Shown here: one piece after another, positions 1-64,000 of the stretch | Numbering within the stretch: position 1 is the stretch's first letter | How the letters are laid out: every line of letters starts with the position of its first letter | NCBI RefSeq assembly: GCF_026385525.1 | Contig: NZ_JANIDY010000001.1 | Span: 372,001 to 436,000 of the forward strand | From: Bombella pluederhausensis | Lineage (GTDB): Bacteria > Pseudomonadota > Alphaproteobacteria > Acetobacterales > Acetobacteraceae | Direction of reading: 5' to 3' | Length of the DNA stretch: 64,000 nucleotides | Program-made: the position numbers and the translations under genes | The notes under the pieces: generated by a model | Databases searched by the model: none | The model's input: only the letters and a program-made list of their open reading frames with translations | Told to the model about the DNA's origin: nothing

Positions 1-199
1 GCCGGTCAATGCCTTTCAGCAGTTCCAGCGGGACAGCCTGCATCTGGGGAATGGGCAGCAAATGGCCATTACTCCCCTGCCAGAGGAAGGTATCCTGCGT
101 GAGGTCATCCAGTATGGCGGGGTCTGCGGGAGGAGGCGCCATGCGCTCCAGACTTTCGGCAATGCGGGTCAGGAGGGGAAGAAGGGCAGTTGTGGGCAT
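1..199 (-). CDS. DUF815-family AAA+ ATPase, N-terminal fragment (runs off the window)
   Basis: An open frame begins at an ATG at 199 and runs leftward off the window edge; about 66 residues are visible. It starts MPTTALLPLLTRIAESLERM and later contains FLWQ, PIPQMQAVPLELLKGIDR. A segment of the type 'L.P+P.....+LLKGID' just before the ATPase core is typical of the DUF815 family of predicted AAA+ ATPases, which is usually found next to yajC in Rhodospirillales. The P-loop would lie beyond the edge, so the assignment rests on the N-terminal signature and the neighbour. It is divergent from yajC, with about 67 bases between the two starts. Confidence 0.6.
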   Translation of the reverse strand, partial: MPTTALLPLLTRIAESLERMAPPPADPAILDDLTQDTFLWQGSNGHLLPIPQMQAVPLELLKGIDR

Positions 200-209
200 G
201 GGCTTCCTG

Positions 210-215
210 TATAAT
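210..215 (+). promoter_or_regulatory. Candidate -10 element for yajC
   Basis: A perfect TATAAT lies about 50 bases upstream of the yajC start, in the gap between the divergent DUF815 gene and yajC. No good TTGACA partner at 16-18 bases is visible (closest: TTGTGG at 190-195, spacing too short), so this is only a candidate. Confidence 0.3.
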
Positions 216-266
216 GAGCTTGACGTGACACCCCGGCACGATATGGTCCGGGAGTATCCCATAAAG

Positions 267-641
267 ATGGAACCAAAATCACCTATGAACAATATTCTTT
301 TCTCTACAGCTTATGCTGCTGATGCCGGTGCCGCTGGTGGTGCTTTCAACTCGGCAGCGCTGATGCAGTATGCGCCGATCGTTCTGGTTTTTATCGTATT
401 CTACTTTCTGCTCATCCGTCCGCAGCAGAAGCGTCAGCGTGAACTGCGTGAGCAGCAGGGTAATCTGCGCCGCGGCGACCGGATCCTGACGGCTGGTGGC
501 ATTCTGGGCACCGTGCAGAATACCCGTGAGGATTCGCAGGAAGTGGATGTGGAGATTGCACCGGGCGTGAAGGTGAAGGTTATTCGCAGCACCATCACGA
601 ACGTGCTGTCCCGTGAAGGCAAGGCTGCCAACGATTCATGA
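267..641 (+). CDS. yajC: Preprotein translocase subunit YajC
   Basis: Small single-span inner-membrane subunit that associates with SecDF at the Sec translocon. The protein has a short N-terminus (STAYAADAG), one hydrophobic span (IVLVFIVFYFLLI) followed directly by the family hallmark RPQQKRQRE, then the soluble domain with GDRILTAGGILGTV and a basic/beta C-terminus. Length about 118-124 residues is normal. The ATG at 267 has GGGAG about 12 bases upstream; a second in-frame ATG at 285 (MNNILFSTAYAA) is an equally reasonable start. The frame stays open further upstream, but that part overlaps the divergent DUF815 gene and shows no YajC similarity. It is convergent with sodB, with a shared terminator between them. 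secD and secF are not in the window. Confidence 0.92.
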   Translation: MEPKSPMNNILFSTAYAADAGAAGGAFNSAALMQYAPIVLVFIVFYFLLIRPQQKRQRELREQQGNLRRGDRILTAGGILGTVQNTREDSQEVDVEIAPGVKVKVIRSTITNVLSREGKAANDS

Positions 642-684
642 GGTAATGGTGGGGCAGGCCCTGTGTCTGCCTTTCCTGTTGAAA

Positions 685-724
685 AAGAAAAACCCTGCCA
701 CGGTCTCACATGGCAGGGTTTTTT
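685..724. terminator. Bidirectional intrinsic terminator between yajC and sodB
   Basis: Perfect 10-bp stem AACCCTGCCA (691-700) / TGGCAGGGTT (711-720) with a 10-base loop. It is followed by a T-run on the + side and preceded by A-rich sequence (T-run on the - side). Placed between the convergent yajC and sodB stops, it can serve both. Confidence 0.85.
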
Positions 725-746
725 CATGAAAGGATGATCGGAAAGA

Positions 747-1355
747 TCAGGCGCCCTTCAGGCAGCTCTCGGCATACTCATAGTTGGCAAGCCGGTCGAG
801 GAAGTTGGTGACATAATCCGGACGGCGGTTGCGGAAGTCCAGATAGTAGGAGTGTTCCCACACATCCAGACCCAGAAGGGCACGGCCTTCATCTTCGGAG
901 AGCGGGTTGGCGGCGTTGGCGGTCTTGGTGACCTTCAGCTTGCCGTCAGAACCCAGAACCAGCCATGCCCAGCCAGAACCGAACTGTGTCGTGGCAGCCT
1001 GCTTGAAAGCGGCCTTGAAGGCATCCACGGAACCGAAATCTTCAATCAGTTTCTTTTCCAGCGTGCCGGGGATGTTGCCACCCTTGGGGGAGAGGCAGTT
1101 CCAGAAAATGCAGTGGTTCCAGTGCTGGCCTGCATTATTGAAAACTGGCGCCATGGAAGACACGGCATGAGAATGGGCAATGATTTCTTCGAGAGACTTG
1201 CCTGCCAGCTCCGGCTTGCTTTCCACGAAGCCATTCAGAGCCGTGACATAAGCCTGATGGTGCTTACCGTGGTGAAGCTCCAGCGTTTCCTGGCACATGC
1301 CTGCATCGGCCAGTGCGCTCTCGGCATAGGGGAGTTTTGGGAGTTCAAAAGCCAT
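747..1355 (-). CDS. sodB: Superoxide dismutase [Fe]
   Basis: Cytoplasmic iron superoxide dismutase, 202 residues, converting superoxide to peroxide and oxygen. Metal ligands fit the E. coli pattern: H28 (ELHHGKHH), H81 (GQHWNHC), D164 and H168 (LDVWEHSYY). Q77 in NNAGQHWNH is the outer-sphere Gln at the position typical of Fe enzymes rather than Mn enzymes. The start is the ATG at 1355 (MAFELPKLPY), with AAGGAAG 5 bases upstream; an upstream in-frame start (1373) adds only six residues and lies upstream of that ribosome site. The gene lies downstream of a dehydrogenase gene on the same strand but probably has its own promoter, since a weak terminator separates them. The leader carries a 9-bp inverted repeat. 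Confidence 0.95.
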   Translation of the reverse strand: MAFELPKLPYAESALADAGMCQETLELHHGKHHQAYVTALNGFVESKPELAGKSLEEIIAHSHAVSSMAPVFNNAGQHWNHCIFWNCLSPKGGNIPGTLEKKLIEDFGSVDAFKAAFKQAATTQFGSGWAWLVLGSDGKLKVTKTANAANPLSEDEGRALLGLDVWEHSYYLDFRNRRPDYVTNFLDRLANYEYAESCLKGA

Positions 1356-1382
1356 GTGAATCTTCCTTGACATATGAGGGAA

Positions 1383-1411
1383 GGGCAGAAGCAGAAAGTA
1401 CCCTTCTGCCC
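1383..1411 (-). promoter_or_regulatory. Inverted repeat in the sodB leader
   Basis: Arms GGGCAGAAG (1383-1391) and CTTCTGCCC (1403-1411) are perfect 9-bp complements with an 11-base loop, ending about 28 bases before the sodB start codon. It would form a stable hairpin in the 5' leader. No T-run follows, so it is not a classical terminator; it could be an mRNA-stability or regulatory hairpin. Confidence 0.35.
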
Positions 1412-1427
1412 CTTCATGACACCCCTT

Positions 1428-1456
1428 TAGCTATGGTTGCGGAGCGGCAACGTCAA
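1428..1456 (-). promoter_or_regulatory. Weak candidate sodB promoter
   Basis: On the minus strand TTGACG (1456-1451) is followed after 17 bases by TAGCTA (1433-1428). The -35 is good and the -10 poor. The spacer contains a small dyad, GTTGC and GCAAC separated by six bases, which could be an operator. The support is positional only. Confidence 0.28.
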
Positions 1457-1478
1457 GGTGCCTGAAGGGCAGGGGCTT

Positions 1479-1503
1479 AAAAAAAGAGTAGGGCAGTCCT
1501 CTT
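1479..1503 (-). terminator. Weak terminator after the 3-hydroxyisobutyrate dehydrogenase-like gene
   Basis: On the minus strand a 5-bp stem (AAGAG...CTCTT) overlaps the stop codon of the upstream gene and is followed by seven T residues. The stem is short, so termination is probably partial. Confidence 0.35.
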
Positions 1504-2377
1504 ACCGGTTGGCGATATTCTTTTCCATCTGGGCGATCAGGGCGGAGTAGTCATCATCAGCGTGATGGCGATTGGAGAAAGCCAGATTCTGGGAGGCTGC
1601 TGCCATGCCATGCAGTGGGACACCACAACGGCGGCCAGCATCCAACAGAAGGCCCATATCCTTGCTCATCAGGCGGGTAGGGAACTGGGACGGGAAATCA
1701 CCGGCTTTGCCCATGCCAATCTTGCGCTTGTGATGGGGGCTGATGACAGCCAGCTCCTGCAAGGCATCAAAAAGGACGTTCCGTTCCACGCCAGAGGCCA
1801 GACCGTAGGCGATGCCCTCGGCAATGATGTTCAGTGTGCCGCCCATAATGCCATTGACGACCAGCTTCAGTCGGGCCGCACTGCCAGCCGGGCCAGCATG
1901 AATGGTGATACGGCCGATGCAGTCCAGTATAGGGCGGGCCCGTTCCAGAGTGGTTTCAGGGCCGCCTGCCAGCATGATGAGAGCACCTTTTTCGGCCTCC
2001 GGTGTGCTGCCTGACATGGGGGCGTCCATGACATCAACATTGCGTGCTTTTAGGAGAGAGGCGAGATGATCGGCCTGTTCCGGGGAAACGGTGGACGTAT
2101 CCAGTACAAGCTGTCCGGCCCGTACTCCAGCTAGTAGGCCATCCGGGCCATGTAGCGCCTTGTTCTCGGCCTCATCATTCGGGACGCAAAGAATGATGGC
2201 GTCACTTTTCTCCGCCACAAGACGGGGCGAGGCAAGCATGGGCACATCTGCCTGTGCTCCATTGCTTTTGCCAGAAGGCGTATAGGCCACGATGCTGAAA
2301 CCGGCTTGTGACAGGTTCTTTCCCATGAGGGAGGCCATGGCCCCGTAACCGATAAAACCGATGGTCTTGATGGACAT
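1502..2377 (-). CDS. NAD(P)-dependent beta-hydroxyacid dehydrogenase (3-hydroxyisobutyrate/tartronate semialdehyde reductase family)
   Basis: A 291-residue cytoplasmic oxidoreductase. The N-terminal Rossmann fold shows IGFIGYGAMASLMGKNL (GxGxM type). The family substrate-binding signature is DAPMSGSTPEAEKGAL near residues 117-132, and the catalytic lysine region is SAARLKLVVNGI near 170. Members reduce tartronate semialdehyde, oxidise 3-hydroxyisobutyrate, or act on other semialdehydes such as succinic semialdehyde; sequence alone does not separate these. The ATG at 2377 has AAAGGA upstream. It stands alone between sodB and the LabA-like gene on the same strand, each separated by a terminator-like element, so it is probably a single-gene unit. 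No pathway partner is adjacent. Confidence 0.85.
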   Translation of the reverse strand: MSIKTIGFIGYGAMASLMGKNLSQAGFSIVAYTPSGKSNGAQADVPMLASPRLVAEKSDAIILCVPNDEAENKALHGPDGLLAGVRAGQLVLDTSTVSPEQADHLASLLKARNVDVMDAPMSGSTPEAEKGALIMLAGGPETTLERARPILDCIGRITIHAGPAGSAARLKLVVNGIMGGTLNIIAEGIAYGLASGVERNVLFDALQELAVISPHHKRKIGMGKAGDFPSQFPTRLMSKDMGLLLDAGRRCGVPLHGMAAASQNLAFSNRHHADDDYSALIAQMEKNIANR

Positions 2378-2479
2378 GGGCAGATTCCTTTTGCAGTTCA
2401 GTGTGCTCTGTCAGGGAGATGGGCCAGCATGGCTTAGGATTAAAGAGACATGGCAGAACTGTGATGAGGCTCAGATAAT

Positions 2480-2503
2480 AAAAAACCCCGCCGGAGCGGG
2501 GTT
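2480..2503 (-). terminator. Intrinsic terminator of the NYN/LabA-like gene
   Basis: Stem AACCCCGC (2484-2491) / GCGGGGTT (2496-2503) with loop CGGA. On the minus strand the hairpin runs into a T-run (A-run 2480-2485 on +), starting about 15 bases after the stop of the upstream minus-strand gene. Confidence 0.85.
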
Positions 2504-2518
2504 GAAAAGTGGAGACGA

Positions 2519-3124
2519 TTATTCTTCGTCATCATAGTCATCGGCATCAGCCGGGTGACGGATGGGCGGCCGAGAACGGTTATCTGCATTGCGGCGGGTG
2601 AAGTGATGGGCAATGTCAGCCAGTTCCACAAAGTGATCCGTCTGGCGGCGCAGGTCATCACCAATCATTGGCGGGGTTGTCTTGACGGATGAGATCACCG
2701 TTACACGGACACCACGGGACTGGACAGCTTCCACCGCACGGCGCAGGTCTGAATCCCCGCTGATGATGACGATGTGGTCCAGCCGGGGGGCCTGTTCAAT
2801 CAGATCAACAGCCAGCTCGACATTCATGTTGCCTTTTACGCGTCGCTGACCAGACTGGTTGGTGAACTCCCGTGCCGTCTTGGTGACCAGATGGTACCCG
2901 TTATAGGCCAGCCAGTCCGTCAGCGGGCGCAGCGGGGAGTAATCTTCTGTCTCCGGCATGGCCGCATAATAGAAGGCACGCTGGAAAGAGCATTGCTGCT
3001 CGAAAAGATCCCGGAGGGCGAGGAAGTCCACCTCGAACCCTAGATTGCGTGCGGCGTGATGGAGGCTGGCACCATTGATGAAAAGTGACGTACGATCGTT
3101 TTTGCGTAGAAGAAGATTGGACAT
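2519..3124 (-). CDS. NYN-domain (LabA/DUF88) protein with altered acidic site
   Basis: A 201-residue protein of the LabA/DUF88 branch of the NYN (PIN-like) nuclease fold. Landmarks in order are LFINGASL (14-21), YYAAMPETEDYSPLRPLTDWL (52-72), RRVKGNMNVELAVDL (94-108), ISGDSDLRRAVEAVQSRG (121-138) and PPMIGDDLRRQTDHFVELADI (151-171), then an acidic tail. In usual alphaproteobacterial members the first motif reads FIDG and the third KGNMD; here both Asp are Asn (N17 and N101, read directly from AAT codons), while D107, D124 and D126 remain. The protein may therefore be inactive as a nuclease. ATG 3124 is taken as the start; a GTG at 3133 is possible. An own terminator follows, and a 16-bp palindrome lies upstream. 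Confidence 0.82.
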   Translation of the reverse strand: MSNLLLRKNDRTSLFINGASLHHAARNLGFEVDFLALRDLFEQQCSFQRAFYYAAMPETEDYSPLRPLTDWLAYNGYHLVTKTAREFTNQSGQRRVKGNMNVELAVDLIEQAPRLDHIVIISGDSDLRRAVEAVQSRGVRVTVISSVKTTPPMIGDDLRRQTDHFVELADIAHHFTRRNADNRSRPPIRHPADADDYDDEE

Positions 3125-3192
3125 ATAACTCACATTATATTCTTGGATGCTGGGGTCGAGAACGTCCTGTTATGTTCCTGTTCCGTATAAAG

Positions 3193-3208
3193 TGGTAAGC
3201 GCTTACCA
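3193..3208. promoter_or_regulatory. Perfect 16-bp palindrome, LacI/GalR-type operator candidate
   Basis: TGGTAAGC at 3193-3200 is followed directly by its exact reverse complement GCTTACCA at 3201-3208. The even, CG-centred dyad with TGGTAA ends is the usual form of LacI/GalR-family operators. It lies about 70 bases upstream of the LabA-like gene (-) and 214 bases upstream of rpoZ (+), next to a TATAAA at 3186-3191. No LacI-family gene is in the window. Confidence 0.45.
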
Positions 3209-3421
3209 GATTTGAGGATGGAAGGCGTGTCAGGTAGAGAAGACAGGACAGCCTCTTTACAGTTCTTCTTACAGCTTTGCGTTGCGTCAATAAAGAGCTT
3301 TGTGATAGTTATCAGGAAGATTGTGCGATATGAGGGGATGGGCCTTTCCTACCTGTGTAGGGGCCAGTTCCCGCCCGATGGTGACGGGTATTACAGTATT
3401 GAAGTGGGGAGAGCCGGTTTT

Positions 3422-3787
3422 ATGGCACGTGTGACCGTAGAGGACTGCATCGAGAAGGTTCCGAACCGTTTTGACCTGGTGCTGCTGGCTGCCCAGCGTG
3501 CCCGTGGTCTGTCTCGCGGGGAGGAGATGCAGGTTCCGCGGGATAACGACAAGAACACGGTTGTCGCCCTGCGTGAGATCGCCGAGGAGCATGTCAGCCT
3601 CGAAGGGCTGAAGAATGGCATTGTCCGTTCCATGGGGCATCAGCCTGAGGTTGAGCCTTCCGATGAGGAAGTCATGGACCTGATCCCGACAGACCAGAAT
3701 ATTTTCGGTCTTCAGGATGTCTCCGCTGAGGAAGAAGCTGCCAACATGGCCGCTGATGAAGCCGGCTCCGGCCGGGGACGCCGCTAA
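3422..3787 (+). CDS. rpoZ: DNA-directed RNA polymerase omega subunit
   Basis: 121-residue omega subunit, which helps assemble the RNA polymerase core by binding beta'. The N-terminus [31 protein letters not shown] is the family signature, followed by [16 protein letters not shown]. The C-terminal acidic tail ends in GSGRGRR. The ATG at 3422 is preceded by GGGGAGAG; the frame extends 70 codons upstream but that part is not omega-like. It is followed after about 80-95 bases by the (p)ppGpp synthetase gene, the standard alphaproteobacterial pair (omega forms part of a ppGpp site in E. coli RNA polymerase). The 290-base gap upstream holds the LacI-like palindrome and no other clear element. Confidence 0.95.
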
Positions 3788-3868
3788 GCCTTACGAGGCA
3801 TACGCCCTGAGGAAGGGCCGGATAATCTGTCAGTCCCGGCTGGCAGGGCAGGCCCTTCCATCAGAAGA

Positions 3869-6205
3869 ATGGGGGGCATAGCCATGGCCGATGAAATGCT
3901 GCTTTCCACCACTCCCTCCGGGGATGTGGTGGCGCCTGTCGTGGAGGCATCCGGTCAGGATTTCCATCCCTCCATCAGCGGGTTGCTGGAGCGGATCAGA
4001 CGATACGATTCCCACGCCGATCTGGCCAAGATAGAGGAAGCCTACGATCTGGCAGCCAAGGCCCATGAAGGCCAATGCCGTGACAATGGCGACCCTTACA
4101 TTACCCACCCGATTGCCGTTGCCAATATTCTGGCAGGGTTCCGTATGGACCCGGTATCCATCATGGTGGGGTTTCTGCATGATACCGTAGAAGATACCAG
4201 TATCTCGCTGGAGATGCTGGGGCAGCGTTTCGGCAAAGATGTGGCTGCCATTGTGGATGGCGTCACCAAGCTGACCCGGCTGGAGCTTCAGTCGGACAGA
4301 ACCAAACAGGCTGAAAACTTCCGCAAGCTAGTGTTGGCAATGTCACGGGACATCCGTGTGCTGATCGTCAAGCTGGCGGACCGTCTCCATAATATGAGGA
4401 CGCTTCATTACGTTCAGCGGACAGATCGCCGTCAGCGTATTGCACGAGAAACACTGGATATTTACGCTCCGCTGGCCGAGCGTATCGGTATGGACCGGGT
4501 GAAGACGGAGTTGCAGGATATTGCCTTCGTCAATCTCGAGCCCGATGCCGATGCCACCATCCGAGCCCGCCTGAACTATCTGCGTGGTCAGGGTGCGGAT
4601 ATGATCGAGCAGATACGCTGCGAGCTGACCACACTCTGCAAGGAAGCCGGGCTGGAAGGTGTAACCGTCATCGGGCGGGAGAAGTCGCCTTACTCCATCT
4701 GGGAAAAGATGAAGCGGCGTAATGTCGCTTTCGAGCAGCTTTCAGACATCATGGCATTCCGCATTCTCGTGCCAACACGGGAGGCCTGCTATGCGGCGCT
4801 GGGGGCAGTGCATGGGGCTTACCCCATGATTGCCGGGCGCTTTAAGGATTACATTTCTACCCCCAAAACAAACGGTTATCAGTCCCTGCATACAGGGGTG
4901 ACGCTTTATCGCCCGCATAGTCAGAAGATTGAGGTGCAGATACGCACGCCGGAAATGCACGATCTGGCCGAGAATGGCGTGGCCTCGCACTGGAGCTACA
5001 AGGACGGCACGAGCCCCAGCGAGCAGGAAACGGCTGTTCTTTCCGAAACATTCGGGGCCTATACGCGTAAGCTGCGCTGGGTACAGGACCTGCTGGATAT
5101 TCTGGAAGACAGTCAGGGGCCGGACGAGTTCCTTGAGAACACCAAGCTGGAGCTCTATCAGGATCAGGTCTTCTGCTTCACGCCGAAGGGGCAGCTTATC
5201 TCCCTGCCTCGTGGCGCTACGCCGGTGGATTTTGCCTATGCCGTGCATAGTCAGGTCGGTGACCGTTGCGTGGGGGCCAAGGTCAATGGCCGTCTCGTTC
5301 CCCTGAAGCACGTTCTGGAAAATGGCGACCAGATCGACATCATGACGTCACGGGGCGGCACGCCGTCCCCCTCATGGGAGCGGTTTGTCGTCACCGGCAA
5401 GGCCCGCGCTCGTGTGCGGCGCTTCGTGGCCCTTCAACAGCGTCAGAACAATGTCGAGAATGGCCGTGGAGCCGTGGCTCGTGCCTTCCGCCAGAAAGGC
5501 GTGGATGGTTCGGAGAAGGTGCTGGAATCCATTCTTGGCACGCTGAAGCAGAACAGTCTTGATGATCTGTATGGCAGTGTCGGGGCTGGGCAGCTGGACC
5601 CACGGGATGTTGTGGGTGCCGCCTATCCTGAACTGTCCCGGCAGGGGCAGGTGCCTCGGATCGTCCCCGGCCTTTCGCCCCGGTTGGAGGAACGCCTTGA
5701 CCAGAAGCCCCAGCCGGCCAAGCGGACCCTCAGCTATGAGGGGTCACTGGTCAATGGTGTTGGCCGGGGTATTGAACTGCATTTTGCTGGCTGCTGCCGC
5801 CCACTTCCGGGGGATCGGATTGTGGGGATCATTGCTCAGGGCAAGGGTGTGACCGTGCACCGGCGCAAGTGCCACAATCTCAGCATGTTTGCGGATATGC
5901 CCGAACGGTTCCTTGAAATCTCATGGACTGAGGAAGCCATGGGACGGACAGGCCGTGATGCTCCCCGTTATACGGCCCGTCTCTCTGTCGTGGCAGGGAA
6001 TGACCCTGCTGTGCTGGCATCCCTGACCAACCTTGCGACACGGCATGAGGCATGTGTGGTCAATCTGCGTATTGTTAACCGCCAACTGGATTTCATGGAG
6101 ATTCTGGTGGATATGGAGGTACGCAGTAAGGGCCATCTGGCAACGGTTCTCGCTGGGTTCCGGGCGGAGAAGGGTGTGCTTCAGGCGGAGCGGACAAAAG
6201 GGTGA
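3869..6205 (+). CDS. rsh: Bifunctional (p)ppGpp synthetase/hydrolase (Rsh)
   Basis: Long RelA/SpoT homologue (778 aa) that makes and degrades the stringent-response alarmone. Domains in order: an HD hydrolase domain with KAHEGQCRDNGDPYITHP (64-81) and HDTVEDT (104-110), intact so hydrolase activity is expected; a synthetase domain with GREKSPYSIWEKMKRR and RFKDYISTPKTNGYQSLHTGV; a TGS domain (FCFTPKGQLISLPRGATPVDFAYAVH); a zinc-finger/CC region with HFAGCCRPLPGD; and a C-terminal ACT domain. The upstream ATG at 3869 and an in-frame ATG at 3884 are both possible starts. The stop overlaps a GTG nine bases before the acpS start. As in most alphaproteobacteria this is probably the only long Rsh enzyme. 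Confidence 0.95.
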   Translation: MGGIAMADEMLLSTTPSGDVVAPVVEASGQDFHPSISGLLERIRRYDSHADLAKIEEAYDLAAKAHEGQCRDNGDPYITHPIAVANILAGFRMDPVSIMVGFLHDTVEDTSISLEMLGQRFGKDVAAIVDGVTKLTRLELQSDRTKQAENFRKLVLAMSRDIRVLIVKLADRLHNMRTLHYVQRTDRRQRIARETLDIYAPLAERIGMDRVKTELQDIAFVNLEPDADATIRARLNYLRGQGADMIEQIRCELTTLCKEAGLEGVTVIGREKSPYSIWEKMKRRNVAFEQLSDIMAFRILVPTREACYAALGAVHGAYPMIAGRFKDYISTPKTNGYQSLHTGVTLYRPHSQKIEVQIRTPEMHDLAENGVASHWSYKDGTSPSEQETAVLSETFGAYTRKLRWVQDLLDILEDSQGPDEFLENTKLELYQDQVFCFTPKGQLISLPRGATPVDFAYAVHSQVGDRCVGAKVNGRLVPLKHVLENGDQIDIMTSRGGTPSPSWERFVVTGKARARVRRFVALQQRQNNVENGRGAVARAFRQKGVDGSEKVLESILGTLKQNSLDDLYGSVGAGQLDPRDVVGAAYPELSRQGQVPRIVPGLSPRLEERLDQKPQPAKRTLSYEGSLVNGVGRGIELHFAGCCRPLPGDRIVGIIAQGKGVTVHRRKCHNLSMFADMPERFLEISWTEEAMGRTGRDAPRYTARLSVVAGNDPAVLASLTNLATRHEACVVNLRIVNRQLDFMEILVDMEVRSKGHLATVLAGFRAEKGVLQAERTKG

Positions 6206-6210
6206 CCTGC

Positions 6211-6615
6211 ATGATTCTGGGGATCGGGGTTGATCTCTGTTCCATAGAGCGGATCGGGCGGGCACTTTCCCGGCATGGGGATGCGTTTCTGGAACGGGTT
6301 TTCACGCCAGAAGAACAGGATTATGTGCAGAGCCTCCGAGGGGCTGTCCGTGTGGGGGCGTGCGCTAAACGGTGGGCCGCAAAGGAGGCCTGTGCCAAAG
6401 CTTTGGGGACCGGCTTTGCCCATGGGGTGCAGCTTCGGGATATTTCCGTGGGGCGTAATCCTTTGGGGGCGCCGGTGCTTAGCCTGTCTGGTGAAGCAGC
6501 CTCCGTTCTGGCAAGGCGCCTGCCAGAAGGATACAGGGCGGAGCTGCTGCTGAGCATGAGCGATGACCCGCCTCTTGCCATGGCACAGGTGTTGATACAG
6601 GCCATTTCTCTTTAA
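6211..6615 (+). CDS. acpS: Holo-[acyl-carrier-protein] synthase
   Basis: Transfers 4'-phosphopantetheine from coenzyme A to the serine of apo-ACP, needed for fatty acid and lipid A synthesis. 134 residues. It starts MILGIGVDLCSIERI with the Mg-binding D8, and RWAAKEACAKALGTG carries the second ligand E59; both motifs are complete. The ATG at 6211 is preceded by AAAAGGG; an in-frame GTG at 6202 overlaps the rsh stop. In many alphaproteobacteria pdxJ sits between rsh and acpS; here it is absent. It is upstream of lepB by 125 bases with no clear terminator. Confidence 0.93.
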   Translation: MILGIGVDLCSIERIGRALSRHGDAFLERVFTPEEQDYVQSLRGAVRVGACAKRWAAKEACAKALGTGFAHGVQLRDISVGRNPLGAPVLSLSGEAASVLARRLPEGYRAELLLSMSDDPPLAMAQVLIQAISL

Positions 6616-6740
6616 GAGAGTGTTCTAAAATCTCATCCGAAACAGAATTAACGCATGACCCGGCGGGCTAGGCAGGCTATGGCAGGGGCGATAGACAGGT
6701 GCTTCCTCCAGAGAGGTGCCAGAACAGGATTACAGGGATC

Positions 6741-7580
6741 ATGAGCGAAGACAGACAGCCAGAACAGACAGATAAACAGGAAAGTCTTGGAGCATCCATA
6801 CGGCAGATTCTTCTGTGGCTCATTCTGGTTGTTGCCGTGCGCTCACTGCTTGTTGAGCCGTTCAACATTCCTTCGGCATCCATGATCCCGACCCTGCAGG
6901 TTGGGGATTTCGTGGCTGTTTCCAAAATGAGCTACGGCTATTCCCGCTATTCTTTCCCGTTTTCTCCTTCTTTCATGTCGGGGCGTGTTTTTGCCACCAT
7001 GCCGCACCGTGGTGATGTGGCGGTGTTCCGTTTCACTAAGGATACATCAGTCGATTACATCAAGCGGATTGTCGGTCTGCCGGGCGATCGCATCCGCATG
7101 GAGCAGGGGCGTCTGTTCATTAATGGTAAGGAAGTACCACGGGAGGATAAGGGTCATTACAGTGTGGTCGATGAGCGTGGTTATACGCTTTCCGGCACAC
7201 GGTACCGTGAGATGCTGCCTCGTGAGGATGGCCAGACTGTTGCCCACGATATTCTGAAAATGCGGGATGATGATCTGGCCAACAACACGCCTGAATATAC
7301 CGTGCCAGAGGGCTGTCTGTTTGCCATGGGTGATGACCGTGACGACAGTTCGGACAGCCGGTTTCAGGGAGGGCATGAGAGCGGAAGCTGTGCCGTACCT
7401 GCCGGTAATGATTATCTGACAGATAGCAGCGGGCATGATCTCGGGTTTGTGCCGGTTAATAATCTGGTGGGGCGGGCGAAGATCGTCCTGTTCTCTGTCG
7501 ACATGCGCCATCCGACATGGCAGTTCTGGTACTGGCCGGCAGAAATCCGCTGGGGCCGTTTCCTGCATGGTATCGACTGA
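6741..7580 (+). CDS. lepB: Signal peptidase I
   Basis: Membrane serine protease (279 aa) that removes signal peptides from exported proteins. One N-terminal span (about 21-37) is followed by box B PSASMIPTL with the catalytic S47 and box D DYIKRIVGLPGD with the general-base K108. Box E, MGDDRDDSSDSR, is near 197-208. ATG 6741 is used because the frame upstream shows no similarity. A stretch after box E is longer than usual (GGHESGSCAVPAGNDYL), giving a slightly extended C-terminal half. The stop codon overlaps the first ATG of rnc, so the two are translationally coupled. Confidence 0.95.
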   Translation: MSEDRQPEQTDKQESLGASIRQILLWLILVVAVRSLLVEPFNIPSASMIPTLQVGDFVAVSKMSYGYSRYSFPFSPSFMSGRVFATMPHRGDVAVFRFTKDTSVDYIKRIVGLPGDRIRMEQGRLFINGKEVPREDKGHYSVVDERGYTLSGTRYREMLPREDGQTVAHDILKMRDDDLANNTPEYTVPEGCLFAMGDDRDDSSDSRFQGGHESGSCAVPAGNDYLTDSSGHDLGFVPVNNLVGRAKIVLFSVDMRHPTWQFWYWPAEIRWGRFLHGID

Positions 7581-8338
7581 TGATGACACGTGATGAAGCC
7601 GTTCGCCATGTTGAGGCGAAGCTGGAACACCGCTTTTCCGACCCCGCACTGCTCCATGAGGCACTGACGCACCGTTCCGCTGTCCCCAGACGACAGGGAG
7701 GGCGCAGCCGTGGCAAGCAGAAGGGGCGCCCGGCAACGAAGACGCCACGAGGGCAGGGGTCCAACGAGCGTCTGGAGTTCGTGGGGGACCGTGTGCTTGG
7801 TCTGCTGATGGCAGAATGGCTTTTCGAGCGTTACCCGGAGGAACAGGAAGGCGCCCTTGGTGCTCGTCATGCTCATCTGGTGTCCCGCCCCGTGCTGGCC
7901 CGCATTGCGGAAGGCATAGACCTTTCCGAGGCAATACAGATTGCCCAGCATGAGGAGAGTGCAGGCATCCGGGCATTGGCCAGTGTCATGGCGGATGCGA
8001 TGGAGGCTCTGCTTGGGGCGCTCTATCTGGATGCCGGGCTGGACCCTGCCCGGCATGTGGTTCGCCGCCTCTGGGATCAGGACATCGAAAAGAGTGGACA
8101 GCCTCACAAGGAACCGAAAACGCTGCTTCAGGAGTTTCTGCTGGGGCGGGGTGAAGCACTTCCCCAATATGAGCTGACATCTGCTGATGGTCCATCGCAT
8201 GCGCCGGTCTTCTGTGTGGAGGTCCGGGCGCTGGGTGAGACGGGCATTGGCCGTGCAGGCAGCAAGCGGCTTGCTGAGAGCGCTGCCGCCACGGATTTAT
8301 TGAAGAAGATAGGGCAGGAGAAGACAGAACGTGCCTGA
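7580..8338 (+). CDS. rnc: Ribonuclease III
   Basis: Double-strand-specific endoribonuclease that processes rRNA and structured mRNAs. The catalytic domain has NERLEFVGDRVLGLLMAEWLF (62-82; E66 and D70 active-site positions) and DAMEALLGALYLDAG with the second acidic pair. A C-terminal dsRNA-binding domain follows (PKTLLQEFLLGRGEALPQYELT onward). An unusual feature is an insertion of about 20-25 residues, rich in Arg, Lys and Gly (about 37-60), between LTHRSAV and the NERLEF motif. It starts at ATG 7580, overlapping the lepB stop by one base. It overlaps era by 8 bases, a common alphaproteobacterial arrangement. Confidence 0.94.
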   Translation: MMTRDEAVRHVEAKLEHRFSDPALLHEALTHRSAVPRRQGGRSRGKQKGRPATKTPRGQGSNERLEFVGDRVLGLLMAEWLFERYPEEQEGALGARHAHLVSRPVLARIAEGIDLSEAIQIAQHEESAGIRALASVMADAMEALLGALYLDAGLDPARHVVRRLWDQDIEKSGQPHKEPKTLLQEFLLGRGEALPQYELTSADGPSHAPVFCVEVRALGETGIGRAGSKRLAESAAATDLLKKIGQEKTERA

Positions 8339-9257
8339 GGATACAGAGAAGACCGCCACAGGCGGCGAGACACGCTGCGGCTTTGTTGCTCTTGTCGGTG
8401 CGCCCAATGCGGGTAAGTCCACCCTGCTGAATCGTATGGCTGGGGCCAAGCTTTCCATCGTCAGCCCCAAGGCGCAGACGACCCGTTTTCGCACGCTCGG
8501 CATTGTCATGCGGGATACGGCACAACTTGTCTTCGTGGACTTGCCGGGTATCTTCAAGCCACGCCGCCGTCTGGATCGGGCGATGGTCAATGCGGCATGG
8601 AGTGGCTCACAGGATGCCGACCTGACCCTTCTTCTGGTCGATAGCCGCATCGGCCTGACGGATGAGATTAAGGAAATCATCGAGAAGCTGAAGGAAGGGA
8701 AGCGTCCCGTCTGGCTGGTGCTGAACAAGACGGACCTCATCCAGCGGGATCAGCTTCTTCCCCTGACAAAGGCCATCACAGACCTTCTCCCCGTGGAGGA
8801 AGTCTATATGGTCAGCGCTCGTTCTGGTGAAGGAGTGGATGGTCTGCTGGACGGGCTGGCCAAGGCTGTGCCTGTTGGGCCGTATCACTACCCTGAGGAT
8901 GATCTTACGGACCTGCCGGACCGGCTTCTGGCGGCGGAAATCGTGCGGGAGCAGGTCTTCCTGCAAACGCATGAGGAAATTCCTTACCATGCCACGGTGG
9001 AGACGGAATCTTTCAAGACCCGCAAGGATGGTTCCATCCGCATTGATGTGACGATTTATGTGTCCAGAGCAGGGCATAAGGCCATTCTCATCGGGGAGCG
9101 GGGCCAGCGCATCCGGGAAATCGGGATGCGGGCACGGAAGCAGCTTGAAGACCTTTTGGATGCTCCCTGCCATCTTTTCCTGAATGTGAAAGAGCGGGCC
9201 GCGTGGGACAAGGAAACGGCCCGGCTGCGTGCCCTTGGCCTTGCGGATTATGGCTGA
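8331..9257 (+). CDS. era: GTPase Era
   Basis: Ras-like GTPase (308 aa) that binds the 3' end of 16S rRNA and assists 30S subunit maturation. G1 is GAPNAGKST (about 24-32), followed by the switch region QTTRFRT, G3 DLPGIF and G4 NKTD. The C-terminal KH RNA-binding domain includes the segment around LIGERGQRIREIGMRARKQLE. The start is a GTG at 8331 inside the end of rnc. The gene closes the acpS-lepB-rnc-era run; pyrH follows after about 90 bases with its own ribosome site. Confidence 0.95.
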   Translation: MPEDTEKTATGGETRCGFVALVGAPNAGKSTLLNRMAGAKLSIVSPKAQTTRFRTLGIVMRDTAQLVFVDLPGIFKPRRRLDRAMVNAAWSGSQDADLTLLLVDSRIGLTDEIKEIIEKLKEGKRPVWLVLNKTDLIQRDQLLPLTKAITDLLPVEEVYMVSARSGEGVDGLLDGLAKAVPVGPYHYPEDDLTDLPDRLLAAEIVREQVFLQTHEEIPYHATVETESFKTRKDGSIRIDVTIYVSRAGHKAILIGERGQRIREIGMRARKQLEDLLDAPCHLFLNVKERAAWDKETARLRALGLADYG

Positions 9258-9350
9258 GGCACACGAGTTTCGCTTGTTCATGCAGGGCTGGCTCTGTATG
9301 AGAGAGCAGACAGATTTCAGGACATCATTAACCAGAGAGCCGGTACGACC

Positions 9351-10088
9351 ATGAGCACCGCCCCCCAAGAACCAAACTTCCCTTATAAACGGGTCCTCCT
9401 CAAAGTGTCCGGTGAGGCACTGATGGGCAAGGGAACGGCGGGTGTCGACCCGGAGATGGTAGATATGGTGGCGGCTGATATTGCAGACGTAGCCTCCATG
9501 GGGGGGCAGGTCTGCCTTGTCGTGGGTGGCGGCAATATCTTCCGTGGTCTGGCAGCGGCTGCCAAGGGCATGGACCGTGTGCAGGGTGACTATGCCGGGA
9601 TGCTGGCCACGGTCATCAATGCGTTGATGCTTCAGAATGCGCTGGAGAAGCGCAATGTGGAAACCCGTGTGATGACGGCCATCCATATGGCATCCATCGC
9701 CGAGCCCTACATTCGCCGCCGTGCTGTCCGGCATATGGAGAAGGGGCGTGTGGTCATTTTCGCTGCCGGTACGGGCAATCCTTTCTTCACGACCGATACA
9801 GCAGCCGCCCTACGGGCCAATGAGATGGAATGTGATGCGCTCTTTAAGGGCACGCAGGTTGATGGTGTCTATTCTGATGACCCACGCCTGAATCCCAATG
9901 CCGAGCGTTATGAACAGTTGACCTACATGGATGCGCTCGCCCGTAACCTGAAGGTTATGGATGCGGCGGCTGTCAGCCTTGCACGGGAAAATGCATTGCC
10001 GATCATCGTGTTCAACATGCATGCGCCGGGTGCTTTTGCCGCAGCGATGAAGGGTGAGGGACGTTTCACCCGGATTGTTGAGGACTGA
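9351..10088 (+). CDS. pyrH: UMP kinase
   Basis: Hexameric bacterial uridylate kinase (245 aa) phosphorylating UMP to UDP, of the amino acid kinase fold. Visible motifs are [11 protein letters not shown] (N-terminal Lys/Gly loop), [10 protein letters not shown], and the nucleotide-binding [17 protein letters not shown]; the [12 protein letters not shown] segment is typical. It is followed by frr 71 bases downstream, the usual pyrH-frr order. tsf and rpsB, which often precede it, are not here; era does instead. Confidence 0.96.
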
Positions 10089-10159
10089 GGATCACCGGAT
10101 TATCATACCAGACCATAAGGGCTGGTAAGCAGAACTGATTATCGAGGAAATGACTTGTC

Positions 10160-10726
10160 ATGAGCACAGAACTGAACGAACTGCTTGATGATCTCAAACG
10201 CCGCATGGAAGGCGCTCTGGAGAGCCTGCGCCGTGACCTTTCCGGTCTGCGCTCTGGCCGTGCCAGCCCGAACCTGCTGGAGCCGGTGCGTGTGGAGGCC
10301 TATGGCTCCGTTGTGCCGCTGTCTCAGGTTGGCTCCGTGGCCGTGCCAGAGGCCCGGATGCTGACAGTGTCCGTTTGGGATGCCAGTGTTGTTTCCTCCG
10401 TGGAGAAAGCCATCCGTGAGAGTGGGCTGGGCCTGAACCCGGCGACCGAAGGGCAGACCATTCGTGTGCCCATTCCGCAGCTGACGGAGGAACGCCGTAA
10501 CGAGATGGCCAAGGCAGCCGCCCGTTATGCCGAAGGTGGTCGTGTGGCCGTGCGTGGTGTCCGCCGTGACGGTATGGACAAGACCAAGGCGCTGGAAAAG
10601 AGCAGCGATATCAGTCAGGACGACATGAAGGTCTGGACAGCTGCCATCCAGAAGCTGACGGATGACTATATTGGCCGGGTGGATACGATGCTGGCTGATA
10701 AAGAACGCGACATCAAACAGGTCTGA
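10160..10726 (+). CDS. frr: Ribosome recycling factor
   Basis: With EF-G, splits the post-termination ribosome. 188 residues, about the usual length. The family signature [28 protein letters not shown] and the later [12 protein letters not shown]-like segment ([19 protein letters not shown]) are present, followed by the long helical bundle ending in [13 protein letters not shown] 10160 lies about 10 bases after GAGGAAATG. It lies upstream of uppS with 11 bases between. Confidence 0.96.
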
Positions 10727-10737
10727 TAGCAAGAACG

Positions 10738-11490
10738 TTGTCGGATTTTTCTTCTTCCACCATCCCGGCGGGGGAGATGCCGCCCGAGGCTCTCCCCCGG
10801 CATGTGGCTGTCATTATGGATGGTAACGGACGCTGGGCGCAGGCCCGTGGCGTTCCGGTCGTGCAGGGGCATCGTGAGGGTGGTGAGGCCGTGCAGCGCT
10901 GTGTTCGGGCAGCGATAGAGCACGGGATAACCTATCTGACACTCTATGCGTTTTCTTCGGAGAATTGGCGGCGCTCTGGCGAGGAGATCAGTGACCTGAC
11001 GGGGCTGATGCAGTTCTATCTTCGTCATCGCCTCAAGGAGCTGGACGAGCAGGGCGTCCGGTTGCGGATCATTGGTGAGCCGGAGCGTTTTGGCGCTTCC
11101 TTCTGTCGTGAGCTGCGCCGTGCGGAGGAAAAGACGCGTGGAAACACGCGGCTGGTCCTCTCTCTGGCGCTTTCTTATGGGAGCCGTGCAGAAATTGCCG
11201 GTAGTGCCCGTATATTGGCAGAGCGGGTGCGGGCCGGCACACTGGCCCCGCAGGACATTGATGAAGACATGTTTGCCAGTGCTCTCCAGACGCATGATGT
11301 GCCGGACCCTGATCTTGTCATGCGGACAAGCGGGGAGAGCCGCCTGTCTAATTTCCTGCTCTGGCAGTCCGCCTATGCGGAGCTGATTTTTCTGGATGTA
11401 CTCTGGCCGGATTTCAGTGAAAAAGATTTTGCCGAGGCCATTCAGCGTTACATGCGCCGTCAGCGGCGTTTTGGAGGGCGGCCCGAATGA
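10738..11490 (+). CDS. uppS: Isoprenyl transferase (undecaprenyl diphosphate synthase)
   Basis: cis-Prenyltransferase (250 aa) that elongates farnesyl diphosphate with isopentenyl diphosphate to give the C55 carrier for peptidoglycan and LPS O-antigen. The catalytic Asp lies in VAVIMDGNGRWAQARG (D28). SSENWRR and the C-terminal RTSGESRLSNFLLWQSAYAEL block are complete. The start is a TTG at 10738; no strong ribosome site is visible, and the alternative ATG at 10777 (MPPEALPRHVAVIM) is possible but lies directly after GGGGGAG with no spacer. It overlaps cdsA by 4 bases. Confidence 0.94.
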   Translation: MSDFSSSTIPAGEMPPEALPRHVAVIMDGNGRWAQARGVPVVQGHREGGEAVQRCVRAAIEHGITYLTLYAFSSENWRRSGEEISDLTGLMQFYLRHRLKELDEQGVRLRIIGEPERFGASFCRELRRAEEKTRGNTRLVLSLALSYGSRAEIAGSARILAERVRAGTLAPQDIDEDMFASALQTHDVPDPDLVMRTSGESRLSNFLLWQSAYAELIFLDVLWPDFSEKDFAEAIQRYMRRQRRFGGRPE

Positions 11491-12257
11491 CAGAGTTACA
11501 GAAGCGCATTCTTTCCAGTCTTGTGATCGTACCAGTGGTTGTCCTCTGCCTCTGGTATGGAGGCTGGGCCTATAGGGCGCTTGTGCTTCTTGTCATGGTC
11601 GGGATTGTCTGGGAAGGGGAGACCCTGCTGGGTCAGCCTATGAAAGGCTTGCGGGGGCTTCTGCTTCTGCTCTGGCCTCTCTGTGGTGGACTGATTGCCA
11701 TTAAGGGGCAGTGGTATGCTGCCTTTTACTTGCTCTCCACCAGTGTCTTGTTTGGCAAACGGGCTTTTGGCCCGGTTATGGTTGCCATGTTTGGCGGTTT
11801 TTCCCTTCTCTGGTTGCGGGAGCGGCCGGAAGGGTTTTATGAAACCTTCTTTGTTATTTTTGCCGTCATTGCGAGTGATAGCTGTGCCTATGCAACGGGG
11901 CGCCTGATTGGTGGACCAAAGCTGGCCCCGGCCATTTCTCCGGGTAAGACCATTTCCGGCTCAGTGGGCGGTATTGTAGGAGCGGTGATCCTCGGCGGTC
12001 TTGTCGGTCATTGGGCGGGGCAGGGCTGGTCTGTGTCTGCCTGCGTGACAGGGGGGCTCATTGCGGTGGCGGCCCAGATTGGCGACCTGCTGGAAAGTGC
12101 CTTCAAGCGGCAGCTTGGTGTGAAGGATTCCGGGCGTCTCATTCCCGGCCATGGCGGGCTTCTGGATAGGTTGGATGCGCTTCTTCTGGCGGCACCTGTT
12201 GCTGCCATTCTGGCTTTGATGGCTGGAAACGAGCCGTTCTGGCAGCTCTTTCGTTAA
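11487..12257 (+). CDS. cdsA: Phosphatidate cytidylyltransferase (CDP-diacylglycerol synthase)
   Basis: Polytopic inner-membrane enzyme (256 aa) making CDP-diacylglycerol for phospholipid synthesis. About seven hydrophobic spans precede the family signature SAFKRQLGVKDSGRLIPGHGG, followed by LLDRLDALL near residues 195-225, with the metal-binding acidic residues in place. SDSCAYATGRLIGG is the conserved mid-protein loop. The ATG overlaps the uppS stop (ATGA), so translation is coupled. Confidence 0.95.
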   Translation: MTELQKRILSSLVIVPVVVLCLWYGGWAYRALVLLVMVGIVWEGETLLGQPMKGLRGLLLLLWPLCGGLIAIKGQWYAAFYLLSTSVLFGKRAFGPVMVAMFGGFSLLWLRERPEGFYETFFVIFAVIASDSCAYATGRLIGGPKLAPAISPGKTISGSVGGIVGAVILGGLVGHWAGQGWSVSACVTGGLIAVAAQIGDLLESAFKRQLGVKDSGRLIPGHGGLLDRLDALLLAAPVAAILALMAGNEPFWQLFR

Positions 12258-12351
12258 TCGTTATTCTGGAGCAGCAGTCTCTGCTATAGGTCTGTCATGA
12301 GGCAGACCTGCCATTTCGTATCATGTTGAAATCATCAGGGAGAGGTAGTTC

Positions 12352-13536
12352 ATGGGAGGAGGTTCTGAGCGGCGGCGTATCAGTGTGCTCGGCAGTACGG
12401 GCAGTATCGGTGTTTCGACAGTCGATCTTCTGAAAGAGCAGGCAGACTCCATCCAGGTGCGGGCCCTTGTGGGGGGAAAGAATGCCGCCCTGCTGGCAGA
12501 GCAGGCTCGTGAGCTGAATGCTGAACTGGCTGTTCTGAATGATGAAGATCAGTATGCGGAGCTGAAAGAACGTCTGGCCGGAACGAACGTGAAGGTTGCT
12601 GCTGGTCGGCAGGCTGTCATCGAGGCCGGTGCGCTGGAGGCTGACTGGACAATGGCGGCCATTACCGGGGCTGCCGGTCTGGCGCCTACGCTGGAGGCTG
12701 TCCGCAACGGGCATCAGGTGGCACTGGCTAACAAGGAAGCGCTTGTCTGTGCTGGTAACGTGATGCTGGAAGCCGTGCGTGACGCTGGGGCTGAACTTCT
12801 TCCCGTGGATTCCGAGCATAATGCGATCGTGCAGTCCCTTGGCGGGGCGGATATGTCTCTCGTGGAGAAGATCGTGCTGACGGCTTCCGGTGGGCCGTTC
12901 CGCTGCTCTACGAAGGAAGAGATGGCGAAAGCCACCCCGGAGCAGGCGCTGAAGCATCCTACGTGGTCCATGGGGGCCAAGATCACGATTGATTCAGCTT
13001 CCATGGCGAATAAGGGGCTGGAAGTCATCGAGGCAGCCCGTTTGTTCGACCTGCCGGAACATCAGATAGACGTGTTGGTGCATCCGCAGTCTGTCGTGCA
13101 TGGGATGGTCTGTTTCCGGGATGGTAGCTTCGTGGCCCAGATGGGGACGGCGGATATGCGGATTCCCATCGCTCATACGCTGGCTTCTCCGACCCGGATG
13201 CAGACGAAATGTGAGCGTCTGGACTTCGTGAAGCTGGGGCAGATGAGCTTTGAAGCCGTGGATGAGGAACGCTTTGTTCCGCTGCGTCTGGCCCGTCAGG
13301 TTTTGCGGGCTGGCGGCGTGGCACCGACCGTGTTTTCTGCGGCTAATGAGATTGCTGTGGAGGCTTTCCTTGCCGGAAAGATCCGCTTCCTTGGCATTGG
13401 TGAACTGATTGATGCCAGCCTTCAGGCCATGCCGGAAAATCCGGTACCGACCTCTCTGGAGGATGTCTATCACTGGGATGAAATGGGCCGTGAACTGGCC
13501 CGGGCTCAGATAAAGCGGATGGCTGGCCATGCATAG
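12352..13536 (+). CDS. dxr: 1-deoxy-D-xylulose 5-phosphate reductoisomerase
   Basis: Second step of the MEP isoprenoid pathway, converting DXP to MEP with NADPH (394 aa). The N-terminal nucleotide site is ISVLGSTGSIGVSTVDLL. The catalytic region has LPVDSEHNAI and LTASGGPFR, followed by HPTWSMGAKITIDSASMANKGLEVIEA with the metal-binding and flexible-loop residues. ATG 12352 is preceded by GAGAGG. It sits between cdsA and rseP and overlaps rseP by 8 bases, feeding isoprenoid units to the UppS reaction encoded just upstream. Confidence 0.96.
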   Translation: MGGGSERRRISVLGSTGSIGVSTVDLLKEQADSIQVRALVGGKNAALLAEQARELNAELAVLNDEDQYAELKERLAGTNVKVAAGRQAVIEAGALEADWTMAAITGAAGLAPTLEAVRNGHQVALANKEALVCAGNVMLEAVRDAGAELLPVDSEHNAIVQSLGGADMSLVEKIVLTASGGPFRCSTKEEMAKATPEQALKHPTWSMGAKITIDSASMANKGLEVIEAARLFDLPEHQIDVLVHPQSVVHGMVCFRDGSFVAQMGTADMRIPIAHTLASPTRMQTKCERLDFVKLGQMSFEAVDEERFVPLRLARQVLRAGGVAPTVFSAANEIAVEAFLAGKIRFLGIGELIDASLQAMPENPVPTSLEDVYHWDEMGRELARAQIKRMAGHA

Positions 13537-14614
13537 TCTTCAGAGTATCATCGCCGGTCTGGTCGTTTTCGGGATTGTCGTTTTCATTCACGAGCTGGGG
13601 CACTATCTGGCTGCCCGCTGGCGTGGCGTGCAGGTCACGGTCTTTTCCATCGGGTTTGGACCAGCCCTGACATCATGGAAGGACAAGGCCGGGACACGGT
13701 GGCAGATCAGCCTTCTGCCGCTGGGTGGGTATGTCAAACTTCACGGGTTTGAAAATCGCCCCGATGCTCCACGAGAAGAAGGTGATGAGAATGCCTTCAA
13801 TCGTAAATCTGTCCTGTCCCGGGCGATCGTGACAGTGGCGGGGCCTGTCTTCAATTTTCTGCTGACTATTCTGCTGTTCGTGGTGCTGCTTTCCTGTTTT
13901 GGGAAGCCGGAGGCACGGCCTGATATCGGCACGCTGGCCCCGGATGGCGCTGCCATGAAGGCCGGTTTGCAGGTGGGTGATGAAATCCAGCGTCTGAATG
14001 GCCATCATATTCTCAGTATCGGCGATATTCAGGCACAGATTGCCGCTCATCCGGGCGAGGTCATTAAGGTCGGTTTCCTGCGGAAGGGGCAGGCTCAGGA
14101 AGTGCCGGTTACGCTGGATCGCATTCAGCAGGGCGGGCATGATGTGGGTCGTCTGGGTGTCGGGTTTGCTGTCAGCCATACTGCGCCGCTGCCTGTCTAT
14201 AAGGCTGTTCCGGCTGCCATCGGGCAGACATGGGACATGTGCGGCAATATGCTGGAAGGCATCTGGCAGATCATCAGCGGGCAGCGGAGTGCCCGTCAGC
14301 TTTCCGGGACCATTGGTATCATTCATATGTCCGGTCAGGCTGTGGATTATGGCGTGGCCAGTGCGCTGGGATTTGTAGCCCTGCTGTCACTCAATCTTGG
14401 CCTGCTGAATCTGTTCCCTGTGCCTATGCTGGATGGTGGGCATCTTCTTTTCTATGCCTGTGAGGCCATTCGAGGGAAGCCGCTTTCGGAGCGGACGCAG
14501 GGTTATGCGCTTCAGGTTGGGCTGTTTCTGGTAGCGGCGCTTTTCATCTTTTCAACAGTGAACGATCTCAGAGGGTTGGGAGTTTTTCACTGGTTGTTTG
14601 CACATGGGGGTTGA
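13529..14614 (+). CDS. rseP: Site-2 intramembrane zinc metalloprotease RseP
   Basis: Inner-membrane protease (361 aa) that cuts anti-sigma factors and remnant signal peptides within the membrane. The zinc motif HELGH is at 21-25 in the first span (VVFIHELGHYLAARW). A PDZ domain follows (about 125-205, with GLQVGDEIQRLNGHHI), and the third ligand is in NLFPVPMLDGGHLLF near 290-305. One PDZ domain is clearly seen; E. coli RseP has two. It overlaps dxr. The dxr-rseP-bamA order is standard and ties it to envelope maintenance. Confidence 0.95.
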   Translation: MHSLQSIIAGLVVFGIVVFIHELGHYLAARWRGVQVTVFSIGFGPALTSWKDKAGTRWQISLLPLGGYVKLHGFENRPDAPREEGDENAFNRKSVLSRAIVTVAGPVFNFLLTILLFVVLLSCFGKPEARPDIGTLAPDGAAMKAGLQVGDEIQRLNGHHILSIGDIQAQIAAHPGEVIKVGFLRKGQAQEVPVTLDRIQQGGHDVGRLGVGFAVSHTAPLPVYKAVPAAIGQTWDMCGNMLEGIWQIISGQRSARQLSGTIGIIHMSGQAVDYGVASALGFVALLSLNLGLLNLFPVPMLDGGHLLFYACEAIRGKPLSERTQGYALQVGLFLVAALFIFSTVNDLRGLGVFHWLFAHGG

Positions 14615-14683
14615 TCTTTCCCCCTGCAATGATGGAAAAGACCTTCTAGGGTAGAGTATATGACTGAGACAGGTAGCTTCTTT

Positions 14684-14701
14684 GATTGTGACATTACAAT
14701 C
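14684..14701. promoter_or_regulatory. Dyad upstream of bamA
   Basis: GATTGT (14684-14689) and ACAATC (14696-14701) are perfect complements separated by six bases, in the 220-base gap between rseP and bamA. The shape fits a dimeric regulator site; no regulator is identified. Confidence 0.25.
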
Positions 14702-14837
14702 GGGAGCTGCCTGATGCGCTTGTGCGTATGGGACTGTCTGGGTGTCCCGCACGGGGTACGGCGTGATGGTTGTTCGTGGAATTTTGGGACGAGGAATACC
14801 GGTTTTGTCAGGATTGCGTACGAAAAGGTTCCGGCCT

Positions 14838-17342
14838 ATGGCCGTTCGACTGGCTCTGCTGGCTTCTGTCTGTACGGCACCGGCCCTGCTCTGTGCGGCG
14901 GAGGCAGCATCACAGCAGGGGCAGGGCCGGTCTCGTCTTCAGCATGCTCATCCTGCGGGTGAGGGAGCGTATGCGCCAGCGGGCGGGGTGATCCAGTCCA
15001 TTGAGGTGCAGGGTAATACAAGAATCGAAACTAGCACCGTTCTTTCCTATATGGTGGTGCAGCCTGGCGACAGTTTCAACCGTGACGCCCTGAATCGTTC
15101 ACTGAAAACGCTTTATGCTACGGGTCTTTTCCGGGACGTGACGCTGAAACGTGAAGGTGGCACGCTGCTGGTGAACCTGACGGAAAATCCGGTAGTGAAC
15201 CGTATTGTCTTTGAGGGCAATCATGCTCTTAAAGACAAGGACCTGATGAAGGAAATCAGCCTGCGGACCCGTGCTGTGTTCTCGGCTCAGACCGTGGCTG
15301 TGGACCGGCAGAAAATCCTGAACATGTATGCTGCCCGTGCCCGTTATGGGGCGACTGTGGTGCCGCAGGTGATCCGCCTTTCCCATAACCGTGTGGATGT
15401 GATCTTCAATATTAATGAATCACAGCAGACGCTGGTGCGGAAGATTGCATTCGTTGGTAATGAGAGTTTCAGCGAGGCGGCTCTGTCTCATGTGGTGTCC
15501 TCTAAGGAACATGCATGGTACCGTTTCTTCTCCTCATCGGATGAGTATAATCCGGAACGTATCCGGTATGATGCGGAGCTGCTGAGACGTTTCTATCTGC
15601 ATAGCGGCTTTGTGGATTTCCACATGGTCGATGCAACGGGTGAGCTGTCTCCTGACCATAAGAGTTTCTACATCACCTATACCCTTCATGAGGGGCCACG
15701 CTATCGTCTGGGTAAGATTGGCGTGCGCTCCAATGTTCATCATGTCACGGCGGATATGATGAAGAAGCATCTGGAAGTGTATAAGGGCCAGTATTACGAT
15801 GGTACGGCCATTCAGGATAACGCTACGGACATGCAGGAGTGGTTGCAGGCCAATGGGCACCCCTTCGCTATGGTGCGCCCTGAGATCGCCCGTAATCCTG
15901 AAAAGAAGGTCGTTGACCTTCTGTTCGATATTGTCGAAGGCCCACATGTCTATGTGGAGCGCATCGATATTAATGGCAACACGATCACACGTGACCATGT
16001 GATCCGCCGTAACCTGCCGATGGTTGAAGGGGACGCTTATACGCCTTTCAATCGTAAATATTCCAAGCTGGCCCTTCAGGATATGGGGTATTTCAGCAGC
16101 ACGAATGTGGATCAGACGCAGGGGTCTGCGCCGGATAAGGTTAATGTCAGCGCCAACGTGGTGGAGAAGCCAACTGGTGAGTTCTCCCTCGGTGGTGGTT
16201 ACTCGACTGACGCCGGTATCATGGGTAACGTGGGTCTGAAACAGCATAACCTGCTTGGTACGGGGATTGATGCCGGGTTCTCCGGTACGGTTGCTTACTA
16301 TGAGAAGCAGGCCGATCTGTCCGTGACGGACCCGTACTTCCTTGGCCGTAACTTCGTGGCCGGGTTCGATATCTATACGATCCAGAACAATTATCAGACC
16401 TACCAGAGCTATAATGAAGGCCAGTACGGTGCGTCTGTCCGTCTGGGTTATGCCTATAACCGCTATCTGTCGCAGTCATGGACTTACACGGTTGTGGACC
16501 GCCACGTTGGTAACGGTGTGCCGGGAACGCAGTATCCGGGCTGGGAAGATGATACGCCGTCTGTCTATGTGCGTGATGCAGCTGGTTGGTCTCTGCTGTC
16601 GCAGATCGGCACGAATATCACCTATGACCGCCGAGATAACCGCATGAACCCACGTTCTGGTTATGTTCTCAGCGCTGGGGGTGATTTTGCCGGTCTGGGC
16701 GGTAATGAGAAATATTATCGTGTTAAAGCCAATGGTAGCTATTACCTTCCGCTGGATGATCTGACGGGTAACCATAGCTGGGGATTCCAGTTCAAGGGCG
16801 GCGTGGGCTACATGCATGACTGGAGTTCCAGCGGCGACCGCAACATCGTGGATAACTTCTATCTCGGTGGGCAGAATCTGCGAGGCTTCCTTCAGGGTGG
16901 TGTTGGGCCACGCAGCAGCCACTACAAAGCCCCCTGTCATAGTGGCGCTGCCAATACACCGCTGGGTCAGGCTCGTAACGGGTACTGTCCGGGGGCCGGT
17001 CAGGAAGACTTGCTGGGTGGTACCTTCATGTATACGGCATCCATCCAGCTGAATTTCCCGCTGCCCATGGGGGATAGTCTGGGTATTTCTGGGCGTGGCT
17101 TCATCGATGCCGGTAGCCTTTCCGGCAAGCGTGTGAAGGATCGTAACCACTACCGTAACTGGAACGACCCGTACTATACGCCGATTGGGGGAAGCACCAT
17201 GACGCCGCGTGTCTCTGGTGGTCTTGGTATTTCGTGGAAGAGCCCGTTCGGTCTGGTTAATATTGATGGTGCTGTGCCGATCCATCGTGAGCATGGTGAC
17301 CGTCTGTATCCGGTTCGCTTCGGGTTTGGTCAGCAGTTCTAA
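14838..17342 (+). CDS. bamA: Outer membrane protein assembly factor BamA
   Basis: Central Omp85 protein of the BAM complex, which folds beta-barrel proteins into the outer membrane. From the ATG at 14838 (AAAAGG upstream) the 834-aa product starts with a signal peptide, MAVRLALLASVCTAPALLCAAEA. Five POTRA repeats follow in the first half (first one IQSIEVQGNTRIETSTVLSY; others with GNESFSEAAL and INGNTITRDHVIRR), then the barrel domain (YDRRDNRMNPRSGYVLS, conserved barrel segment) ending in RFGFGQQF with a C-terminal Phe. Upstream in-frame starts (GTG 14742, ATG 14766) would only lengthen the segment before the hydrophobic stretch. It is followed by skp and the lipid A genes. Confidence 0.95.
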   Translation: MAVRLALLASVCTAPALLCAAEAASQQGQGRSRLQHAHPAGEGAYAPAGGVIQSIEVQGNTRIETSTVLSYMVVQPGDSFNRDALNRSLKTLYATGLFRDVTLKREGGTLLVNLTENPVVNRIVFEGNHALKDKDLMKEISLRTRAVFSAQTVAVDRQKILNMYAARARYGATVVPQVIRLSHNRVDVIFNINESQQTLVRKIAFVGNESFSEAALSHVVSSKEHAWYRFFSSSDEYNPERIRYDAELLRRFYLHSGFVDFHMVDATGELSPDHKSFYITYTLHEGPRYRLGKIGVRSNVHHVTADMMKKHLEVYKGQYYDGTAIQDNATDMQEWLQANGHPFAMVRPEIARNPEKKVVDLLFDIVEGPHVYVERIDINGNTITRDHVIRRNLPMVEGDAYTPFNRKYSKLALQDMGYFSSTNVDQTQGSAPDKVNVSANVVEKPTGEFSLGGGYSTDAGIMGNVGLKQHNLLGTGIDAGFSGTVAYYEKQADLSVTDPYFLGRNFVAGFDIYTIQNNYQTYQSYNEGQYGASVRLGYAYNRYLSQSWTYTVVDRHVGNGVPGTQYPGWEDDTPSVYVRDAAGWSLLSQIGTNITYDRRDNRMNPRSGYVLSAGGDFAGLGGNEKYYRVKANGSYYLPLDDLTGNHSWGFQFKGGVGYMHDWSSSGDRNIVDNFYLGGQNLRGFLQGGVGPRSSHYKAPCHSGAANTPLGQARNGYCPGAGQEDLLGGTFMYTASIQLNFPLPMGDSLGISGRGFIDAGSLSGKRVKDRNHYRNWNDPYYTPIGGSTMTPRVSGGLGISWKSPFGLVNIDGAVPIHREHGDRLYPVRFGFGQQF

Positions 17343-17363
17343 GAGAGTTTTGGGTCATCATCC

Positions 17364-17382
17364 GCCGGTCCTTTGGGCCGGC
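17364..17382 (+). other. Hairpin in the bamA-skp gap
   Basis: GCCGGTCC (17364-17371) and GGGCCGGC (17375-17382) pair with one G-U, loop TTT. No T-run follows. It could be a partial terminator or a processing point that changes the bamA:skp ratio. Confidence 0.3.
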
Positions 17383-17419
17383 CTGCATGAGCCGGTTTCA
17401 TTTTCATAAAGAGGTTTTC

Positions 17420-18358
17420 ATGTCACGCTTTTCACTGCCTTTGACCCTGATGGCTGTAAGTGCTCTGGCATTCATGCCGGTGAGCCACTCTTTTGCCGCA
17501 GATAGCAACGATGGTAACGGGGCGTGGTTTGTGCCCAAGACGGCCCAGCCATCGGCTCCAGCTGCATCGCATCATCGTGCGGCACCCGTGGCGGCTCCTG
17601 CTCCGGCGGCTATGCCCGATATGGGAGGCATGGATGATGGTGATGGTGCTCCTGAAGGGGAAGGGCAGCTGGTTCCGCCTGTCCTGCCTCTGCCGCCTGT
17701 TCCGGCGTCTCCTGCCGTGCCGAAGGGCAATGCGCCGCCGCCTGTGACGGTTGGGCTGATTAGTGTGCAGGGTGTGATGCAGCTTTCCACCGCTGCACAG
17801 GAGATGCAGCAGGTTCTCGGTGAGCGGCGTGATCGTCTGGCCCATGCTGTGCAGAAGGAAGAAGCTGACTGGCGTGCTGAACAGCAGAAGCTTCAGGTAC
17901 AGGCTCGGACTCTGACATCCGATCAGCTTCAGCTGCGTGTTCGTCATCTTCAGGAGAGACGGGCTAAGGATCAGCGTGATTTCAGCAATCAGGCCCGGAT
18001 CATTCAGGAAGCCTATCAGGTGGCTTTCCATCAGATCGAGCGTGTGCTGGAGCAGCGTGATGGTATTATTGCCAAGGTTGCGGCTGCACATGGCATGAAT
18101 CTCGTTCTTCATGCCGAGCAGGCTGTTCTGCATGTGGATGGACAGGACATCACGGAAGAAGTGGCAGATCTGCTTAATAAGGCTCTCCCGCATGTGTTCA
18201 TTCCCGGTGATGGTGTGGACCCTGAAGTGCTGGCAAAGTCCGGCAAGATGCCGACAACAGCTGATGAGGAACGCCTGATGAATCAGGCAGCCGGGGCCCA
18301 GCCTGCGGCAGCTGCACCGGCTCCGGAGAAGGGGTCAATTCTGCGGCGCCAGCAGTAA
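17420..18358 (+). CDS. skp: OmpH/Skp-family periplasmic chaperone
   Basis: Periplasmic chaperone that holds unfolded outer-membrane proteins. The 312-aa precursor starts MSRFSLPLTLMAVSALAFMP and has a likely cleavage site after HSFA. A long Pro/Ala-rich, low-complexity linker (about 30-115) precedes the OmpH domain. That domain begins VGLISVQGVMQLS and continues with long helices rich in Gln, Arg and Glu (coiled-coil tentacles), then GMNLVLHAEQAVLHVDGQDITEEVADLLNKALP. It is much longer than E. coli Skp (161 aa) because of the linker and a C-terminal Ala/Pro tail. Its position between bamA and lpxD is the usual one for skp. Confidence 0.88.
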   Translation: MSRFSLPLTLMAVSALAFMPVSHSFAADSNDGNGAWFVPKTAQPSAPAASHHRAAPVAAPAPAAMPDMGGMDDGDGAPEGEGQLVPPVLPLPPVPASPAVPKGNAPPPVTVGLISVQGVMQLSTAAQEMQQVLGERRDRLAHAVQKEEADWRAEQQKLQVQARTLTSDQLQLRVRHLQERRAKDQRDFSNQARIIQEAYQVAFHQIERVLEQRDGIIAKVAAAHGMNLVLHAEQAVLHVDGQDITEEVADLLNKALPHVFIPGDGVDPEVLAKSGKMPTTADEERLMNQAAGAQPAAAAPAPEKGSILRRQQ

Positions 18359-18370
18359 GGGCGCCGGAGC

Positions 18371-19414
18371 ATGTCGGCAGATCAGCAGCAGGACCAGCTT
18401 CCCGGAGATTCCCGCTTCTTTAAGCGTTCAGGGCCATTTGCTCTGAAGCGGCTTCTGGAGGCAACGGGTGCGGAGGCGGTCGGGAATGCGGATGCAGAGA
18501 CCCTGTTTGAGGGTGTCGCTCCGCTCCACGCTGCTGGTCCCCGGCATGTGTCTTTTCTGGATAACCGCCGCTACCTGTCGTTGTTGCAGGAAACGGGAGC
18601 AGGGGCGGTCATTCTAGGGCCTGCCTTTGCGGATAAGGTGCCGGAAGGATGTACGGCACTGGTGAGCCGGGAGCCTTATCTGGCGTGGTCCCGTGTGGCT
18701 CGTCTTTTCCATCCGCTTTCACCGGCGCAGGAAAAACGCCACCCGACAGCCGTTATTGGTGAGAATGTCACAATTGGCCGTCAGGTGGAGATCGGGCCGT
18801 TTGCCGTCATTGGTGATGGAGCTCAGATTGGCGATGGCTGCGTGATTGGCGCTCACGCCATGCTGGGCGATCATGTTGTGCTGGGCGCCGGGTGCCGGAT
18901 TGGTGCGCATGTAACCTTGAGCCATGCGCTGCTGGGGGAACGTGTCGTCCTGTATCCGGGGGCCCGGATCGGGCAGGATGGTTTCGGTTTTGCCGTTGGC
19001 TCAGAAGGATTTGAAACGGTTCCTCAACTTGGGCGTGTCATTCTGGAAGATGGCGTGGAGATCGGTGCCAATTCGACAATTGATCGTGGTTCCATGCGGG
19101 ATACGGTGATCGGGGCCGGGACACGCATCGATAATCTGGTGCAGATTGGTCACAATGCCCGTTTGGGGCGGTGCTGTATCGTGGTGTCTCAGGCCGGAGT
19201 TTCTGGCTCCACGGAGATTGAGGATTTCGTGACGATCGCTGCTCAGGCAGGGTTGATCGGCCATATTCATATCGGCAGAAAGGCCCGCATCGGGGCTCAA
19301 TGTGGTGTGATGAATGATGTGGAGGCTGGGGCGGATGTGATTGGCAGCCCGGCCATGCCGTTCCGTGAATTTTTCAGGAATGTGGCGACATTGAGAAAGC
19401 TTTCTCGCAAATAA
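18371..19414 (+). CDS. lpxD: UDP-3-O-(3-hydroxyacyl)glucosamine N-acyltransferase
   Basis: Third enzyme of lipid A synthesis (347 aa): adds the N-linked 3-hydroxyacyl chain from ACP. The N-terminal uridine-binding domain (to about 115) is followed by a left-handed beta-helix of hexapeptide repeats (IGRQVEIGPFAVIGDGAQIGDGCVIG and so on) and the catalytic-His region QIGHNARLGRCCIV. The C-terminal helix is rich in Arg. It is 12 bases after skp; fabZ follows after 120 bases. Confidence 0.95.
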   Translation: MSADQQQDQLPGDSRFFKRSGPFALKRLLEATGAEAVGNADAETLFEGVAPLHAAGPRHVSFLDNRRYLSLLQETGAGAVILGPAFADKVPEGCTALVSREPYLAWSRVARLFHPLSPAQEKRHPTAVIGENVTIGRQVEIGPFAVIGDGAQIGDGCVIGAHAMLGDHVVLGAGCRIGAHVTLSHALLGERVVLYPGARIGQDGFGFAVGSEGFETVPQLGRVILEDGVEIGANSTIDRGSMRDTVIGAGTRIDNLVQIGHNARLGRCCIVVSQAGVSGSTEIEDFVTIAAQAGLIGHIHIGRKARIGAQCGVMNDVEAGADVIGSPAMPFREFFRNVATLRKLSRK

Positions 19415-19533
19415 GACTATGAGATTGGTCTTTCGGGATTTTTTTTGGTAATAAGGTGCGAACATTGACCGCTTTTCCTACCGGGATAGGCGGACGGTTG
19501 CATTTTGTCTAAAAAAGCCGGGAGATGAGATAA

Positions 19534-20004
19534 GTGGGAGATGCTGCTGAGCAGACACATCAGGTGCCTGAGAGCGTAGATGTGATGCAGATTATGAAGG
19601 CGATTCCGCATCGCTATCCTTTCCTTCTGCTGGACCGGATGGAAGAAATCAAGGCAGCGGAATCCGCTGTCGGCATCAAGAATGTCACGGTCAATGAGCC
19701 ATTCTTTCAGGGCCATTTTCCGGCACGGCCTGTCATGCCGGGGGTTCTCATTGTCGAGGCCATGGCGCAGACAGCCGCAACGCTGGTTGTGCTGACGCTG
19801 GGTAAGGCGTTTGAGGGCAAGCTGGTCTATTTCATGACGGTAGAAAATGCCAAGTTCCGCCGCCCTGTCGGACCGGGTGACCAGCTGCGCATTCATGTGA
19901 GCAAGGAGCGTGCCCGTGGGACGGTCTGGCGCTTCCGTGGTGTTGCCAAGGTGGATGGTACGACAGTGGCCGAGGCTTCTTTCAGCGCCATGATCGTGGA
20001 CTGA
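19534..20004 (+). CDS. fabZ: 3-hydroxyacyl-[ACP] dehydratase FabZ
   Basis: Hot-dog-fold dehydratase of type II fatty acid synthesis (156 aa). The active-site His is in [13 protein letters not shown], and the helix [20 protein letters not shown] carries the acidic partner position. The start is a GTG at 19534 with GGGAGATGAG just upstream. It lies between lpxD and lpxA, where it competes with LpxA for hydroxyacyl-ACP; the 120-base gap before it includes a T8 run but only a weak stem. Confidence 0.95.
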
Positions 20005-20009
20005 TCCTG

Positions 20010-20867
20010 ATGCCAGAACCGGGACAGCCCCCTGGAAAAACCGAGATTCATCCAACGGCTCTTGTGGACCCACGGGCGTCTCTTGGTGAGGGTGTGCGTA
20101 TTGGCCCATGGTGCATGGTGGGGCCGGATGTTCAGCTGGGCAGAGATGTCCAGCTGCATGCGTCTGTCATGATTGAGGGGCATACGGTCCTTGAAGATGG
20201 CGTGGAAATCTACCCTTTTTCGACCGTAGGCTATCCACCGCAGGACCTTAAATATGCAGGGGAACCGACCCGGTGCCGCATTGGTGCCGGTACGGTTGTA
20301 CGGGAGAATGTCACCATCCATCGGGGCACGGCTCAGGGTGCGGGGGAAACCCGCATCGGGCGGGATTGTCTCATCATGGCAAATGCTCATGTTGCTCATG
20401 ACTGCGTGTTGGGGGATGGTGTTATCATCGTCAATAATGTGGTGATGGGCGGCCATGTGTTGATTGGTGATCATGCAAGGATCATGGGGTCGGCAGCGCT
20501 GCATCAGTTTGTCCGCATTGGTCATGGGGCCGTTGTGGGCGGTCTCTGTGGCGTGGAGATGGATGTCATTCCTTATGGCAGTGTTCTGGGGAACAGGGCC
20601 CGACTGGTCGGGCTGAATTGGATTGGCCTCAGGCGTGCCGGTGTGGATGCTGGTGAAATGCAGCAGATGCGTCTCGCCTTTCGGGAGCTCTATCCTCGCT
20701 CTGGTGGCGGTGGCCCATTGCTTGGGGAGCGTATGGAAAAAGTCCGTCAGCGTTACGGGCATATTGGCCGTGTGGTGGAGATGCTCCGTTTTATGGAAGA
20801 ACCCAGCCGCCGTGGCCTGACCCGGCCGGGGAAAGGCGGTGCCTCCAGCAAGGATATGGAGGGGTGA
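20010..20867 (+). CDS. lpxA: UDP-N-acetylglucosamine O-acyltransferase
   Basis: First lipid A enzyme (285 aa): transfers a 3-hydroxyacyl chain to the 3-OH of UDP-GlcNAc. The product starts with hexapeptide repeats from residue 10 (IHPTALVDPRASLGEGVRIGPWC). The catalytic-His region is ANAHVAHDCVLGDGVIIVNNVVMGGHV, followed by HQFVRIGHGAVVGG and the C-terminal GLNWIGLRRAGV, typical of LpxA. It overlaps lpxI by 4 bases. Confidence 0.95.
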   Translation: MPEPGQPPGKTEIHPTALVDPRASLGEGVRIGPWCMVGPDVQLGRDVQLHASVMIEGHTVLEDGVEIYPFSTVGYPPQDLKYAGEPTRCRIGAGTVVRENVTIHRGTAQGAGETRIGRDCLIMANAHVAHDCVLGDGVIIVNNVVMGGHVLIGDHARIMGSAALHQFVRIGHGAVVGGLCGVEMDVIPYGSVLGNRARLVGLNWIGLRRAGVDAGEMQQMRLAFRELYPRSGGGGPLLGERMEKVRQRYGHIGRVVEMLRFMEEPSRRGLTRPGKGGASSKDMEG

Positions 20868-21721
20868 GCCTGCCAGCACGGGTTGGGATTCTGGCGGGTG
20901 GTGGCCCGCTGCCTGCCCAGTTGGCTGAGACGCTTCGGCAGAAGGGGCAGGAGCCCTTTCTTGTGGGGTTCGAAGGGTTTGCTGATGAAACCCGTCTGGC
21001 CCCTTATCCTCATGAAATCATTCGTCTGGCGGCAGCAGGGGCCATACTCAAGGCGCTGCGAGCACATGGATGTCGTGAGCTTGTGCTCATCGGCCCTGTC
21101 CGGCGCCCGTCATGGCGGGCCCTGAGGCCGGATGCTGAGGGCGTGCGCCTGCTTGCTCGTCTTGGTCGTGCCATTTTTGCCGGGGATGATGGCCTTCTTG
21201 CTGCTATTGTGCGCCTTCTGGAGGAAGAAGGTTTTCGTGTTCGAGGGGCGCATGAGTTTCTCTTGGCAGATGAAAACCGTTATGGCCCATGGGGCCGGGT
21301 AAGGCCGGACAGGCAAGCTCTGGCGGATATTCAGAGGGCCGTGCATATTCTCTCGGTTATGGGGCCGCTGGATATAGGGCAGGGCTGTGTCGTGCAAAAT
21401 GGCCTGACACTGGCCGTTGAAGCGTTGGAAGGCACAGATGCCATGCTGCGGCGTTGTGGTGACCTGAAGCAGGAAGGGGCGGGCGGTGTGCTCGTCAAGA
21501 TGCCCAAGGCAGGGCAGGAGCTGAGGGCCGACATGCCGGCCATTGGCCCGGTCACGGTGTTGAAGGCGGCGGAAGCTGGTGTGAGAGGTATAGCCTTTCC
21601 ATCACAGCTCACCTTGGTCATGGATGCGGATCGCTGTATAAAAGAGGCGGACCGTCTGGGGCTGTTTCTCTATGGGCTGAAGCCGGATTCCATTTCTGAT
21701 AAAAGGAAGAAAGACATATGA
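20864..21721 (+). CDS. lpxI: UDP-2,3-diacylglucosamine pyrophosphatase LpxI (DUF1009)
   Basis: Fourth lipid A step in alphaproteobacteria that lack LpxH: hydrolyses UDP-2,3-diacylglucosamine to lipid X (285 aa). It starts VGILAGGGPLPAQLAE. The C-terminal LpxI domain has GQGCVVQNGLTLAVEALEGTDAML and GGVLVKMPKAGQELRADMPAIG with the key acidic residues. GTG start, overlapping lpxA (GTGA). lpxB, which usually follows, is not here; a glyoxalase gene overlaps instead. Confidence 0.92.
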   Translation: MSLPARVGILAGGGPLPAQLAETLRQKGQEPFLVGFEGFADETRLAPYPHEIIRLAAAGAILKALRAHGCRELVLIGPVRRPSWRALRPDAEGVRLLARLGRAIFAGDDGLLAAIVRLLEEEGFRVRGAHEFLLADENRYGPWGRVRPDRQALADIQRAVHILSVMGPLDIGQGCVVQNGLTLAVEALEGTDAMLRRCGDLKQEGAGGVLVKMPKAGQELRADMPAIGPVTVLKAAEAGVRGIAFPSQLTLVMDADRCIKEADRLGLFLYGLKPDSISDKRKKDI

Positions 21722-22113
21722 GCATCTATCTTCATACGATGGTTCGTGTGCGGGACCTTGATCGTAGCCTGACATTTTATCGTCTGCTGGGAATGCGTGA
21801 GCTGCGCCGTCTGGAAGTGCCGGAAGGGCGTTTCACGCTGGTTTATATTGGCTATGAAGGCAATGCCCGGGGTGAGGGTGAGATCGAACTCACCTATAAC
21901 TGGGACCAGACCGAGGATTACACGCACGGGACAGGCTTTGGCCATTTTGCCGTGGGTGTGCGGGACGTTGCCGCTGCGGTTGATACGGTCCGTCAGGGTG
22001 GCGGGCGTGTCACGCGTGAGGCCGGGCCGATGGGCAATACGGGGATTGTCATTGCCTTCGTACAGGACCCTGATGGCTATAAGATTGAGTTGATTGAAAA
22101 GAAAGACGCCTGA
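21718..22113 (+). CDS. gloA: Lactoylglutathione lyase (glyoxalase I)
   Basis: Converts the methylglyoxal-glutathione hemithioacetal to S-lactoylglutathione, a detoxification step. 131 residues, with all four metal ligands aligned to the E. coli enzyme: H6 (LHTMVRV), E57 (EIELTYNW), H76 (GFGHFAVGV) and E124 (GYKIELIE). ATG 21718 overlaps the lpxI stop (ATGA), so it is translated from the lipid A transcript. Glutathione is expected because gshB is in the same window. Confidence 0.94.
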   Translation: MSIYLHTMVRVRDLDRSLTFYRLLGMRELRRLEVPEGRFTLVYIGYEGNARGEGEIELTYNWDQTEDYTHGTGFGHFAVGVRDVAAAVDTVRQGGGRVTREAGPMGNTGIVIAFVQDPDGYKIELIEKKDA

Positions 22114-22167
22114 ACGGTACGCAGGCGGAACCCCCATGTCCTGCGCCATTCGGATGGAATTGCAGGA

Positions 22168-22196
22168 TTGACAGGACAGGGCCATCCCCTTAAAAG
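22168..22196 (+). promoter_or_regulatory. Candidate sigma70-type promoter for rpmH-rnpA
   Basis: TTGACA at 22168-22173 and TAAAAG at 22191-22196 with a 17-base spacer, about 90 bases upstream of rpmH. The consensus -35 and ideal spacing make it the best-looking promoter in the window. Confidence 0.55.
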
Positions 22197-22286
22197 CCAC
22201 TCCCTAAGTGGAGGGGCGTTACTGGGTGCGTCCTGTTCTGATACATGCTCTGCGGGGCGTGTTGTTAAGATTAGAGGATTGAAAAG

Positions 22287-22421
22287 ATGAAGCGCACATA
22301 TCAGCCTTCCCGTCTGGTTCGTAAGCGTCGCCACGGCTTCCGCACACGTTCCGCTACTGTTGGTGGCCGCCGCGTGCTGGCAAACCGCCGTGCCAAGGGC
22401 CGTAAGAAGCTCTCCGCCTGA
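22287..22421 (+). CDS. rpmH: 50S ribosomal protein L34
   Basis: 44-residue ribosomal protein. The translation is [20 protein letters not shown], then a stretch rich in Arg/Ala, ending [10 protein letters not shown]; this matches bacterial L34 over its whole length. ATG 22287 follows AGAGGATTGAAAAG. It is the first gene of the conserved rpmH-rnpA-yidD-yidC block; rnpA begins three bases after the stop. Confidence 0.97.
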
Positions 22422-22423
22422 GC

Positions 22424-22771
22424 ATGAAACAGCCTGACCGCCTGCAGAAGCGGTCGCAGTTTCTGCGTGTGGCCCGCAAGGGCCATAAGGTTGTGTCTCC
22501 CGGGCTGATCGGTCAGGTATTGCTGGAGCAGGGGGACATGACAGTACGGGCCGGTTTTACCGTGACCAAAAAGGTTGGTAATTCCGTCATACGCAACCGT
22601 ACACGCCGCCGCCTGCGGGAAGCCCTCCGGCTGGTGGTGAAGGAGGAAGGATGCCCTTCCTCGGGTGATCTCGTCCTGATAGGACGTGCCGCGACCAGAA
22701 AGCGGCCTTTCCCCCTTCTGAAAAATGACGTGCGCAAAGTTTTGCATGCCCTTGAGAAGGGGGCAGAGTGA
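22424..22771 (+). CDS. rnpA: Ribonuclease P protein component
   Basis: 115-residue basic protein that helps the RNase P RNA mature tRNA 5' ends. The RNA-binding signature [19 protein letters not shown] (residues about 51-69) is complete, preceded by the family N-terminus [11 protein letters not shown]. It starts three bases after rpmH and overlaps yidD by 4 bases, so the three are translated as a unit. The RNase P RNA gene is not in the window. Confidence 0.95.
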
Positions 22772-22998
22772 AAGCGGCAGAAGCGCTGCTTTCCTTATGT
22801 CTGCTGGGGCTCATCAAGCTCTATCGTCTATGTCTCAGTCCACTCATGGGGCGGCAGTGCCGGTTTCATCCTAGCTGTAGTGCCTATGGTGAGGAAGCGA
22901 TCCGCCGACATGGCCCGTTTCGGGGAGGGTGGCTGACGCTTTGCCGGATTTGCAGATGCCATCCTTTTAACCCGGGAGGGGTGGATTATCCCCCCTGA
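22768..22998 (+). CDS. yidD: Membrane protein insertion efficiency factor YidD
   Basis: 76-residue, membrane-associated helper of YidC. The DUF37 signature is complete: [15 protein letters not shown], then HGPFRGGWL, then [17 protein letters not shown] start at 22768 overlapping the rnpA stop (GTGA). It precedes yidC by 123 bases; that gap holds two short inverted repeats (a 6-bp GAAGGG/CCCTTC hairpin near 23075-23095) but no clear promoter. Confidence 0.95.
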
Positions 22999-23121
22999 TC
23001 TCCGCCTGATTCATCGGGTGAAACGTAAAAAAAATGGCGTGGCTATTGTTTTGGGAATGATTTTACGCCACTGAAGGGGCAAACTACCCTTCCAGAATGA
23101 AGAAAGAGCGGCTCCAGCCCG

Positions 23122-24900
23122 ATGGAAAGTAGCAAACGTATTATTCTGGCCGTCGCCCTGTCGGCCCTGATCCTGATCGGCTTCAATTTCTTTCTGCCTC
23201 CCGACAGGCACAAACCTGTAGAGGCGCAGAATCCAGCTCCAGCGGCTGTTACGCAGGCGGCTCCGGCTGCTGCGCCTGTTTCTGCGGGGGCTGCTGAGGA
23301 AGCTGACGATCATGCGGAGCATCGACTGAAGGTTGCATCTGCTGATGTTCAGGGCTCTTTCAATCTTCGTGGGGCACGGCTGGATGATCTGGAGCTGACC
23401 CGCTACCGTGAGACCATCGCCAAGGATAGTCCGTTAGTCCGTCTGCTGGACAAAGCTGGCAGTGAAAAGCCGAACTATCTGGTTCTGGGCTGGGAAAATG
23501 CATCCGGTTTCACGACCCGCCTGCCGAATGAACGCTCACTTTGGCAGGTGGAAGGCGATCAGGCCGGCCTGACACCGGAAACACCCGTGACCCTGCATTG
23601 GGATAACGGGGCCGGTGTCCGCTTCATCATCCATCTGGCGCAGGATCACCATTATATGGTGACGGTGCGGCAGGAGGTGGAAAACCATTCTGGCCAGCCT
23701 GTGTCTCTCTATCCATTCCAGCGTGTGCAGCGTGATTACCTGCCGGAGGATACCGGGTCTTTCACGGCGTATGAGGGGCCGATTGGTGTCATCAACGGCA
23801 AGCTGGCGGACAAGGGGTACAAGTCCCTGCGGACGGACGGCAACGGGCCGGATCATGTATCATGGACCGACAGCGGCAAAGGCGGCTGGGGCGGTATTAC
23901 GGACAAATACTGGCTTACAGCCGTTGGCGCTGATGCTGCTTCTGATGTCCGTATCCGTTACAGCTATGTGCCAGAGGGTGGCGGGTCTTACCGTGTGACC
24001 TTCACATCGCAGGAGCCGCAGGTCATTCAGGATGGCGCTCGTCTAGGACAGGGGAGCTACCTGTTTGCTGGGGCCAAGGAGCCGGGTCTGCTGCGTTATT
24101 ATGGCCGCAAGCTGGGTCTGCCCCGTTTTGATGATAGCATTGACTTCGGTTGGTTCAGCTTCCTGACGAAGCCGATCCTGTTCCTGCTGCACTGGCTCTA
24201 TGCGCATATCGGCAATTTCGGCCTTGGGCTGATGGCCATGACGCTGATCGTCAAGATTCTTCTGTTTCCGCTGGCTTCCAAGGCGGCGCAGTCTGCGGCT
24301 CGTATGCGCATGATCGCCCCGAAAGTGACGGAGATTCGGGAGCGGTTCAAAGATGATCCGATGACCATGAACCAGAAGGTCATGGCTCTTTATAAGGAAG
24401 AACAGATCAACCCGGCAGGGGGATGCCTGCCGATGCTCATTCAGGCACCGATCTTCTTCTGCCTGTATAAGATGCTCAATCTCAGCATTGATGAGCGTCA
24501 TGCGCCTTTCTTCGGCTGGATCAGGGACCTGTCCGTGCCGGACCCGACAAACCTGTTTAACCTGTTCGGGCTGCTGCCGTTTGACCCCACGCATATCTTC
24601 TCCTTCCTGCATCTCAGCATCTGGGGGGCGGCGCTGGGTATCACCTTCTGGCTGCTTCAGAAGCACAGCATGGTCAACATGGACCCGGCTCAGGCCCGCA
24701 TCATGCAGTTCATGCCAATCGTGTATGTCTTCGTGATGTCCAGCTTCCCGGCCGGTCTGCTGGTTTATTACACATGGAACAACGTGCTGACCTTCCTTCA
24801 GCAGCATTACATTGAGCGCCGTACCAGCCTGCCCGTGCCGCTGATGGGCCGTAAGGGTAAGTCCCCTCGCAAGACGGCCCCCAAGAAGAAAGGTTCATGA
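23122..24900 (+). CDS. yidC: Membrane protein insertase YidC
   Basis: Inner-membrane insertase (592 aa) working with or without SecYEG. TM1 is near residues 8-24 (IILAVALSALILIGFNFFL), followed by an Ala/Pro-rich linker and the large periplasmic beta domain (to about 345). The conserved five-span core follows, with GWFSFLTKPILFLLHWLY, the amphipathic/coiled loop SAARMRMIAPKVTEIRERF and INPAGGCLPMLIQAPIFFCLY. The C-terminal tail is basic (RKGKSPRKTAPKKKGS), as in other YidC proteins that touch ribosomes. It overlaps engB by 4 bases. Confidence 0.96.
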   Translation: MESSKRIILAVALSALILIGFNFFLPPDRHKPVEAQNPAPAAVTQAAPAAAPVSAGAAEEADDHAEHRLKVASADVQGSFNLRGARLDDLELTRYRETIAKDSPLVRLLDKAGSEKPNYLVLGWENASGFTTRLPNERSLWQVEGDQAGLTPETPVTLHWDNGAGVRFIIHLAQDHHYMVTVRQEVENHSGQPVSLYPFQRVQRDYLPEDTGSFTAYEGPIGVINGKLADKGYKSLRTDGNGPDHVSWTDSGKGGWGGITDKYWLTAVGADAASDVRIRYSYVPEGGGSYRVTFTSQEPQVIQDGARLGQGSYLFAGAKEPGLLRYYGRKLGLPRFDDSIDFGWFSFLTKPILFLLHWLYAHIGNFGLGLMAMTLIVKILLFPLASKAAQSAARMRMIAPKVTEIRERFKDDPMTMNQKVMALYKEEQINPAGGCLPMLIQAPIFFCLYKMLNLSIDERHAPFFGWIRDLSVPDPTNLFNLFGLLPFDPTHIFSFLHLSIWGAALGITFWLLQKHSMVNMDPAQARIMQFMPIVYVFVMSSFPAGLLVYYTWNNVLTFLQQHYIERRTSLPVPLMGRKGKSPRKTAPKKKGS

Positions 24901-25565
24901 TGCAGCTGATGCAGACAGTCCTCCCCAGTGAGGATGAGCTGGAGGAAGGCCGTAAGCTTTTTGCTGGCCCCTGTGACTTCTTTTTCGGGGCGCAGGCCAT
25001 CGAGCAGCTTCCACCGCCGGATCGGGCAGAGATTGCGTTTGCAGGGCGCTCTAATGTGGGCAAGTCCAGCATCATCAATGCGCTGACGGGCCGTAAGGCA
25101 CTGGCCCGTGCGTCTTCCGAGCCGGGGCGGACCAAGCAGCTCAATTTCTTCAATCTGGGCGGGCGGCTCTCCCTTGTGGATATGCCGGGTTATGGCTTCG
25201 CCAAAGCCTCTAAGGCCGTGAAGGAAGACTGGCAGCGGACAATGTTCGCCTATCTGCGGGGGCGTCCCAATCTGGCCCGTGTGATCTTGCTGATTGATGG
25301 GCGGGTTGGTCTCAAAGCATCTGATAAGGAAGTCTGCGACCTGCTGGATAAAGCAGCCGTTGTGTTCCAGATCGTGCTGACAAAATGTGATGCCCTGTCG
25401 GCGTCCGCTCTGGGCGGTCGTCAGAAGGAAGTGGAAGCGCTGGCGAGGACCCATGCGGCCGCTTTCCCGCACATTGTGGCAACAAGTAGCACGACCTCAT
25501 TGGGTATTGCCGAGCTGCGTGGCATAATGGCGCGCTTCGCTGAGCCTGCCAGTGATCGGTCCTGA
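24897..25565 (+). CDS. engB: Ribosome biogenesis GTP-binding protein EngB (YsxC/YihA)
   Basis: Small essential-type GTPase (222 aa) for 50S assembly. G1 is AGRSNVGKSSIIN (about 50-62), followed by the switch region PGRTKQLNFF, G3 DMPGYGFA and G4 TKCD. ATG 24897 overlaps the yidC stop. The next gene, argB, begins about 20 bases downstream, so the run may continue into amino acid synthesis. Confidence 0.94.
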   Translation: MMQLMQTVLPSEDELEEGRKLFAGPCDFFFGAQAIEQLPPPDRAEIAFAGRSNVGKSSIINALTGRKALARASSEPGRTKQLNFFNLGGRLSLVDMPGYGFAKASKAVKEDWQRTMFAYLRGRPNLARVILLIDGRVGLKASDKEVCDLLDKAAVVFQIVLTKCDALSASALGGRQKEVEALARTHAAAFPHIVATSSTTSLGIAELRGIMARFAEPASDRS

Positions 25566-25585
25566 AAAGTTTTTCTGTAGAGTGA

Positions 25586-26530
25586 ATGGCCATGTCTTCT
25601 CCTAAGTCTCCCTCCATGCCCCTTCCAGAAGACTTTCTGGCCCCTGACAGTCTGAGCGATCAGCAGCAGGCCGCTGTTCTGGCGGGTGCACTGCCTTATC
25701 TGCGCCGCTATGCCGGTGATACCATCGTGGTGAAGTACGGTGGTCATGCGATGGTCGAGAACAGCCTTGCTGCGACATTCGGTCGTGACATTGCTCTGCT
25801 CAAACTGGTGGGCATCAACCCGATCGTGGTGCATGGTGGTGGCCCGCAGATCAACAGCATGATGAAGCGGCTGGGTGTTGAATCCCGTTTCATTGACGGG
25901 CTGCGTGTCACGGACCGTGAAATGATCGATGTGATCGAGATGGTCCTGTCCGGTACGGTCAACAAGCAGGTAGCGGACCTCATCAGTCATGCTGGTGCTC
26001 TGGCTGTGGGGATTTCCGGCCGTGACGGGCGTCTGATTCAGGCGAGCCGTCTCGTTCATTACCATCGGACAGATGAGAATGAGAGCGAAGCGGTTGATCT
26101 CGGCTTTGTCGGCAAGCCGGAGCGGGTTGATCCCCGTGTGCTCTATGCGCTTCTTGGGGCTGGCCTGATCCCGGTCGTGGCACCGCTGGGTGCCGGGGAT
26201 GAAGGCGAGATTTACAACATCAATGCTGATACCGCTGCCGGTGCCGTTGCCGGGGCCGTGCGGGCCTCCCGCCTGCTGATGCTGACGGATGTTCCCGGTG
26301 TGCTGGACGAGAACGGCCAGCGCATTGAGGAACTGACGGCAGAAGAAGCCCGCCGTCTCATCCGGGAAGGACACATCACGGGCGGTATGATCCCCAAGGT
26401 GGAAACATGCCTCAAGGCCGTGCAGGCCGGAGCCAAGGCGGCCGTCATTCTGGATGGCCGGGTGCCTCATACTTGCCTGCTGGAGCTGTTTACCAAGGCA
26501 GGGCAGGGTACGCTCATCAAAGCGGACTGA
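25586..26530 (+). CDS. argB: Acetylglutamate kinase
   Basis: Second step of arginine synthesis: phosphorylates N-acetylglutamate (314 aa). Motifs: VVKYGGHAM (Lys/Gly loop), VHGGGPQINSMM, and the C-terminal GGMIPKVETCLKAV. The N-terminus has about 30 residues before the kinase fold, as in other alphaproteobacterial and arginine-sensitive ArgB enzymes whose N-terminal helix makes hexamers. Two in-frame ATGs exist (25586 and 25592); the second has better spacing to GAGTGA. Lysine pathway genes follow. Confidence 0.94.
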   Translation: MAMSSPKSPSMPLPEDFLAPDSLSDQQQAAVLAGALPYLRRYAGDTIVVKYGGHAMVENSLAATFGRDIALLKLVGINPIVVHGGGPQINSMMKRLGVESRFIDGLRVTDREMIDVIEMVLSGTVNKQVADLISHAGALAVGISGRDGRLIQASRLVHYHRTDENESEAVDLGFVGKPERVDPRVLYALLGAGLIPVVAPLGAGDEGEIYNINADTAAGAVAGAVRASRLLMLTDVPGVLDENGQRIEELTAEEARRLIREGHITGGMIPKVETCLKAVQAGAKAAVILDGRVPHTCLLELFTKAGQGTLIKAD

Positions 26531-26536
26531 GTTGTA

Positions 26537-26554
26537 GGGCAGGCTCGCCTGCCC
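26537..26554. other. Palindromic hairpin between argB and dapD
   Basis: GGGCAGGC (26537-26544) and GCCTGCCC (26547-26554) are exact complements separated by two bases. No T-run follows on either strand. It may be a partial terminator or mRNA-processing element just before the dapD ribosome site (AAGGAG). Confidence 0.3.
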
Positions 26555-26585
26555 AGATTGTGGTTTAAGAATTAAGGAGCGTTTT

Positions 26586-27416
26586 ATGGATCACGCAGAG
26601 CTTCGCAAGCAGATTGAAACCCTTTGGGAAGATCGTGCCAGCCTTTCCCCGCAGACGCAGGGTCAGGCTCGTGATGTTGTGGAAGCGGCTCTGGCTGGGC
26701 TGGATAACGGGACATTCCGTGTTGCCGAGCAGAAGGAAGATGGCCGTGTGGTATATGAATGGCTGAAGAAGGCCGTTCTGATGTCCTTCCGTCTGTATGA
26801 GTCTGAGCCAATGGCCAATGGCTGCGGTGGGGCTCCGGGCTTTGATAAGGTGCCGCTGAAATTTGCTGGCTGGGGCAAGGCCGAGTTCGACAAGGCTGGT
26901 TTCCGGGCCGTTCCGGGGGCTGTTGTCCGCCGTTCCGCTTACATCGCACCGGGTGTTGTGCTGATGCCGAGCTTCGTCAATTTGGGTGCCCGTGTCGAAA
27001 GCGGTACCATGATTGATACATGGGCCACGGTTGGCTCCTGTGCGCAGATCGGCAAGAACTGCCATATCAGCGGTGGCGCCGGGATTGGTGGCGTGCTGGA
27101 GCCGCTTCAGGCTGCTCCTGTCATCATCGGGGATGACTGCTTCATCGGTGCTCGTTCTGAAGTGGCTGAAGGCGTGGTCGTGGAGCGTGGTTCTGTCCTT
27201 TCCATGGGTGTGTTCCTTGGGGCTTCCACCAAGATCGTGGATCGCACGACGGGTGAAATCCATATGGGCCGTGTGCCGGCCTATTCCGTGGTTGTGCCGG
27301 GTACTCTGCCGCCGAAGACACCGGGCGGGCCGTCTCTGGCCTGCGCTGTGATCGTCAAGCGTGTTGATGAGCGTACACGCTCCAAGACGTCCATTAACGA
27401 GCTGCTGCGTGACTGA
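26586..27416 (+). CDS. dapD: 2,3,4,5-tetrahydropyridine-2,6-dicarboxylate N-succinyltransferase
   Basis: Succinyl-CoA-dependent step of the lysine/meso-diaminopimelate pathway (276 aa). An N-terminal helical domain is followed by a left-handed beta-helix ([46 protein letters not shown]) and the C-terminal [35 protein letters not shown]. An AAGGAG ribosome site precedes ATG 26586. It is followed eight bases later by dapE, so the succinylase branch is encoded together. Confidence 0.96.
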
Positions 27417-27424
27417 GTGACCTC

Positions 27425-28570
27425 ATGACCAATCCATCATTTCCATCTGATCCGGTTGCCCTGTTGCAGGACCTTCTGCGGTGCCGTTCCGTTACCCCAG
27501 CGGATGATGGGGCCCTGAGCGTTGTGGCCCGGTCGCTGGAAATGATGGGTTTTGAGGTGACACGCCTTGCCTTTGGCCCGGAGGGTGAACAGACGCCCAA
27601 TCTGTACGCCCGTCTGGGGCAGGGCAGTCCCTGTCTCTGTTTTGCAGGTCATACGGACGTTGTCCCCCCCGGTGAGGGCTGGAGCTGCGACCCGTTTGCC
27701 GGTGAAATTCGGGATGGGCATATTTACGGGCGTGGTACGGCAGATATGAAGGGCGGTGTCGCCGCTGCTCTGGCTGCCGTAGCCCGCCGACTGGAGGCCG
27801 GACCGCTGAAGGGCAGTCTGGCCTTTCTCATCACGGGTGATGAAGAAGGTCCAGCCCGTTACGGCACGAAGTCCGTGCTGGAATGGATGAAGGAACGGGG
27901 TGAAGCCCCTGATTTCTGCCTTTTGGGCGAGCCGACAAACCCGGCCGAAATGGGCGATGTCATCAAGATTGGCCGCCGGGGCAGCATGAATGTGGTGATT
28001 ACCGTCAAAGGGGTACAGGGGCATGTGGCCTATCCCCATCTGGCAGATAATCCCATCCATCGCCTTGTACCAATCCTGCATGACCTGACAGCCCGCACGC
28101 TGGATCAGGGCAGCGAGTGGTTTGCGCCATCATCCCTACAGATCACAAGTGTGGATGTCGGGAATCCGGCCACCAACGTGATTCCGGCAACGGCACAGGC
28201 ACGGGTGAATATCCGTTTCAATGATCTCCATACAAGCGACAGCCTGCGTAACTGGATTGAAGATGTCGTGGCCTGCCACGCACCTGATGCCGACATGGAT
28301 GTTGCCGTCAGTGGGGAATCTTTCCTGACAGAACCGGGCACTGAGGTGGAGCAGCTGTCTCAGGCCGTGGAGGCTGTGACAGGACGGAAGCCGAAGCTGG
28401 ATACAGGCGGCGGTACGTCTGATGCCCGCTTTATCACTCATTGCTGCCCTGTGGCTGAGTTCGGGCTTGTGGGGGCTACCATGCACAAGCGTGATGAGCA
28501 TGTTTCCCTGACCTCCGTGGAACAGCTGACGCAGGTCTATCAGGATTTCATGCAGCGTTTTGGTGTCTGA
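27425..28570 (+). CDS. dapE: Succinyl-diaminopimelate desuccinylase
   Basis: Zinc-dependent M20 hydrolase (381 aa) releasing LL-diaminopimelate for lysine and peptidoglycan. Metal-site motifs: CFAGHTDVVPPG (first His), GRGTADMKGG (bridging Asp), ITGDEEGPARYGT (catalytic Glu and next ligand), LLGEPT, and the C-terminal His in GATMHKRDEHV. ATG 27425 follows dapD directly. The downstream ClC gene starts 9 bases later on the same strand. Confidence 0.95.
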   Translation: MTNPSFPSDPVALLQDLLRCRSVTPADDGALSVVARSLEMMGFEVTRLAFGPEGEQTPNLYARLGQGSPCLCFAGHTDVVPPGEGWSCDPFAGEIRDGHIYGRGTADMKGGVAAALAAVARRLEAGPLKGSLAFLITGDEEGPARYGTKSVLEWMKERGEAPDFCLLGEPTNPAEMGDVIKIGRRGSMNVVITVKGVQGHVAYPHLADNPIHRLVPILHDLTARTLDQGSEWFAPSSLQITSVDVGNPATNVIPATAQARVNIRFNDLHTSDSLRNWIEDVVACHAPDADMDVAVSGESFLTEPGTEVEQLSQAVEAVTGRKPKLDTGGGTSDARFITHCCPVAEFGLVGATMHKRDEHVSLTSVEQLTQVYQDFMQRFGV

Positions 28571-28579
28571 GCCATCGGC

Positions 28580-30361
28580 TTGAGAGACACGTTTTCCGAG
28601 ACAAAACGAACAACATGGCTCGCACCTTCAGGGTTGCGGGCTTTTGTCCGCCGTGATGGGCTGGGGCTGTTCCTTCTGGCTCTTGTGACGGGAGGGCTGG
28701 CAGGGTGCTGCGTCCTTCTGATCAATACCGTTACCCTTGCCCTGCATGTCTTGTTCTATGGCCTGTATAATGGCGGACACCTGTCGGAACTGCCTGCCTT
28801 GCCGCTATGGCGGTGCCTGCTGGTGCTGGGTGGTGGTGGTCTGGCTGTGGGGCTGCTGGGAGCCTTTCTGCGGCGCTGGATGAAACGCCGCCCGGTAGAC
28901 CCGGTGGAGGCTAACGCCCTGCATGGGGGCCGCATGTCTGTGCGGGATAGTATTAGCCTTGCCTTACAGACGGTTCTTTCCAACGGGGTAGGGGCTTCCA
29001 TCGGGTTGGAGGCAGGCTATGTGCAGATATCTGCGGCGTTCGGCTCATGGCTGGGGAGGGTCTTCCATGTCCGGCGGGAGGATATGCGGATTCTGGTGGG
29101 AGCCGGAGCCGCAGGGGCTGTCAGTGCCGGGTTTGATGCGCCCATAGCTGGGGCGTTCTATGCGTTTGAGCTGGTGTTGGGAACGTACAGCCTCGCCAAT
29201 CTGTTTCCCATTGCTCTGGCGGCCATGGCGGGGCTGGGGGTGCGGCATCTTACGCAGATGGATGGCGGTCTGCCATCCCTGATGACGGGCTGGCATATGG
29301 GTTGGAGTGCTGTGCCGGGTGTTGGTTTACTGGCTATTCTGTGCGCTCTTACGGCCATCGTCATCATGTATTGTGTGACGCAGACGCAGGCTGTGTTTCA
29401 GAAGCTGCCTGTGCCTGTCTGGTTGCGGCCTGTTCTGGGAGGCTTGCTCGTGGCCTGTCTGGCGGCGTCCTTCCCTTCAGTGCTGTCGGCGGGGCATGGT
29501 GGGGTTGGGTTGGTGCTGACGGGGCAGGTTGTGCCTTCTGTGGCTCTGCTGCTCCTTTTGCTCAAGGCTGTGGCTTCCTGCCTTTCCATCGGGTCGGGAT
29601 TCCGAGGAGGTCTGTTTTTTGCCTCGTTGTTTCTGGGTGTTCTGGCGGGTGAGGGCTTCGGGGCTTTGCTGGCTCCTTATGGGCTGGCCCCGGCAGACCT
29701 GTATATCTGTTCGATATTGGGCATGGTGGCGATGGCAACGGCCATCATTGGCGGTCCCATGACCATGATCTGCATGGTGTTGGAAATGACGGGCATTATG
29801 ACACTGAGTAGTGCCGTGGTGTTGTCCGCTACTCTATCTTTGCTGACGGTCAGGCGACTGTTTGGCTATAATTTTGCGACATGGCGTTTCCACTTGCGGG
29901 GTGAGACGATCCGGTCCGCAGTGGATGTGGGTGGCCTCCGTGCTCTGACCGTGCAGAAATTGATGCGGGCGCAGGTACGCAGTTTCCCGGCAGACATGAC
30001 CATTCGGCAGGCCCAAGGGCAGCTCACGCTAGGTATTGAGGAACGCCTCGTACTGGTGGATGAGGAAGGCCGCTATCAGGGGATTGCTCTGGTTTCCGAG
30101 ATCACGGCAGCCTCTGCGAGTGACCGGCCTGTCTCCAGTCTGGCCTGTTATCGGGATGTCATGCTGGAGCCACAGATGACCATTCGTGAAGCAGCCGATT
30201 TGTTCGCCGAGGCAGAGGCTGATGTGTTGGCCGTGGTGGAAGATCGACAGTCCCGGCAGCTCGTTGGGCAGTTGAGCGAGCGGCACACGCTGCGCTGCTA
30301 TGCTGTGGAGCTGGAGCGCAGTCGCCGGGACCTCGCCGGGGATGGCCGCTTTTCTGTGTGA
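28580..30361 (+). CDS. ClC-type chloride channel/antiporter with C-terminal CBS pair
   Basis: Polytopic membrane protein (593 aa) of the ClC family. The selectivity region reads SNGVGASIGLEAGYVQ (134-149) where most ClC proteins have GREGP; the Glu (E144) matching the gating glutamate is kept. AAGAVSAGFDAPIAGAFYAFE (177-197) is the next conserved block, and SGFRGGLFFASLFLGVLAG replaces the usual GxFxP segment, so the P is missing. After the membrane part come two CBS domains (about 455-585). The start is a TTG at 28580; no better start is seen. It may carry Cl-/H+ exchange, useful in acid, but the ion is inferred from the family. Convergent with the AGE gene. Confidence 0.85.
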   Translation: MRDTFSETKRTTWLAPSGLRAFVRRDGLGLFLLALVTGGLAGCCVLLINTVTLALHVLFYGLYNGGHLSELPALPLWRCLLVLGGGGLAVGLLGAFLRRWMKRRPVDPVEANALHGGRMSVRDSISLALQTVLSNGVGASIGLEAGYVQISAAFGSWLGRVFHVRREDMRILVGAGAAGAVSAGFDAPIAGAFYAFELVLGTYSLANLFPIALAAMAGLGVRHLTQMDGGLPSLMTGWHMGWSAVPGVGLLAILCALTAIVIMYCVTQTQAVFQKLPVPVWLRPVLGGLLVACLAASFPSVLSAGHGGVGLVLTGQVVPSVALLLLLLKAVASCLSIGSGFRGGLFFASLFLGVLAGEGFGALLAPYGLAPADLYICSILGMVAMATAIIGGPMTMICMVLEMTGIMTLSSAVVLSATLSLLTVRRLFGYNFATWRFHLRGETIRSAVDVGGLRALTVQKLMRAQVRSFPADMTIRQAQGQLTLGIEERLVLVDEEGRYQGIALVSEITAASASDRPVSSLACYRDVMLEPQMTIREAADLFAEAEADVLAVVEDRQSRQLVGQLSERHTLRCYAVELERSRRDLAGDGRFSV

Positions 30362-30373
30362 TGGTAGAACGCC

Positions 30374-31510
30374 TTATGAGGGCGCTCCCAGAATGACCTG
30401 TCCAGCACTATAGATGTGATAGAGGCTGCTGGCGGGCATGTGGTCCGTAGCTGTTTTTCCCTGATCGTCCAGCCGGTCGATCCAGCCGCCCTTGAGCGAG
30501 GTTGGGGTGTAATGGGTGAAGAAAAGCTGGCTCATCGTTGCAAGCTGTTCCTGTCGGGGCTGATGATTGGCCGGGGCGTGTTGGGCAAGCAGGCGCATCA
30601 TTTCTGTCTGGGGCCAGATGCGTGTTGAGGCTTCCAGTATTGACCCATCATCCAGCAGGGCATCAGGCAGGAGCGGGTAGGGAGCGGTGGTTTCCTGAAG
30701 GCGGGCATAAAGGTCGCTTTGTGCTTTGCGAGCAGCGGTAGCGTGTTGTCCCTCTGGTGCCAGACGGAGATATTCGCCCAGAAGCCAGCACCATTCCGCC
30801 TGATGGCCGGGTTCGACACGATTCTGCCCCGCAGGCTGTTCCGGTTGCCAGTCTGGCGTGAAGAATTCTAGCAGGGCATTTGTTCCGGCTGGGATGAATG
30901 AATGCAGGGCCAGATTCAGGATAGAGTCCGCATGGCTGAGAAAAACCTCCCGGCCAGAAACTTCAAAAAGTGTCAGGCAGGCTTCCAGCAGATGCATGTG
31001 TGGGTTCTGGGAATGCCGGTCTGACGTGGTCGGGATGGCATCCCGGTATCCGCCATGGGTGGAGGGGAAGATGGTGTCAATTTCGGCCAGTGTTTCTTCA
31101 GCCTTATGGAGCAGGTCCGGATTGCTGGAAAGCCGATAGGCCCATCCATGAGCAAAGAGGATGAAAGCGTGGCCATACAGGTCCCGCTTTGTGTCGGAAG
31201 GCTTCTGGTCTGGCCCAAGGGCAAAAACCCAGCCCGGACTGTCATCAGCCTGATGATAGAACCGTGTGACATGGTCCAGCACCGTCAGGGCCTGTTCCCC
31301 AGCATCATAATGGCCGTTCAGAGCTGCCTGACAGTATGTGGCAATCTGCCGGGCCTGCACCATCAGGCGGCGGTGTGGCAGGGCGATGGGAGTGGCTTCA
31401 AAGGTCAGTCGTTCGTGATAGAGACCAGCCTCTTTATCAAACCCGGCCTGAGCCCAGAGGGGGAGAGCCCTCTGGAGAAGCCAGTCCTGCCATGTTTGTC
31501 TGTATGTCAT
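30374..31510 (-). CDS. AGE-family sugar epimerase/isomerase
   Basis: 378-residue (alpha/alpha)6-barrel protein of the N-acylglucosamine 2-epimerase/mannose isomerase family. Visible conserved parts: HRRLMVQARQIATY (about 46-59), DLYGHAFILFAHGWAY, NPHMHLLEACL with the catalytic-His region, and EPGHQAEWCWLLGEY with the second His. Members interconvert mannose/fructose, mannose/glucose, cellobiose, or GlcNAc/ManNAc; this one cannot be placed more exactly. Its ATG at 31510 overlaps the hldE stop (ATGA), so it is co-translated with the heptose kinase and may act in the same sugar pathway. Convergent with the ClC gene, with only 12 bases between. Confidence 0.82.
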   Translation of the reverse strand: MTYRQTWQDWLLQRALPLWAQAGFDKEAGLYHERLTFEATPIALPHRRLMVQARQIATYCQAALNGHYDAGEQALTVLDHVTRFYHQADDSPGWVFALGPDQKPSDTKRDLYGHAFILFAHGWAYRLSSNPDLLHKAEETLAEIDTIFPSTHGGYRDAIPTTSDRHSQNPHMHLLEACLTLFEVSGREVFLSHADSILNLALHSFIPAGTNALLEFFTPDWQPEQPAGQNRVEPGHQAEWCWLLGEYLRLAPEGQHATAARKAQSDLYARLQETTAPYPLLPDALLDDGSILEASTRIWPQTEMMRLLAQHAPANHQPRQEQLATMSQLFFTHYTPTSLKGGWIDRLDDQGKTATDHMPASSLYHIYSAGQVILGAPS

Positions 31511-32997
31511 TGCGAGGCGTCCTTTTCGGGGTGGCTGTCATCCATGGTCTGCACGATGCGGCTCGTGGAATGCCCGTTCAGTAGAGGCGCAAGGCAGACC
31601 CGCCCGCCATGCTCCCTGACGATGTCCCCACCAACTACTTCATCCTCTCGGTAATCGGCTCCTTTGACGAGAACATGCGGTTTCAGAGCGGAAATGATGT
31701 TCAGTGGCGTGTCTTCATCGAATAAGACAACCAGATCAACATGGCGCAGGGCACGGATGACCGTGGCACGGGCCTGTTCACTCTGGAGAGGGCGGCGTGG
31801 ACCTTTCAGGCGTTTGATGGAAGCATCGGTATTGAGGGCTACGATCAACTTGTCTCCCTGACTGGCCGCAAACTGGATGAGCGAGACATGGCCGGGATGG
31901 AGCAGGTCGAAGCAGCCATTGGTCAGCACGACAGAGGCTCCATGCCGTTTCCAGTTCTCCACAATGGCGCAGGCATCGGGCAGGGGAAGGCAGGCTCCAT
32001 TATCGGCAATTTCTTCCAATAACTTCTGGTGCAGTTCGTCACGAGTGACAAAGGCTGTACCCAGCTTGCTGACAGCAATGGCGGCGGCTGTGGTGGCCAT
32101 GGTTACGGCGCTGGCCAGTGAGCGGCCACTGGCCAACGCACAGGCGATCGTGGCGATGACGGTATCGCCTGCCCCAGACACGTCATAAACCTCGGAAGGA
32201 TGAGCCCGGCAATGCAGTGGGGCGGCTTTCTGCTGCCAGAGGGTCATTCCTTTTTCAGAGCGGGTCAGAAGAATATCGCTGCCAGTGAGGGGAGCGATGG
32301 CTGTGCAGGCCTGTTCCACTTCGGCATCATCCGTCAGGGTCCATGAAGTGCCAGTGGGATTGGCAAGGCCGGCAGCGGTAAGGGCCTTGCTGAGCTCCTG
32401 CCGGTTGGGCGTCAGCAGGCTGGCTCCCCGATAGGCGGAAAGGTCAGCCCGTTTAGGGTCCACCAGAACGGGAATGTTACGGGCACGGGCGGCCTTAATG
32501 ACGGTTTTCAGCACCCGGTCAGACAGGACACCTTTGGCATAGTCGGAACAGATGAGGATGTGGCTCGTTTCCAGCGCCCTGATGGTGGAAGCGATGAGGG
32601 CGTCTTCAGTGATCTGGGAGAAGGGGGTGAGTTTCTCATTATCCAGCCGGACAATCTGCTGCCGCCCGCTGAGGACACGGGTTTTTGTGATGGTCGTCCA
32701 ACCAGAGTCTTCGACCAGACCATCAAGCCGGATGTCCTTCCAGATGGACAGAGTTTGCCGGAGTGTATCGGCGGCCTGATCGGCGCCGACCACACCAATC
32801 AGATGGACTGGATGACCGAGGGCGGCGACATTCACGGCGACATTGGCGGCTCCGCCGGGCGTGGAACGCTGATGGCTGCTCAACAGGACAGGAACGGGAG
32901 CTTCCGGCGAGATACGGGTGACGTCTCCGGTGATGTACTGGTCCAGCAGCAGATCACCCAGAATCGTGATGGCACCGTCATTCAGCGTGTCAGTCAA
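31507..32997 (-). CDS. hldE: Bifunctional D-glycero-beta-D-manno-heptose 7-phosphate kinase/1-phosphate adenylyltransferase
   Basis: Makes ADP-heptose precursor for the LPS core (496 aa). The N-terminal ribokinase-type domain (1 to about 320) has TPGGAANVAVNVAALG (46-61) and the PfkB signature VSGAGDTV (273-280). The C-terminal nucleotidyltransferase domain has TNGCFDLLHPGHVSLI (359-374) and LKGPRRPL. The start is a TTG at 32997 with a strong AGGGAGGGA ribosome site; no ATG gives a full kinase domain. gmhA, gmhB and hldD are not in the window. Confidence 0.94.
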   Translation of the reverse strand: MTDTLNDGAITILGDLLLDQYITGDVTRISPEAPVPVLLSSHQRSTPGGAANVAVNVAALGHPVHLIGVVGADQAADTLRQTLSIWKDIRLDGLVEDSGWTTITKTRVLSGRQQIVRLDNEKLTPFSQITEDALIASTIRALETSHILICSDYAKGVLSDRVLKTVIKAARARNIPVLVDPKRADLSAYRGASLLTPNRQELSKALTAAGLANPTGTSWTLTDDAEVEQACTAIAPLTGSDILLTRSEKGMTLWQQKAAPLHCRAHPSEVYDVSGAGDTVIATIACALASGRSLASAVTMATTAAAIAVSKLGTAFVTRDELHQKLLEEIADNGACLPLPDACAIVENWKRHGASVVLTNGCFDLLHPGHVSLIQFAASQGDKLIVALNTDASIKRLKGPRRPLQSEQARATVIRALRHVDLVVLFDEDTPLNIISALKPHVLVKGADYREDEVVGGDIVREHGGRVCLAPLLNGHSTSRIVQTMDDSHPEKDASQ

Positions 32998-33140
32998 AAA
33001 ACGTCCCTCCCTCTAGGAGACAGCATGGCCCGAGGGGAAAGTTTAGGATGTTTTTACTGCTCTGTCGTCAGGGAAAGGGCATGTTCCGGGCGAGAAGGGG
33101 AATGAGGAGATAATAAATAATTTTTTACAATCTTTTTAAG

Positions 33141-33167
33141 TTGACAGTGGCAATAATGACACATACT
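33141..33167 (+). promoter_or_regulatory. Candidate promoter of the sulfotransferase gene
   Basis: A consensus TTGACA at 33141-33146 is followed by CATACT at 33162-33167 (spacer 15, short). Upstream, 33107-33140, is strongly AT-rich and could act as an UP element. A TTCAA-A-TTGAA dyad lies at 33175-33185 just downstream. Confidence 0.3.
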
Positions 33168-33214
33168 CATGAAATTCAAATTGAAATCTCTGAATAGGGT
33201 CGGGAAGCGTGTAA

Positions 33215-34033
33215 ATGTCTCGAAATTTTCATTTCATATCCGGCCTGCCTCGATCAGGAAGCACCCTTCTTAGTGTCTTGTTAGGGCAACATCCTGATAT
33301 TTACTGCGATCCATATTCGACACCCGTCTGTTCTCTTATGACAAAGATGCTTTCTGTTATTTCAGAGGGTGAGTATAAAACAGAATTTACTGATGATAAG
33401 GTTGTCAATCTTCTTAAAAAGACGATGGATACTTATCATGACATATCATCAAGGCCGAATCTGATTATTGACAATAACCGGGCATGGTGCAGCAAACTTC
33501 AGTTGCTGGATTATCTCTATCCTGATGCAAAAGTGATCTGCTGCGTGCGTGACCCTGTCTGGGTCATTAATTCCTTTGAACGCATCATTGGCCGTGACCC
33601 GACCCTGTCTTCCTATCTCGTGCCCATAGAACATCGGGCTACGCTCCATCTGCGGGTGAATTACCTGCTCTCTCCTGCCGGGGCTTTCGGTTTTGCGTAT
33701 CAGGCGTTGCAGGAGGCGTTTTTTGGGCAGTTTTCATCCAAGCTCGTGCTGGTTGATTATGACAGTCTGGTGACCAGGCCTTTGTCCGTCATGCGTCTGC
33801 TGGAGAAAGAGCTGAATGTTCCGTCCGCTACCTATGATATGGATAATGTCCGTTATGAGCCGCCAACCGCTTATGACGGGGCATTGGAAACGCCGGGATT
33901 GCACGAGATCGCCCCGAAAGTGGAGCCCCAGAGGCACCCGCTCATTTTGCCCCCTGACATCGTGAACCGTCTGGCGGGCTGTGCGTTCTGGAAAAACAGT
34001 AACATGAATCCGAAGTCAGTCCGGATCATATAA
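33215..34033 (+). CDS. Sulfotransferase-family protein
   Basis: 272-residue PAPS-dependent sulfotransferase fold. The 5'-phosphosulfate loop FISGLPRSGSTLLS (7-20) is at the N-terminus and the 3'-phosphate site CCVRDPVWVINSFER (109-123) holds the expected Arg112 and Ser120. No signal peptide. The acceptor is unknown; it could be a carbohydrate or lipid of the envelope. The first half, and the 110 bases upstream, are clearly more AT-rich than neighbouring genes, and it sits alone as a + strand gene between minus-strand hldE-AGE and def-fmt-truA units. This suggests transfer. Convergent with truA, with about 12 bases between the stops. Confidence 0.82.
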   Translation: MSRNFHFISGLPRSGSTLLSVLLGQHPDIYCDPYSTPVCSLMTKMLSVISEGEYKTEFTDDKVVNLLKKTMDTYHDISSRPNLIIDNNRAWCSKLQLLDYLYPDAKVICCVRDPVWVINSFERIIGRDPTLSSYLVPIEHRATLHLRVNYLLSPAGAFGFAYQALQEAFFGQFSSKLVLVDYDSLVTRPLSVMRLLEKELNVPSATYDMDNVRYEPPTAYDGALETPGLHEIAPKVEPQRHPLILPPDIVNRLAGCAFWKNSNMNPKSVRII

Positions 34034-34045
34034 TTTCAGTGGCGA

Positions 34046-34837
34046 TTATGACCGGAAAGGATCATCCGGGTAGCCGACATCCATCAGGCATAGTCCATCG
34101 GGGGGAGCAGTGGGGCCAGCTTTGCAGCGGTCACGGGCTTCCAGTGCGTCTTTCACACGGTCGGGGTGCCATTGGTGATGGCCGACCAGTGCCAGCGTCC
34201 CGACCATGTTGCGGACCTGATGATGCAGGAAAGACCGGGCCTGCACATCCACATACACATACTCACCGGAGCGGGTGATGGTGAGTTCATCCAGTGTCCG
34301 CAGGGCATCACGGGCCTGACAGGCTGCCGCCCGGAAGGAGGTGAAGTCATGCCCGCCCAGCAGATGGTTGGCGCCTTTTTGCATGGCCTCAATATCCAGT
34401 GGGGCACGGATATGCCAGACGAACCCTTCCTGCATGGCCGGACGGGCCGGGCGGTTGAGGATGGTATAGCGGTAGCGCCGCCATGTGGCGGAGAAGCGGG
34501 CATTCCAGCCTTCAGGAGCCGGGGCGGCTTCCAGAATGGAAATGGGATGGGGCTTCAGGTGATAGCCGATGGCATCCCGCACGGCCTTGCGGGTCAGAGG
34601 GGCATCGTCCGGGAAGTCCAGATGGGCCACCAGCCCGGCAGCATGAACGCCTGAATCGGTCCGCCCCGCTGTCACGCTGCTGACCTTGCGCCCCTGCGTG
34701 AGATGTTCAGCGGCTTCTTCAATAAGCTGCTGGACGGAGAGGCCACTTTTCTGGCGTTGCCAGCCGACATAAGGACGCCCGTCAAACTCGATGCGAATGG
34801 CCCAGCGGCTGATTCCGGGTGGGGCGGCGTCAGTCAA
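34046..34837 (-). CDS. truA: tRNA pseudouridine(38-40) synthase TruA
   Basis: Modifies uridines 38-40 in the anticodon stem-loop (263 aa). The N-terminal IRIEFDGRPYVGWQRQ and the catalytic Asp in TAGRTDSGVHAAGLVAH are intact. The C-terminal half shows FLHHQVRNMVGTLALVGHH. It starts at ATG 34837 inside the end of fmt (8-base overlap) and is the last gene of a def-fmt-truA unit. Confidence 0.95.
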   Translation of the reverse strand: MTDAAPPGISRWAIRIEFDGRPYVGWQRQKSGLSVQQLIEEAAEHLTQGRKVSSVTAGRTDSGVHAAGLVAHLDFPDDAPLTRKAVRDAIGYHLKPHPISILEAAPAPEGWNARFSATWRRYRYTILNRPARPAMQEGFVWHIRAPLDIEAMQKGANHLLGGHDFTSFRAAACQARDALRTLDELTITRSGEYVYVDVQARSFLHHQVRNMVGTLALVGHHQWHPDRVKDALEARDRCKAGPTAPPDGLCLMDVGYPDDPFRS

Positions 34838-35762
34838 GGCGCATCCCTTCGGTCAGTTTCGTCCCACGGAGGAAGGCATCCCGTTCCATCATGGCCCGGC
34901 CCGGTTTCTGGATGTACTCAATCCGCAGGCAGCCCGTGCCGCAGGCAATGGTCAGCCTGTCATCCAGCACGGTACCCGGAGCCGGTGACTCTGCCATGAG
35001 GGCGGTGGTGTTTGCGTCATCAGGAAGGCTGACAGCACCGATGCGGTAGGTCTGTCCATCCAGCAGGGTGTAACTTCCCGGCCATGGAATGAAGGCCCGT
35101 ATCTGACGTTCGATCTCCACGGCAGAACGGGTCCAGTCGATTTGCCCATCCTTGCGCTCCAGCCGAGGGGCGTAGCAGCTTTGGGAATCATCCTGTGGCA
35201 CGGGAGTGGGTTGTTCTTTCAGGGCACGGGCGACCAGACGGGCACCGATCTCTGCGAGCCTGTCATGCAGGCTGCCTGCCGTGTCGGAGGGTGTGATGGG
35301 CGTAGCCTCGGAGAGGATGACGGCACCCGTATCAAGCCCCTTATCCATCTGCATGATGCAGACGCCACTTTCCGCATCGCCCGCCCGGATGGCGGACTGG
35401 ATGGGGGAGGCGCCCCGCCAGCGGGGGAGGAGGCTGGCATGAATGTTCAGGCAGCCAAGCCGTGGGGCTTTCAAAATGGTTTCGGGCAGGATGAGGCCAT
35501 AAGCGGCGACAACGGCAGCATCGGCCTGCAAGCCCTGAAAGAATGCCAGTTCTTCGTCATTATGACGGAGTTTTTCCGGTGTTCGCACGGGGATGCCAAG
35601 CGCATCAGCGGCCTCATGCACGGGCTGCCGCCGCAGGGCCTTGCCCCGGCCTGCCGGGCGGGGAGGCTGGGTATAAACGGCAACAACTTCATGACCGGCT
35701 TCAATCAGGCCATGAAGGGCCGGAACGGAAAAGTCCGGCGAACCCATGAAAATGAGGCGCAT
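34830..35762 (-). CDS. fmt: Methionyl-tRNA formyltransferase
   Basis: Formylates initiator Met-tRNA using 10-formyl-THF (310 aa). The N-terminal catalytic domain has MRLIFMGSPDFSVPAL, AAYGLILPETIL and the signature LNIHASLLPRWRGASPIQ with the catalytic Asn-His pair, followed by MDKGLDTGAVI. The C-terminal tRNA-binding domain starts near 205. ATG 35762 has GGAGACGG upstream and lies 4 bases after the def stop; an upstream in-frame codon would run into def. Confidence 0.95.
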   Translation of the reverse strand: MRLIFMGSPDFSVPALHGLIEAGHEVVAVYTQPPRPAGRGKALRRQPVHEAADALGIPVRTPEKLRHNDEELAFFQGLQADAAVVAAYGLILPETILKAPRLGCLNIHASLLPRWRGASPIQSAIRAGDAESGVCIMQMDKGLDTGAVILSEATPITPSDTAGSLHDRLAEIGARLVARALKEQPTPVPQDDSQSCYAPRLERKDGQIDWTRSAVEIERQIRAFIPWPGSYTLLDGQTYRIGAVSLPDDANTTALMAESPAPGTVLDDRLTIACGTGCLRIEYIQKPGRAMMERDAFLRGTKLTEGMRLD

Positions 35763-35766
35763 GTAC

Positions 35767-36327
35767 TTACCGTCTCCGCTTCTGTTCCTTGGCAAGACGC
35801 CGCATGATCATGTTGCGCTTCAGGGATGAGAGATGATCAACAAACAGGATGCCATCAAGATGGTCGATCTCATGCTGAATGCAGGTTGCCAGAAGGTCGG
35901 AGGCTTCCTGCTCAATGGTTTGGCCATCCAGATCACGATAGCGAACACGGATGGATTCTGGTCGGATAACCTCGGCGTACTGGTTGGGCAGGGAGAGACA
36001 GCCTTCCTCCCGCGCGGCCAGTGTCTCGGAGGAATCGATGATCTCCGGGTTGATGAGCACCATCGGGTTGCGGGGCTCATCCTCACGAGCAACATCGACC
36101 AGTACGAAACGCTGGCTGAGCCCTACCTGCGGGGCGGCCAGCCCAATGCCAGGGGCCTTGTACATGGCGGAGAACATGCCCGGTAGGGCCTCACGGATGG
36201 CGGCCATGTCTTCCGGGCGGACTTCGTGAGCCACCTGGCTCAGTACGGGCTGGGGAGCGACAAGGATTGATGTCGGGGCGATGTCATCAAGCCGGTCGAG
36301 AAACTCTAAATTTTTCATGGCAGACAT
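35767..36327 (-). CDS. def: Peptide deformylase
   Basis: Iron/zinc enzyme removing the formyl group from nascent chains (186 aa). All three motifs are present: GIGLAAPQVG, EEGCLSLP (metal Cys) and QHEIDHLDG (metal His pair with catalytic Glu). The first gene of def-fmt-truA; formylation and deformylation are encoded side by side. Starts at ATG 36327; an in-frame ATG at 36318 (MKNLEF) is possible. The N-terminal 20 residues before PVLSQVA are longer than in E. coli Def. Divergent from hsp20. Confidence 0.95.
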   Translation of the reverse strand: MSAMKNLEFLDRLDDIAPTSILVAPQPVLSQVAHEVRPEDMAAIREALPGMFSAMYKAPGIGLAAPQVGLSQRFVLVDVAREDEPRNPMVLINPEIIDSSETLAAREEGCLSLPNQYAEVIRPESIRVRYRDLDGQTIEQEASDLLATCIQHEIDHLDGILFVDHLSSLKRNMIMRRLAKEQKRRR

Positions 36328-36358
36328 GTTAGCGGCTGGTGATGGGTAATTCCAGCCC

Positions 36359-36387
36359 CTTGTATCGGGGGGATGGTGCCCTCATAT
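36359..36387 (+). promoter_or_regulatory. Heat-shock (RpoH-type) promoter candidate for hsp20
   Basis: CTTGTA (36359-36364), 14 bases, then CCCTCATAT (36379-36387). This resembles the sigma32 pattern CTTGAA followed by CCCCATnT, with one extra base in the -10. It lies about 80 bases upstream of the small heat-shock gene, which supports the reading. Confidence 0.4.
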
Positions 36388-36465
36388 CTCCCGGTGCGGG
36401 CGATGCCTTATGAGGGTCGCCTGCCTGTATTCACGTCTCGCTCCCGGAGGAGGCATTGTAACGTC

Positions 36466-36984
36466 ATGTCGTCATCTGGACGCCTTTTTACATCCCCTAT
36501 GTTTCTGGGGTTCGATCATCTGGAACAAATGCTTGAACGGGCATCAAAAACAGCATCAGACGGGTACCCACCCTACAATATTGAACAGCTGAGCCGCACG
36601 GCTCTGCGCATCACGCTGGCCGTGGCCGGGTTTGTCATGGATGACCTCCAGATCACGCAGGAGGACAACCAGCTTGTGATCCGTGGTCGGCAGGCGGACG
36701 ATACGCAGGGGCGTGTCTTCCTGCATCGTGGGATTGCTGCACGGCAGTTTCATAAGGCTTTCGTGCTGGCGGAAGGGATCGAGATTGCCGGAGCATGGCT
36801 GGATAATGGCCTGCTGCATATTGACCTCCATCGCCCGGAACCGGAGGTGCGTGTGAAGCATATCGCCATCCAGCAGGGCAGCTCTGGCGGTGCCATGCGG
36901 CCACCCGCTCCACCAGCTCGTGATGTGGAACTGGCCCGTGATCTTTCTCCCGTTACCGAGGAGGAGCCTTTTGGCCGGGAATAA
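36466..36984 (+). CDS. Small heat-shock protein (Hsp20/alpha-crystallin family)
   Basis: 172-residue ATP-independent holdase chaperone of the IbpA type. The N-terminal FTSPMFLGFDHLEQMLERA is the class A arm. The alpha-crystallin domain runs about 36-130 (YPPYNIEQL, LRITLAVAGFVMDDLQITQEDNQLVIRG, then HRGIAARQFHKAFVLAEGIEIAGAWLDNGLLHIDLHRP), with a Pro/Glu-rich tail. The ATG at 36466 is chosen for the GGAGGAGG site upstream and because the more upstream codons do not look like Hsp20. The DUF1150 gene overlaps its 3' end, the usual alphaproteobacterial pair. Confidence 0.92.
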   Translation: MSSSGRLFTSPMFLGFDHLEQMLERASKTASDGYPPYNIEQLSRTALRITLAVAGFVMDDLQITQEDNQLVIRGRQADDTQGRVFLHRGIAARQFHKAFVLAEGIEIAGAWLDNGLLHIDLHRPEPEVRVKHIAIQQGSSGGAMRPPAPPARDVELARDLSPVTEEEPFGRE

Positions 36985-37234
36985 TGAACGCAACCTCTCT
37001 GCCCGTCATGAGCGGGCAGAGGACGTGCAGAGCCGTGCCCGCTCCATGACAGGGGCGGAGCTGCGGGACTGGGGCATGAAGGAAGTGGCCTATTTCCGGA
37101 CCATCACGCATGAGGGGGCTACGCTGGTGGCCATTCATGCGGCGGATGGGACTCCTGTTGGCATTGCCGAGGATGAGGATAGTGCCGTGGATGCCATCCT
37201 TGAGCAGGATATGGTGCCGACTTTCCTGCAATAA
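36971..37234 (+). CDS. DUF1150 family protein
   Basis: 87-residue protein of unknown function, found next to hsp20 genes in alphaproteobacteria. The family core is VAYFRTITHEGATLVAIHAADGTPVGIAEDEDSA. The TTG at 36971 is the likely start because GAGGAG sits 5 bases upstream. It overlaps the hsp20 stop by 14 bases in another frame, so translation is probably coupled. A role linked to the small heat-shock protein is inferred from context only. Confidence 0.82.
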   Translation: MAGNNERNLSARHERAEDVQSRARSMTGAELRDWGMKEVAYFRTITHEGATLVAIHAADGTPVGIAEDEDSAVDAILEQDMVPTFLQ

Positions 37235-37249
37235 GCGGGGCCTCTCCTG

Positions 37250-37489
37250 TTATGAAGGGTTTTGCAGACTGGCGGGAGTGCGTGACCGGTGGTTCCGTCC
37301 GTAGCATCTGTCAATCCAGACCACAGGTATCAGCAGAAAACCGACAACCACGCCCACGCAGAGGGATTCGGGTAGGCTACTGAGCTGGATGCTGAAACAG
37401 TTTTCCAGTTCATTGACGATAGGCCGTGCGGGCAGAACCGAGGTGAAATACAGGCAGAACCGGGAGAGCTGATACAGCACCTTTTTCAC
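37250..37489 (-). CDS. Small hypothetical membrane protein downstream of lptB
   Basis: 79 residues; no family recognised. A GTG start at 37489 has a good GGGAGGA ribosome site about 7 bases upstream, which is the main reason to believe it. It shows one clear hydrophobic segment (LCVGVVVGFLLIPVVWI, about 43-59), a Cys-containing N-terminal part and a basic C-terminus (DRCYGRNHRSRTP). It lies 70 bases after the lptB stop on the same strand, so it may be the last gene of the LPS-transport unit. A 9-bp inverted repeat sits just before its ribosome site. Convergent with DUF1150. Confidence 0.5.
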   Translation of the reverse strand: MKKVLYQLSRFCLYFTSVLPARPIVNELENCFSIQLSSLPESLCVGVVVGFLLIPVVWIDRCYGRNHRSRTPASLQNPS

Positions 37490-37499
37490 GCAGTTCCTC

Positions 37500-37527
37500 C
37501 CATCCTTCAGTTCTTCATGAAGGATGG
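37500..37527 (-). other. Hairpin between lptB and the small membrane protein gene
   Basis: CCATCCTTC (37500-37508) and GAAGGATGG (37519-37527) are perfect complements with a 10-base loop. It is not followed by a T-run on the minus strand and ends at the ribosome site of the small gene, so it could reduce or control its expression. Confidence 0.45.
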
Positions 37528-37558
37528 ATAGCTGTAGATTGTGGCGAATGTTCTCCCG

Positions 37559-38299
37559 TTACAGGGAGAAGTTTTCTCCCAGATAGACCCGGCGTACGTC
37601 CTCATTGGCCACAATCGCTTCTGGCGTGCCTTCCATGAGGACACGACCACTATGAAGGATGTAGGCCCGGTCGATGACTTCCAGCGTTTCACGGACATTA
37701 TGGTCCGTAATCAGCACACCGATGCCACGATCTTTCAGATGGGAGACGAGGTCACGAATTTCGCTGACGGCGATGGGGTCGATACCGGCTAGAGGTTCAT
37801 CAAGCAGGATGTAGTTTGGCTGGCTTGCCAGAGCACGGGCAATTTCAAGACGGCGCCGTTCACCGCCTGAAAGAGCCAGAGCCGGGGAATGGCGCAGGCG
37901 GGTGATGCCAAACTCGGCAAGCAGGCCATCCAGCATGGCCTGACGTTTATCCCGGTTCTTCTCGACTGCTTCCAGCGCTACGAGGATATTCTGCTCAACA
38001 TTCAGCCCACGGAAGATGCTGGCCTCCTGCGGCAGATAGCCAACTCCCAGCCGTGCCCGGCGATACATGGGCAGGGGAGTGATGTCGGCACCATCCAGTG
38101 TAATGCTGCCCATGTCGGCCTGTACGAGACCGACAATCATATAGAAGCTTGTCGTTTTCCCTGCACCGTTTGGCCCCAGAAGGCCAACAGCTTCCCCACG
38201 CTGCACATGCAGGGACACATCATGAACGACCGTCCGCTTTTTGTAGCTTTTTGCAATGCCATGGGCTGCCAGCCCTTGCGTGACCTGACTGTCTGCCAT
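37559..38299 (-). CDS. lptB: LPS export ABC transporter ATP-binding protein LptB
   Basis: Cytoplasmic ATPase (246 aa) of the LptB2FG complex that extracts LPS from the inner membrane. Walker A GPNGAGKT (42-49), Q-loop region, signature LSGGERRRLEIARALA, Walker B YILLDEPLAGIDP, and the switch His in LITDHNVRETL. These are typical LptB sequences (GERRR and LAGIDP). It starts 2 bases after lptA on the minus strand. lptFG are elsewhere. Confidence 0.96.
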   Translation of the reverse strand: MADSQVTQGLAAHGIAKSYKKRTVVHDVSLHVQRGEAVGLLGPNGAGKTTSFYMIVGLVQADMGSITLDGADITPLPMYRRARLGVGYLPQEASIFRGLNVEQNILVALEAVEKNRDKRQAMLDGLLAEFGITRLRHSPALALSGGERRRLEIARALASQPNYILLDEPLAGIDPIAVSEIRDLVSHLKDRGIGVLITDHNVRETLEVIDRAYILHSGRVLMEGTPEAIVANEDVRRVYLGENFSL

Positions 38300-38301
38300 G
38301 A

Positions 38302-39228
38302 TTATTTGCCTGTCTCGTTGGGAACGATCAGCCCCTGCACAGGGTCGCTTGAACCTGAAAGCATATGAGACACGCCGGTCTTCATATTTACGATGGCCTG
38401 AGACCCATTATTCTGGTTCTGCCCCTGTGTGACACGCACATGGCCGATCAGCCGTGCCAGCTCTGGCCCGGCCAGATAGACGCCACGGTCGCCTGTCGCA
38501 GTCTGCCGTTCCGTACGGATGACGAGGTGTCCCCACCCATAGGCACGGTCCAGATTGCCGCTTTTGGATTTTCCGGCCTCTGCCGTCTGGCTGGCCCTGT
38601 TAGCGGCCTTCTGAGCATCGGAGAGCTCAATGGCCTGAAGAATGTCAGCCGTGATGCGCTTGCCGTCACTGGTATTGACGGTGGCATCGCCCCAGCCAAC
38701 AGAGACCCGTGTGTGCGGGTGATATTCCACAAGATCACGGGCTGTCATGAGCTGACGGGGGGTGGTGAATTTCATGGCCTTGCCAGTCATGAGTACAACG
38801 TCCTTATCAACGTCATACAGACCGTGATCGCCCCAGCCCTGATTTTGAAGATTGTAGATATGGACATGGCCGAAGGCCTCGACCCGGTAGAGCTCCATAT
38901 CATCACCACCGCCAGTGGCTCCGCCGTCATCTGTGGTGGTGGCACCGGCTGGTTTCTTTTTGGGACGTAGATAGCCGACCAGCCTGTCCGCATCGACCGT
39001 CATGTCGCCCCGCTGGGCACGGGCGCCGCCTGTCAGAGTGACTGTCTGGCGGTTATGATCGTAAATTTCCTCTTTCTTCCAGAACAGACGGACGACCTGC
39101 CCGTGGGACTGGTCCAGAGTCGTGCTTTCAGCAGAAACAGCCTCTGAGGACGGTGTCAGGGCACTGGCCAGCAGACATCCGGTAGCAACGAGGAGAGCAT
39201 GAGGGCGGAAAGAAACAGGGAGACGCAT
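38302..39228 (-). CDS. lptA: Periplasmic LPS-transport protein LptA (OstA-like)
   Basis: Periplasmic bridge protein that carries LPS between LptC and LptD. From the ATG at 39228 (AAAGGAAG upstream; a neighbouring ATG at 39231 is possible) the 308-aa product begins with a signal peptide, SFRPHALLVATGCLLASALT. The OstA beta-jellyroll follows (NRQTVTLTGGARAQRGDMTVDADRL, then YRVEAFGHVHIYNL, KAMKFTTPRQLMTARD). It is longer than E. coli LptA (185 aa), with a Gly/Asp-rich loop (TTTDDGGATGGGDD) and a Lys/Ser-rich segment in the C-terminal half. Between lptC and lptB, as expected. Confidence 0.88.
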   Translation of the reverse strand: MRLPVSFRPHALLVATGCLLASALTPSSEAVSAESTTLDQSHGQVVRLFWKKEEIYDHNRQTVTLTGGARAQRGDMTVDADRLVGYLRPKKKPAGATTTDDGGATGGGDDMELYRVEAFGHVHIYNLQNQGWGDHGLYDVDKDVVLMTGKAMKFTTPRQLMTARDLVEYHPHTRVSVGWGDATVNTSDGKRITADILQAIELSDAQKAANRASQTAEAGKSKSGNLDRAYGWGHLVIRTERQTATGDRGVYLAGPELARLIGHVRVTQGQNQNNGSQAIVNMKTGVSHMLSGSSDPVQGLIVPNETGK

Positions 39229-39238
39229 CATGCTTCCT

Positions 39239-39979
39239 TTATGGGCTTTTCGGCGCCGTGGGAGAAGAGGGGGAGGGTGATAAATCCTCAAAATGATTCG
39301 TTCGGCCTGCACCGACAAACTGGAGCGTGTTTGTCTGCTGGTCCATGAAGGCCCCTTCGGCATCCTGTGTTCCGAATGGTCCTTCAGCATGCACCCAGTC
39401 ATGCGTGGCTATGACCTGTTGGGGGAGATCAATATCAGCGGAAGGGCTGTTCAGAAGGACGCCGTCACTGCGATAGATTACGACATGGCCATTCAGTGTC
39501 AGCGTTTGCTCATGCTGGAGATACATGCCGTTATCGGCTCTGGCATGAACCCATTGGTGGTTATGCAGCATGATGTCCGCTTCCGGCTCGATCATGTCGA
39601 TGCGATTGTGCTCATTCTGTTGGGCGATGCGGGCCGTGATGGTGTAGGGGCGGTCATGGGCATCAATGTCGTGATAGGCGGCATGTTCCATCATGCCGCT
39701 ATCGGTATGGGCACGCCGCATGATGGCCAGAATAGCACTGTTCTGATGGATGAGATGATTAATCTCCGGCCATGCTGCCACGGAGACCAGCAGGAGGGCT
39801 GCAAAACCGGGCAGAGCCCATTTGGCGCGTTTGAGGAGACGCCGCCGCCGGGCCATGGCCTCGGCAGAAGGAGGTGTCCGCCGCCGTGACATGGCTTCCT
39901 GCCGCATGGCGTCCAGCTGGCGGGTTTTCTCCAGACGGTCGGAATCGAAATCATCCCGTTTGGGCTGGGAGCCGTTCAT
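39239..39979 (-). CDS. lptC: LPS export protein LptC
   Basis: Bitopic inner-membrane protein (246 aa) that receives LPS from LptB2FG. A long charged cytoplasmic N-terminus (to about 52, many Arg) is followed by one TM segment (WALPGFAALLLVSVAAW, 53-69) and a periplasmic LptC/OstA-like beta domain with RPYTITARIAQQNEHNRIDMIEPEADIML. The N-terminus is longer than in E. coli LptC. It overlaps kdsD by 4 bases and is followed by lptA 10 bases later. Confidence 0.88.
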   Translation of the reverse strand: MNGSQPKRDDFDSDRLEKTRQLDAMRQEAMSRRRTPPSAEAMARRRRLLKRAKWALPGFAALLLVSVAAWPEINHLIHQNSAILAIMRRAHTDSGMMEHAAYHDIDAHDRPYTITARIAQQNEHNRIDMIEPEADIMLHNHQWVHARADNGMYLQHEQTLTLNGHVVIYRSDGVLLNSPSADIDLPQQVIATHDWVHAEGPFGTQDAEGAFMDQQTNTLQFVGAGRTNHFEDLSPSPSSPTAPKSP

Positions 39980-40953
39980 GAAAGACCCGCCCGCAGAAGA
40001 TCATGAAGATGGAGAATACCGACCGGATGCCGTGCTTCATCAATGATGAACAGGCTGGTCACAGGGACGGGACGGTCATTCATGAGATGCCGGACATCCT
40101 GTGCCCGCATGTCTGCTGTGCCTGTCAGCGGCGTGCGGTTCATGATTTCCACGGCTGTGGTGTTGTCGAGATCACGATCCAGAGCTGGACGGAGATCGCC
40201 ATCGCTGATGAGCCCTGCGAGACGGCCTTCATCATCAAGAATACCGATACAGCCGAAGCTCTTGCGGGTGATTTCCAGAATTACAGCCCGTAGGGACATG
40301 TCTTCACGCCCGAGTGGCATGTCGGTGCCTGTATGCATGAAGTTGCTGACAGGGCGCAGCTGTGCCCCTAATGTCCCCGCCGGATGTAACAAGCCGAAAT
40401 CATGGGCATTGAAGCCCCGCCGCTCCAGCAGAGCGATGGCTAGTGCATCTCCCAGTGCAAGCTGGAGCAGACAGGATGTTGTCGGTGCCAGTCCCATCGG
40501 GCACGCCTCTGGCGCAGCCGGAATGATGAGTGGAATCTGAACAGACTGCGCGAGGGTGGAGGTCGCCTTGGTTGTGAAGGCGATCTGCATCAGGTTCAGG
40601 CGGGCAGCGTGAAGCAGGACCGGCGCCAGTTCGTTCGTCTCGCCGGAATTGGAGAGGTAGAGGATGACGTCATCTGCCTCCACCATGCCGAGATCGCCAT
40701 GGGCTGCTTCGGCAGGATGCAGAAAGAGGGATGGCGTACCCGTGGACGCCAGTGTCGCATTGATCTTGCGCCCGATATGACCGGACTTTCCCATTCCAGT
40801 CAGGATGAGGCGGCCTTTCATGCCCAATATGGCATTCAGTGCGGCTTCAAACCCTTGTTGCATGGGGCCACGCAGGGCGTCCTCAAGCTGCTCAAGCCCC
40901 TGCCGTTCTGTCTGGAGGGCACGGCAGGCGATTGAAAGGGATTGTGAGGTCAT
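39976..40953 (-). CDS. kdsD: Arabinose 5-phosphate isomerase (KpsF/GutQ/KdsD type)
   Basis: Converts ribulose 5-phosphate to arabinose 5-phosphate, the precursor of Kdo in LPS (325 aa). The N-terminal SIS domain has LTGMGKSGHIGRKINATLASTGTPSLFLHPAEAAHGDLGM and ILYLSNSGETNEL. Two CBS domains occupy the C-terminal third (FMHTGTDMPL onward). It belongs to the rnd-kdsD-lptCAB run, the same linkage of Kdo synthesis and LPS transport seen in many proteobacteria. Confidence 0.93.
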   Translation of the reverse strand: MTSQSLSIACRALQTERQGLEQLEDALRGPMQQGFEAALNAILGMKGRLILTGMGKSGHIGRKINATLASTGTPSLFLHPAEAAHGDLGMVEADDVILYLSNSGETNELAPVLLHAARLNLMQIAFTTKATSTLAQSVQIPLIIPAAPEACPMGLAPTTSCLLQLALGDALAIALLERRGFNAHDFGLLHPAGTLGAQLRPVSNFMHTGTDMPLGREDMSLRAVILEITRKSFGCIGILDDEGRLAGLISDGDLRPALDRDLDNTTAVEIMNRTPLTGTADMRAQDVRHLMNDRPVPVTSLFIIDEARHPVGILHLHDLLRAGLS

Positions 40954-40965
40954 GGAGCGACTTTA

Positions 40966-41616
40966 TCAGGCACGATGGGCGAAGATATCCGACACATCAT
41001 AGCCGAGAAGGTCCAGCTTTGCACGGGCTGGGAGGAAATCATAGCAGCTCTGGGCGAGGTCACGCCGTCCTTCCCGGATGAGCATGGCTTCCAGCTTGTT
41101 CCAGAGAGCATGAAGATGCAGCACGTCAGACGCAGCATACTGAAGCTGGTCCTCTGTCAGGGTCGGACTGCCCCAGTCGGAGCTCTGCTGCTGCTTGGAC
41201 ATGTCAATTCCCAGCAGCTCCCGGCTGAGATAGGCAAGGCCGTGCTTGTCTGTAAATGTATAGACAAGACGGGCTGCAATTTTCGTGCAGATGATGGAAT
41301 TGAGCGTGATGCCCAGATAATGCTGGAGCACGGCGACATCAAAGCGTGCAAAATGCATCAGTTTGGTGACGGAACTATCCTGAAGCAGGGCCTTGAGGTT
41401 GGGGCAGTGGCCATAGCCACGACCACCTAGATGTTCCGGCACAAACTGCACAAGATGAGCCTGACCATCCCCGGAAGAAATCTGCACGAGGCAGAGTCGG
41501 TCCCGGTGCGGGTTGAGACCCATGGTCTCGGTATCAATGGCGATGGTGGAGCCCAGCTCAAGATTGTCCGGGAGGTCGCCCTCATAAAGATGAATGGCGT
41601 TGCGCGGAGTGCTCAT
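40966..41616 (-). CDS. rnd: Ribonuclease D, short form
   Basis: 3'-5' exoribonuclease of the DEDDy group that trims tRNA 3' ends (216 aa). Exo I IAIDTETMGL, Exo II FARFDVAVL and Exo III YAASDVLHLHAL are all complete. There is no HRDC domain; E. coli RNase D is 375 aa, whereas the short form is common in alphaproteobacteria. ATG 41616 fits the start of the fold; the frame upstream overlaps the tRNA. It lies 59 bases downstream of tRNA-Leu on the same strand and 12 bases before kdsD. Confidence 0.93.
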   Translation of the reverse strand: MSTPRNAIHLYEGDLPDNLELGSTIAIDTETMGLNPHRDRLCLVQISSGDGQAHLVQFVPEHLGGRGYGHCPNLKALLQDSSVTKLMHFARFDVAVLQHYLGITLNSIICTKIAARLVYTFTDKHGLAYLSRELLGIDMSKQQQSSDWGSPTLTEDQLQYAASDVLHLHALWNKLEAMLIREGRRDLAQSCYDFLPARAKLDLLGYDVSDIFAHRA

Positions 41617-41645
41617 AATTTCACCGGATTTTCTGAGGGGGACAC
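41613..41645 (-). CDS. Possible 10-codon leader peptide overlapping the rnd start
   Basis: A GTG at 41645, two bases after a perfect AAGGAG, opens a frame of ten codons (MSPSENPVKL) whose TGA overlaps the rnd ATG as ATGA. The AAGGAG lies within the right arm of a 9-bp hairpin, which could hide it. No homology is possible at this length; the call rests on the ribosome site and the stop-start overlap only. Confidence 0.25.
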   Translation of the reverse strand: MSPSENPVKL

Positions 41646-41669
41646 TTCTCCTTAACCTCGTAAGGAGAA
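41646..41669 (-). other. Hairpin between tRNA-Leu and rnd
   Basis: TTCTCCTTA (41646-41654) and TAAGGAGAA (41661-41669) are perfect complements with loop ACCTCG. It lies five bases beyond the tRNA 3' CCA. There is no T-run after it on the minus strand, so it looks more like a processing or attenuation hairpin than an intrinsic terminator, and it covers an AAGGAG site. Confidence 0.5.
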
Positions 41670-41674
41670 AGCCT

Positions 41675-41762
41675 TGGTGCCCAGAAGAAGACTCGAACTT
41701 CCACGTCCTTGCGGACACAGGCACCTGAAGCCTGCGCGTCTACCAATTCCGCCATCTGGGCA
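41675..41762 (-). tRNA. tRNA-Leu (anticodon CAG)
   Basis: 88 nt including an encoded CCA. On the minus strand the acceptor stem is TGCCCAG/CTGGGCA, the D-arm region is GCGGAATTGGTAGACGC, the anticodon stem CAGGC/GCCTG encloses loop TTCAGGT with anticodon CAG, a class II long variable arm follows (TGTCCGCAAGGACG), then the T-arm with GTTCGAGTC. It decodes CUG, a frequent Leu codon here. It is probably co-transcribed with rnd. Confidence 0.96.
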
Positions 41763-41822
41763 TAAAGCTATGAGAGGAAGCTGTTTTCCGTTTCGGAAGG
41801 CCGCCTCAGCTCTGTGAGGATG

Positions 41823-41851
41823 CTTCTACGGTGTAGGGGGCTCCCCGTCAA
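41823..41851 (-). promoter_or_regulatory. Promoter of tRNA-Leu (and rnd-kdsD-lptCAB)
   Basis: On the minus strand TTGACG (41851-41846), 17 bases, TAGAAG (41828-41823). Five of six and four of six matches with ideal spacing, placing the start about 55 bases upstream of the tRNA 5' end. Confidence 0.5.
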
Positions 41852-41933
41852 CAGAGAAAATGCATTTTTCTTAAAAAACACAGAGAAGAAGGATATTTCT
41901 CATAAATGGTCCGTTTCGGTCTTAATTATACAG

Positions 41934-41956
41934 TTGTGACTGATAATCAGTCGCAA
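41934..41956. promoter_or_regulatory. 23-bp near-perfect palindrome (Fur-like operator candidate)
   Basis: Arms TTGTGACTGAT (41934-41944) and ATCAGTCGCAA (41946-41956) around a central A; ten of eleven positions pair. The TGATAATCA core and TTGC-type ends resemble Fur-type boxes. It overlaps or follows a TATACA in the gltD direction, a position suited to repression. Confidence 0.42.
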
Positions 41957-42130
41957 TTTTGGAATGATTGGTGAGATATTTGGTAAATGATGCTGTCTAT
42001 TTTTTTATAGGCAAGCTGGTATCTGTAATAAGGATTATCAGAGCGATCCAGCCACAGAGCTGCGGCTTCTGCCCATTATTCAGGGCAGGTGCATGTATAT
42101 GGTGTGGGCAATTCAAGGATATATTTCGTA

Positions 42131-43561
42131 ATGGCTGAACAGATGTTGCGGTTCGTAAACTGCTCTCAGAAACTTCCAGACAAACGCACGGCTGCCGAGA
42201 GACGGGAAGATTTTGGGGAGATTTACGCCGGGTTCAGTCCACAGCGAGCGCAGGAGCAGTCATCACGCTGCTCCCAGTGCGGCATCCCATATTGTACGGT
42301 TCATTGTCCGCTGGGTAATGTCATCCCCGAATGGCTGCGCCTGACAACGGAAGGACGGCTGAAGGAAGCCTATGAACTGTCCTCCAGCACCAACAGCTTT
42401 CCTGAAATCTGTGGCCGCATCTGCCCGCAGGACCGTCTCTGCGAAGGAAACTGCGTCATCCGTCCGGGCTTCAAGAGTGTGACCATCGGGGCGGTGGAAC
42501 GCTACATCACCGAGACGGCCTTTTCGGAAGGCTGGGTGCTGCCCCGTCTGCCTGCCGAGGAAACGGGGCAGAGCGTGGGGATTGTCGGGTCTGGTCCGGC
42601 TGGTTTGGCTTGTGCCGAACGGCTGCGGGCCGCAGGGCATGAAGTGCATGTCTATGAGCGGCAGGAGAAGCCCGGTGGGCTGCTGATGTACGGTATTCCG
42701 GGTTTCAAGCTGGATAAGAGTGTCGTGGAACGCCGCTGGAAGCTGCTGGAAGAACAGGGGATCATCTTCCATCTGGGGCAGTCTGTCGGTCATGGTGAGG
42801 GTGCCCTGTCTCTGGAGGCACTGCGCCAGAAGCATGATGCTGTTTTTCTGGCTACGGGTGTCTATCGGGCCAGACAGGTGAAGGGACCGGGGGCCGGGCT
42901 GGCCAATGTTGTGGAGGCCTTGCCTTACCTCAAATCTTCCCAGACGGAAGAAGACGCCGGGGCCCTGACGGCGAAAGGCAAGCGTGTCGTGGTGCTGGGA
43001 GGTGGTGATACCGCCATGGACTGCGTCCGTACGGCCATCCGGCAGGGGGCGAAGGATGTCGTCTGTGCGTATCGGCGTGACCGTGACAACATGCCCGGTT
43101 CCCGTCAGGAAGTCCTCAATGCCGAGGAGGAAGGGGCCCGTTTTGAGTGGATGGTCACGCCGGAAGCCTTTCTGGGGGATGATAGTGTGAAATCTGTCCG
43201 TCTGCGGGAGATGCGTCTCGGTGCCGTTGATGCGGAAGGCCGCCGTGCCGTGGAGCAGACAGACACCGTACGGGAGCTGAAAGCCGATCTGGTCATCTGC
43301 GCACTGGGTTTTGAACCGGAAAACCTGCCGGAACTCTGGCAGCAGCCAGACCTTGCCGTGACACGGTGGGGGACGCTGGATGTGTCCAGCAACGGCTATG
43401 AAACCAGCCTGCCGGGCGTGTTTGCCGGTGGGGATATTGTCCGGGGGGCGAGCCTTGTCGTCTGGGCCATCCGTGATGGGCGTGAAGCGGCCGATGCCAT
43501 CATGAATCATCTGTCTGCCGGGGCTGCCCGGTCTGCAACATCCGCTGAGGAGCGTGTCTGA
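42131..43561 (+). CDS. gltD: Glutamate synthase (NADPH) small subunit
   Basis: Passes electrons from NADPH through FAD and 4Fe-4S centres to GltB (476 aa). The N-terminal ferredoxin-like region has SQCGIPYCTVHCPLGNVIPEW and CGRICPQDRLCEGNCV (cluster Cys). The FAD motif is VGIVGSGPAGLACAERL and the NADPH motif VVVLGGGDTAMDCVR. The C-terminal GGDIVRGASLVVWAIRDGREAA is conserved. ATG 42131 has AAGGA upstream. The order is gltD then gltB, with the stop and start sharing one base (TGATG). Confidence 0.95.
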   Translation: MAEQMLRFVNCSQKLPDKRTAAERREDFGEIYAGFSPQRAQEQSSRCSQCGIPYCTVHCPLGNVIPEWLRLTTEGRLKEAYELSSSTNSFPEICGRICPQDRLCEGNCVIRPGFKSVTIGAVERYITETAFSEGWVLPRLPAEETGQSVGIVGSGPAGLACAERLRAAGHEVHVYERQEKPGGLLMYGIPGFKLDKSVVERRWKLLEEQGIIFHLGQSVGHGEGALSLEALRQKHDAVFLATGVYRARQVKGPGAGLANVVEALPYLKSSQTEEDAGALTAKGKRVVVLGGGDTAMDCVRTAIRQGAKDVVCAYRRDRDNMPGSRQEVLNAEEEGARFEWMVTPEAFLGDDSVKSVRLREMRLGAVDAEGRRAVEQTDTVRELKADLVICALGFEPENLPELWQQPDLAVTRWGTLDVSSNGYETSLPGVFAGGDIVRGASLVVWAIRDGREAADAIMNHLSAGAARSATSAEERV

Positions 43562-46500
43562 TGTCCACCATGAATGAAACTACGAACATGACATCCGCTC
43601 CGGAGACGGCACAGGACTTCGTGAAAAACTATCAGGCCAATGTTGAGCGGCTGGAAGGGCTGTATGACCCAACGCAGGAGCATGATGCCTGCGGTGTGGG
43701 GCTTGTGGCGGCGATGGATGGCAAACCCAGCCGTGCGGTTGTGCAGGCGGGTATCGAGGCTCTGGGGAATATCTGGCACCGTGGTGCCGTTGATGCCGAT
43801 GGCAAGACGGGTGACGGGGCAGGTATCCATGTCGAAATCCCGCAGAACTTCTTTGAGGATGCGATCCATAATGCGGGTGATTTGAGGATTGAGGGGCGCA
43901 TCTCTGTCGGGATGGTCTTCCTGCCCCGCACGGACCTTGCCGCACAGGAACGCTGCCGCCAGATCATTGAGACGGAAATCCTGCGCTTTGGCTATGGCAT
44001 TTATGGCTGGCGTCAGGTGCCGATCGATACGGCCTGCATTGGCGAGAAGGCCAATGAGACCCGCCCCGAGATCGAACAGATCATGATCCGCAACACGCTG
44101 GGGAGTGACGAGGAAACGCTGGAGCGTGACTTGTATGTCATCCGTCGGCGTATCGAACAGGAAGCCACACGGGCGCAGGTGGAGCTGTATATTTGCTCCC
44201 TGTCCTGCCGGTCCCTCATTTATAAGGGCATGTTTCTGGCCGAGAACCTGACGGATTTCTATCCTGATTTGCTGGATGAGCGGTTTGTTTCCCGCTTTGC
44301 CATCTATCACCAGCGTTATTCCACCAACACCTTCCCGAAATGGAAGCTTGCCCAGCCTTTCCGCAAGATCGCCCATAACGGGGAGATCAACACGCTTTCC
44401 GGTAACGTCAACTGGATGCGGGCGCATGAGACACGGCTGAGCAGCCCGGCTCTGGATGCGCATATGGAGTCTCTCAAGCCTGTCGTGCAGGTGGCGGGGT
44501 CCGATACGGCGGCACTGGATAATGTGTTCGAGCTTCTGACCTTCGCCGGGCGGAATGCTCCCTTCGCCAAGGCTCTCCTGATTCCCGCAGCGGCGGGGGC
44601 GAATTCCTCTCTGTCTGACCGGGCCAAGGCGTTTTATCGTTACTGCAATGCCGTCATTGAGCCGTGGGATGGTCCGGCAGCCCTCTGCGGGACGGATGGG
44701 CGCTGGGTCATTGCCGGTCTGGACCGTGCCGGTCTGCGCCCCCTGCGCTACAGCATCACGAAGGACGGGCTGCTGATTGTGGGGTCCGAGACAGGCATGG
44801 TGCGTGTGCCCGATGAAGCCATTGCCCTGCGTGGGCGGCTCGGGCCGGGGCAGACCCTTGCGCTGGACCTTGATGAAGGCCGTTTCTACACGCCTCATGA
44901 CGTGCTGGACATGCTGATCAATCGGCAGGATTACGAAGGCTGGATCAATGACGGCATTGAGGATGTCGGGCCCATGATGGCGCAGGTGACGGAACCGGAA
45001 GGGATTGACCCGGAATCCCTGCGCCGCCGTCAGTTGGCTGTCAATCTGACCTATGAGGATATGGAAGCCACCCTTCAGCCGATGGTGCAGAATGGCAGTG
45101 AGGCTCTGGCTTCCATGGGGGATGATACGCCCCTACAGGTGCTGTCACGCCATTACCGGGGGCTGTCCCATTATTTCCGGCAGGGTTTCAGTCAGGTGAC
45201 CAACCCGCCGATTGACAGCCTGCGGGAAACACGGGCCATGAGCCTCGTGACGAGGCTGGGCAATCTGGGCAATATCCTTGCCGAGGAGGCCAGCCAGTGC
45301 CAGCTTCTCCAGCTTGCCAGCCCCATCCTGACTAATGGTGAGTTCAACCGTCTTCAGGAGATGTGTGGTCGGCAGGGTGAAACCATCGACTGCACCTTCC
45401 CGGTTGAAGCCGGAGAAGAAGGGATGCGGGCGGCCCTGACACAGCTCTGCCAGAAGGCGGAAGACGCCGTGCGGGGTGGCTGTACCCATCTTTTCCTGAC
45501 GGATGAGCGGAGTACGGTTGACCGTGCTGCCGTGCCGATGGTTCTGGCCGTGGCAGCGGTGCATGTCCATCTCATCAACCACAGCCTGCGGACCTTCACC
45601 TCCGTGAATGTCCGGGCTTCGGATGTGCTGGATGTGCACAGTCTGGCCGTGATGGTCGGTGTGGGAGCGTCCACGGTCAATCCGTGGCTGGCCCAGCAGA
45701 GCATTGCAGACCGTCTCCATCGGGGGCTGTTCGGTAAAATGACGCTGCGTCAGGCCATGGAACAGTATCGTAAGGCCGTGGATAAGGGCCTGCTCAAGAT
45801 CATGTCCAAGGCTGGCATTTCGGTCGTTTCGGCCTATCGTGGTGGTTATAATTTCGAGGCGATTGGTCTGTCCCGCGCACTTGTGGCGGAGTTTTTCCCT
45901 GGCATGGCCTCCCGTATTTCCGGTATCGGCCTGCCCGGTATCGCCCGGAATGTCATCAAGGCGCATAAGCGGGCATGGCAGCCGGCCAATGTGTCCCCGC
46001 TGCCCATCGGGGGGCGGTACAAGATTCGTCCGGGTGGGGAAGCGCACTCTTTCTCGGCCAGTGCGGTGCATATGTTGCAGACGGCCGTACAGGCCAACAG
46101 CTACAAACTGTTCCGCCGTTATGCGGACGCTCTGGAAGCACAGGAGCCGGTTGCCTTGCGTGACCTGCTGGATTTCCGCTCCAGCGCACGGTCAATCGAT
46201 GTGGATGATGTGGAAGGCATCACCCAGATTCGCCGCAGGCTGGTCGCTCCGGGCATTTCTCTCGGTGCATTGAGCCCGGAAGCACATGAGACGCTGGCCA
46301 TCGCCATGAACCGTATCGGGGCAAAGTCCGATTCCGGTGAGGGCGGTGAAGACCCGGCCCGTGCCACGCCACGGCCTAACGGGGATAATGCGTCTTCGGC
46401 CATCAAGCAGGTGGCGTCTGGCCGCTTCGGTGTGACGGCGGAATATCTGAATAACTGTCGTGAGCTGGAGATCAAGGTCGCACAGGGGGCCAAGCCGGGT

Positions 46501-48120
46501 GAGGGTGGCCAGCTTCCGGGCTTCAAGGTCACGGAGCTGATTGCTCGTCTGCGTCACGCCACACCGGGCGTTACACTGATCTCGCCGCCGCCGCATCATG
46601 ACATCTACTCCATCGAAGACCTTGCCCAGTTGATCTACGACCTCAAGCAGATCAACCCGGATGCGACCGTGACGGTGAAGCTCGTGGCCCGGACGGGCAT
46701 CGGCACCATTGCCGCCGGTGTGGCCAAGGCCAAGGCCGATGCCATCCTGATCTCCGGTCATTCCGGCGGGACGGGGGCCAGTGCCCAGTCCTCCATCTAT
46801 TATGCCGGTCTGCCGTGGGAAATGGGGCTGAGCGAGACCCATCAGGTGCTGATGCTCAACCGTCTGCGTCACCGGCTGAAGCTGCGTGTTGATGGTGGAA
46901 TCAAGACCGGGCGTGATGTGGTGATCGCCGCCATGCTGGGGGCCGAGGAGTTTGGCATCGGAACGGCGGCCCTCGTGGCGATGGGCTGCATCATGGTGCG
47001 GCAGTGCCATACCAATACCTGCCCTGTTGGTGTCTGCGTGCAGGATGAGGAACTGCGGAAGAAGTTTGATGGCACGCCAGAGAAGGTCATCAACCTCTTT
47101 ACGCTGATCGCCGAGGATGTCCGCAACATTCTGGCCCGTCTGGGGTACCGCTCCCTTGAAGAAATCATCGGGCGGACGGACCTGCTTCATCAGGTCTATC
47201 GTGGCTCGGACTATCTGGATGATCTGGACCTCAATGCGCTGCTGGTGCAGGCCGATACGGGCGGTTTTGCCCGTCACTGCACGCTGGAAGGTCGCAATGA
47301 GGTGCCGGACACGCTGGATGCGCAGATCATCGCTGATGCCCAGCCGCTGTTTGAACGGCGGGAGAAGCTGCATCTGCATTATATCGTTCGCAATACGCAC
47401 CGTGCCGTAGGGACGAGGCTGTCTTCGCTCATCACACGCCGCTTTGGCATGGCCAGCCTGCCGGAAGGGCATCTGACGCTCTCCCTGCGTGGGTCTGCCG
47501 GTCAGTCTCTTGGAGCCTTTGCCGTGCAGGGGCTGCGCATCGAGGTGGAAGGCGATGCCAACGATTATGTTGGTAAGGGGCTTTCCGGCGCTACGCTGGT
47601 ATTGCGGCCCAGTAGTGCGACACCCTGTGCGACAGAAAAGAACTCCATCATCGGCAATACGGTGCTCTATGGGGCTACGGCAGGTGCCCTGTTCGCTGCG
47701 GGGCAGGCCGGAGAACGGTTTGCCGTGCGCAACTCTGGTGCCGTGGCGGTGGTGGAAGGCTGTGGCTCCAATGGCTGTGAATATATGACAGGCGGCACGG
47801 TTGTCGTTCTGGGTAAGGCTGGGGACAATTTCGGGGCAGGCTTTACGGGCGGCACGGCCTATGTGCTGGATCGTGACGGTGATTTCCCGAAACGGGTGAA
47901 TCACGACACGGTCATGTGCCAGCCTGTTACGGCCCAGCGGTGGAAGGATGAGCTGCGTGGCCTTGTGGAGCGTCATGAACGTGAGACAGGCAGTGCCTAT
48001 GCGGCTGACCTTCTGCATCACTGGGATGATGTCCTGCCGAAGTTCTGGCATGTCGTGCCCAAGGATTATGCCCGCATCATTGGCTATGAGGAGGCTGACC
48101 TTCGGAGCCTCTCTGCCTGA
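43561..48120 (+). CDS. gltB: Glutamate synthase (NADPH) large subunit
   Basis: Makes two glutamates from glutamine and 2-oxoglutarate (1519 aa). An N-terminal propeptide of 43 residues precedes the class II amidotransferase nucleophile C44 (EHDACGVGLVA), followed by the glutaminase domain (RYSTNTFPKWKLAQPFR, HNGEINT). A central domain and the FMN synthase domain follow (ILISGHSGGTGASAQSSI, then the 3Fe-4S site GCIMVRQCHTNTCPVGVC near 1142-1159). The C-terminal GXGXG beta-helix begins near 1275 (DYVGKGLSGATLVLRP). With glutamine synthetase, this is the low-ammonium route. A large hairpin follows the stop. Confidence 0.97.
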   Translation: MSTMNETTNMTSAPETAQDFVKNYQANVERLEGLYDPTQEHDACGVGLVAAMDGKPSRAVVQAGIEALGNIWHRGAVDADGKTGDGAGIHVEIPQNFFEDAIHNAGDLRIEGRISVGMVFLPRTDLAAQERCRQIIETEILRFGYGIYGWRQVPIDTACIGEKANETRPEIEQIMIRNTLGSDEETLERDLYVIRRRIEQEATRAQVELYICSLSCRSLIYKGMFLAENLTDFYPDLLDERFVSRFAIYHQRYSTNTFPKWKLAQPFRKIAHNGEINTLSGNVNWMRAHETRLSSPALDAHMESLKPVVQVAGSDTAALDNVFELLTFAGRNAPFAKALLIPAAAGANSSLSDRAKAFYRYCNAVIEPWDGPAALCGTDGRWVIAGLDRAGLRPLRYSITKDGLLIVGSETGMVRVPDEAIALRGRLGPGQTLALDLDEGRFYTPHDVLDMLINRQDYEGWINDGIEDVGPMMAQVTEPEGIDPESLRRRQLAVNLTYEDMEATLQPMVQNGSEALASMGDDTPLQVLSRHYRGLSHYFRQGFSQVTNPPIDSLRETRAMSLVTRLGNLGNILAEEASQCQLLQLASPILTNGEFNRLQEMCGRQGETIDCTFPVEAGEEGMRAALTQLCQKAEDAVRGGCTHLFLTDERSTVDRAAVPMVLAVAAVHVHLINHSLRTFTSVNVRASDVLDVHSLAVMVGVGASTVNPWLAQQSIADRLHRGLFGKMTLRQAMEQYRKAVDKGLLKIMSKAGISVVSAYRGGYNFEAIGLSRALVAEFFPGMASRISGIGLPGIARNVIKAHKRAWQPANVSPLPIGGRYKIRPGGEAHSFSASAVHMLQTAVQANSYKLFRRYADALEAQEPVALRDLLDFRSSARSIDVDDVEGITQIRRRLVAPGISLGALSPEAHETLAIAMNRIGAKSDSGEGGEDPARATPRPNGDNASSAIKQVASGRFGVTAEYLNNCRELEIKVAQGAKPGEGGQLPGFKVTELIARLRHATPGVTLISPPPHHDIYSIEDLAQLIYDLKQINPDATVTVKLVARTGIGTIAAGVAKAKADAILISGHSGGTGASAQSSIYYAGLPWEMGLSETHQVLMLNRLRHRLKLRVDGGIKTGRDVVIAAMLGAEEFGIGTAALVAMGCIMVRQCHTNTCPVGVCVQDEELRKKFDGTPEKVINLFTLIAEDVRNILARLGYRSLEEIIGRTDLLHQVYRGSDYLDDLDLNALLVQADTGGFARHCTLEGRNEVPDTLDAQIIADAQPLFERREKLHLHYIVRNTHRAVGTRLSSLITRRFGMASLPEGHLTLSLRGSAGQSLGAFAVQGLRIEVEGDANDYVGKGLSGATLVLRPSSATPCATEKNSIIGNTVLYGATAGALFAAGQAGERFAVRNSGAVAVVEGCGSNGCEYMTGGTVVVLGKAGDNFGAGFTGGTAYVLDRDGDFPKRVNHDTVMCQPVTAQRWKDELRGLVERHERETGSAYAADLLHHWDDVLPKFWHVVPKDYARIIGYEEADLRSLSA

Positions 48121-48124
48121 GCCT

Positions 48125-48179
48125 GCCGGAACGGATGATAAGGCTGTGAAAGAAAAGAGAGTTTTCACAGCCTTCCGGC
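48125..48179 (+). terminator. Large hairpin after gltB, without a U-tract
   Basis: An inner 12-bp perfect stem (AAGGCTGTGAAA 48140-48151 / TTTCACAGCCTT 48163-48174) is flanked by GCCGGAA (48125-48131) and TTCCGGC (48173-48179), which could form an alternative outer stem. No T-run follows, so termination would be partial. pepF starts 17 bases after the end. Confidence 0.55.
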
Positions 48180-48196
48180 TTGGCTAGTCTGAAGGG

Positions 48197-50056
48197 ATGA
48201 TGACATCTTTTCTCAAGACACAGTCCTATGCCCGCCTGCCAGAAGGCGGGCCGGTTTTTGCTCCAGAAGGTGAGGCCGCTGCGCCAGTAGCGGCGCCCCG
48301 CTGGGACCTTTCCGATCTCTATGCTTCCCCGGAAGACCCGGCCATTGAGTCGGACTTCATCCGGCTGGAAGATGAGGCCAAGACGTTTGAAGCCCGCTGG
48401 AAAGGTAAACTGGGCAAGGCGTCTCCGGCTGATCTGGCTCATGCACTTCAGGGGTATGAGGTTATCGAGGAGGGGCTGGGCAAGATCGGCTCTTACTCCC
48501 AGCTTCTGTTTGCCGCTCATACGACTGACCCTGCCTGTGGCCGCTTTGCCCAGAGTGTACGGGAGCGTCTGACAGCCATTTCCGCCTATCTGCTGTTCTT
48601 CCCGCTGGAACTGAACCGGCTGGATGATGCAGCCCTTGAAAAAGGTTTCAGCGAGAATGAAGCTCTGGCTGCATGGCGGCCTTATCTGCGTGACCTGCGG
48701 GTGTTCCGTCCTTATCAGCTCTCCGATGAGGTCGAGCGTGTCCTGATGGACATGGCTGTTTCTGGTCGGAATGCGTGGGTCCGTCTGTTTGATGAAACCA
48801 TGGCCGGGTTGATGGTCTCTTTCGAGGGGAAAGAGCAGCCACTGGGCGATGTCTTCAATTACATGACAGACAGTGACCGGACGAAGCGGGAAGATGCTGC
48901 CAAGGCCATCAGCGCCACTCTGGCAGCGAGCAACAAGCTGCTCGTAGGTATCACCAACACGCTGGCCAAGGACAAGGCCACGGTTGATGCCATGCGGGGC
49001 TATCCTCGCCCTGTGAGTAGCCGCAACCGGGCCAATATGGTGGAAGATGAGGTGGTGGATGCACTGGTGGATGCCGTGCAGTCATCTTTCTCCCGCCTGT
49101 CTCATCGTTATTACAGCCTGAAGGCCCGCTGGCTGGGGCTGGAAAAGCTGGAACACTGGGACCGTAACGCTCCGCTGCCGGATGTGCAGGACAAGCGGCT
49201 GAGCTGGGATGAGGGCAAGGCCATCGTCCAGCGGGCCTATCAGAACTTTGATGAGGAAATGGGGCGTCATGCCAGCACCTTCCTCAATAATCCGTGGATT
49301 GATGCGGCTGCCGTACCGGGCAAGTCTTCCGGGGCCTTTGCGCATCCGGTCGTGCCGTCCGCACATCCTTACCTGCTGATGAATTATCATGGCCGTCCCC
49401 GTGACGTCATGACGCTGGCGCACGAAATGGGGCATGGTATTCATCAGATGCTGGCCGGGAAGAAGCAGGGCTATCTCCGCTCCGATACACCGCTGACACT
49501 GGCTGAAACAGCCTCTGTCTTCGGTGAGATGCTGACCTTCCAGTCCCTGCTGGATGCGGAGAGCGATGCAAAGCGCCGTCACCATCTGCTGGCCTCCAAG
49601 GTGGAGGACATGCTGAACACGGTCGTGCGGCAGATCGCCTTCTATCAGTTCGAGGTGCAGGTGCATGATGAACGCCGCAGCGGCGAAATCTCTGCCGAAC
49701 GTCTCGGTGAAATCTGGCGGGATGTGCAGACACGCAGCCTTGGCCCGGCCTTCAATTTCACTCCGGATTATGACCTGTACTGGTCATATATTCCGCATTT
49801 CATCCATTCGCCCTTCTATGTGTATGCCTATGCCTTTGGTGACTGTCTGGTGAATGCGCTTTATGGTGTGTATCAGGACAGCCCGGCAGGTTTTGCCGGT
49901 AAATACAAGGAGATGCTTGCTGCTGGTGGCACATTGCGCCATCAGGAGCTGCTGGCTCCGTTCGGGCTGAATGCCGGTGATCCGTCCTTCTGGAACCGTG
50001 GTCTGGATGTCATTTCCGGGCTGATCGACCAGCTTGAGGCTGAACCGGCAGCGTGA
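48197..50056 (+). CDS. pepF: M3 family oligoendopeptidase (PepF type)
   Basis: Cytoplasmic zinc metallopeptidase (619 aa) that cuts short peptides. The zinc motif is HEMGHGIHQ (H409, E410, H413), with the third ligand region LAETASVFGEML about 25 residues later. The RWDLSDLYASPEDP N-terminus and NYHGRPRDVMTLAHEMGH are typical of PepF-like M3 enzymes. No signal peptide. Two adjacent ATGs (48197, 48200) both follow GAAGGG closely; which is used cannot be decided. It is followed by the ABC1 gene after 70 bases. Confidence 0.93.
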   Translation: MMTSFLKTQSYARLPEGGPVFAPEGEAAAPVAAPRWDLSDLYASPEDPAIESDFIRLEDEAKTFEARWKGKLGKASPADLAHALQGYEVIEEGLGKIGSYSQLLFAAHTTDPACGRFAQSVRERLTAISAYLLFFPLELNRLDDAALEKGFSENEALAAWRPYLRDLRVFRPYQLSDEVERVLMDMAVSGRNAWVRLFDETMAGLMVSFEGKEQPLGDVFNYMTDSDRTKREDAAKAISATLAASNKLLVGITNTLAKDKATVDAMRGYPRPVSSRNRANMVEDEVVDALVDAVQSSFSRLSHRYYSLKARWLGLEKLEHWDRNAPLPDVQDKRLSWDEGKAIVQRAYQNFDEEMGRHASTFLNNPWIDAAAVPGKSSGAFAHPVVPSAHPYLLMNYHGRPRDVMTLAHEMGHGIHQMLAGKKQGYLRSDTPLTLAETASVFGEMLTFQSLLDAESDAKRRHHLLASKVEDMLNTVVRQIAFYQFEVQVHDERRSGEISAERLGEIWRDVQTRSLGPAFNFTPDYDLYWSYIPHFIHSPFYVYAYAFGDCLVNALYGVYQDSPAGFAGKYKEMLAAGGTLRHQELLAPFGLNAGDPSFWNRGLDVISGLIDQLEAEPAA

Positions 50057-50126
50057 GGATGAAAGCCAGCCTGCACTCCGTGGGCTGGCACACTGCCTGA
50101 CAGGGCAACAGGTAAGGGTTGAGACT

Positions 50127-51485
50127 ATGGCACGTGAACGTGACATCGACAGGACGGGTTTTGTCGATAACATGCAGCGTATGTTCCGGGCCTCCAGCAT
50201 GGTTGGGGGCGTGGCGGCACGTATGGCGGGCCATAAGCTGGGGCTGCGCAGCAATGCGAACAGCCACGCCGAGGAGCTGCGCCACGTTCTGGGGTCCCTG
50301 AAAGGCCCGATGATGAAGGCGGCTCAGCTTCTTTCAACCATTCCCGGCGCCCTGCCGGATGAATACGCCGAGGAACTGGCCCATCTTCAGGCCAATGCGC
50401 CGCCCATGGGCTGGAGTTTCGTCCAGCGGCGCATGAGGGCTGAACTGGGGGCGGGCTGGGAATCCCGTTTCCGGTCATTCAGTCACGAGGCTGTGGCGGC
50501 GGCGTCACTGGGGCAGGTGCATCGTGCCGCTCTGGCTGATGGGCGGGAGGTGGCCTGCAAGCTGCAATATCCCGGCATGGCCGGGGCCATGGAGCAGGAC
50601 CTCCGGCAGCTGAAGCGGGGTCTGGGCGTGTTCAGTCTCGTAGGCAATGCTATCAGGCAGGATGAGGTCTATACCGAGCTTGCCGAGCGGATGCGGGAGG
50701 AGCTGGATTACACACGGGAAGCCAGCCATCTGCGGCTCTACAGGCTCATGCTGGCAGACGTGCCGGAAGTGACGGTGCCTGCTCCGGTCACGGAGCTGGT
50801 CACGGGCCGCCTGCTGACGATGGACTGGGTGGGCGGTCGCTCCATGAAGTCCGTTCTGGAAGAACAGCTGCCGCAGGAGGAACGCAATGCCATCGCGATT
50901 GCGTTGTTTAAGGCATGGTACAAGCCTGTCTATCATTATGGTGTCGTGCATGGTGACCCGCATATGGGCAATTTCACCGTGCGACCGGATGGTGGGCTGA
51001 ACCTGCTTGATTTTGGTGCGGTGCGTATTTTCTCGCCTCGTTTTGTAGGAGGTGTTTTGTCCCTCTTTGCTGCCTTGCGGGATAATGATGAGGAACGGGC
51101 TTACGAGGCCTATCACGACTGGGGCTTCAAAGATATTTCACGGGAGCGGGCTGCCGTTCTGAATGAATGGGCACGCTTCTTCTATCGGCCTCTCATGACG
51201 GATGAAATCTGTGATGTGGAGGAGAGCAACAATCCGCAGGAAGCCCGGAAAGTTCTGGAAAATGTCTATGACGGGCTGAAGCGCACGGGCGGTATCACCC
51301 TGCCACGGGAATTCGTCATGCTGGACCGCTCTGCTATCGGGCTGGGCAGTGCTTTCCTGCGGCTGGGGGCACGGGTGAACTGGCACCGGCTTTTCATGGA
51401 GCTGACGCAGGATTTCAATGTGGATGTTCTGGCGGCCCGCCAGAAAGAGGCCTTACGAAAGGCTCAGGTTCAACCCGCCAGATAA
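50127..51485 (+). CDS. ABC1/AarF (UbiB-like) atypical kinase
   Basis: 452-residue member of the ABC1/ADCK/UbiB family, linked in other organisms to ubiquinone synthesis. Family marks: LKGPMMKAAQLLSTIPGALP (the KxGQ region), AVAAASLGQVHRA (Ala-rich loop replacing a kinase Gly loop), ACKLQYPG (Lys), MDWVGGRS, HGDPHMGNF (275-283) and LLDFGAVR (about 293-300). No C-terminal TM pair as in E. coli UbiB is apparent, so it is nearer to the AarF/COQ8 soluble group. ATG 50127 is taken because the upstream extension overlaps the pepF end. Its substrate is unknown. Confidence 0.85.
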   Translation: MARERDIDRTGFVDNMQRMFRASSMVGGVAARMAGHKLGLRSNANSHAEELRHVLGSLKGPMMKAAQLLSTIPGALPDEYAEELAHLQANAPPMGWSFVQRRMRAELGAGWESRFRSFSHEAVAAASLGQVHRAALADGREVACKLQYPGMAGAMEQDLRQLKRGLGVFSLVGNAIRQDEVYTELAERMREELDYTREASHLRLYRLMLADVPEVTVPAPVTELVTGRLLTMDWVGGRSMKSVLEEQLPQEERNAIAIALFKAWYKPVYHYGVVHGDPHMGNFTVRPDGGLNLLDFGAVRIFSPRFVGGVLSLFAALRDNDEERAYEAYHDWGFKDISRERAAVLNEWARFFYRPLMTDEICDVEESNNPQEARKVLENVYDGLKRTGGITLPREFVMLDRSAIGLGSAFLRLGARVNWHRLFMELTQDFNVDVLAARQKEALRKAQVQPAR

Positions 51486-51523
51486 TAAAAAGGCCGGACG
51501 GAAGTGTCTTCCCTCCGGCCTTT
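51484..51523. terminator. Intrinsic terminator between convergent ABC1 and the 118-aa gene
   Basis: Stem AAAGGCCGGA (51489-51498) / TCCGGCCTTT (51514-51523), with an inner GGAAG/CTTCC. The A-run to its left gives a T-run for the minus-strand gene; the plus side has a shorter T-run, so it probably serves both. Confidence 0.8.
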
Positions 51524-51540
51524 CTGCTTGAGAAGGGTGA

Positions 51541-51897
51541 TTAACGGAAGAATTTGCTCAGAAGGCCGCCGCCAATTTCCTGAATGACATCCTGCTGAAG
51601 GGCCTTCCCAAAGCTGGCGAAACCGCTGCTCTGTTCGCTGGAGCCTTCACCGCCGGTTTTCTCACCAAGATGGCTGACAAGCCCGGCAAGCTGCCCTACG
51701 AGATCCCCCGCATGGCCCTGACCATTCTGGAAGATGGAAGCCACTTTCTGGAGGCTCTCTGCCCATTCACCAGCCTGCGGGTTGCCATTCTGTGACGCAT
51801 CCTGCATCTGGCCGATGAGCTGGTCAATCAGCTGAAAAGCTTCCTGTGCAGTGTTGCGGAACTGCGTGTAGCTCTGCTCGATCTTTTCGATATCCAT
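51541..51897 (-). CDS. Conserved-looking hypothetical protein, 118 aa
   Basis: No family recognised. The ATG at 51897 (AAAAGG about 12 bases upstream) opens MDIEKIEQSYTQFRNTAQEA, a helical, Gln-rich N-terminal half that could form a coiled coil (to about 80). A Gly/Ser-rich linker follows (EKTGGEGSSEQSSG), then an amphipathic C-terminal segment (FGKALQQDVIQEIGGGLLSKFFR). No signal peptide and no TM segment. Its own strong terminator and a divergent uvrB support a real transcription unit. Longer in-frame extensions run into the uvrB start and are less likely. Confidence 0.6.
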   Translation of the reverse strand: MDIEKIEQSYTQFRNTAQEAFQLIDQLIGQMQDASQNGNPQAGEWAESLQKVASIFQNGQGHAGDLVGQLAGLVSHLGEKTGGEGSSEQSSGFASFGKALQQDVIQEIGGGLLSKFFR

Positions 51898-52061
51898 AGG
51901 GTTCTGACCTTTTGTGGAAGTGATAGAAGGCAGGGTAATGGTAAACGACCTCCCAAAAACTGCCAGTCTTTTTCTGTTGAATGCACCGTGAGGTGCGGTA
52001 GCATCATTTATTCCCGTGTGGGCATCTTGTGGCAGCGGGGAAATGTGCCCATTTAGGGGCC

Positions 52062-54179
52062 ATGGCAGCTTCTTCGTCTTCCCGCAAAAAGAAAAAACCT
52101 GTCGCACCCCGTCAGACGGATTTTTTCCCTGAAAAACAGCCCGCCAAACCGAAGATCAACCGGTTTGTCGTCCAGTCGGATTATGAACCTTCCGGGGATC
52201 AGCCGCAGGCGATTGCGACCCTGCTTGCAGGGCTGGAAGCCGGGGAGCGGGATCAGGTGCTGATGGGCGTGACGGGGTCCGGCAAGACCTTCACCATGGC
52301 CAAGGTGATCGAGGCGGCGCAGCGTCCCACGCTCATCATGGCCCCCAACAAGACACTGGCAGCCCAGCTCTATAGTGAGATGAAACAGTTCTTCCCCGAT
52401 AATGCGGTGGAATATTTTGTTTCCTACTACGATTATTACCAGCCGGAAGCCTACGTCCCTCGGTCCGATACCTTCATTGAGAAGGACAGCCAGCGCAATG
52501 AGCGCATAGACCGGATGCGTCATGCCGCCACTCAGGCTCTGCTGGAGCGCAACGATGTCATCATCGTGGCATCCGTCTCCTGCATTTACGGTATTGGCTC
52601 GCCGGAATCCTATGCCCGCATGAAAATCCGTCTCGTGCCGGGGGAGATCATCGACCGGGATGATCTGATCCGCCATCTGGTGGAGCTGCAATATCAGCGG
52701 AATGATCTGGCTTTTGAACGTGGGTCATTCCGGGTGCGGGGGGAGCAGGTGGATATTTTCCCCATCCAGAACGAGGACAGGGCATGGCGTGTCATACTCT
52801 TTGGGGATGAGGTGGAAAGCATCACCGAGTTCGACCCGCTGACAGGCGAGAAGACGGCTGATCTGGAAGAAGTCAGCCTCTATGCCAGCTCCCATTATGT
52901 GACGCCCCGGCCTACGCTCAATCAGGCGATGGTCAGCATCAAGGATGAGTTGCAGGAGCGCATTCAGTATTTCAGGGATAAGGGCAAACCGCTGGAGGAA
53001 GAACGCATCATCCAGCGGACCAATTTTGATCTGGAGATGCTGGAGACAACAGGCGTCTGCAAAGGAATTGAAAATTATTCCCGCTATCTTTCCGGCCGCC
53101 GCCCCGGTGATCCACCGCCAACCCTGTTTGAATATCTGCCGGAAGATGCCCTGCTGATCGTGGATGAAAGTCATGTCGGCGTGCCGCAGATTGGCGGGAT
53201 GGAGCGGGGAGACCGTGCCCGTAAGGAAACGCTGGCCGATTTCGGGTTCCGTCTGCCGTCCTGTCTGGATAACCGGCCTTTGTCCTTTTCAGAATGGGAT
53301 GCCTTCCGGCCGCAGAGCATCTTCGTGTCCGCCACGCCGGGACCGTGGGAGATGGAACAGACAGAGGGTGTTTTTGCCGAGCAGATCATCCGTCCGACTG
53401 GCCTGACAGACCCCATCACCATTATTCGCCCCGTGGAGGGGCAGGTGGATGACCTGCTGCATGAGGCCAAAGCGACCATTGCGGAGAATGGCCGTGTTCT
53501 CGTCACGACTCTGACCAAGCGTATGGCCGAAGATTTGACAGAATATCTCTCCGAACATGGCGTGAAGGTGCGGTATCTCCATTCTGACATTGATACGCTG
53601 GAGCGTATGGAGATCATCCGGGACCTGCGTCTGGGGGCGTTTGATGTCCTCGTGGGCATCAACCTGTTGCGGGAAGGGCTGGATATTCCCGAATGTGCGC
53701 TTGTCGCCATTCTGGATGCGGACAAGGAGGGTTTCCTACGTTCCCGGACCTCTCTGGTGCAGACGATTGGCCGTGCCGCTCGTAACGTGAATGGCCGTGT
53801 CCTGCTTTATGCGGATAAGGAGACGGACAGCTTGCGTTACGCCATTGAGGAGACGGCCCGCCGCCGGGAAAAGCAGATGGCGTGGAACGAAGCACACGGC
53901 ATCATGCCGCAGACGGTCCGCAGCCGCATCAGCGACACGCTCTTTCAGGAGGAGTTGGCTGGCAAGGACGCTCCACCAGAGGCGGACCCGCAGCTCACTA
54001 TTGACGAATTGCGCAAGAAAATGCGTGAAGCAGCTGCTGAACTGGATTTTGAGCAGGCTGCGGCTCTGCGGGACGAGATTCACCGGCGGGAGGCCAGTGA
54101 CATCGGCCTCATTGCTCCAGCCCCGGCGGCTCCGCCGACCAAGACACGCAAGACGACCAGACGAAAGAAGAAGGACTGA
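52062..54179 (+). CDS. uvrB: Excinuclease ABC subunit UvrB
   Basis: DNA damage recognition helicase-like subunit of nucleotide excision repair (705 aa). Walker A GVTGSGKT (69-76, K75), the beta-hairpin region with [25 protein letters not shown] (Walker B and Y-loop neighbourhood), helicase motifs [14 protein letters not shown] and [12 protein letters not shown], and a C-terminal UVR motif ([27 protein letters not shown]). A basic N-terminal tail (SRKKKKP) and Lys/Arg-rich end are extra. No clear alphaproteobacterial LexA box (GTTC-N7-GTTC) is seen upstream. A GCACC/GGTGC dyad at 51983-51996 lies in the promoter region. Confidence 0.96.
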
Positions 54180-54181
54180 CC

Positions 54182-55087
54182 ATGCTGGAACTCAAGAGAG
54201 ACGGGCAGAGCCTGACCATTCTGCCAGAGACAGGGGCCGCCCTTGGGCAGTGGCAGGTACAGGGTCATGACATGCTCCGTCCGGTCGCTAATCCTGCCCT
54301 GCGGAATCAGAAGGGCGTGGCCGTGGGGGCCTATCCTCTGCTGCCTTACGTCAATCGAATTGCTGACGGGCATTTTGCTTTTGGTGGAGAGGAGCACAGG
54401 CTTACCCCCAATATGGAAGGCTGCCCGCATCCCATCCATGGCAATAGCTGGGAACATGAGTGGCAGGTGACGCATAAGGCGGACAGTCACGCCATCCTGA
54501 CATTCGATCATACGCCCGCTGATGATATTGCCAGAGGGGAATGGCCCTATGCCTATCGGGTGGTCATGTCCTATGAGCTGCGGGCCGATGGGCTGTATGT
54601 CTCCCTCGTGATCCGAAACAGCGATAAGGTCGATCAGCCGGTCGGTCTGGGGTTTCATCCTTTCTTCCATTCAGAGACAGGGTCTCGCCTGAAATTCAGA
54701 ACGGACTTGGTCTGGTTGACGGATGACCATGGTCTTCCGGTCGAAAAGAAAGCTTGTGAGGGGGAGTGGGATTTTGCCAGAGGGCAGGCCCTTGAGGGAC
54801 GGGTGCTGGATAACGGCTTCATGGGGTTTGATGGCCATGCCCTGCTGGAACAGCCCGGTGGTCTGCCGAACCTGACCGTGGAAGCTGATCCTGTTTTCTC
54901 GCATCTGGTCGTGTTTTCTCAGCCAAAGGATGGCTATGTGGCCATTGAGCCGGTCACGAGCATGACGGATGCCATCAACAGGCCGGAAATTGCTGGTCGT
55001 GGCGTGCATGTGCTGGCACCGGGGCAGAGTTTTGGCGGGATTATCCGTTTCCGTGCCGAGGCCTCACGCCGCCCGGCAGAAGGCTAA
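54182..55087 (+). CDS. Aldose 1-epimerase (mutarotase) family protein
   Basis: 301-residue galactose-mutarotase-like beta-sandwich protein. Conserved segments: YPLLPYVNRIADGHF, CPHPIHGNSWEHEW (first His), GLGFHPFF (second His) and VAIEPVTSMTDAIN (catalytic Glu). Members interconvert alpha and beta anomers of aldoses; the specific sugar cannot be inferred. It starts two bases after the uvrB stop and six bases before greB, so the three may be co-transcribed, though there is no functional link to repair. Confidence 0.86.
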   Translation: MLELKRDGQSLTILPETGAALGQWQVQGHDMLRPVANPALRNQKGVAVGAYPLLPYVNRIADGHFAFGGEEHRLTPNMEGCPHPIHGNSWEHEWQVTHKADSHAILTFDHTPADDIARGEWPYAYRVVMSYELRADGLYVSLVIRNSDKVDQPVGLGFHPFFHSETGSRLKFRTDLVWLTDDHGLPVEKKACEGEWDFARGQALEGRVLDNGFMGFDGHALLEQPGGLPNLTVEADPVFSHLVVFSQPKDGYVAIEPVTSMTDAINRPEIAGRGVHVLAPGQSFGGIIRFRAEASRRPAEG

Positions 55088-55092
55088 GCCTG

Positions 55093-55593
55093 ATGGCCGC
55101 AGAAAAGATCGCCCTGCATCGCTATCTCTCACCACAGGGAGCCGCCCGGATGCGGGCAGAGCTGAAAGAACTGACCCAGAAGGAACGCCCGCAGGTCGTG
55201 GAGATCGTTTCATGGGCGGCGAGCAATGGCGATCGTTCGGAGAATGCGGATTATCAGTATGGTAAACGTCGCCTGCGGGAAATTGACCGGCGCATCCGTT
55301 TCCTGACGAAGCGGCTGGATCAGGCCGTGATCGTGGACCCGGCGGCCCAGACCAACCGGAAGCGTGTCTTCTTCGGGGCGACCGTCTGTTATGCAGATGA
55401 GGAGGACCGTCATTACACCGTGACGATCCTTGGCGTGGATGAGGCACGGTTGGAGCATGGAGAAGTCAGCCTTCAGGCGCCCGTGGCCCGTGCCCTCATG
55501 AAAGCCGCCGTGCATGATGAGGTCACCATGCAGACACCATCCGGCCCCGTGCTTGTAGAAGTGCTTTCCATCGCCTATCCAGACCCGGCCTGA
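55093..55593 (+). CDS. greB: Transcription elongation factor GreB
   Basis: 166-residue factor that helps stalled RNA polymerase cleave the transcript 3' end. The N-terminal coiled coil has the GreB-type tip region GDRSENADYQYGKRRLREIDRRIRFL (acidic residues for the active site), and the C-terminal FKBP-like domain follows (VFFGATVCYADEEDRHYTVTILG). The GDRSENADYQYGKRRLREID wording fits GreB better than GreA. gshB follows after 60 bases that hold a hairpin. Confidence 0.92.
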   Translation: MAAEKIALHRYLSPQGAARMRAELKELTQKERPQVVEIVSWAASNGDRSENADYQYGKRRLREIDRRIRFLTKRLDQAVIVDPAAQTNRKRVFFGATVCYADEEDRHYTVTILGVDEARLEHGEVSLQAPVARALMKAAVHDEVTMQTPSGPVLVEVLSIAYPDPA

Positions 55594-55597
55594 TATG

Positions 55598-55619
55598 ATG
55601 GGCTCGTGAAGAAGCCCAT
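55598..55619 (+). other. Hairpin between greB and gshB
   Basis: ATGGGCT (55598-55604) and AGCCCAT (55613-55619) are perfect complements with an 8-base loop. Only TT follows, so it is at best a weak terminator. Confidence 0.35.
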
Positions 55620-55652
55620 TCGGTCCTGAACTGCTTTTGCGGAGTTATTCTT

Positions 55653-56639
55653 ATGGTTCAGTCATCTCCCTCCCGGCGGCGTGTTGCCGTGCAGATGGAC
55701 CCGCTGGAAGACATTAATATTGATGGTGATTCCACCTTTGCCATGATGCTGGAAGCGCAGCGCCGTGGGCACGAGCTGTATGTCTATCACCCCACCACCC
55801 TGTCCTTGCTGGAAGGGAAGGGCACGTCAGGCCGCCTTCAGGCCCGGGGCCGCAAGGTGAGCGTGCAGCGCAAGAAGGGTGATCACGCTGCCTTTGGCCC
55901 GGAGGAGGTGCTGGACCTTGGCTCCTTTGATGTCGTGCTGATGCGGCAGGACCCGCCTTTCGACATGGGGTACATCACAGCAACCCACATGCTGGAACAT
56001 ATTCACGGCACGGGCGAAGGTCAGGCCCTCGTGGTGAATGACCCGGTTTCCGTGCGGAATGCGCCGGAGAAGCTGTTGGTCACGCATTTCCCCCAGCTCA
56101 TGCCGCCTACTCTGGTGACGTGGGACAGGGAGGCGATTGCGGCTTTCCGGCAGAAGCATAAGGATATCATTCTGAAGCCGCTCTATGGCAATGGCGGAGC
56201 CGGCATCTTCCGGGTGAAGGAGGATGATGAGAATTTTTCATCTCTGCTGGAAATGCACTTTTCCCAGTCCCGTGAGCCGCTGATGGTGCAGCGTTATGAA
56301 CCTGCCGTGCGGCTGGGGGACAAGCGCATCATTCTTGTAGATGGCGAGCCGATCGGGGCGATCAACCGTGTTCCGGCGCAGGGTGATGCCCGCTCTAACA
56401 TGCATGTGGGTGGCCGTGCCGAGCGTGTGGAGCTGACGGAGCGGGATAAGGAAATCTGCAAGACCATTGGCCCTTATCTGAAAGAGCATGACCTCATCTT
56501 CACGGGGATTGACGTGATCGGGAACTGGCTGACGGAAATCAACGTCACATCCCCGACTGGTCTTCAGGAGCTGGACCGTTTTGATGGCATCAACAGTGCC
56601 GGGATGATCTGGGATTGCATCGAGGCCCGTCTGTCCTGA
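55653..56639 (+). CDS. gshB: Glutathione synthetase
   Basis: ATP-grasp enzyme (328 aa) joining gamma-glutamylcysteine and glycine. The N-terminus [20 protein letters not shown] is the GshB signature. The ATP-grasp glycine loop is [14 protein letters not shown], followed by [27 protein letters not shown] and the C-terminal [13 protein letters not shown]. Glutathione also serves the gloA reaction encoded in this window. A strong terminator follows. Confidence 0.95.
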
Positions 56640-56666
56640 CAGGCCTTTCCCGTTTCACAGCTCATG

Positions 56667-56703
56667 AGCCGGATCAGTCCTTGGTGGGACTGTCCGGCTT
56701 TTT
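56667..56703 (+). terminator. Intrinsic terminator of gshB
   Basis: AGCCGGA (56667-56673) with TCCGGCT (56693-56699) and CAGTCC (56675-56680) with GGACTG (56687-56692) form a 13-bp stem with one bulge, followed by a T-run. The same bases encode the last residues of the convergent small protein, so the hairpin is shared with coding sequence. Confidence 0.8.
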
Positions 56704-56964
56704 GCTGTCATGGGGGGTATCATCTGGCTGGGTGGGGTCTTCTTCCTGTTCCTGCTCAGGGGGAGGGGGATAGAGATTTTCCCGGAAGGGAATGGGCACT
56801 CCGTCCTGAAAATAACCATTTTCGATCTTTCCCTTTTTAGGGGGCTTATCTCGCGTAAAACGGTTTATAAGCCAGGGTATTAGATCGTCTTTGAAATAGA
56901 TGACGTAGAGCGCTATCCAGATGAACAGGCAGAGAAGGGCCAGTATGATATCAAGGGTCTTCAT
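56674..56964 (-). CDS. Small single-span membrane protein, acidic/proline-rich tail
   Basis: 96 residues; no family recognised. ATG 56964 has AGGA about 8 bases upstream. One N-terminal TM segment (IILALLCLFIWIALYVIYF, about 6-24) is followed by a short basic stretch (RFTRDKPPKKGK) and then a Pro/Glu/Asp-rich tail (PPPPEQEQEEDPTQPDDTP). The positive charges after the span suggest the tail is cytoplasmic. Divergent from pmtA; the 3' end lies in the gshB terminator. Confidence 0.55.
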   Translation of the reverse strand: MKTLDIILALLCLFIWIALYVIYFKDDLIPWLINRFTRDKPPKKGKIENGYFQDGVPIPFRENLYPPPPEQEQEEDPTQPDDTPHDSKKPDSPTKD

Positions 56965-57147
56965 CACATAATCCTGATATGAGTTCTGGTTCTGTATATG
57001 ACAGGTAAACCAAATTTTTTCGCATAATATCGTCTCGATACCTTGTCAGCCAAGGGCGTTGGAAGGCAAGAAAGGGGCGGACTGATTGGTATCAGTGGCG
57101 ATAATGCTCCCCGCTTGTTGGGGGCAGACAGTTGAGGCTGCGTTTTC

Positions 57148-57804
57148 ATGGTGTCTTCCCTTAAACCCCGTTCTTCTCTTGATGCTGATAGCGTGCGTGA
57201 GGCGTACCGCCGCTGGGCGCGCATGTATGATAAGGTTTTTGGTGGTGTATCCGCCTTCGGGCGGCGGCGGGCTGTAGCAGCAGTTAATGCTCTGCCGGGG
57301 GAACGTGTGCTGGAGGTCGGGGTCGGTACGGGGCTCGCTCTGCCGTCCTACGCAGCTAATAAGCGCATCACTGGAATCGATCTTTCGGAAGATATGCTGG
57401 CCCTTGCACGGGAGCGTGTAAAGCGTGATGGCCTGCGTAACATAGATGAACTTATGGTGATGGACGCCGAGAATACGAGCTTTGCCGATAACAGTTTCGA
57501 CATTGCTGTCGGCATGTTCGTGGCGTCTGTTGTGCCGCACCCAGACCTGTTGCTGGCGGAGCTGAAGCGGGTGGTCAAACCGGGCGGGCACATTCTTTTC
57601 GTCAACCATTTCCTTGCTCCCGGCGGTATCCGCCTGAAGGTGGAGAAGGTCATGGCCCGTGCCTCCCGTGCTCTGGGCTGGCACCCTGACTTCGCTATTG
57701 AATCCCTTCTGCCCCCCGAAGATATGGCCCGTGCGACCATCACACCCGTGCCGCCTGCCGGGCTGTTCACCCTCGTGACATTGCCGCACGAGAAGACTAA
57801 GTAA
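57148..57804 (+). CDS. pmtA: Phosphatidylethanolamine N-methyltransferase (PmtA type)
   Basis: SAM-dependent class I methyltransferase (218 aa) that can convert phosphatidylethanolamine to phosphatidylcholine. SAM motif I is VLEVGVGTGLALPSY (about 52-66), then ITGIDLSEDMLALARERV (acidic post I) and VKPGGHILFVNHF. The VGTGLALPSY sequence is typical of the Rhodobacter-type PmtA group. No TM segments, so it binds membranes peripherally. CdsA in this window supplies phospholipid precursors. It may also be a methyltransferase for another lipid; PC content would decide. Confidence 0.85.
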   Translation: MVSSLKPRSSLDADSVREAYRRWARMYDKVFGGVSAFGRRRAVAAVNALPGERVLEVGVGTGLALPSYAANKRITGIDLSEDMLALARERVKRDGLRNIDELMVMDAENTSFADNSFDIAVGMFVASVVPHPDLLLAELKRVVKPGGHILFVNHFLAPGGIRLKVEKVMARASRALGWHPDFAIESLLPPEDMARATITPVPPAGLFTLVTLPHEKTK

Positions 57805-57868
57805 GAAGGACTGTTTGCCCGCCTATGGGGCAGATGTTTCATGACTGTAACAGGCTGGCGGAATAAGA

Positions 57869-59113
57869 GTGACTTCAGGGCCGTTATTTCAGACAGTATC
57901 CTCATCACACCGTGGTGGTAGTGGTGGGGCGTTTTTTCTGCTGGCATTGTTTGCCGGTATGCTGGGCGGCGTCATGGGGCTGCCTTTCCTGCATGTGCAT
58001 CCCTCTGCGGGTGTTATAGTCTCTCATGCCGTGCTGATGACGTTTTATGTCGTCTGCCCTGCTTTTCTGGGAGGGATGGCGCAGTGGTTCCTGCCGGAAT
58101 TGCTGAAAGGCGAGGGCATGGCCCTGCCGTCTGCGGCCCGCATCGGTTTCGGCGTACTGGCAGTTGGGGCGTTTCTTCTGCCGGTTATGCCGTTTATCGG
58201 TCTGGCTCTCTGGAGTGTCGGCGTACTGGCTCTGGCTTTTAACGTGCTGGCCACGGTGCTGGAGATGCGGACCATTCCATTCCGTGAGTTTCCGCCGCTG
58301 GTCTGGGCCTTTTTGGCCAATGCCCTTTCCATGCTCGTCATTGCGCCGGTTCTTCTGGCTTTTCTGCTGCGGAGCGGGATGGCTGGTGGTGGTGCGGAAG
58401 CCCTGCTGACGGTTCTGCGTGGCAGCGTGGAAATGACCCTGCTAAGCGTGCCGTCACTCGGTATTATCATGGCGGCTCTCCTGCCACGGCAGACGGGGCA
58501 GGGATGGGTGTCCCGTTGTGCTCCTTATGCCTTTGGTCTCATGGGGCTGGTGCCCGTCCTGTTCTGGGCTGATCATCTGTTTGGTGAGCTGTCTTCATCT
58601 GCTTATAAGGCTGGGCTGACGGTAGGGCTGGTTCTGCCCTGTCTGGCTCTGTTGGTGGCTTTTGCCAGAGACCTCTGGCGTGCGGCTCTGCCATCCGGCC
58701 CTGCGGCGGGCTGGGCGTCTGGTGGGCTGGTTCTGCTGCTCTCTGGCTGGGCGGCCATGCTGACGGAACCGCTCTGGGCACCGCAGTCTGCACAGCCGGG
58801 CGCCTTCATGCTGGGAGCAGCAGGGCATCAGCTCGTGATGTTTGGCAGTCTCCTTGCCCTGAGTGCGGCCTTCTATGGCTGGTGTGGCAGTCGGCTGGTT
58901 TCGCAGGGGCGTGCTTTTGCCCTGTTCAGCATGGCTCATGCGCTGGTGACATTTGCGGGGGCGCTCTGTTCCGTCCTGCCGCAGCTGGTTCTGCCTGCCG
59001 CCCTGTTGATGGGCACCAGCCTGCTCATGTTTGCCCTGCCAGCCGGGTTGGTGTGGTATGGTATGCTCGTTGAACGGACCCAAGGGGTAACGGGACTTCT
59101 TCGTAAACAGTAA
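57869..59113 (+). CDS. Heme-copper oxidase subunit I-like membrane protein lacking the binuclear centre
   Basis: 414-residue, about 12-span protein with COX1 pattern. SHAVLMTFYVVCPAFLGGMAQWFLP (52-76) matches the COX1 low-spin heme His helix and GG..NWFVP loop. GSVEMTLLSVPSLGII (185-200) matches GHPEVYILILPGFGII, but the CuB His is S186 and the cross-linked Tyr is T190. WADHLFG (233-239) matches WAHHMF with the first His as D235. GAAGHQLVMFG (316-326) keeps the low-spin His (H320), while the heme a3 His is A318. Spacing between these points (49 and 82 residues) agrees with COX1 (50 and 85). GTG start. ctaB follows after 12 bases. Confidence 0.75.
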   Translation: MTSGPLFQTVSSSHRGGSGGAFFLLALFAGMLGGVMGLPFLHVHPSAGVIVSHAVLMTFYVVCPAFLGGMAQWFLPELLKGEGMALPSAARIGFGVLAVGAFLLPVMPFIGLALWSVGVLALAFNVLATVLEMRTIPFREFPPLVWAFLANALSMLVIAPVLLAFLLRSGMAGGGAEALLTVLRGSVEMTLLSVPSLGIIMAALLPRQTGQGWVSRCAPYAFGLMGLVPVLFWADHLFGELSSSAYKAGLTVGLVLPCLALLVAFARDLWRAALPSGPAAGWASGGLVLLLSGWAAMLTEPLWAPQSAQPGAFMLGAAGHQLVMFGSLLALSAAFYGWCGSRLVSQGRAFALFSMAHALVTFAGALCSVLPQLVLPAALLMGTSLLMFALPAGLVWYGMLVERTQGVTGLLRKQ

Positions 59114-59125
59114 GGCGTTTTTTCC

Positions 59126-60091
59126 ATGCAGGCATCATCTGGTCTTTCAGCGTCTCCACTGGCACGATTCCTCGGTACGCTGCGTATGGAAGGGCATGAT
59201 GGTGATGCTGCTCTGCAGGACTGGATCGCCCTGCTGAAGCCACGGGTGATCTCACTGGTGGTCTTTACCGGACTTGCTGGCATGGCTGTGGCCCCGAAAT
59301 GGCCGTCTGTTCCAGTCGGGCTGGTCATCATTGCCTGTATCTGTGTTGGAGCTGGTGCGGCGGGTGCCATCAATATGTGGTACGACCGTGACATCGATGC
59401 GATCATGAAGCGTACTCGTGTCCGCCCCGTACCCGGTGGACGGGTGGAGCCGATCAGTGCGCTGGTTTATGCGGTCGTGTTGTCTGTGGCGTCCGTCATT
59501 CTGCTCTGGCTGGCGACCAATCTGCTGGCAGCGGGTATTCTGGCTTTTTCGATCTTCTTTTATGGTGTGATCTACACCATGTGGCTCAAGCGCAGCACAC
59601 CGCAGAATATCGTGATTGGCGGGGCTGCCGGGGCTTTCCCTCCCATGATTGGCTGGGCAGCAACGATGGGGTCGCTGGATGTGCTGCCGGTCGTGATGTT
59701 CGCCATCGTCTTTCTGTGGACGCCCCCGCATTTCTGGTCGCTCTCACTCTATGCCTGCAAGGATTATGAGAGCGCCGGTATCCCCATGCTGCCGGTCGTG
59801 AAGGGGGCACGCCATACACGCTGGCAGATTGTTATTTACACCTTCATTCTGGGGGCTGTGTCTCTCGTGCCGAGCATGGTGGGGCAGTGCGGCTGGTTCT
59901 ATACGGTCTGCGCCAGCCTGCTGGACCTTGGCTTCATCTATTACGGGCTGCGGGTTCTGTTCGACAAACAGGATGAAAAAGGGAACAGCCTGACGAAGGA
60001 CAAACCGGCCCGTCATGCGTTCCGCTATTCACTGGCCTATCTGTTCTTCCTTTTCTGCGGCCTTCTGATTGACAGGGTTCTTCTGGCATGA
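59126..60091 (+). CDS. ctaB: Protoheme IX farnesyltransferase (heme O synthase)
   Basis: UbiA-superfamily membrane enzyme (321 aa) that farnesylates heme b to heme O for terminal oxidases. The first Asp-rich motif is NMWYDRDIDAIMKRTRVRP (about 85-103), with TPQNIVIGGAAGAFPPMIGW and WTPPHFWSL also conserved. It has about nine spans. It lies between a degenerate COX1-like gene and a 36-aa membrane peptide, an arrangement like the ctaD-ctaB-coxF part of aa3 operons. ctaG, ctaE and ctaC are absent. Its product is likely used by a bo3-type oxidase encoded elsewhere; this is inference. Confidence 0.95.
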   Translation: MQASSGLSASPLARFLGTLRMEGHDGDAALQDWIALLKPRVISLVVFTGLAGMAVAPKWPSVPVGLVIIACICVGAGAAGAINMWYDRDIDAIMKRTRVRPVPGGRVEPISALVYAVVLSVASVILLWLATNLLAAGILAFSIFFYGVIYTMWLKRSTPQNIVIGGAAGAFPPMIGWAATMGSLDVLPVVMFAIVFLWTPPHFWSLSLYACKDYESAGIPMLPVVKGARHTRWQIVIYTFILGAVSLVPSMVGQCGWFYTVCASLLDLGFIYYGLRVLFDKQDEKGNSLTKDKPARHAFRYSLAYLFFLFCGLLIDRVLLA

Positions 60092-60198
60092 GCGATCATA
60101 ATATTCCGTCCCGCCGTCAGGGCCGTCTTCTGGGCATTGTCTTCGGCCTGTCTTTCTTCACGCTGGCCCTGTTCGTGGTGGCCTTGTACCGGCTCTGA
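60088..60198 (+). CDS. 36-residue single-span peptide (CoxF-like position)
   Basis: ATG 60088 overlaps the ctaB stop as ATGA. The peptide begins MSDHNIPSRRQGRLLGIVFG and ends VVALYRL: a short, charged N-terminus and one TM helix (about 14-34). In alphaproteobacterial cta operons a small one-span protein (CoxF-like) follows ctaB. It is short for that family, and the similarity is only in position and topology. A strong terminator follows. Confidence 0.6.
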   Translation: MSDHNIPSRRQGRLLGIVFGLSFFTLALFVVALYRL

Positions 60199-60220
60199 TG
60201 TGTATCAGGTATGATAAAGA

Positions 60221-60256
60221 AAAACCCCGCTTTCCTAATGGAGAGCGGGGTTTTTT
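60221..60256. terminator. Bidirectional intrinsic terminator
   Basis: AAAACCCCGCT (60221-60231) / AGCGGGGTTTT (60244-60254), loop 12 bases, with T6 on the plus strand and an A-rich left flank. It separates the ctaB unit (+) from the Tim44-like gene (-). Confidence 0.88.
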
Positions 60257-60295
60257 GTCTGGAGGAGAGGCCGAAGCCTCCCCTTGAGGAATGTC

Positions 60296-61282
60296 TCACC
60301 CTGCCTGCTGGATGGCGGAGAGGATCCAGTTGCCCCGGCCATCGGCACGGAGGAAGGTCCAGAGTTCCGTGATAGTCTGGCGTTCGGTCTTGCTGCCGTC
60401 CAGAACATTGCCCATGCTGTCGGTCGTGACATCAATGGCGGAATATTGCAACGCCACCGTAGCATAGGTGATGGTGCCTTCCCGCCATGCCTCGGAGAGG
60501 TCACCCCGCAGGAACTGGACATCAGACACGATGTTCCGGGCACCACGGCTTGTCAGCTCGGAAAGCTGGTTATTGAAGTAGCTGACCATCTCTGGCGTGG
60601 CCATGCGCTGGAGAGACATCATGTCCTGTGAGCTCCACGCAGCCTGCACGTTTACCAGAAGCTGCTGGAAGGCGCTGTAATCATCGCCAGTCAGGGTAAC
60701 CTCCTGTGAAGGGCTCTGCTGTGGCTGGCTGGAGAAAGGAGAGGCACCAGCGCCTGCACCCGCACTGAACAGGCCAGAACCACCAGAATTGCCGGAAGAC
60801 CGCTTCCGCCAGAACTTGATGATCAGATTGATGATGAAGGCAACCACCAGCACCTGAATGATGAAGCCGAAGAAGGAGCCACCGCCTCCACCGGCACCAC
60901 TGAACCCGCTGAAGAAGCCGTGCCCGCTCAGCATCCCGAACAGCCCGGCCCCGAGGAAGCCACCAGCCAGCCCTGTCAGGAAGGGATGACGCATGGCAAA
61001 GGGCGGGCGAGCATTGTTAAAGGCCGGACGGTTAAAGCTGTTTCCGGCAGAGGGAGCCGCATAGGAAGGCGAGGAATAAGACGGCGTGCGAGGCGTCATG
61101 CTGCGGTCCATGGGGCGGGTCCAGCTAGGTGTGATGCTGGTACGAGGCGGTGGCTCATAGGTGCGGGAGCCACGGCTGCCCATGGAGGACCCCATGCCCG
61201 CTCTGGCATCGGCTGCCGGAGCGAGGGCAAAGAGAGGCAGGCACAGAGCCGCCGTTGCGAGAGGAAGAAGACGGATACGCAT
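60296..61282 (-). CDS. Tim44-like domain protein with signal peptide
   Basis: 328-residue envelope protein. From ATG 61282 it starts with a signal peptide (MRIRLLPLATAALCLPLFAL, cleavage after ADA-RA). A low-complexity region rich in Ser, Pro and Arg follows (to about 90), then a Gly-rich hydrophobic part (GFLGAGLFGMLSGHGFFSGF and FFGFIIQVLVVAFIINLIIKFW, one or two spans). The C-terminal Tim44/MRPL45-like domain (about 195-328) has FQQLLVNVQAAWSSQDMMSLQRMATPEMVSYF and ITELWTFLRADGRGNWILSAIQQ. It follows pmbA by 7 bases. Bacterial members are of unknown function; in mitochondria this fold anchors the import motor. Confidence 0.85.
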   Translation of the reverse strand: MRIRLLPLATAALCLPLFALAPAADARAGMGSSMGSRGSRTYEPPPRTSITPSWTRPMDRSMTPRTPSYSSPSYAAPSAGNSFNRPAFNNARPPFAMRHPFLTGLAGGFLGAGLFGMLSGHGFFSGFSGAGGGGGSFFGFIIQVLVVAFIINLIIKFWRKRSSGNSGGSGLFSAGAGAGASPFSSQPQQSPSQEVTLTGDDYSAFQQLLVNVQAAWSSQDMMSLQRMATPEMVSYFNNQLSELTSRGARNIVSDVQFLRGDLSEAWREGTITYATVALQYSAIDVTTDSMGNVLDGSKTERQTITELWTFLRADGRGNWILSAIQQAG

Positions 61283-61289
61283 AATCTGG

Positions 61290-62639
61290 TCAGTCTCCAG
61301 CAAGACTCATCTGGTCAATACGGATGGTTGGGGCATGATGGCCCGCCATCAGGTTGAGGTCATTGGCGGGGATGAGCCGCGCAAACATGTCAAGCAGATT
61401 GCCCGCCACGGTGATTCCTGAAACAGGCTCGGCAATCTCGCCATTGCGGATCATGAAACCTGACCCGCCCCGGCTGTAATCCCCTGTCAGCATGTTGATG
61501 GCATTGCCCATCAGTTCGGTGACTAGCACGCCTTCCTTAATATCATGTCTCAGCTCCTCAGGGGAATGGGGGCCTGCATGAAGAAAAAGATTGGAAGTTC
61601 CGGGCCGGACACTGCCGCTACCGCTGCGGCTGGCACGGCCATTGCTGGCCGGAAAGCCCAGTTTTCTGGCGCAGCGGCTGTCCAGCAGCCAGTGGAGGAG
61701 CTGCCCGTCTTCCACAAGGTTCAGCGGCTGTCCAGCCGTGCCTTCGCCATCGAAGGGACGGGAGCCGGCAAGACGGGGCAGGGTCGGGTCATCGGTAATG
61801 GTGATGCCCTTGCCGAAAACAGCTCTGTTCAGCCTGTCCTTGAGGAAGGAGGCTTCCTGCACGATGGCGGCCCCATTGATGGCCCCGGCAAGATGGCCCA
61901 GCAGGGAACCAGACACACGGGGATCGAACAGGACAGGGTAAAGGCCTGTTTTGGGGCGGGTCGGGTTCAGGCGGGCGAGGGCACGGCGGGCCGCCTCGTG
62001 GCCCAGACTGGCCGGGGCTTCGAGGTCCGCCTGATGTACGGCATTATGAAAGGCATAGTCACGCTGCATCTGCGTGCCTGTTCCTGCCAGAACGCTGATA
62101 CCATAGCCGTGGCCGCTGCGTTGGTAGCGCCCAGCAAAACCGGCGCTTGTGGCAAGAGCAATATCATGCAAGCCTGTGCTGGCAGAAGCCCCGCTACTGT
62201 TGGTGATGCCCTCGTGTGATAGAGCGGCATCTTCCATCTCCCGAGCTCTGTCCAGCAGAGTATTCATGTCGGGCGGGGTAGCCGGATCAAGGAGATCAAG
62301 CTTCGCTACCGTGCTGGCCGGAATCGGAATGAGAGGCTGCTCTGCCAGACCATCATCGGGTGAGGGCGGCACGACTTTCGCCATGGCGCAGGCACGCTCT
62401 GCGAGCTGGTTGAGCGCTTCCGGGCTGAGTTCATTGCCGGAGACCGTGGCTACACGCCCTTCATGGAAGACACGCAGCCCCAGAGAGAGGCTTTCTGCAT
62501 GGCGGATGCCTTCCGATTGTCCCTGCCGGATCATGGCCGAGCGGCTCTGACCACGGATCACTACGGCATCAGCCTGATCGGCCCCATGCTGGCGGGCATA
62601 GGTCAGGGCGGCATCAAGATGGGTAAGAAGGTCGGTCAT
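61290..62639 (-). CDS. pmbA: TldD/PmbA family protein, PmbA type
   Basis: 449-residue partner of the TldD protease, known in E. coli for microcin B17 maturation and CcdA breakdown. N-terminal GLRVFHEGRVATVSGNELSPEAL, central GHGYGISVLAG and VLFDPRVSGSLLGHLAGAINGAAI, and C-terminal GSGSVRPGTSNLFLHAG and GVLVTELMGNAINMLTGDYSRGGSGFMIRNGEI are family features. The TldD metal HExxxH motif is absent, as expected for PmbA. ATG 62639 overlaps the M16 peptidase stop (ATGA). No tldD gene is in the window. Confidence 0.93.
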   Translation of the reverse strand: MTDLLTHLDAALTYARQHGADQADAVVIRGQSRSAMIRQGQSEGIRHAESLSLGLRVFHEGRVATVSGNELSPEALNQLAERACAMAKVVPPSPDDGLAEQPLIPIPASTVAKLDLLDPATPPDMNTLLDRAREMEDAALSHEGITNSSGASASTGLHDIALATSAGFAGRYQRSGHGYGISVLAGTGTQMQRDYAFHNAVHQADLEAPASLGHEAARRALARLNPTRPKTGLYPVLFDPRVSGSLLGHLAGAINGAAIVQEASFLKDRLNRAVFGKGITITDDPTLPRLAGSRPFDGEGTAGQPLNLVEDGQLLHWLLDSRCARKLGFPASNGRASRSGSGSVRPGTSNLFLHAGPHSPEELRHDIKEGVLVTELMGNAINMLTGDYSRGGSGFMIRNGEIAEPVSGITVAGNLLDMFARLIPANDLNLMAGHHAPTIRIDQMSLAGD

Positions 62640-63904
62640 GCGGCGCACAATGCTGCGTGGAGGGCGTCCGGCGTAGGGATGTTCCGGGCCGGGCCCATGG
62701 TGGTCAGGGTCGGTGCCCCGTTGAAGATGGTACGGGCCATGGCCAGCACGTCATTTTCCGTCACGGCATCAATCTTGCGGATCATGTCTTCCGTGGAGAT
62801 GATGCGATCATGAACCTGAATCTGGCGGGCGATCTGGGCGCAGCGGCTGCCTGTGCTTTCCAGCGACATGAGCAGGGAGGCTTTGAGCTGTGTGCGGGCA
62901 CGATCCAGCTCCTCTTTGCTGATGCCGTGCTGAAGATTGCGGAGTTCATTCAGGGCGGCGGGGATCAGCTCAGCCGTCTTGTCGGGGCCGGTGCCTGCAT
63001 AGAGGCCGAACATGCCGCTATCTGCAAAGGGGCTCGCGAACGTATAGACACTATAGACCAGCCCACGCCGTTCCCGGATTTCCTGAAACAGGCGGGAGGA
63101 CATGCCGCCACCCAGCAGGGTGGAGAGAATCATGGCGCTGTAATAGCCTTTGTCCCGGTAGCCGGGAGCGGGGAACCCCATCAGGAGATGGACCTGATCC
63201 AGCTTGCGTTCGGTCTGTTTCAGCCCGCCGACATACTGGCCCGGTACGGCCTGTGGAGGCGTGTGGGTTGGCAGGTCGGCAAAATGGGTGCGGACGAGAT
63301 CAACCACCTCATCATGGTGCAGATTGCCTGCAGCAGCGATGACCATGTTCTGCGTGCTGTAATGCTCGTGCATGTAAGCCATCAGCGTTTCCCGGCTCAT
63401 GCTGGCGATGCCGCTTTCCGTGCCGAGAATGGGCCGCCCCATGGGCTGGTTGGGATAGGCACATTCCTGAAAATGGTCAAAGACGATGTCATCCGGCGTG
63501 TCATTGGCCTGACCGATTTCCTGAAGGATGACGCCCCGTTCCCGTTCCACTTCTTCCGGCAGGAAGGTGCTGTGGGTAAGGATGTCGCCGATCAGGTCCA
63601 CGCCGAGGGGCAGATCATTTTTCAGCAGCTTGACGTAATAGGCCGTATTTTCCCGTGCCGTATAGGCATTGAGATAACCGCCTACATTCTCGATTTCCTC
63701 GGCAATGCGGATGGCAGAGCGGCGTTTTGTCCCTTTAAAGGCCATATGTTCCAGAAAATGGGCCGCCCCGTTGGTGGCTTCACTCTCATGGCGGGTGCCG
63801 GCAGCCACATAAGCCCCGAACGAGACGGTTTCGACACGGTCCATCCGTTCCGTCACGATGTTGAGGCCATTTTCAAGGGTCGTACGTCTGATCTGTTCGC
63901 TCAT
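62636..63904 (-). CDS. M16 family zinc peptidase
   Basis: 422-residue peptidase of the insulinase/mitochondrial-processing-peptidase family. The inverted zinc motif HFLEH (H49, E52, H53 in GAAHFLEHMAFKGT) is present, with the downstream Glu in EVERERGVILQEI. A second M16 domain follows (about 180-420, with GGGMSSRLFQEIRERRGLVYSVY). No signal peptide. Start ATG 63904 is used; an in-frame ATG at 63922 adds six residues. The 96 bases upstream, to the window edge, show nothing assignable. First gene of an M16-pmbA-Tim44-like unit. Confidence 0.93.
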   Translation of the reverse strand: MSEQIRRTTLENGLNIVTERMDRVETVSFGAYVAAGTRHESEATNGAAHFLEHMAFKGTKRRSAIRIAEEIENVGGYLNAYTARENTAYYVKLLKNDLPLGVDLIGDILTHSTFLPEEVERERGVILQEIGQANDTPDDIVFDHFQECAYPNQPMGRPILGTESGIASMSRETLMAYMHEHYSTQNMVIAAAGNLHHDEVVDLVRTHFADLPTHTPPQAVPGQYVGGLKQTERKLDQVHLLMGFPAPGYRDKGYYSAMILSTLLGGGMSSRLFQEIRERRGLVYSVYTFASPFADSGMFGLYAGTGPDKTAELIPAALNELRNLQHGISKEELDRARTQLKASLLMSLESTGSRCAQIARQIQVHDRIISTEDMIRKIDAVTENDVLAMARTIFNGAPTLTTMGPARNIPTPDALHAALCAA

Positions 63905-64000
63905 GAAGCTGTGCGTATCCATGTCTGATGAAGAAGCGGAGAGTGTCTGCAATATGGGGTGCCGGATGCTTTTTTCCAGTCCCCCATAGATGGGCATAGA

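Follow-up and report, generated by a model that had tools for sequence, protein, structure and literature searches.

One of the closest described systems is a COX1-like protein of Acetobacter encoded next to ctaB, which the available text of Degli Esposti 2023 (PMC10715153) calls 'deranged' and describes as having lost all conserved cofactor-binding residues. The same text (PMC10715153) proposes a structural role for CtaB and refers to Matsutani 2014 (its reference 13). According to the accessible part of PMC6915089, ctaB of A. pasteurianus is functional, and in the accessible part of PMC5112900 Bombella intestini is described as carrying bc1 and cytochrome c genes and reportedly no cytochrome c oxidase genes.

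We analyzed a DNA stretch of 64,000 nucleotides from Bombella pluederhausensis (contig NZ_JANIDY010000001.1, positions 372,001 to 436,000), referred to below as the window. It contains a diverged ctaD gene, here called COX1-like, in one unit with ctaB and a gene for a small single-span peptide (Table 1). The COX1-like gene starts with GTG and is separated from ctaB by 12 bases. The hairpin at the end of the unit was not reported by the pattern scan, and a Tim44-domain gene lies downstream of the unit on the opposite strand. Like the small ORF behind ctaB in canonical operons, the peptide of 36 aa has a basic stretch and one span; we take CoxF-type to be the name for this ORF in COX operons. 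In the longer COX1-like stretches, the COX1-like gene is immediately preceded by the methyltransferase gene, the product of which resembles phospholipid N-methyltransferase PmtA. Relatives of the 97-aa protein listed in Table 1, for which no Pfam or NCBIfam match was found, sit between gshB and the methyltransferase gene in many acetic-acid bacteria.

Table 1. Features of the COX1-like locus (positions are those of the window).
Feature	Coordinates	Strand	Remarks
97-aa single-span protein	56674-56967	-	acidic, Pro-rich tail
Methyltransferase gene, upstream of the COX1-like gene	57148-57804	+	PmtA-like, 4.4e-46, below model cut-off
COX1-like (diverged ctaD) protein, 414 aa	57869..59113	+	~12 long helices in model
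H53 codon, first low-spin haem axial ligand position	58025..58027	+	invariant 102/102; 20 or more synonymous codon changes
G185-T190, former CuB His / cross-linked Tyr motif (canonical COX1: HPEVY)	58421..58438	+	
D235-H236, former CuB HH pair	58571..58576	+	
A318, former haem a3 axial His	58820..58822	+	
H320 codon, second low-spin haem axial ligand position	58826..58828	+	invariant 101/101; 14 or more synonymous codon changes
ctaB, heme O synthase (protohaem IX farnesyltransferase)	59126..60091	+	TIGR01473, 3.4e-98, above cut-off
Single-span peptide of 36 aa, a shorter version of the canonical post-ctaB small ORF	60088..60198	+	start overlaps ctaB stop
Terminator-like hairpin	60225..60256	+	11-pair stem, TAAT loop, six T; ends the unit; seen directly in the sequence

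The first set, drawn from 60 genomes within the same family (21 genera and K. xylinus), comprised 59 different COX1-like proteins. It was assembled from a group of relatives, from the matches listed in an even draw of 249 family genomes, from 26 chosen genomes and from one named record, and may miss lower-scoring COX1-like copies, as the G150 copy initially was. Further named genomes among the relatives are Kozakia baliensis (G032) and Gluconacetobacter diazotrophicus (G276), both assigned through plasmid identity, and Asaia bogorensis (G181). The second set covered Acetobacter, the genus of G201; by plasmid identity, G201 is A. ascendens and G302 is A. oryzoeni. The COX1-like gene is present in 47 of the 49 Acetobacter genomes, the two without it being reduced genomes (1.5 and 1.7 Mb). 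The combined set holds 102 distinct rows from 104 genomes, and the frame is intact, as far as the contigs reach, in 103 of these. The sole broken copy, in the Acetobacter genome G303 (L323), consists of three frames; as this assembly is 86% complete, the break may be real or an artefact. Fragments (L018, L022, L026), a duplicate protein (L079) and the broken G303 copy were excluded before the counts; in the G019 row the contig breaks off before H320, so that H320 counts include one row fewer. The G019 row was also taken out before the COX1 trees were built. The ctaB tree was made after 23 loci had been set aside as near-copies, as fragments or as lying at contig ends, and the alignment used for the profile and the fold prediction (A2) had 40 rows. 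One record titled as an Asaia bogorensis MAG (CAMCDA010000103.1, L178) differs from G181 in having a canonical COX1 and a CtaB with 60% identity, and is probably mislabelled.

Profile search and structure prediction gave full-length homology to COX1 and a 12-helix COX1 fold. The predicted model superposes on COX1 and has about 12 long helices, in agreement with the COX1 likeness and the roughly 12 spans that the first-pass annotation had read from the sequence. Descent from CyoB was ruled out, as the profile favours aa3 COX1 (3e-76, versus about 1e-36 for CyoB). The sole PF00115 match in the window genome is a 690-aa CyoB-type protein that possesses all ligands. In canonical relatives a full ctaD occupies the same place ahead of ctaB, and the order ctaD, ctaB, small peptide is found there too, which supports the earlier suggestion of a repurposed aa3 locus. 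The COX1-like proteins form one group in the COX1 tree, which carries a long-branch warning; in the ctaB tree two changes are required to account for the COX1-like label, with a single clade not rejected (p-AU 0.193). A second COX1-like group (L165-L167 and L078; genomes G089, G104, G212 and G164) stands beside the canonical G119 in the ctaB tree. This group perhaps decayed independently and retained the same two His residues, one origin not being rejected.

The oxygen-reducing centre has been lost. At the CuB and Tyr positions the window protein has G185, T190, D235 and H236 in the alignment, and the former haem a3 axial position is A318; the altered CuB and high-spin positions noticed earlier are thus confirmed. 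None of the fully tabulated rows contains the helix VI His or the cross-linked Tyr; His is still found at the two positions of the former CuB HH pair in 28 and 10 of the 102 rows, and at the haem a3 position in 2 of the 102. At position -20 from Trp338, where the haem a3 ligand used to be, 46 of 58 rows have A, D, G or Q. The five lost-ligand positions rank 144-307 in conservation among the 360 columns of the first set, and each has undergone 12-20 changes on a tree of 58 rows. None of the 59 rows has the propionate Arg pair of the XI-XII loop (58 are gapped there and one has other residues), and thus haem affinity may be low. Judged from these residues, the COX1-like protein is not an oxidase, and oxygen reductase activity would not be expected because the ligands are absent. 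No Cox11/CtaG match was found in any of the 26 non-canonical genomes (19 with the COX1-like gene, including the window genome), whereas both canonical genomes tested (G016 and G020) gave one; therefore, the CuB loading factor is missing along with the CuB site. We read the gene as an ancestral aa3 cytochrome c oxidase ctaD from which the oxygen-reducing centre and the XI-XII loop with its propionate arginines have disappeared.

The two low-spin haem ligand positions, H53 and H320, which we take to be H94 and H413 of Paracoccus, remain invariant while the lost-ligand positions vary, a pattern for which the first-pass annotation had proposed a check. His occupies them in 59 of 59 and 58 of 58 rows of the first set, where 6 of 360 columns are invariant. 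Both are kept in all 46 intact Acetobacter copies, at a median pairwise identity of only 37%. In the combined set His is found at H53 in 102 of 102 and at H320 in 101 of 101 rows (one row ends early), four of the 367 columns being invariant (H53, W146, W233, H320); no orthologue examined had either His replaced. When the ligand columns of a canonical COX1 profile were masked, the profile, which was too distant, aligned His at H53 in 49 of the 50 placed rows. The same overly distant profile gapped helix X in 38 of 59 rows and aligned His at H320 in 14 of the 21 placed. Therefore, we used ungapped spacing from separate anchors, Pro76 (-23) for H53 and Trp338 (-18) for H320, and obtained His in 59/59 and 58/58 rows, respectively, and in 46/46 Acetobacter copies at each position. 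On the tree of 58 rows, which spans 54 changes per site, H53 and H320 show no change, the median column shows 15, and 7 of 352 columns show none. Their codons flipped between CAT and CAC at least 20 (H53) and at least 14 (H320) times with no replacement. This pattern points to strict selection on the two low-spin haem His residues, and the gene probably still works as a haem protein. As aligned here, the sequences, those of Acetobacter included, contradict the printed loss of all cofactor ligands. The gene and its link to ctaB were known; we found no report of the conserved low-spin His pair, or of strict selection on the low-spin haem site, in the open-licence literature.

The COX1-like protein is under purifying selection. 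The dN/dS test that had been proposed gave medians in six groups of 0.12-0.38, well below 1, versus 0.04-0.16 for ctaB; by this measure, rough as dS is often saturated, the COX1-like gene evolves 2.3-3 times faster than ctaB. The fast evolution, the lost or scrambled CuB, a3, Tyr and RR positions and the one broken copy among 104 are what a functionless, slowly decaying pseudogene would produce, and Matsutani 2014 is said to have read the gene as one of accumulated mutations. This explanation is strongly contradicted by the 103 intact frames, by at least 34 synonymous and no replacement changes at the two His codons and by dN/dS values well below 1, and it is scarcely credible. The earlier argument that random decay was unlikely is upheld by the same frames and codon changes.

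The association with ctaB is constant. A ctaB gene lies within the fetched stretch at all 59 COX1-like loci with a continuing contig and at all 47 Acetobacter loci (three genomes are shared), and the order gshB, methyltransferase, COX1-like, ctaB, Tim44 gene is seen in most of the longer stretches. By pattern, the small peptide follows ctaB at 58 of 59 COX1-like, 31 of 34 canonical and one of four loci without COX1. Among 45 chosen genomes, ten lack a CtaB above the cut-off, some of them incomplete assemblies, and none of these ten has a COX1-like match. One CtaB-less genome (G114) still has a large oxidase-type protein. A PF00115 search of five CtaB-less genomes gave no match in two and only a protein of 785-833 aa in three, with no CyoB-type protein. 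These three (G063, G149, G099) are small genomes without a CtaB over the cut-off, and the size of their PF00115 proteins is presumably that of quinol nitric oxide reductase. A role in supplying haem to the quinol oxidase is suggested by the constant company of CtaB and the small peptide and by the lack of the COX1-like gene in the CtaB-less genomes that were examined.

CtaB is not always in need of the COX1-like protein: in G011 (L161) both the COX1-like gene and the small peptide are lost, while ctaB is kept along with two complete genes for oxidase subunit I, and in G110 and G083 ctaB has no adjoining COX1-like gene. The G011 CtaB is on a long branch of the ctaB tree. Together with G011, the reported function of A. 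pasteurianus ctaB, in work that is said to have used expression in E. coli, argues against an obligate role of the COX1-like protein for CtaB; its faster evolution by dN/dS is also odd for a tight CtaB partner. The protein could instead be a structural relic that only stabilises CtaB or another membrane complex, haem being kept because the COX1 fold needs it for assembly. Its link to ctaB, the fast change of the sequence outside the haem site and the structural role for CtaB proposed in the available text of PMC10715153 would all fit, but that printed version presumes that no cofactor ligands are left, which the 102-row alignment contradicts, and G011 keeps ctaB without the COX1-like protein. 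We regard such a relic as rather unlikely.

With respect to the cofactor, a CtaA match was found in 18 of 44 genomes, and the genomes with the COX1-like gene are divided into 16 with and 18 without a match (of 34). Thus, haem A is not general, and in the latter genomes the haem would be B or O. The window genome has no CtaA match, which makes haem A unlikely in this organism. SURF1 was rejected as a remaining partner, since none of the 26 genomes searched, of which 19 carry the COX1-like gene, gave a match (canonical relatives lie outside this test). In the accessible part of a review (PMC9145763), Surf1 of Paracoccus is described as a suggested modulator of haem A synthase and a suggested store of haem A. 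This suggestion, and the lack of a SURF1 match in those 26 genomes, are in line with a haem-dependent regulator, in which haem occupancy of the COX1-like protein would switch the activity or stability of CtaB. Such a regulator would have the same anatomy as our best explanation, but no signalling domain was recognised, and we hold it to be quite improbable.

Haem binding is the best reading for a 12-helix protein that has a single conserved bis-His site and carries out no oxygen chemistry; the invariance of the ligands makes a selected low-spin haem protein, whatever its role, highly probable. Buried bis-His sites are typical of electron-transfer cytochromes, which favours a single-haem cytochrome b that would pass electrons from quinol, or from an orphan bc1/cytochrome c branch, to an unknown acceptor. 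The bc1 and cytochrome c genes of Bombella intestini, described without cytochrome c oxidase genes in the accessible part of PMC5112900, would suit such a carrier. Against it stand the single haem, the lost RR loop and the failure to recognise an acceptor gene in the gene block, and we find it improbable.

Our best explanation, with a probability of about 0.5, is that the COX1-like protein is a maintained non-oxidase membrane haem protein that acts as a partner of CtaB and the small peptide; the CtaB-partner role taken on its own is tentative, falling somewhat short of even odds. Selection would maintain a 12-helix membrane protein with one low-spin bis-His haem between helices II and X, and this protein most likely stayed as a membrane partner of CtaB, with the small CoxF-type peptide. 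Its haem would be haem B or haem O fresh from synthesis, which it may hold, hand on or report during supply to the bo3/ba3 quinol oxidase. It is possible, if doubtful, that selection turned a heme-copper oxidase subunit I into a partner of CtaB dedicated to haem handling, the low-spin site serving as haem receptacle in a CtaB/COX1-like/CoxF membrane complex that supplies the quinol oxidase. If true, the oxidase is gone but the low-spin haem site of its COX1 persists. A COX1 scaffold reduced to its low-spin haem site would be a natural experiment, and a low-spin-haem-only protein beside CtaB would make haem hand-over testable in food bacteria that are easy to handle.

Compared with subunit I of A1-type cytochrome c oxidases (ctaD/COX1; Paracoccus 1ar1, Rhodobacter 2gsm), the COX1-like protein shares the two low-spin His residues and the 12-helix fold, whereas it is ~100 residues shorter and has not kept the CuB ligands, the haem a3 His, the cross-linked Tyr and the propionate RR loop. 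CyoB, subunit I of the bo3/ba3 quinol oxidases, belongs to the same superfamily but is catalytic and has all ligands. Surf1, a haem-binding oxidase assembly factor, is a possible analogue as a membrane haem holder acting after CtaB/CtaA. It is a protein unrelated to the COX1-like one. Finally, the published 'deranged' COX1-like gene is the same gene, located beside ctaB in acetic-acid bacteria; its ligands were said to be all lost, whereas here both low-spin His residues are found in 46 of 46 intact Acetobacter copies.
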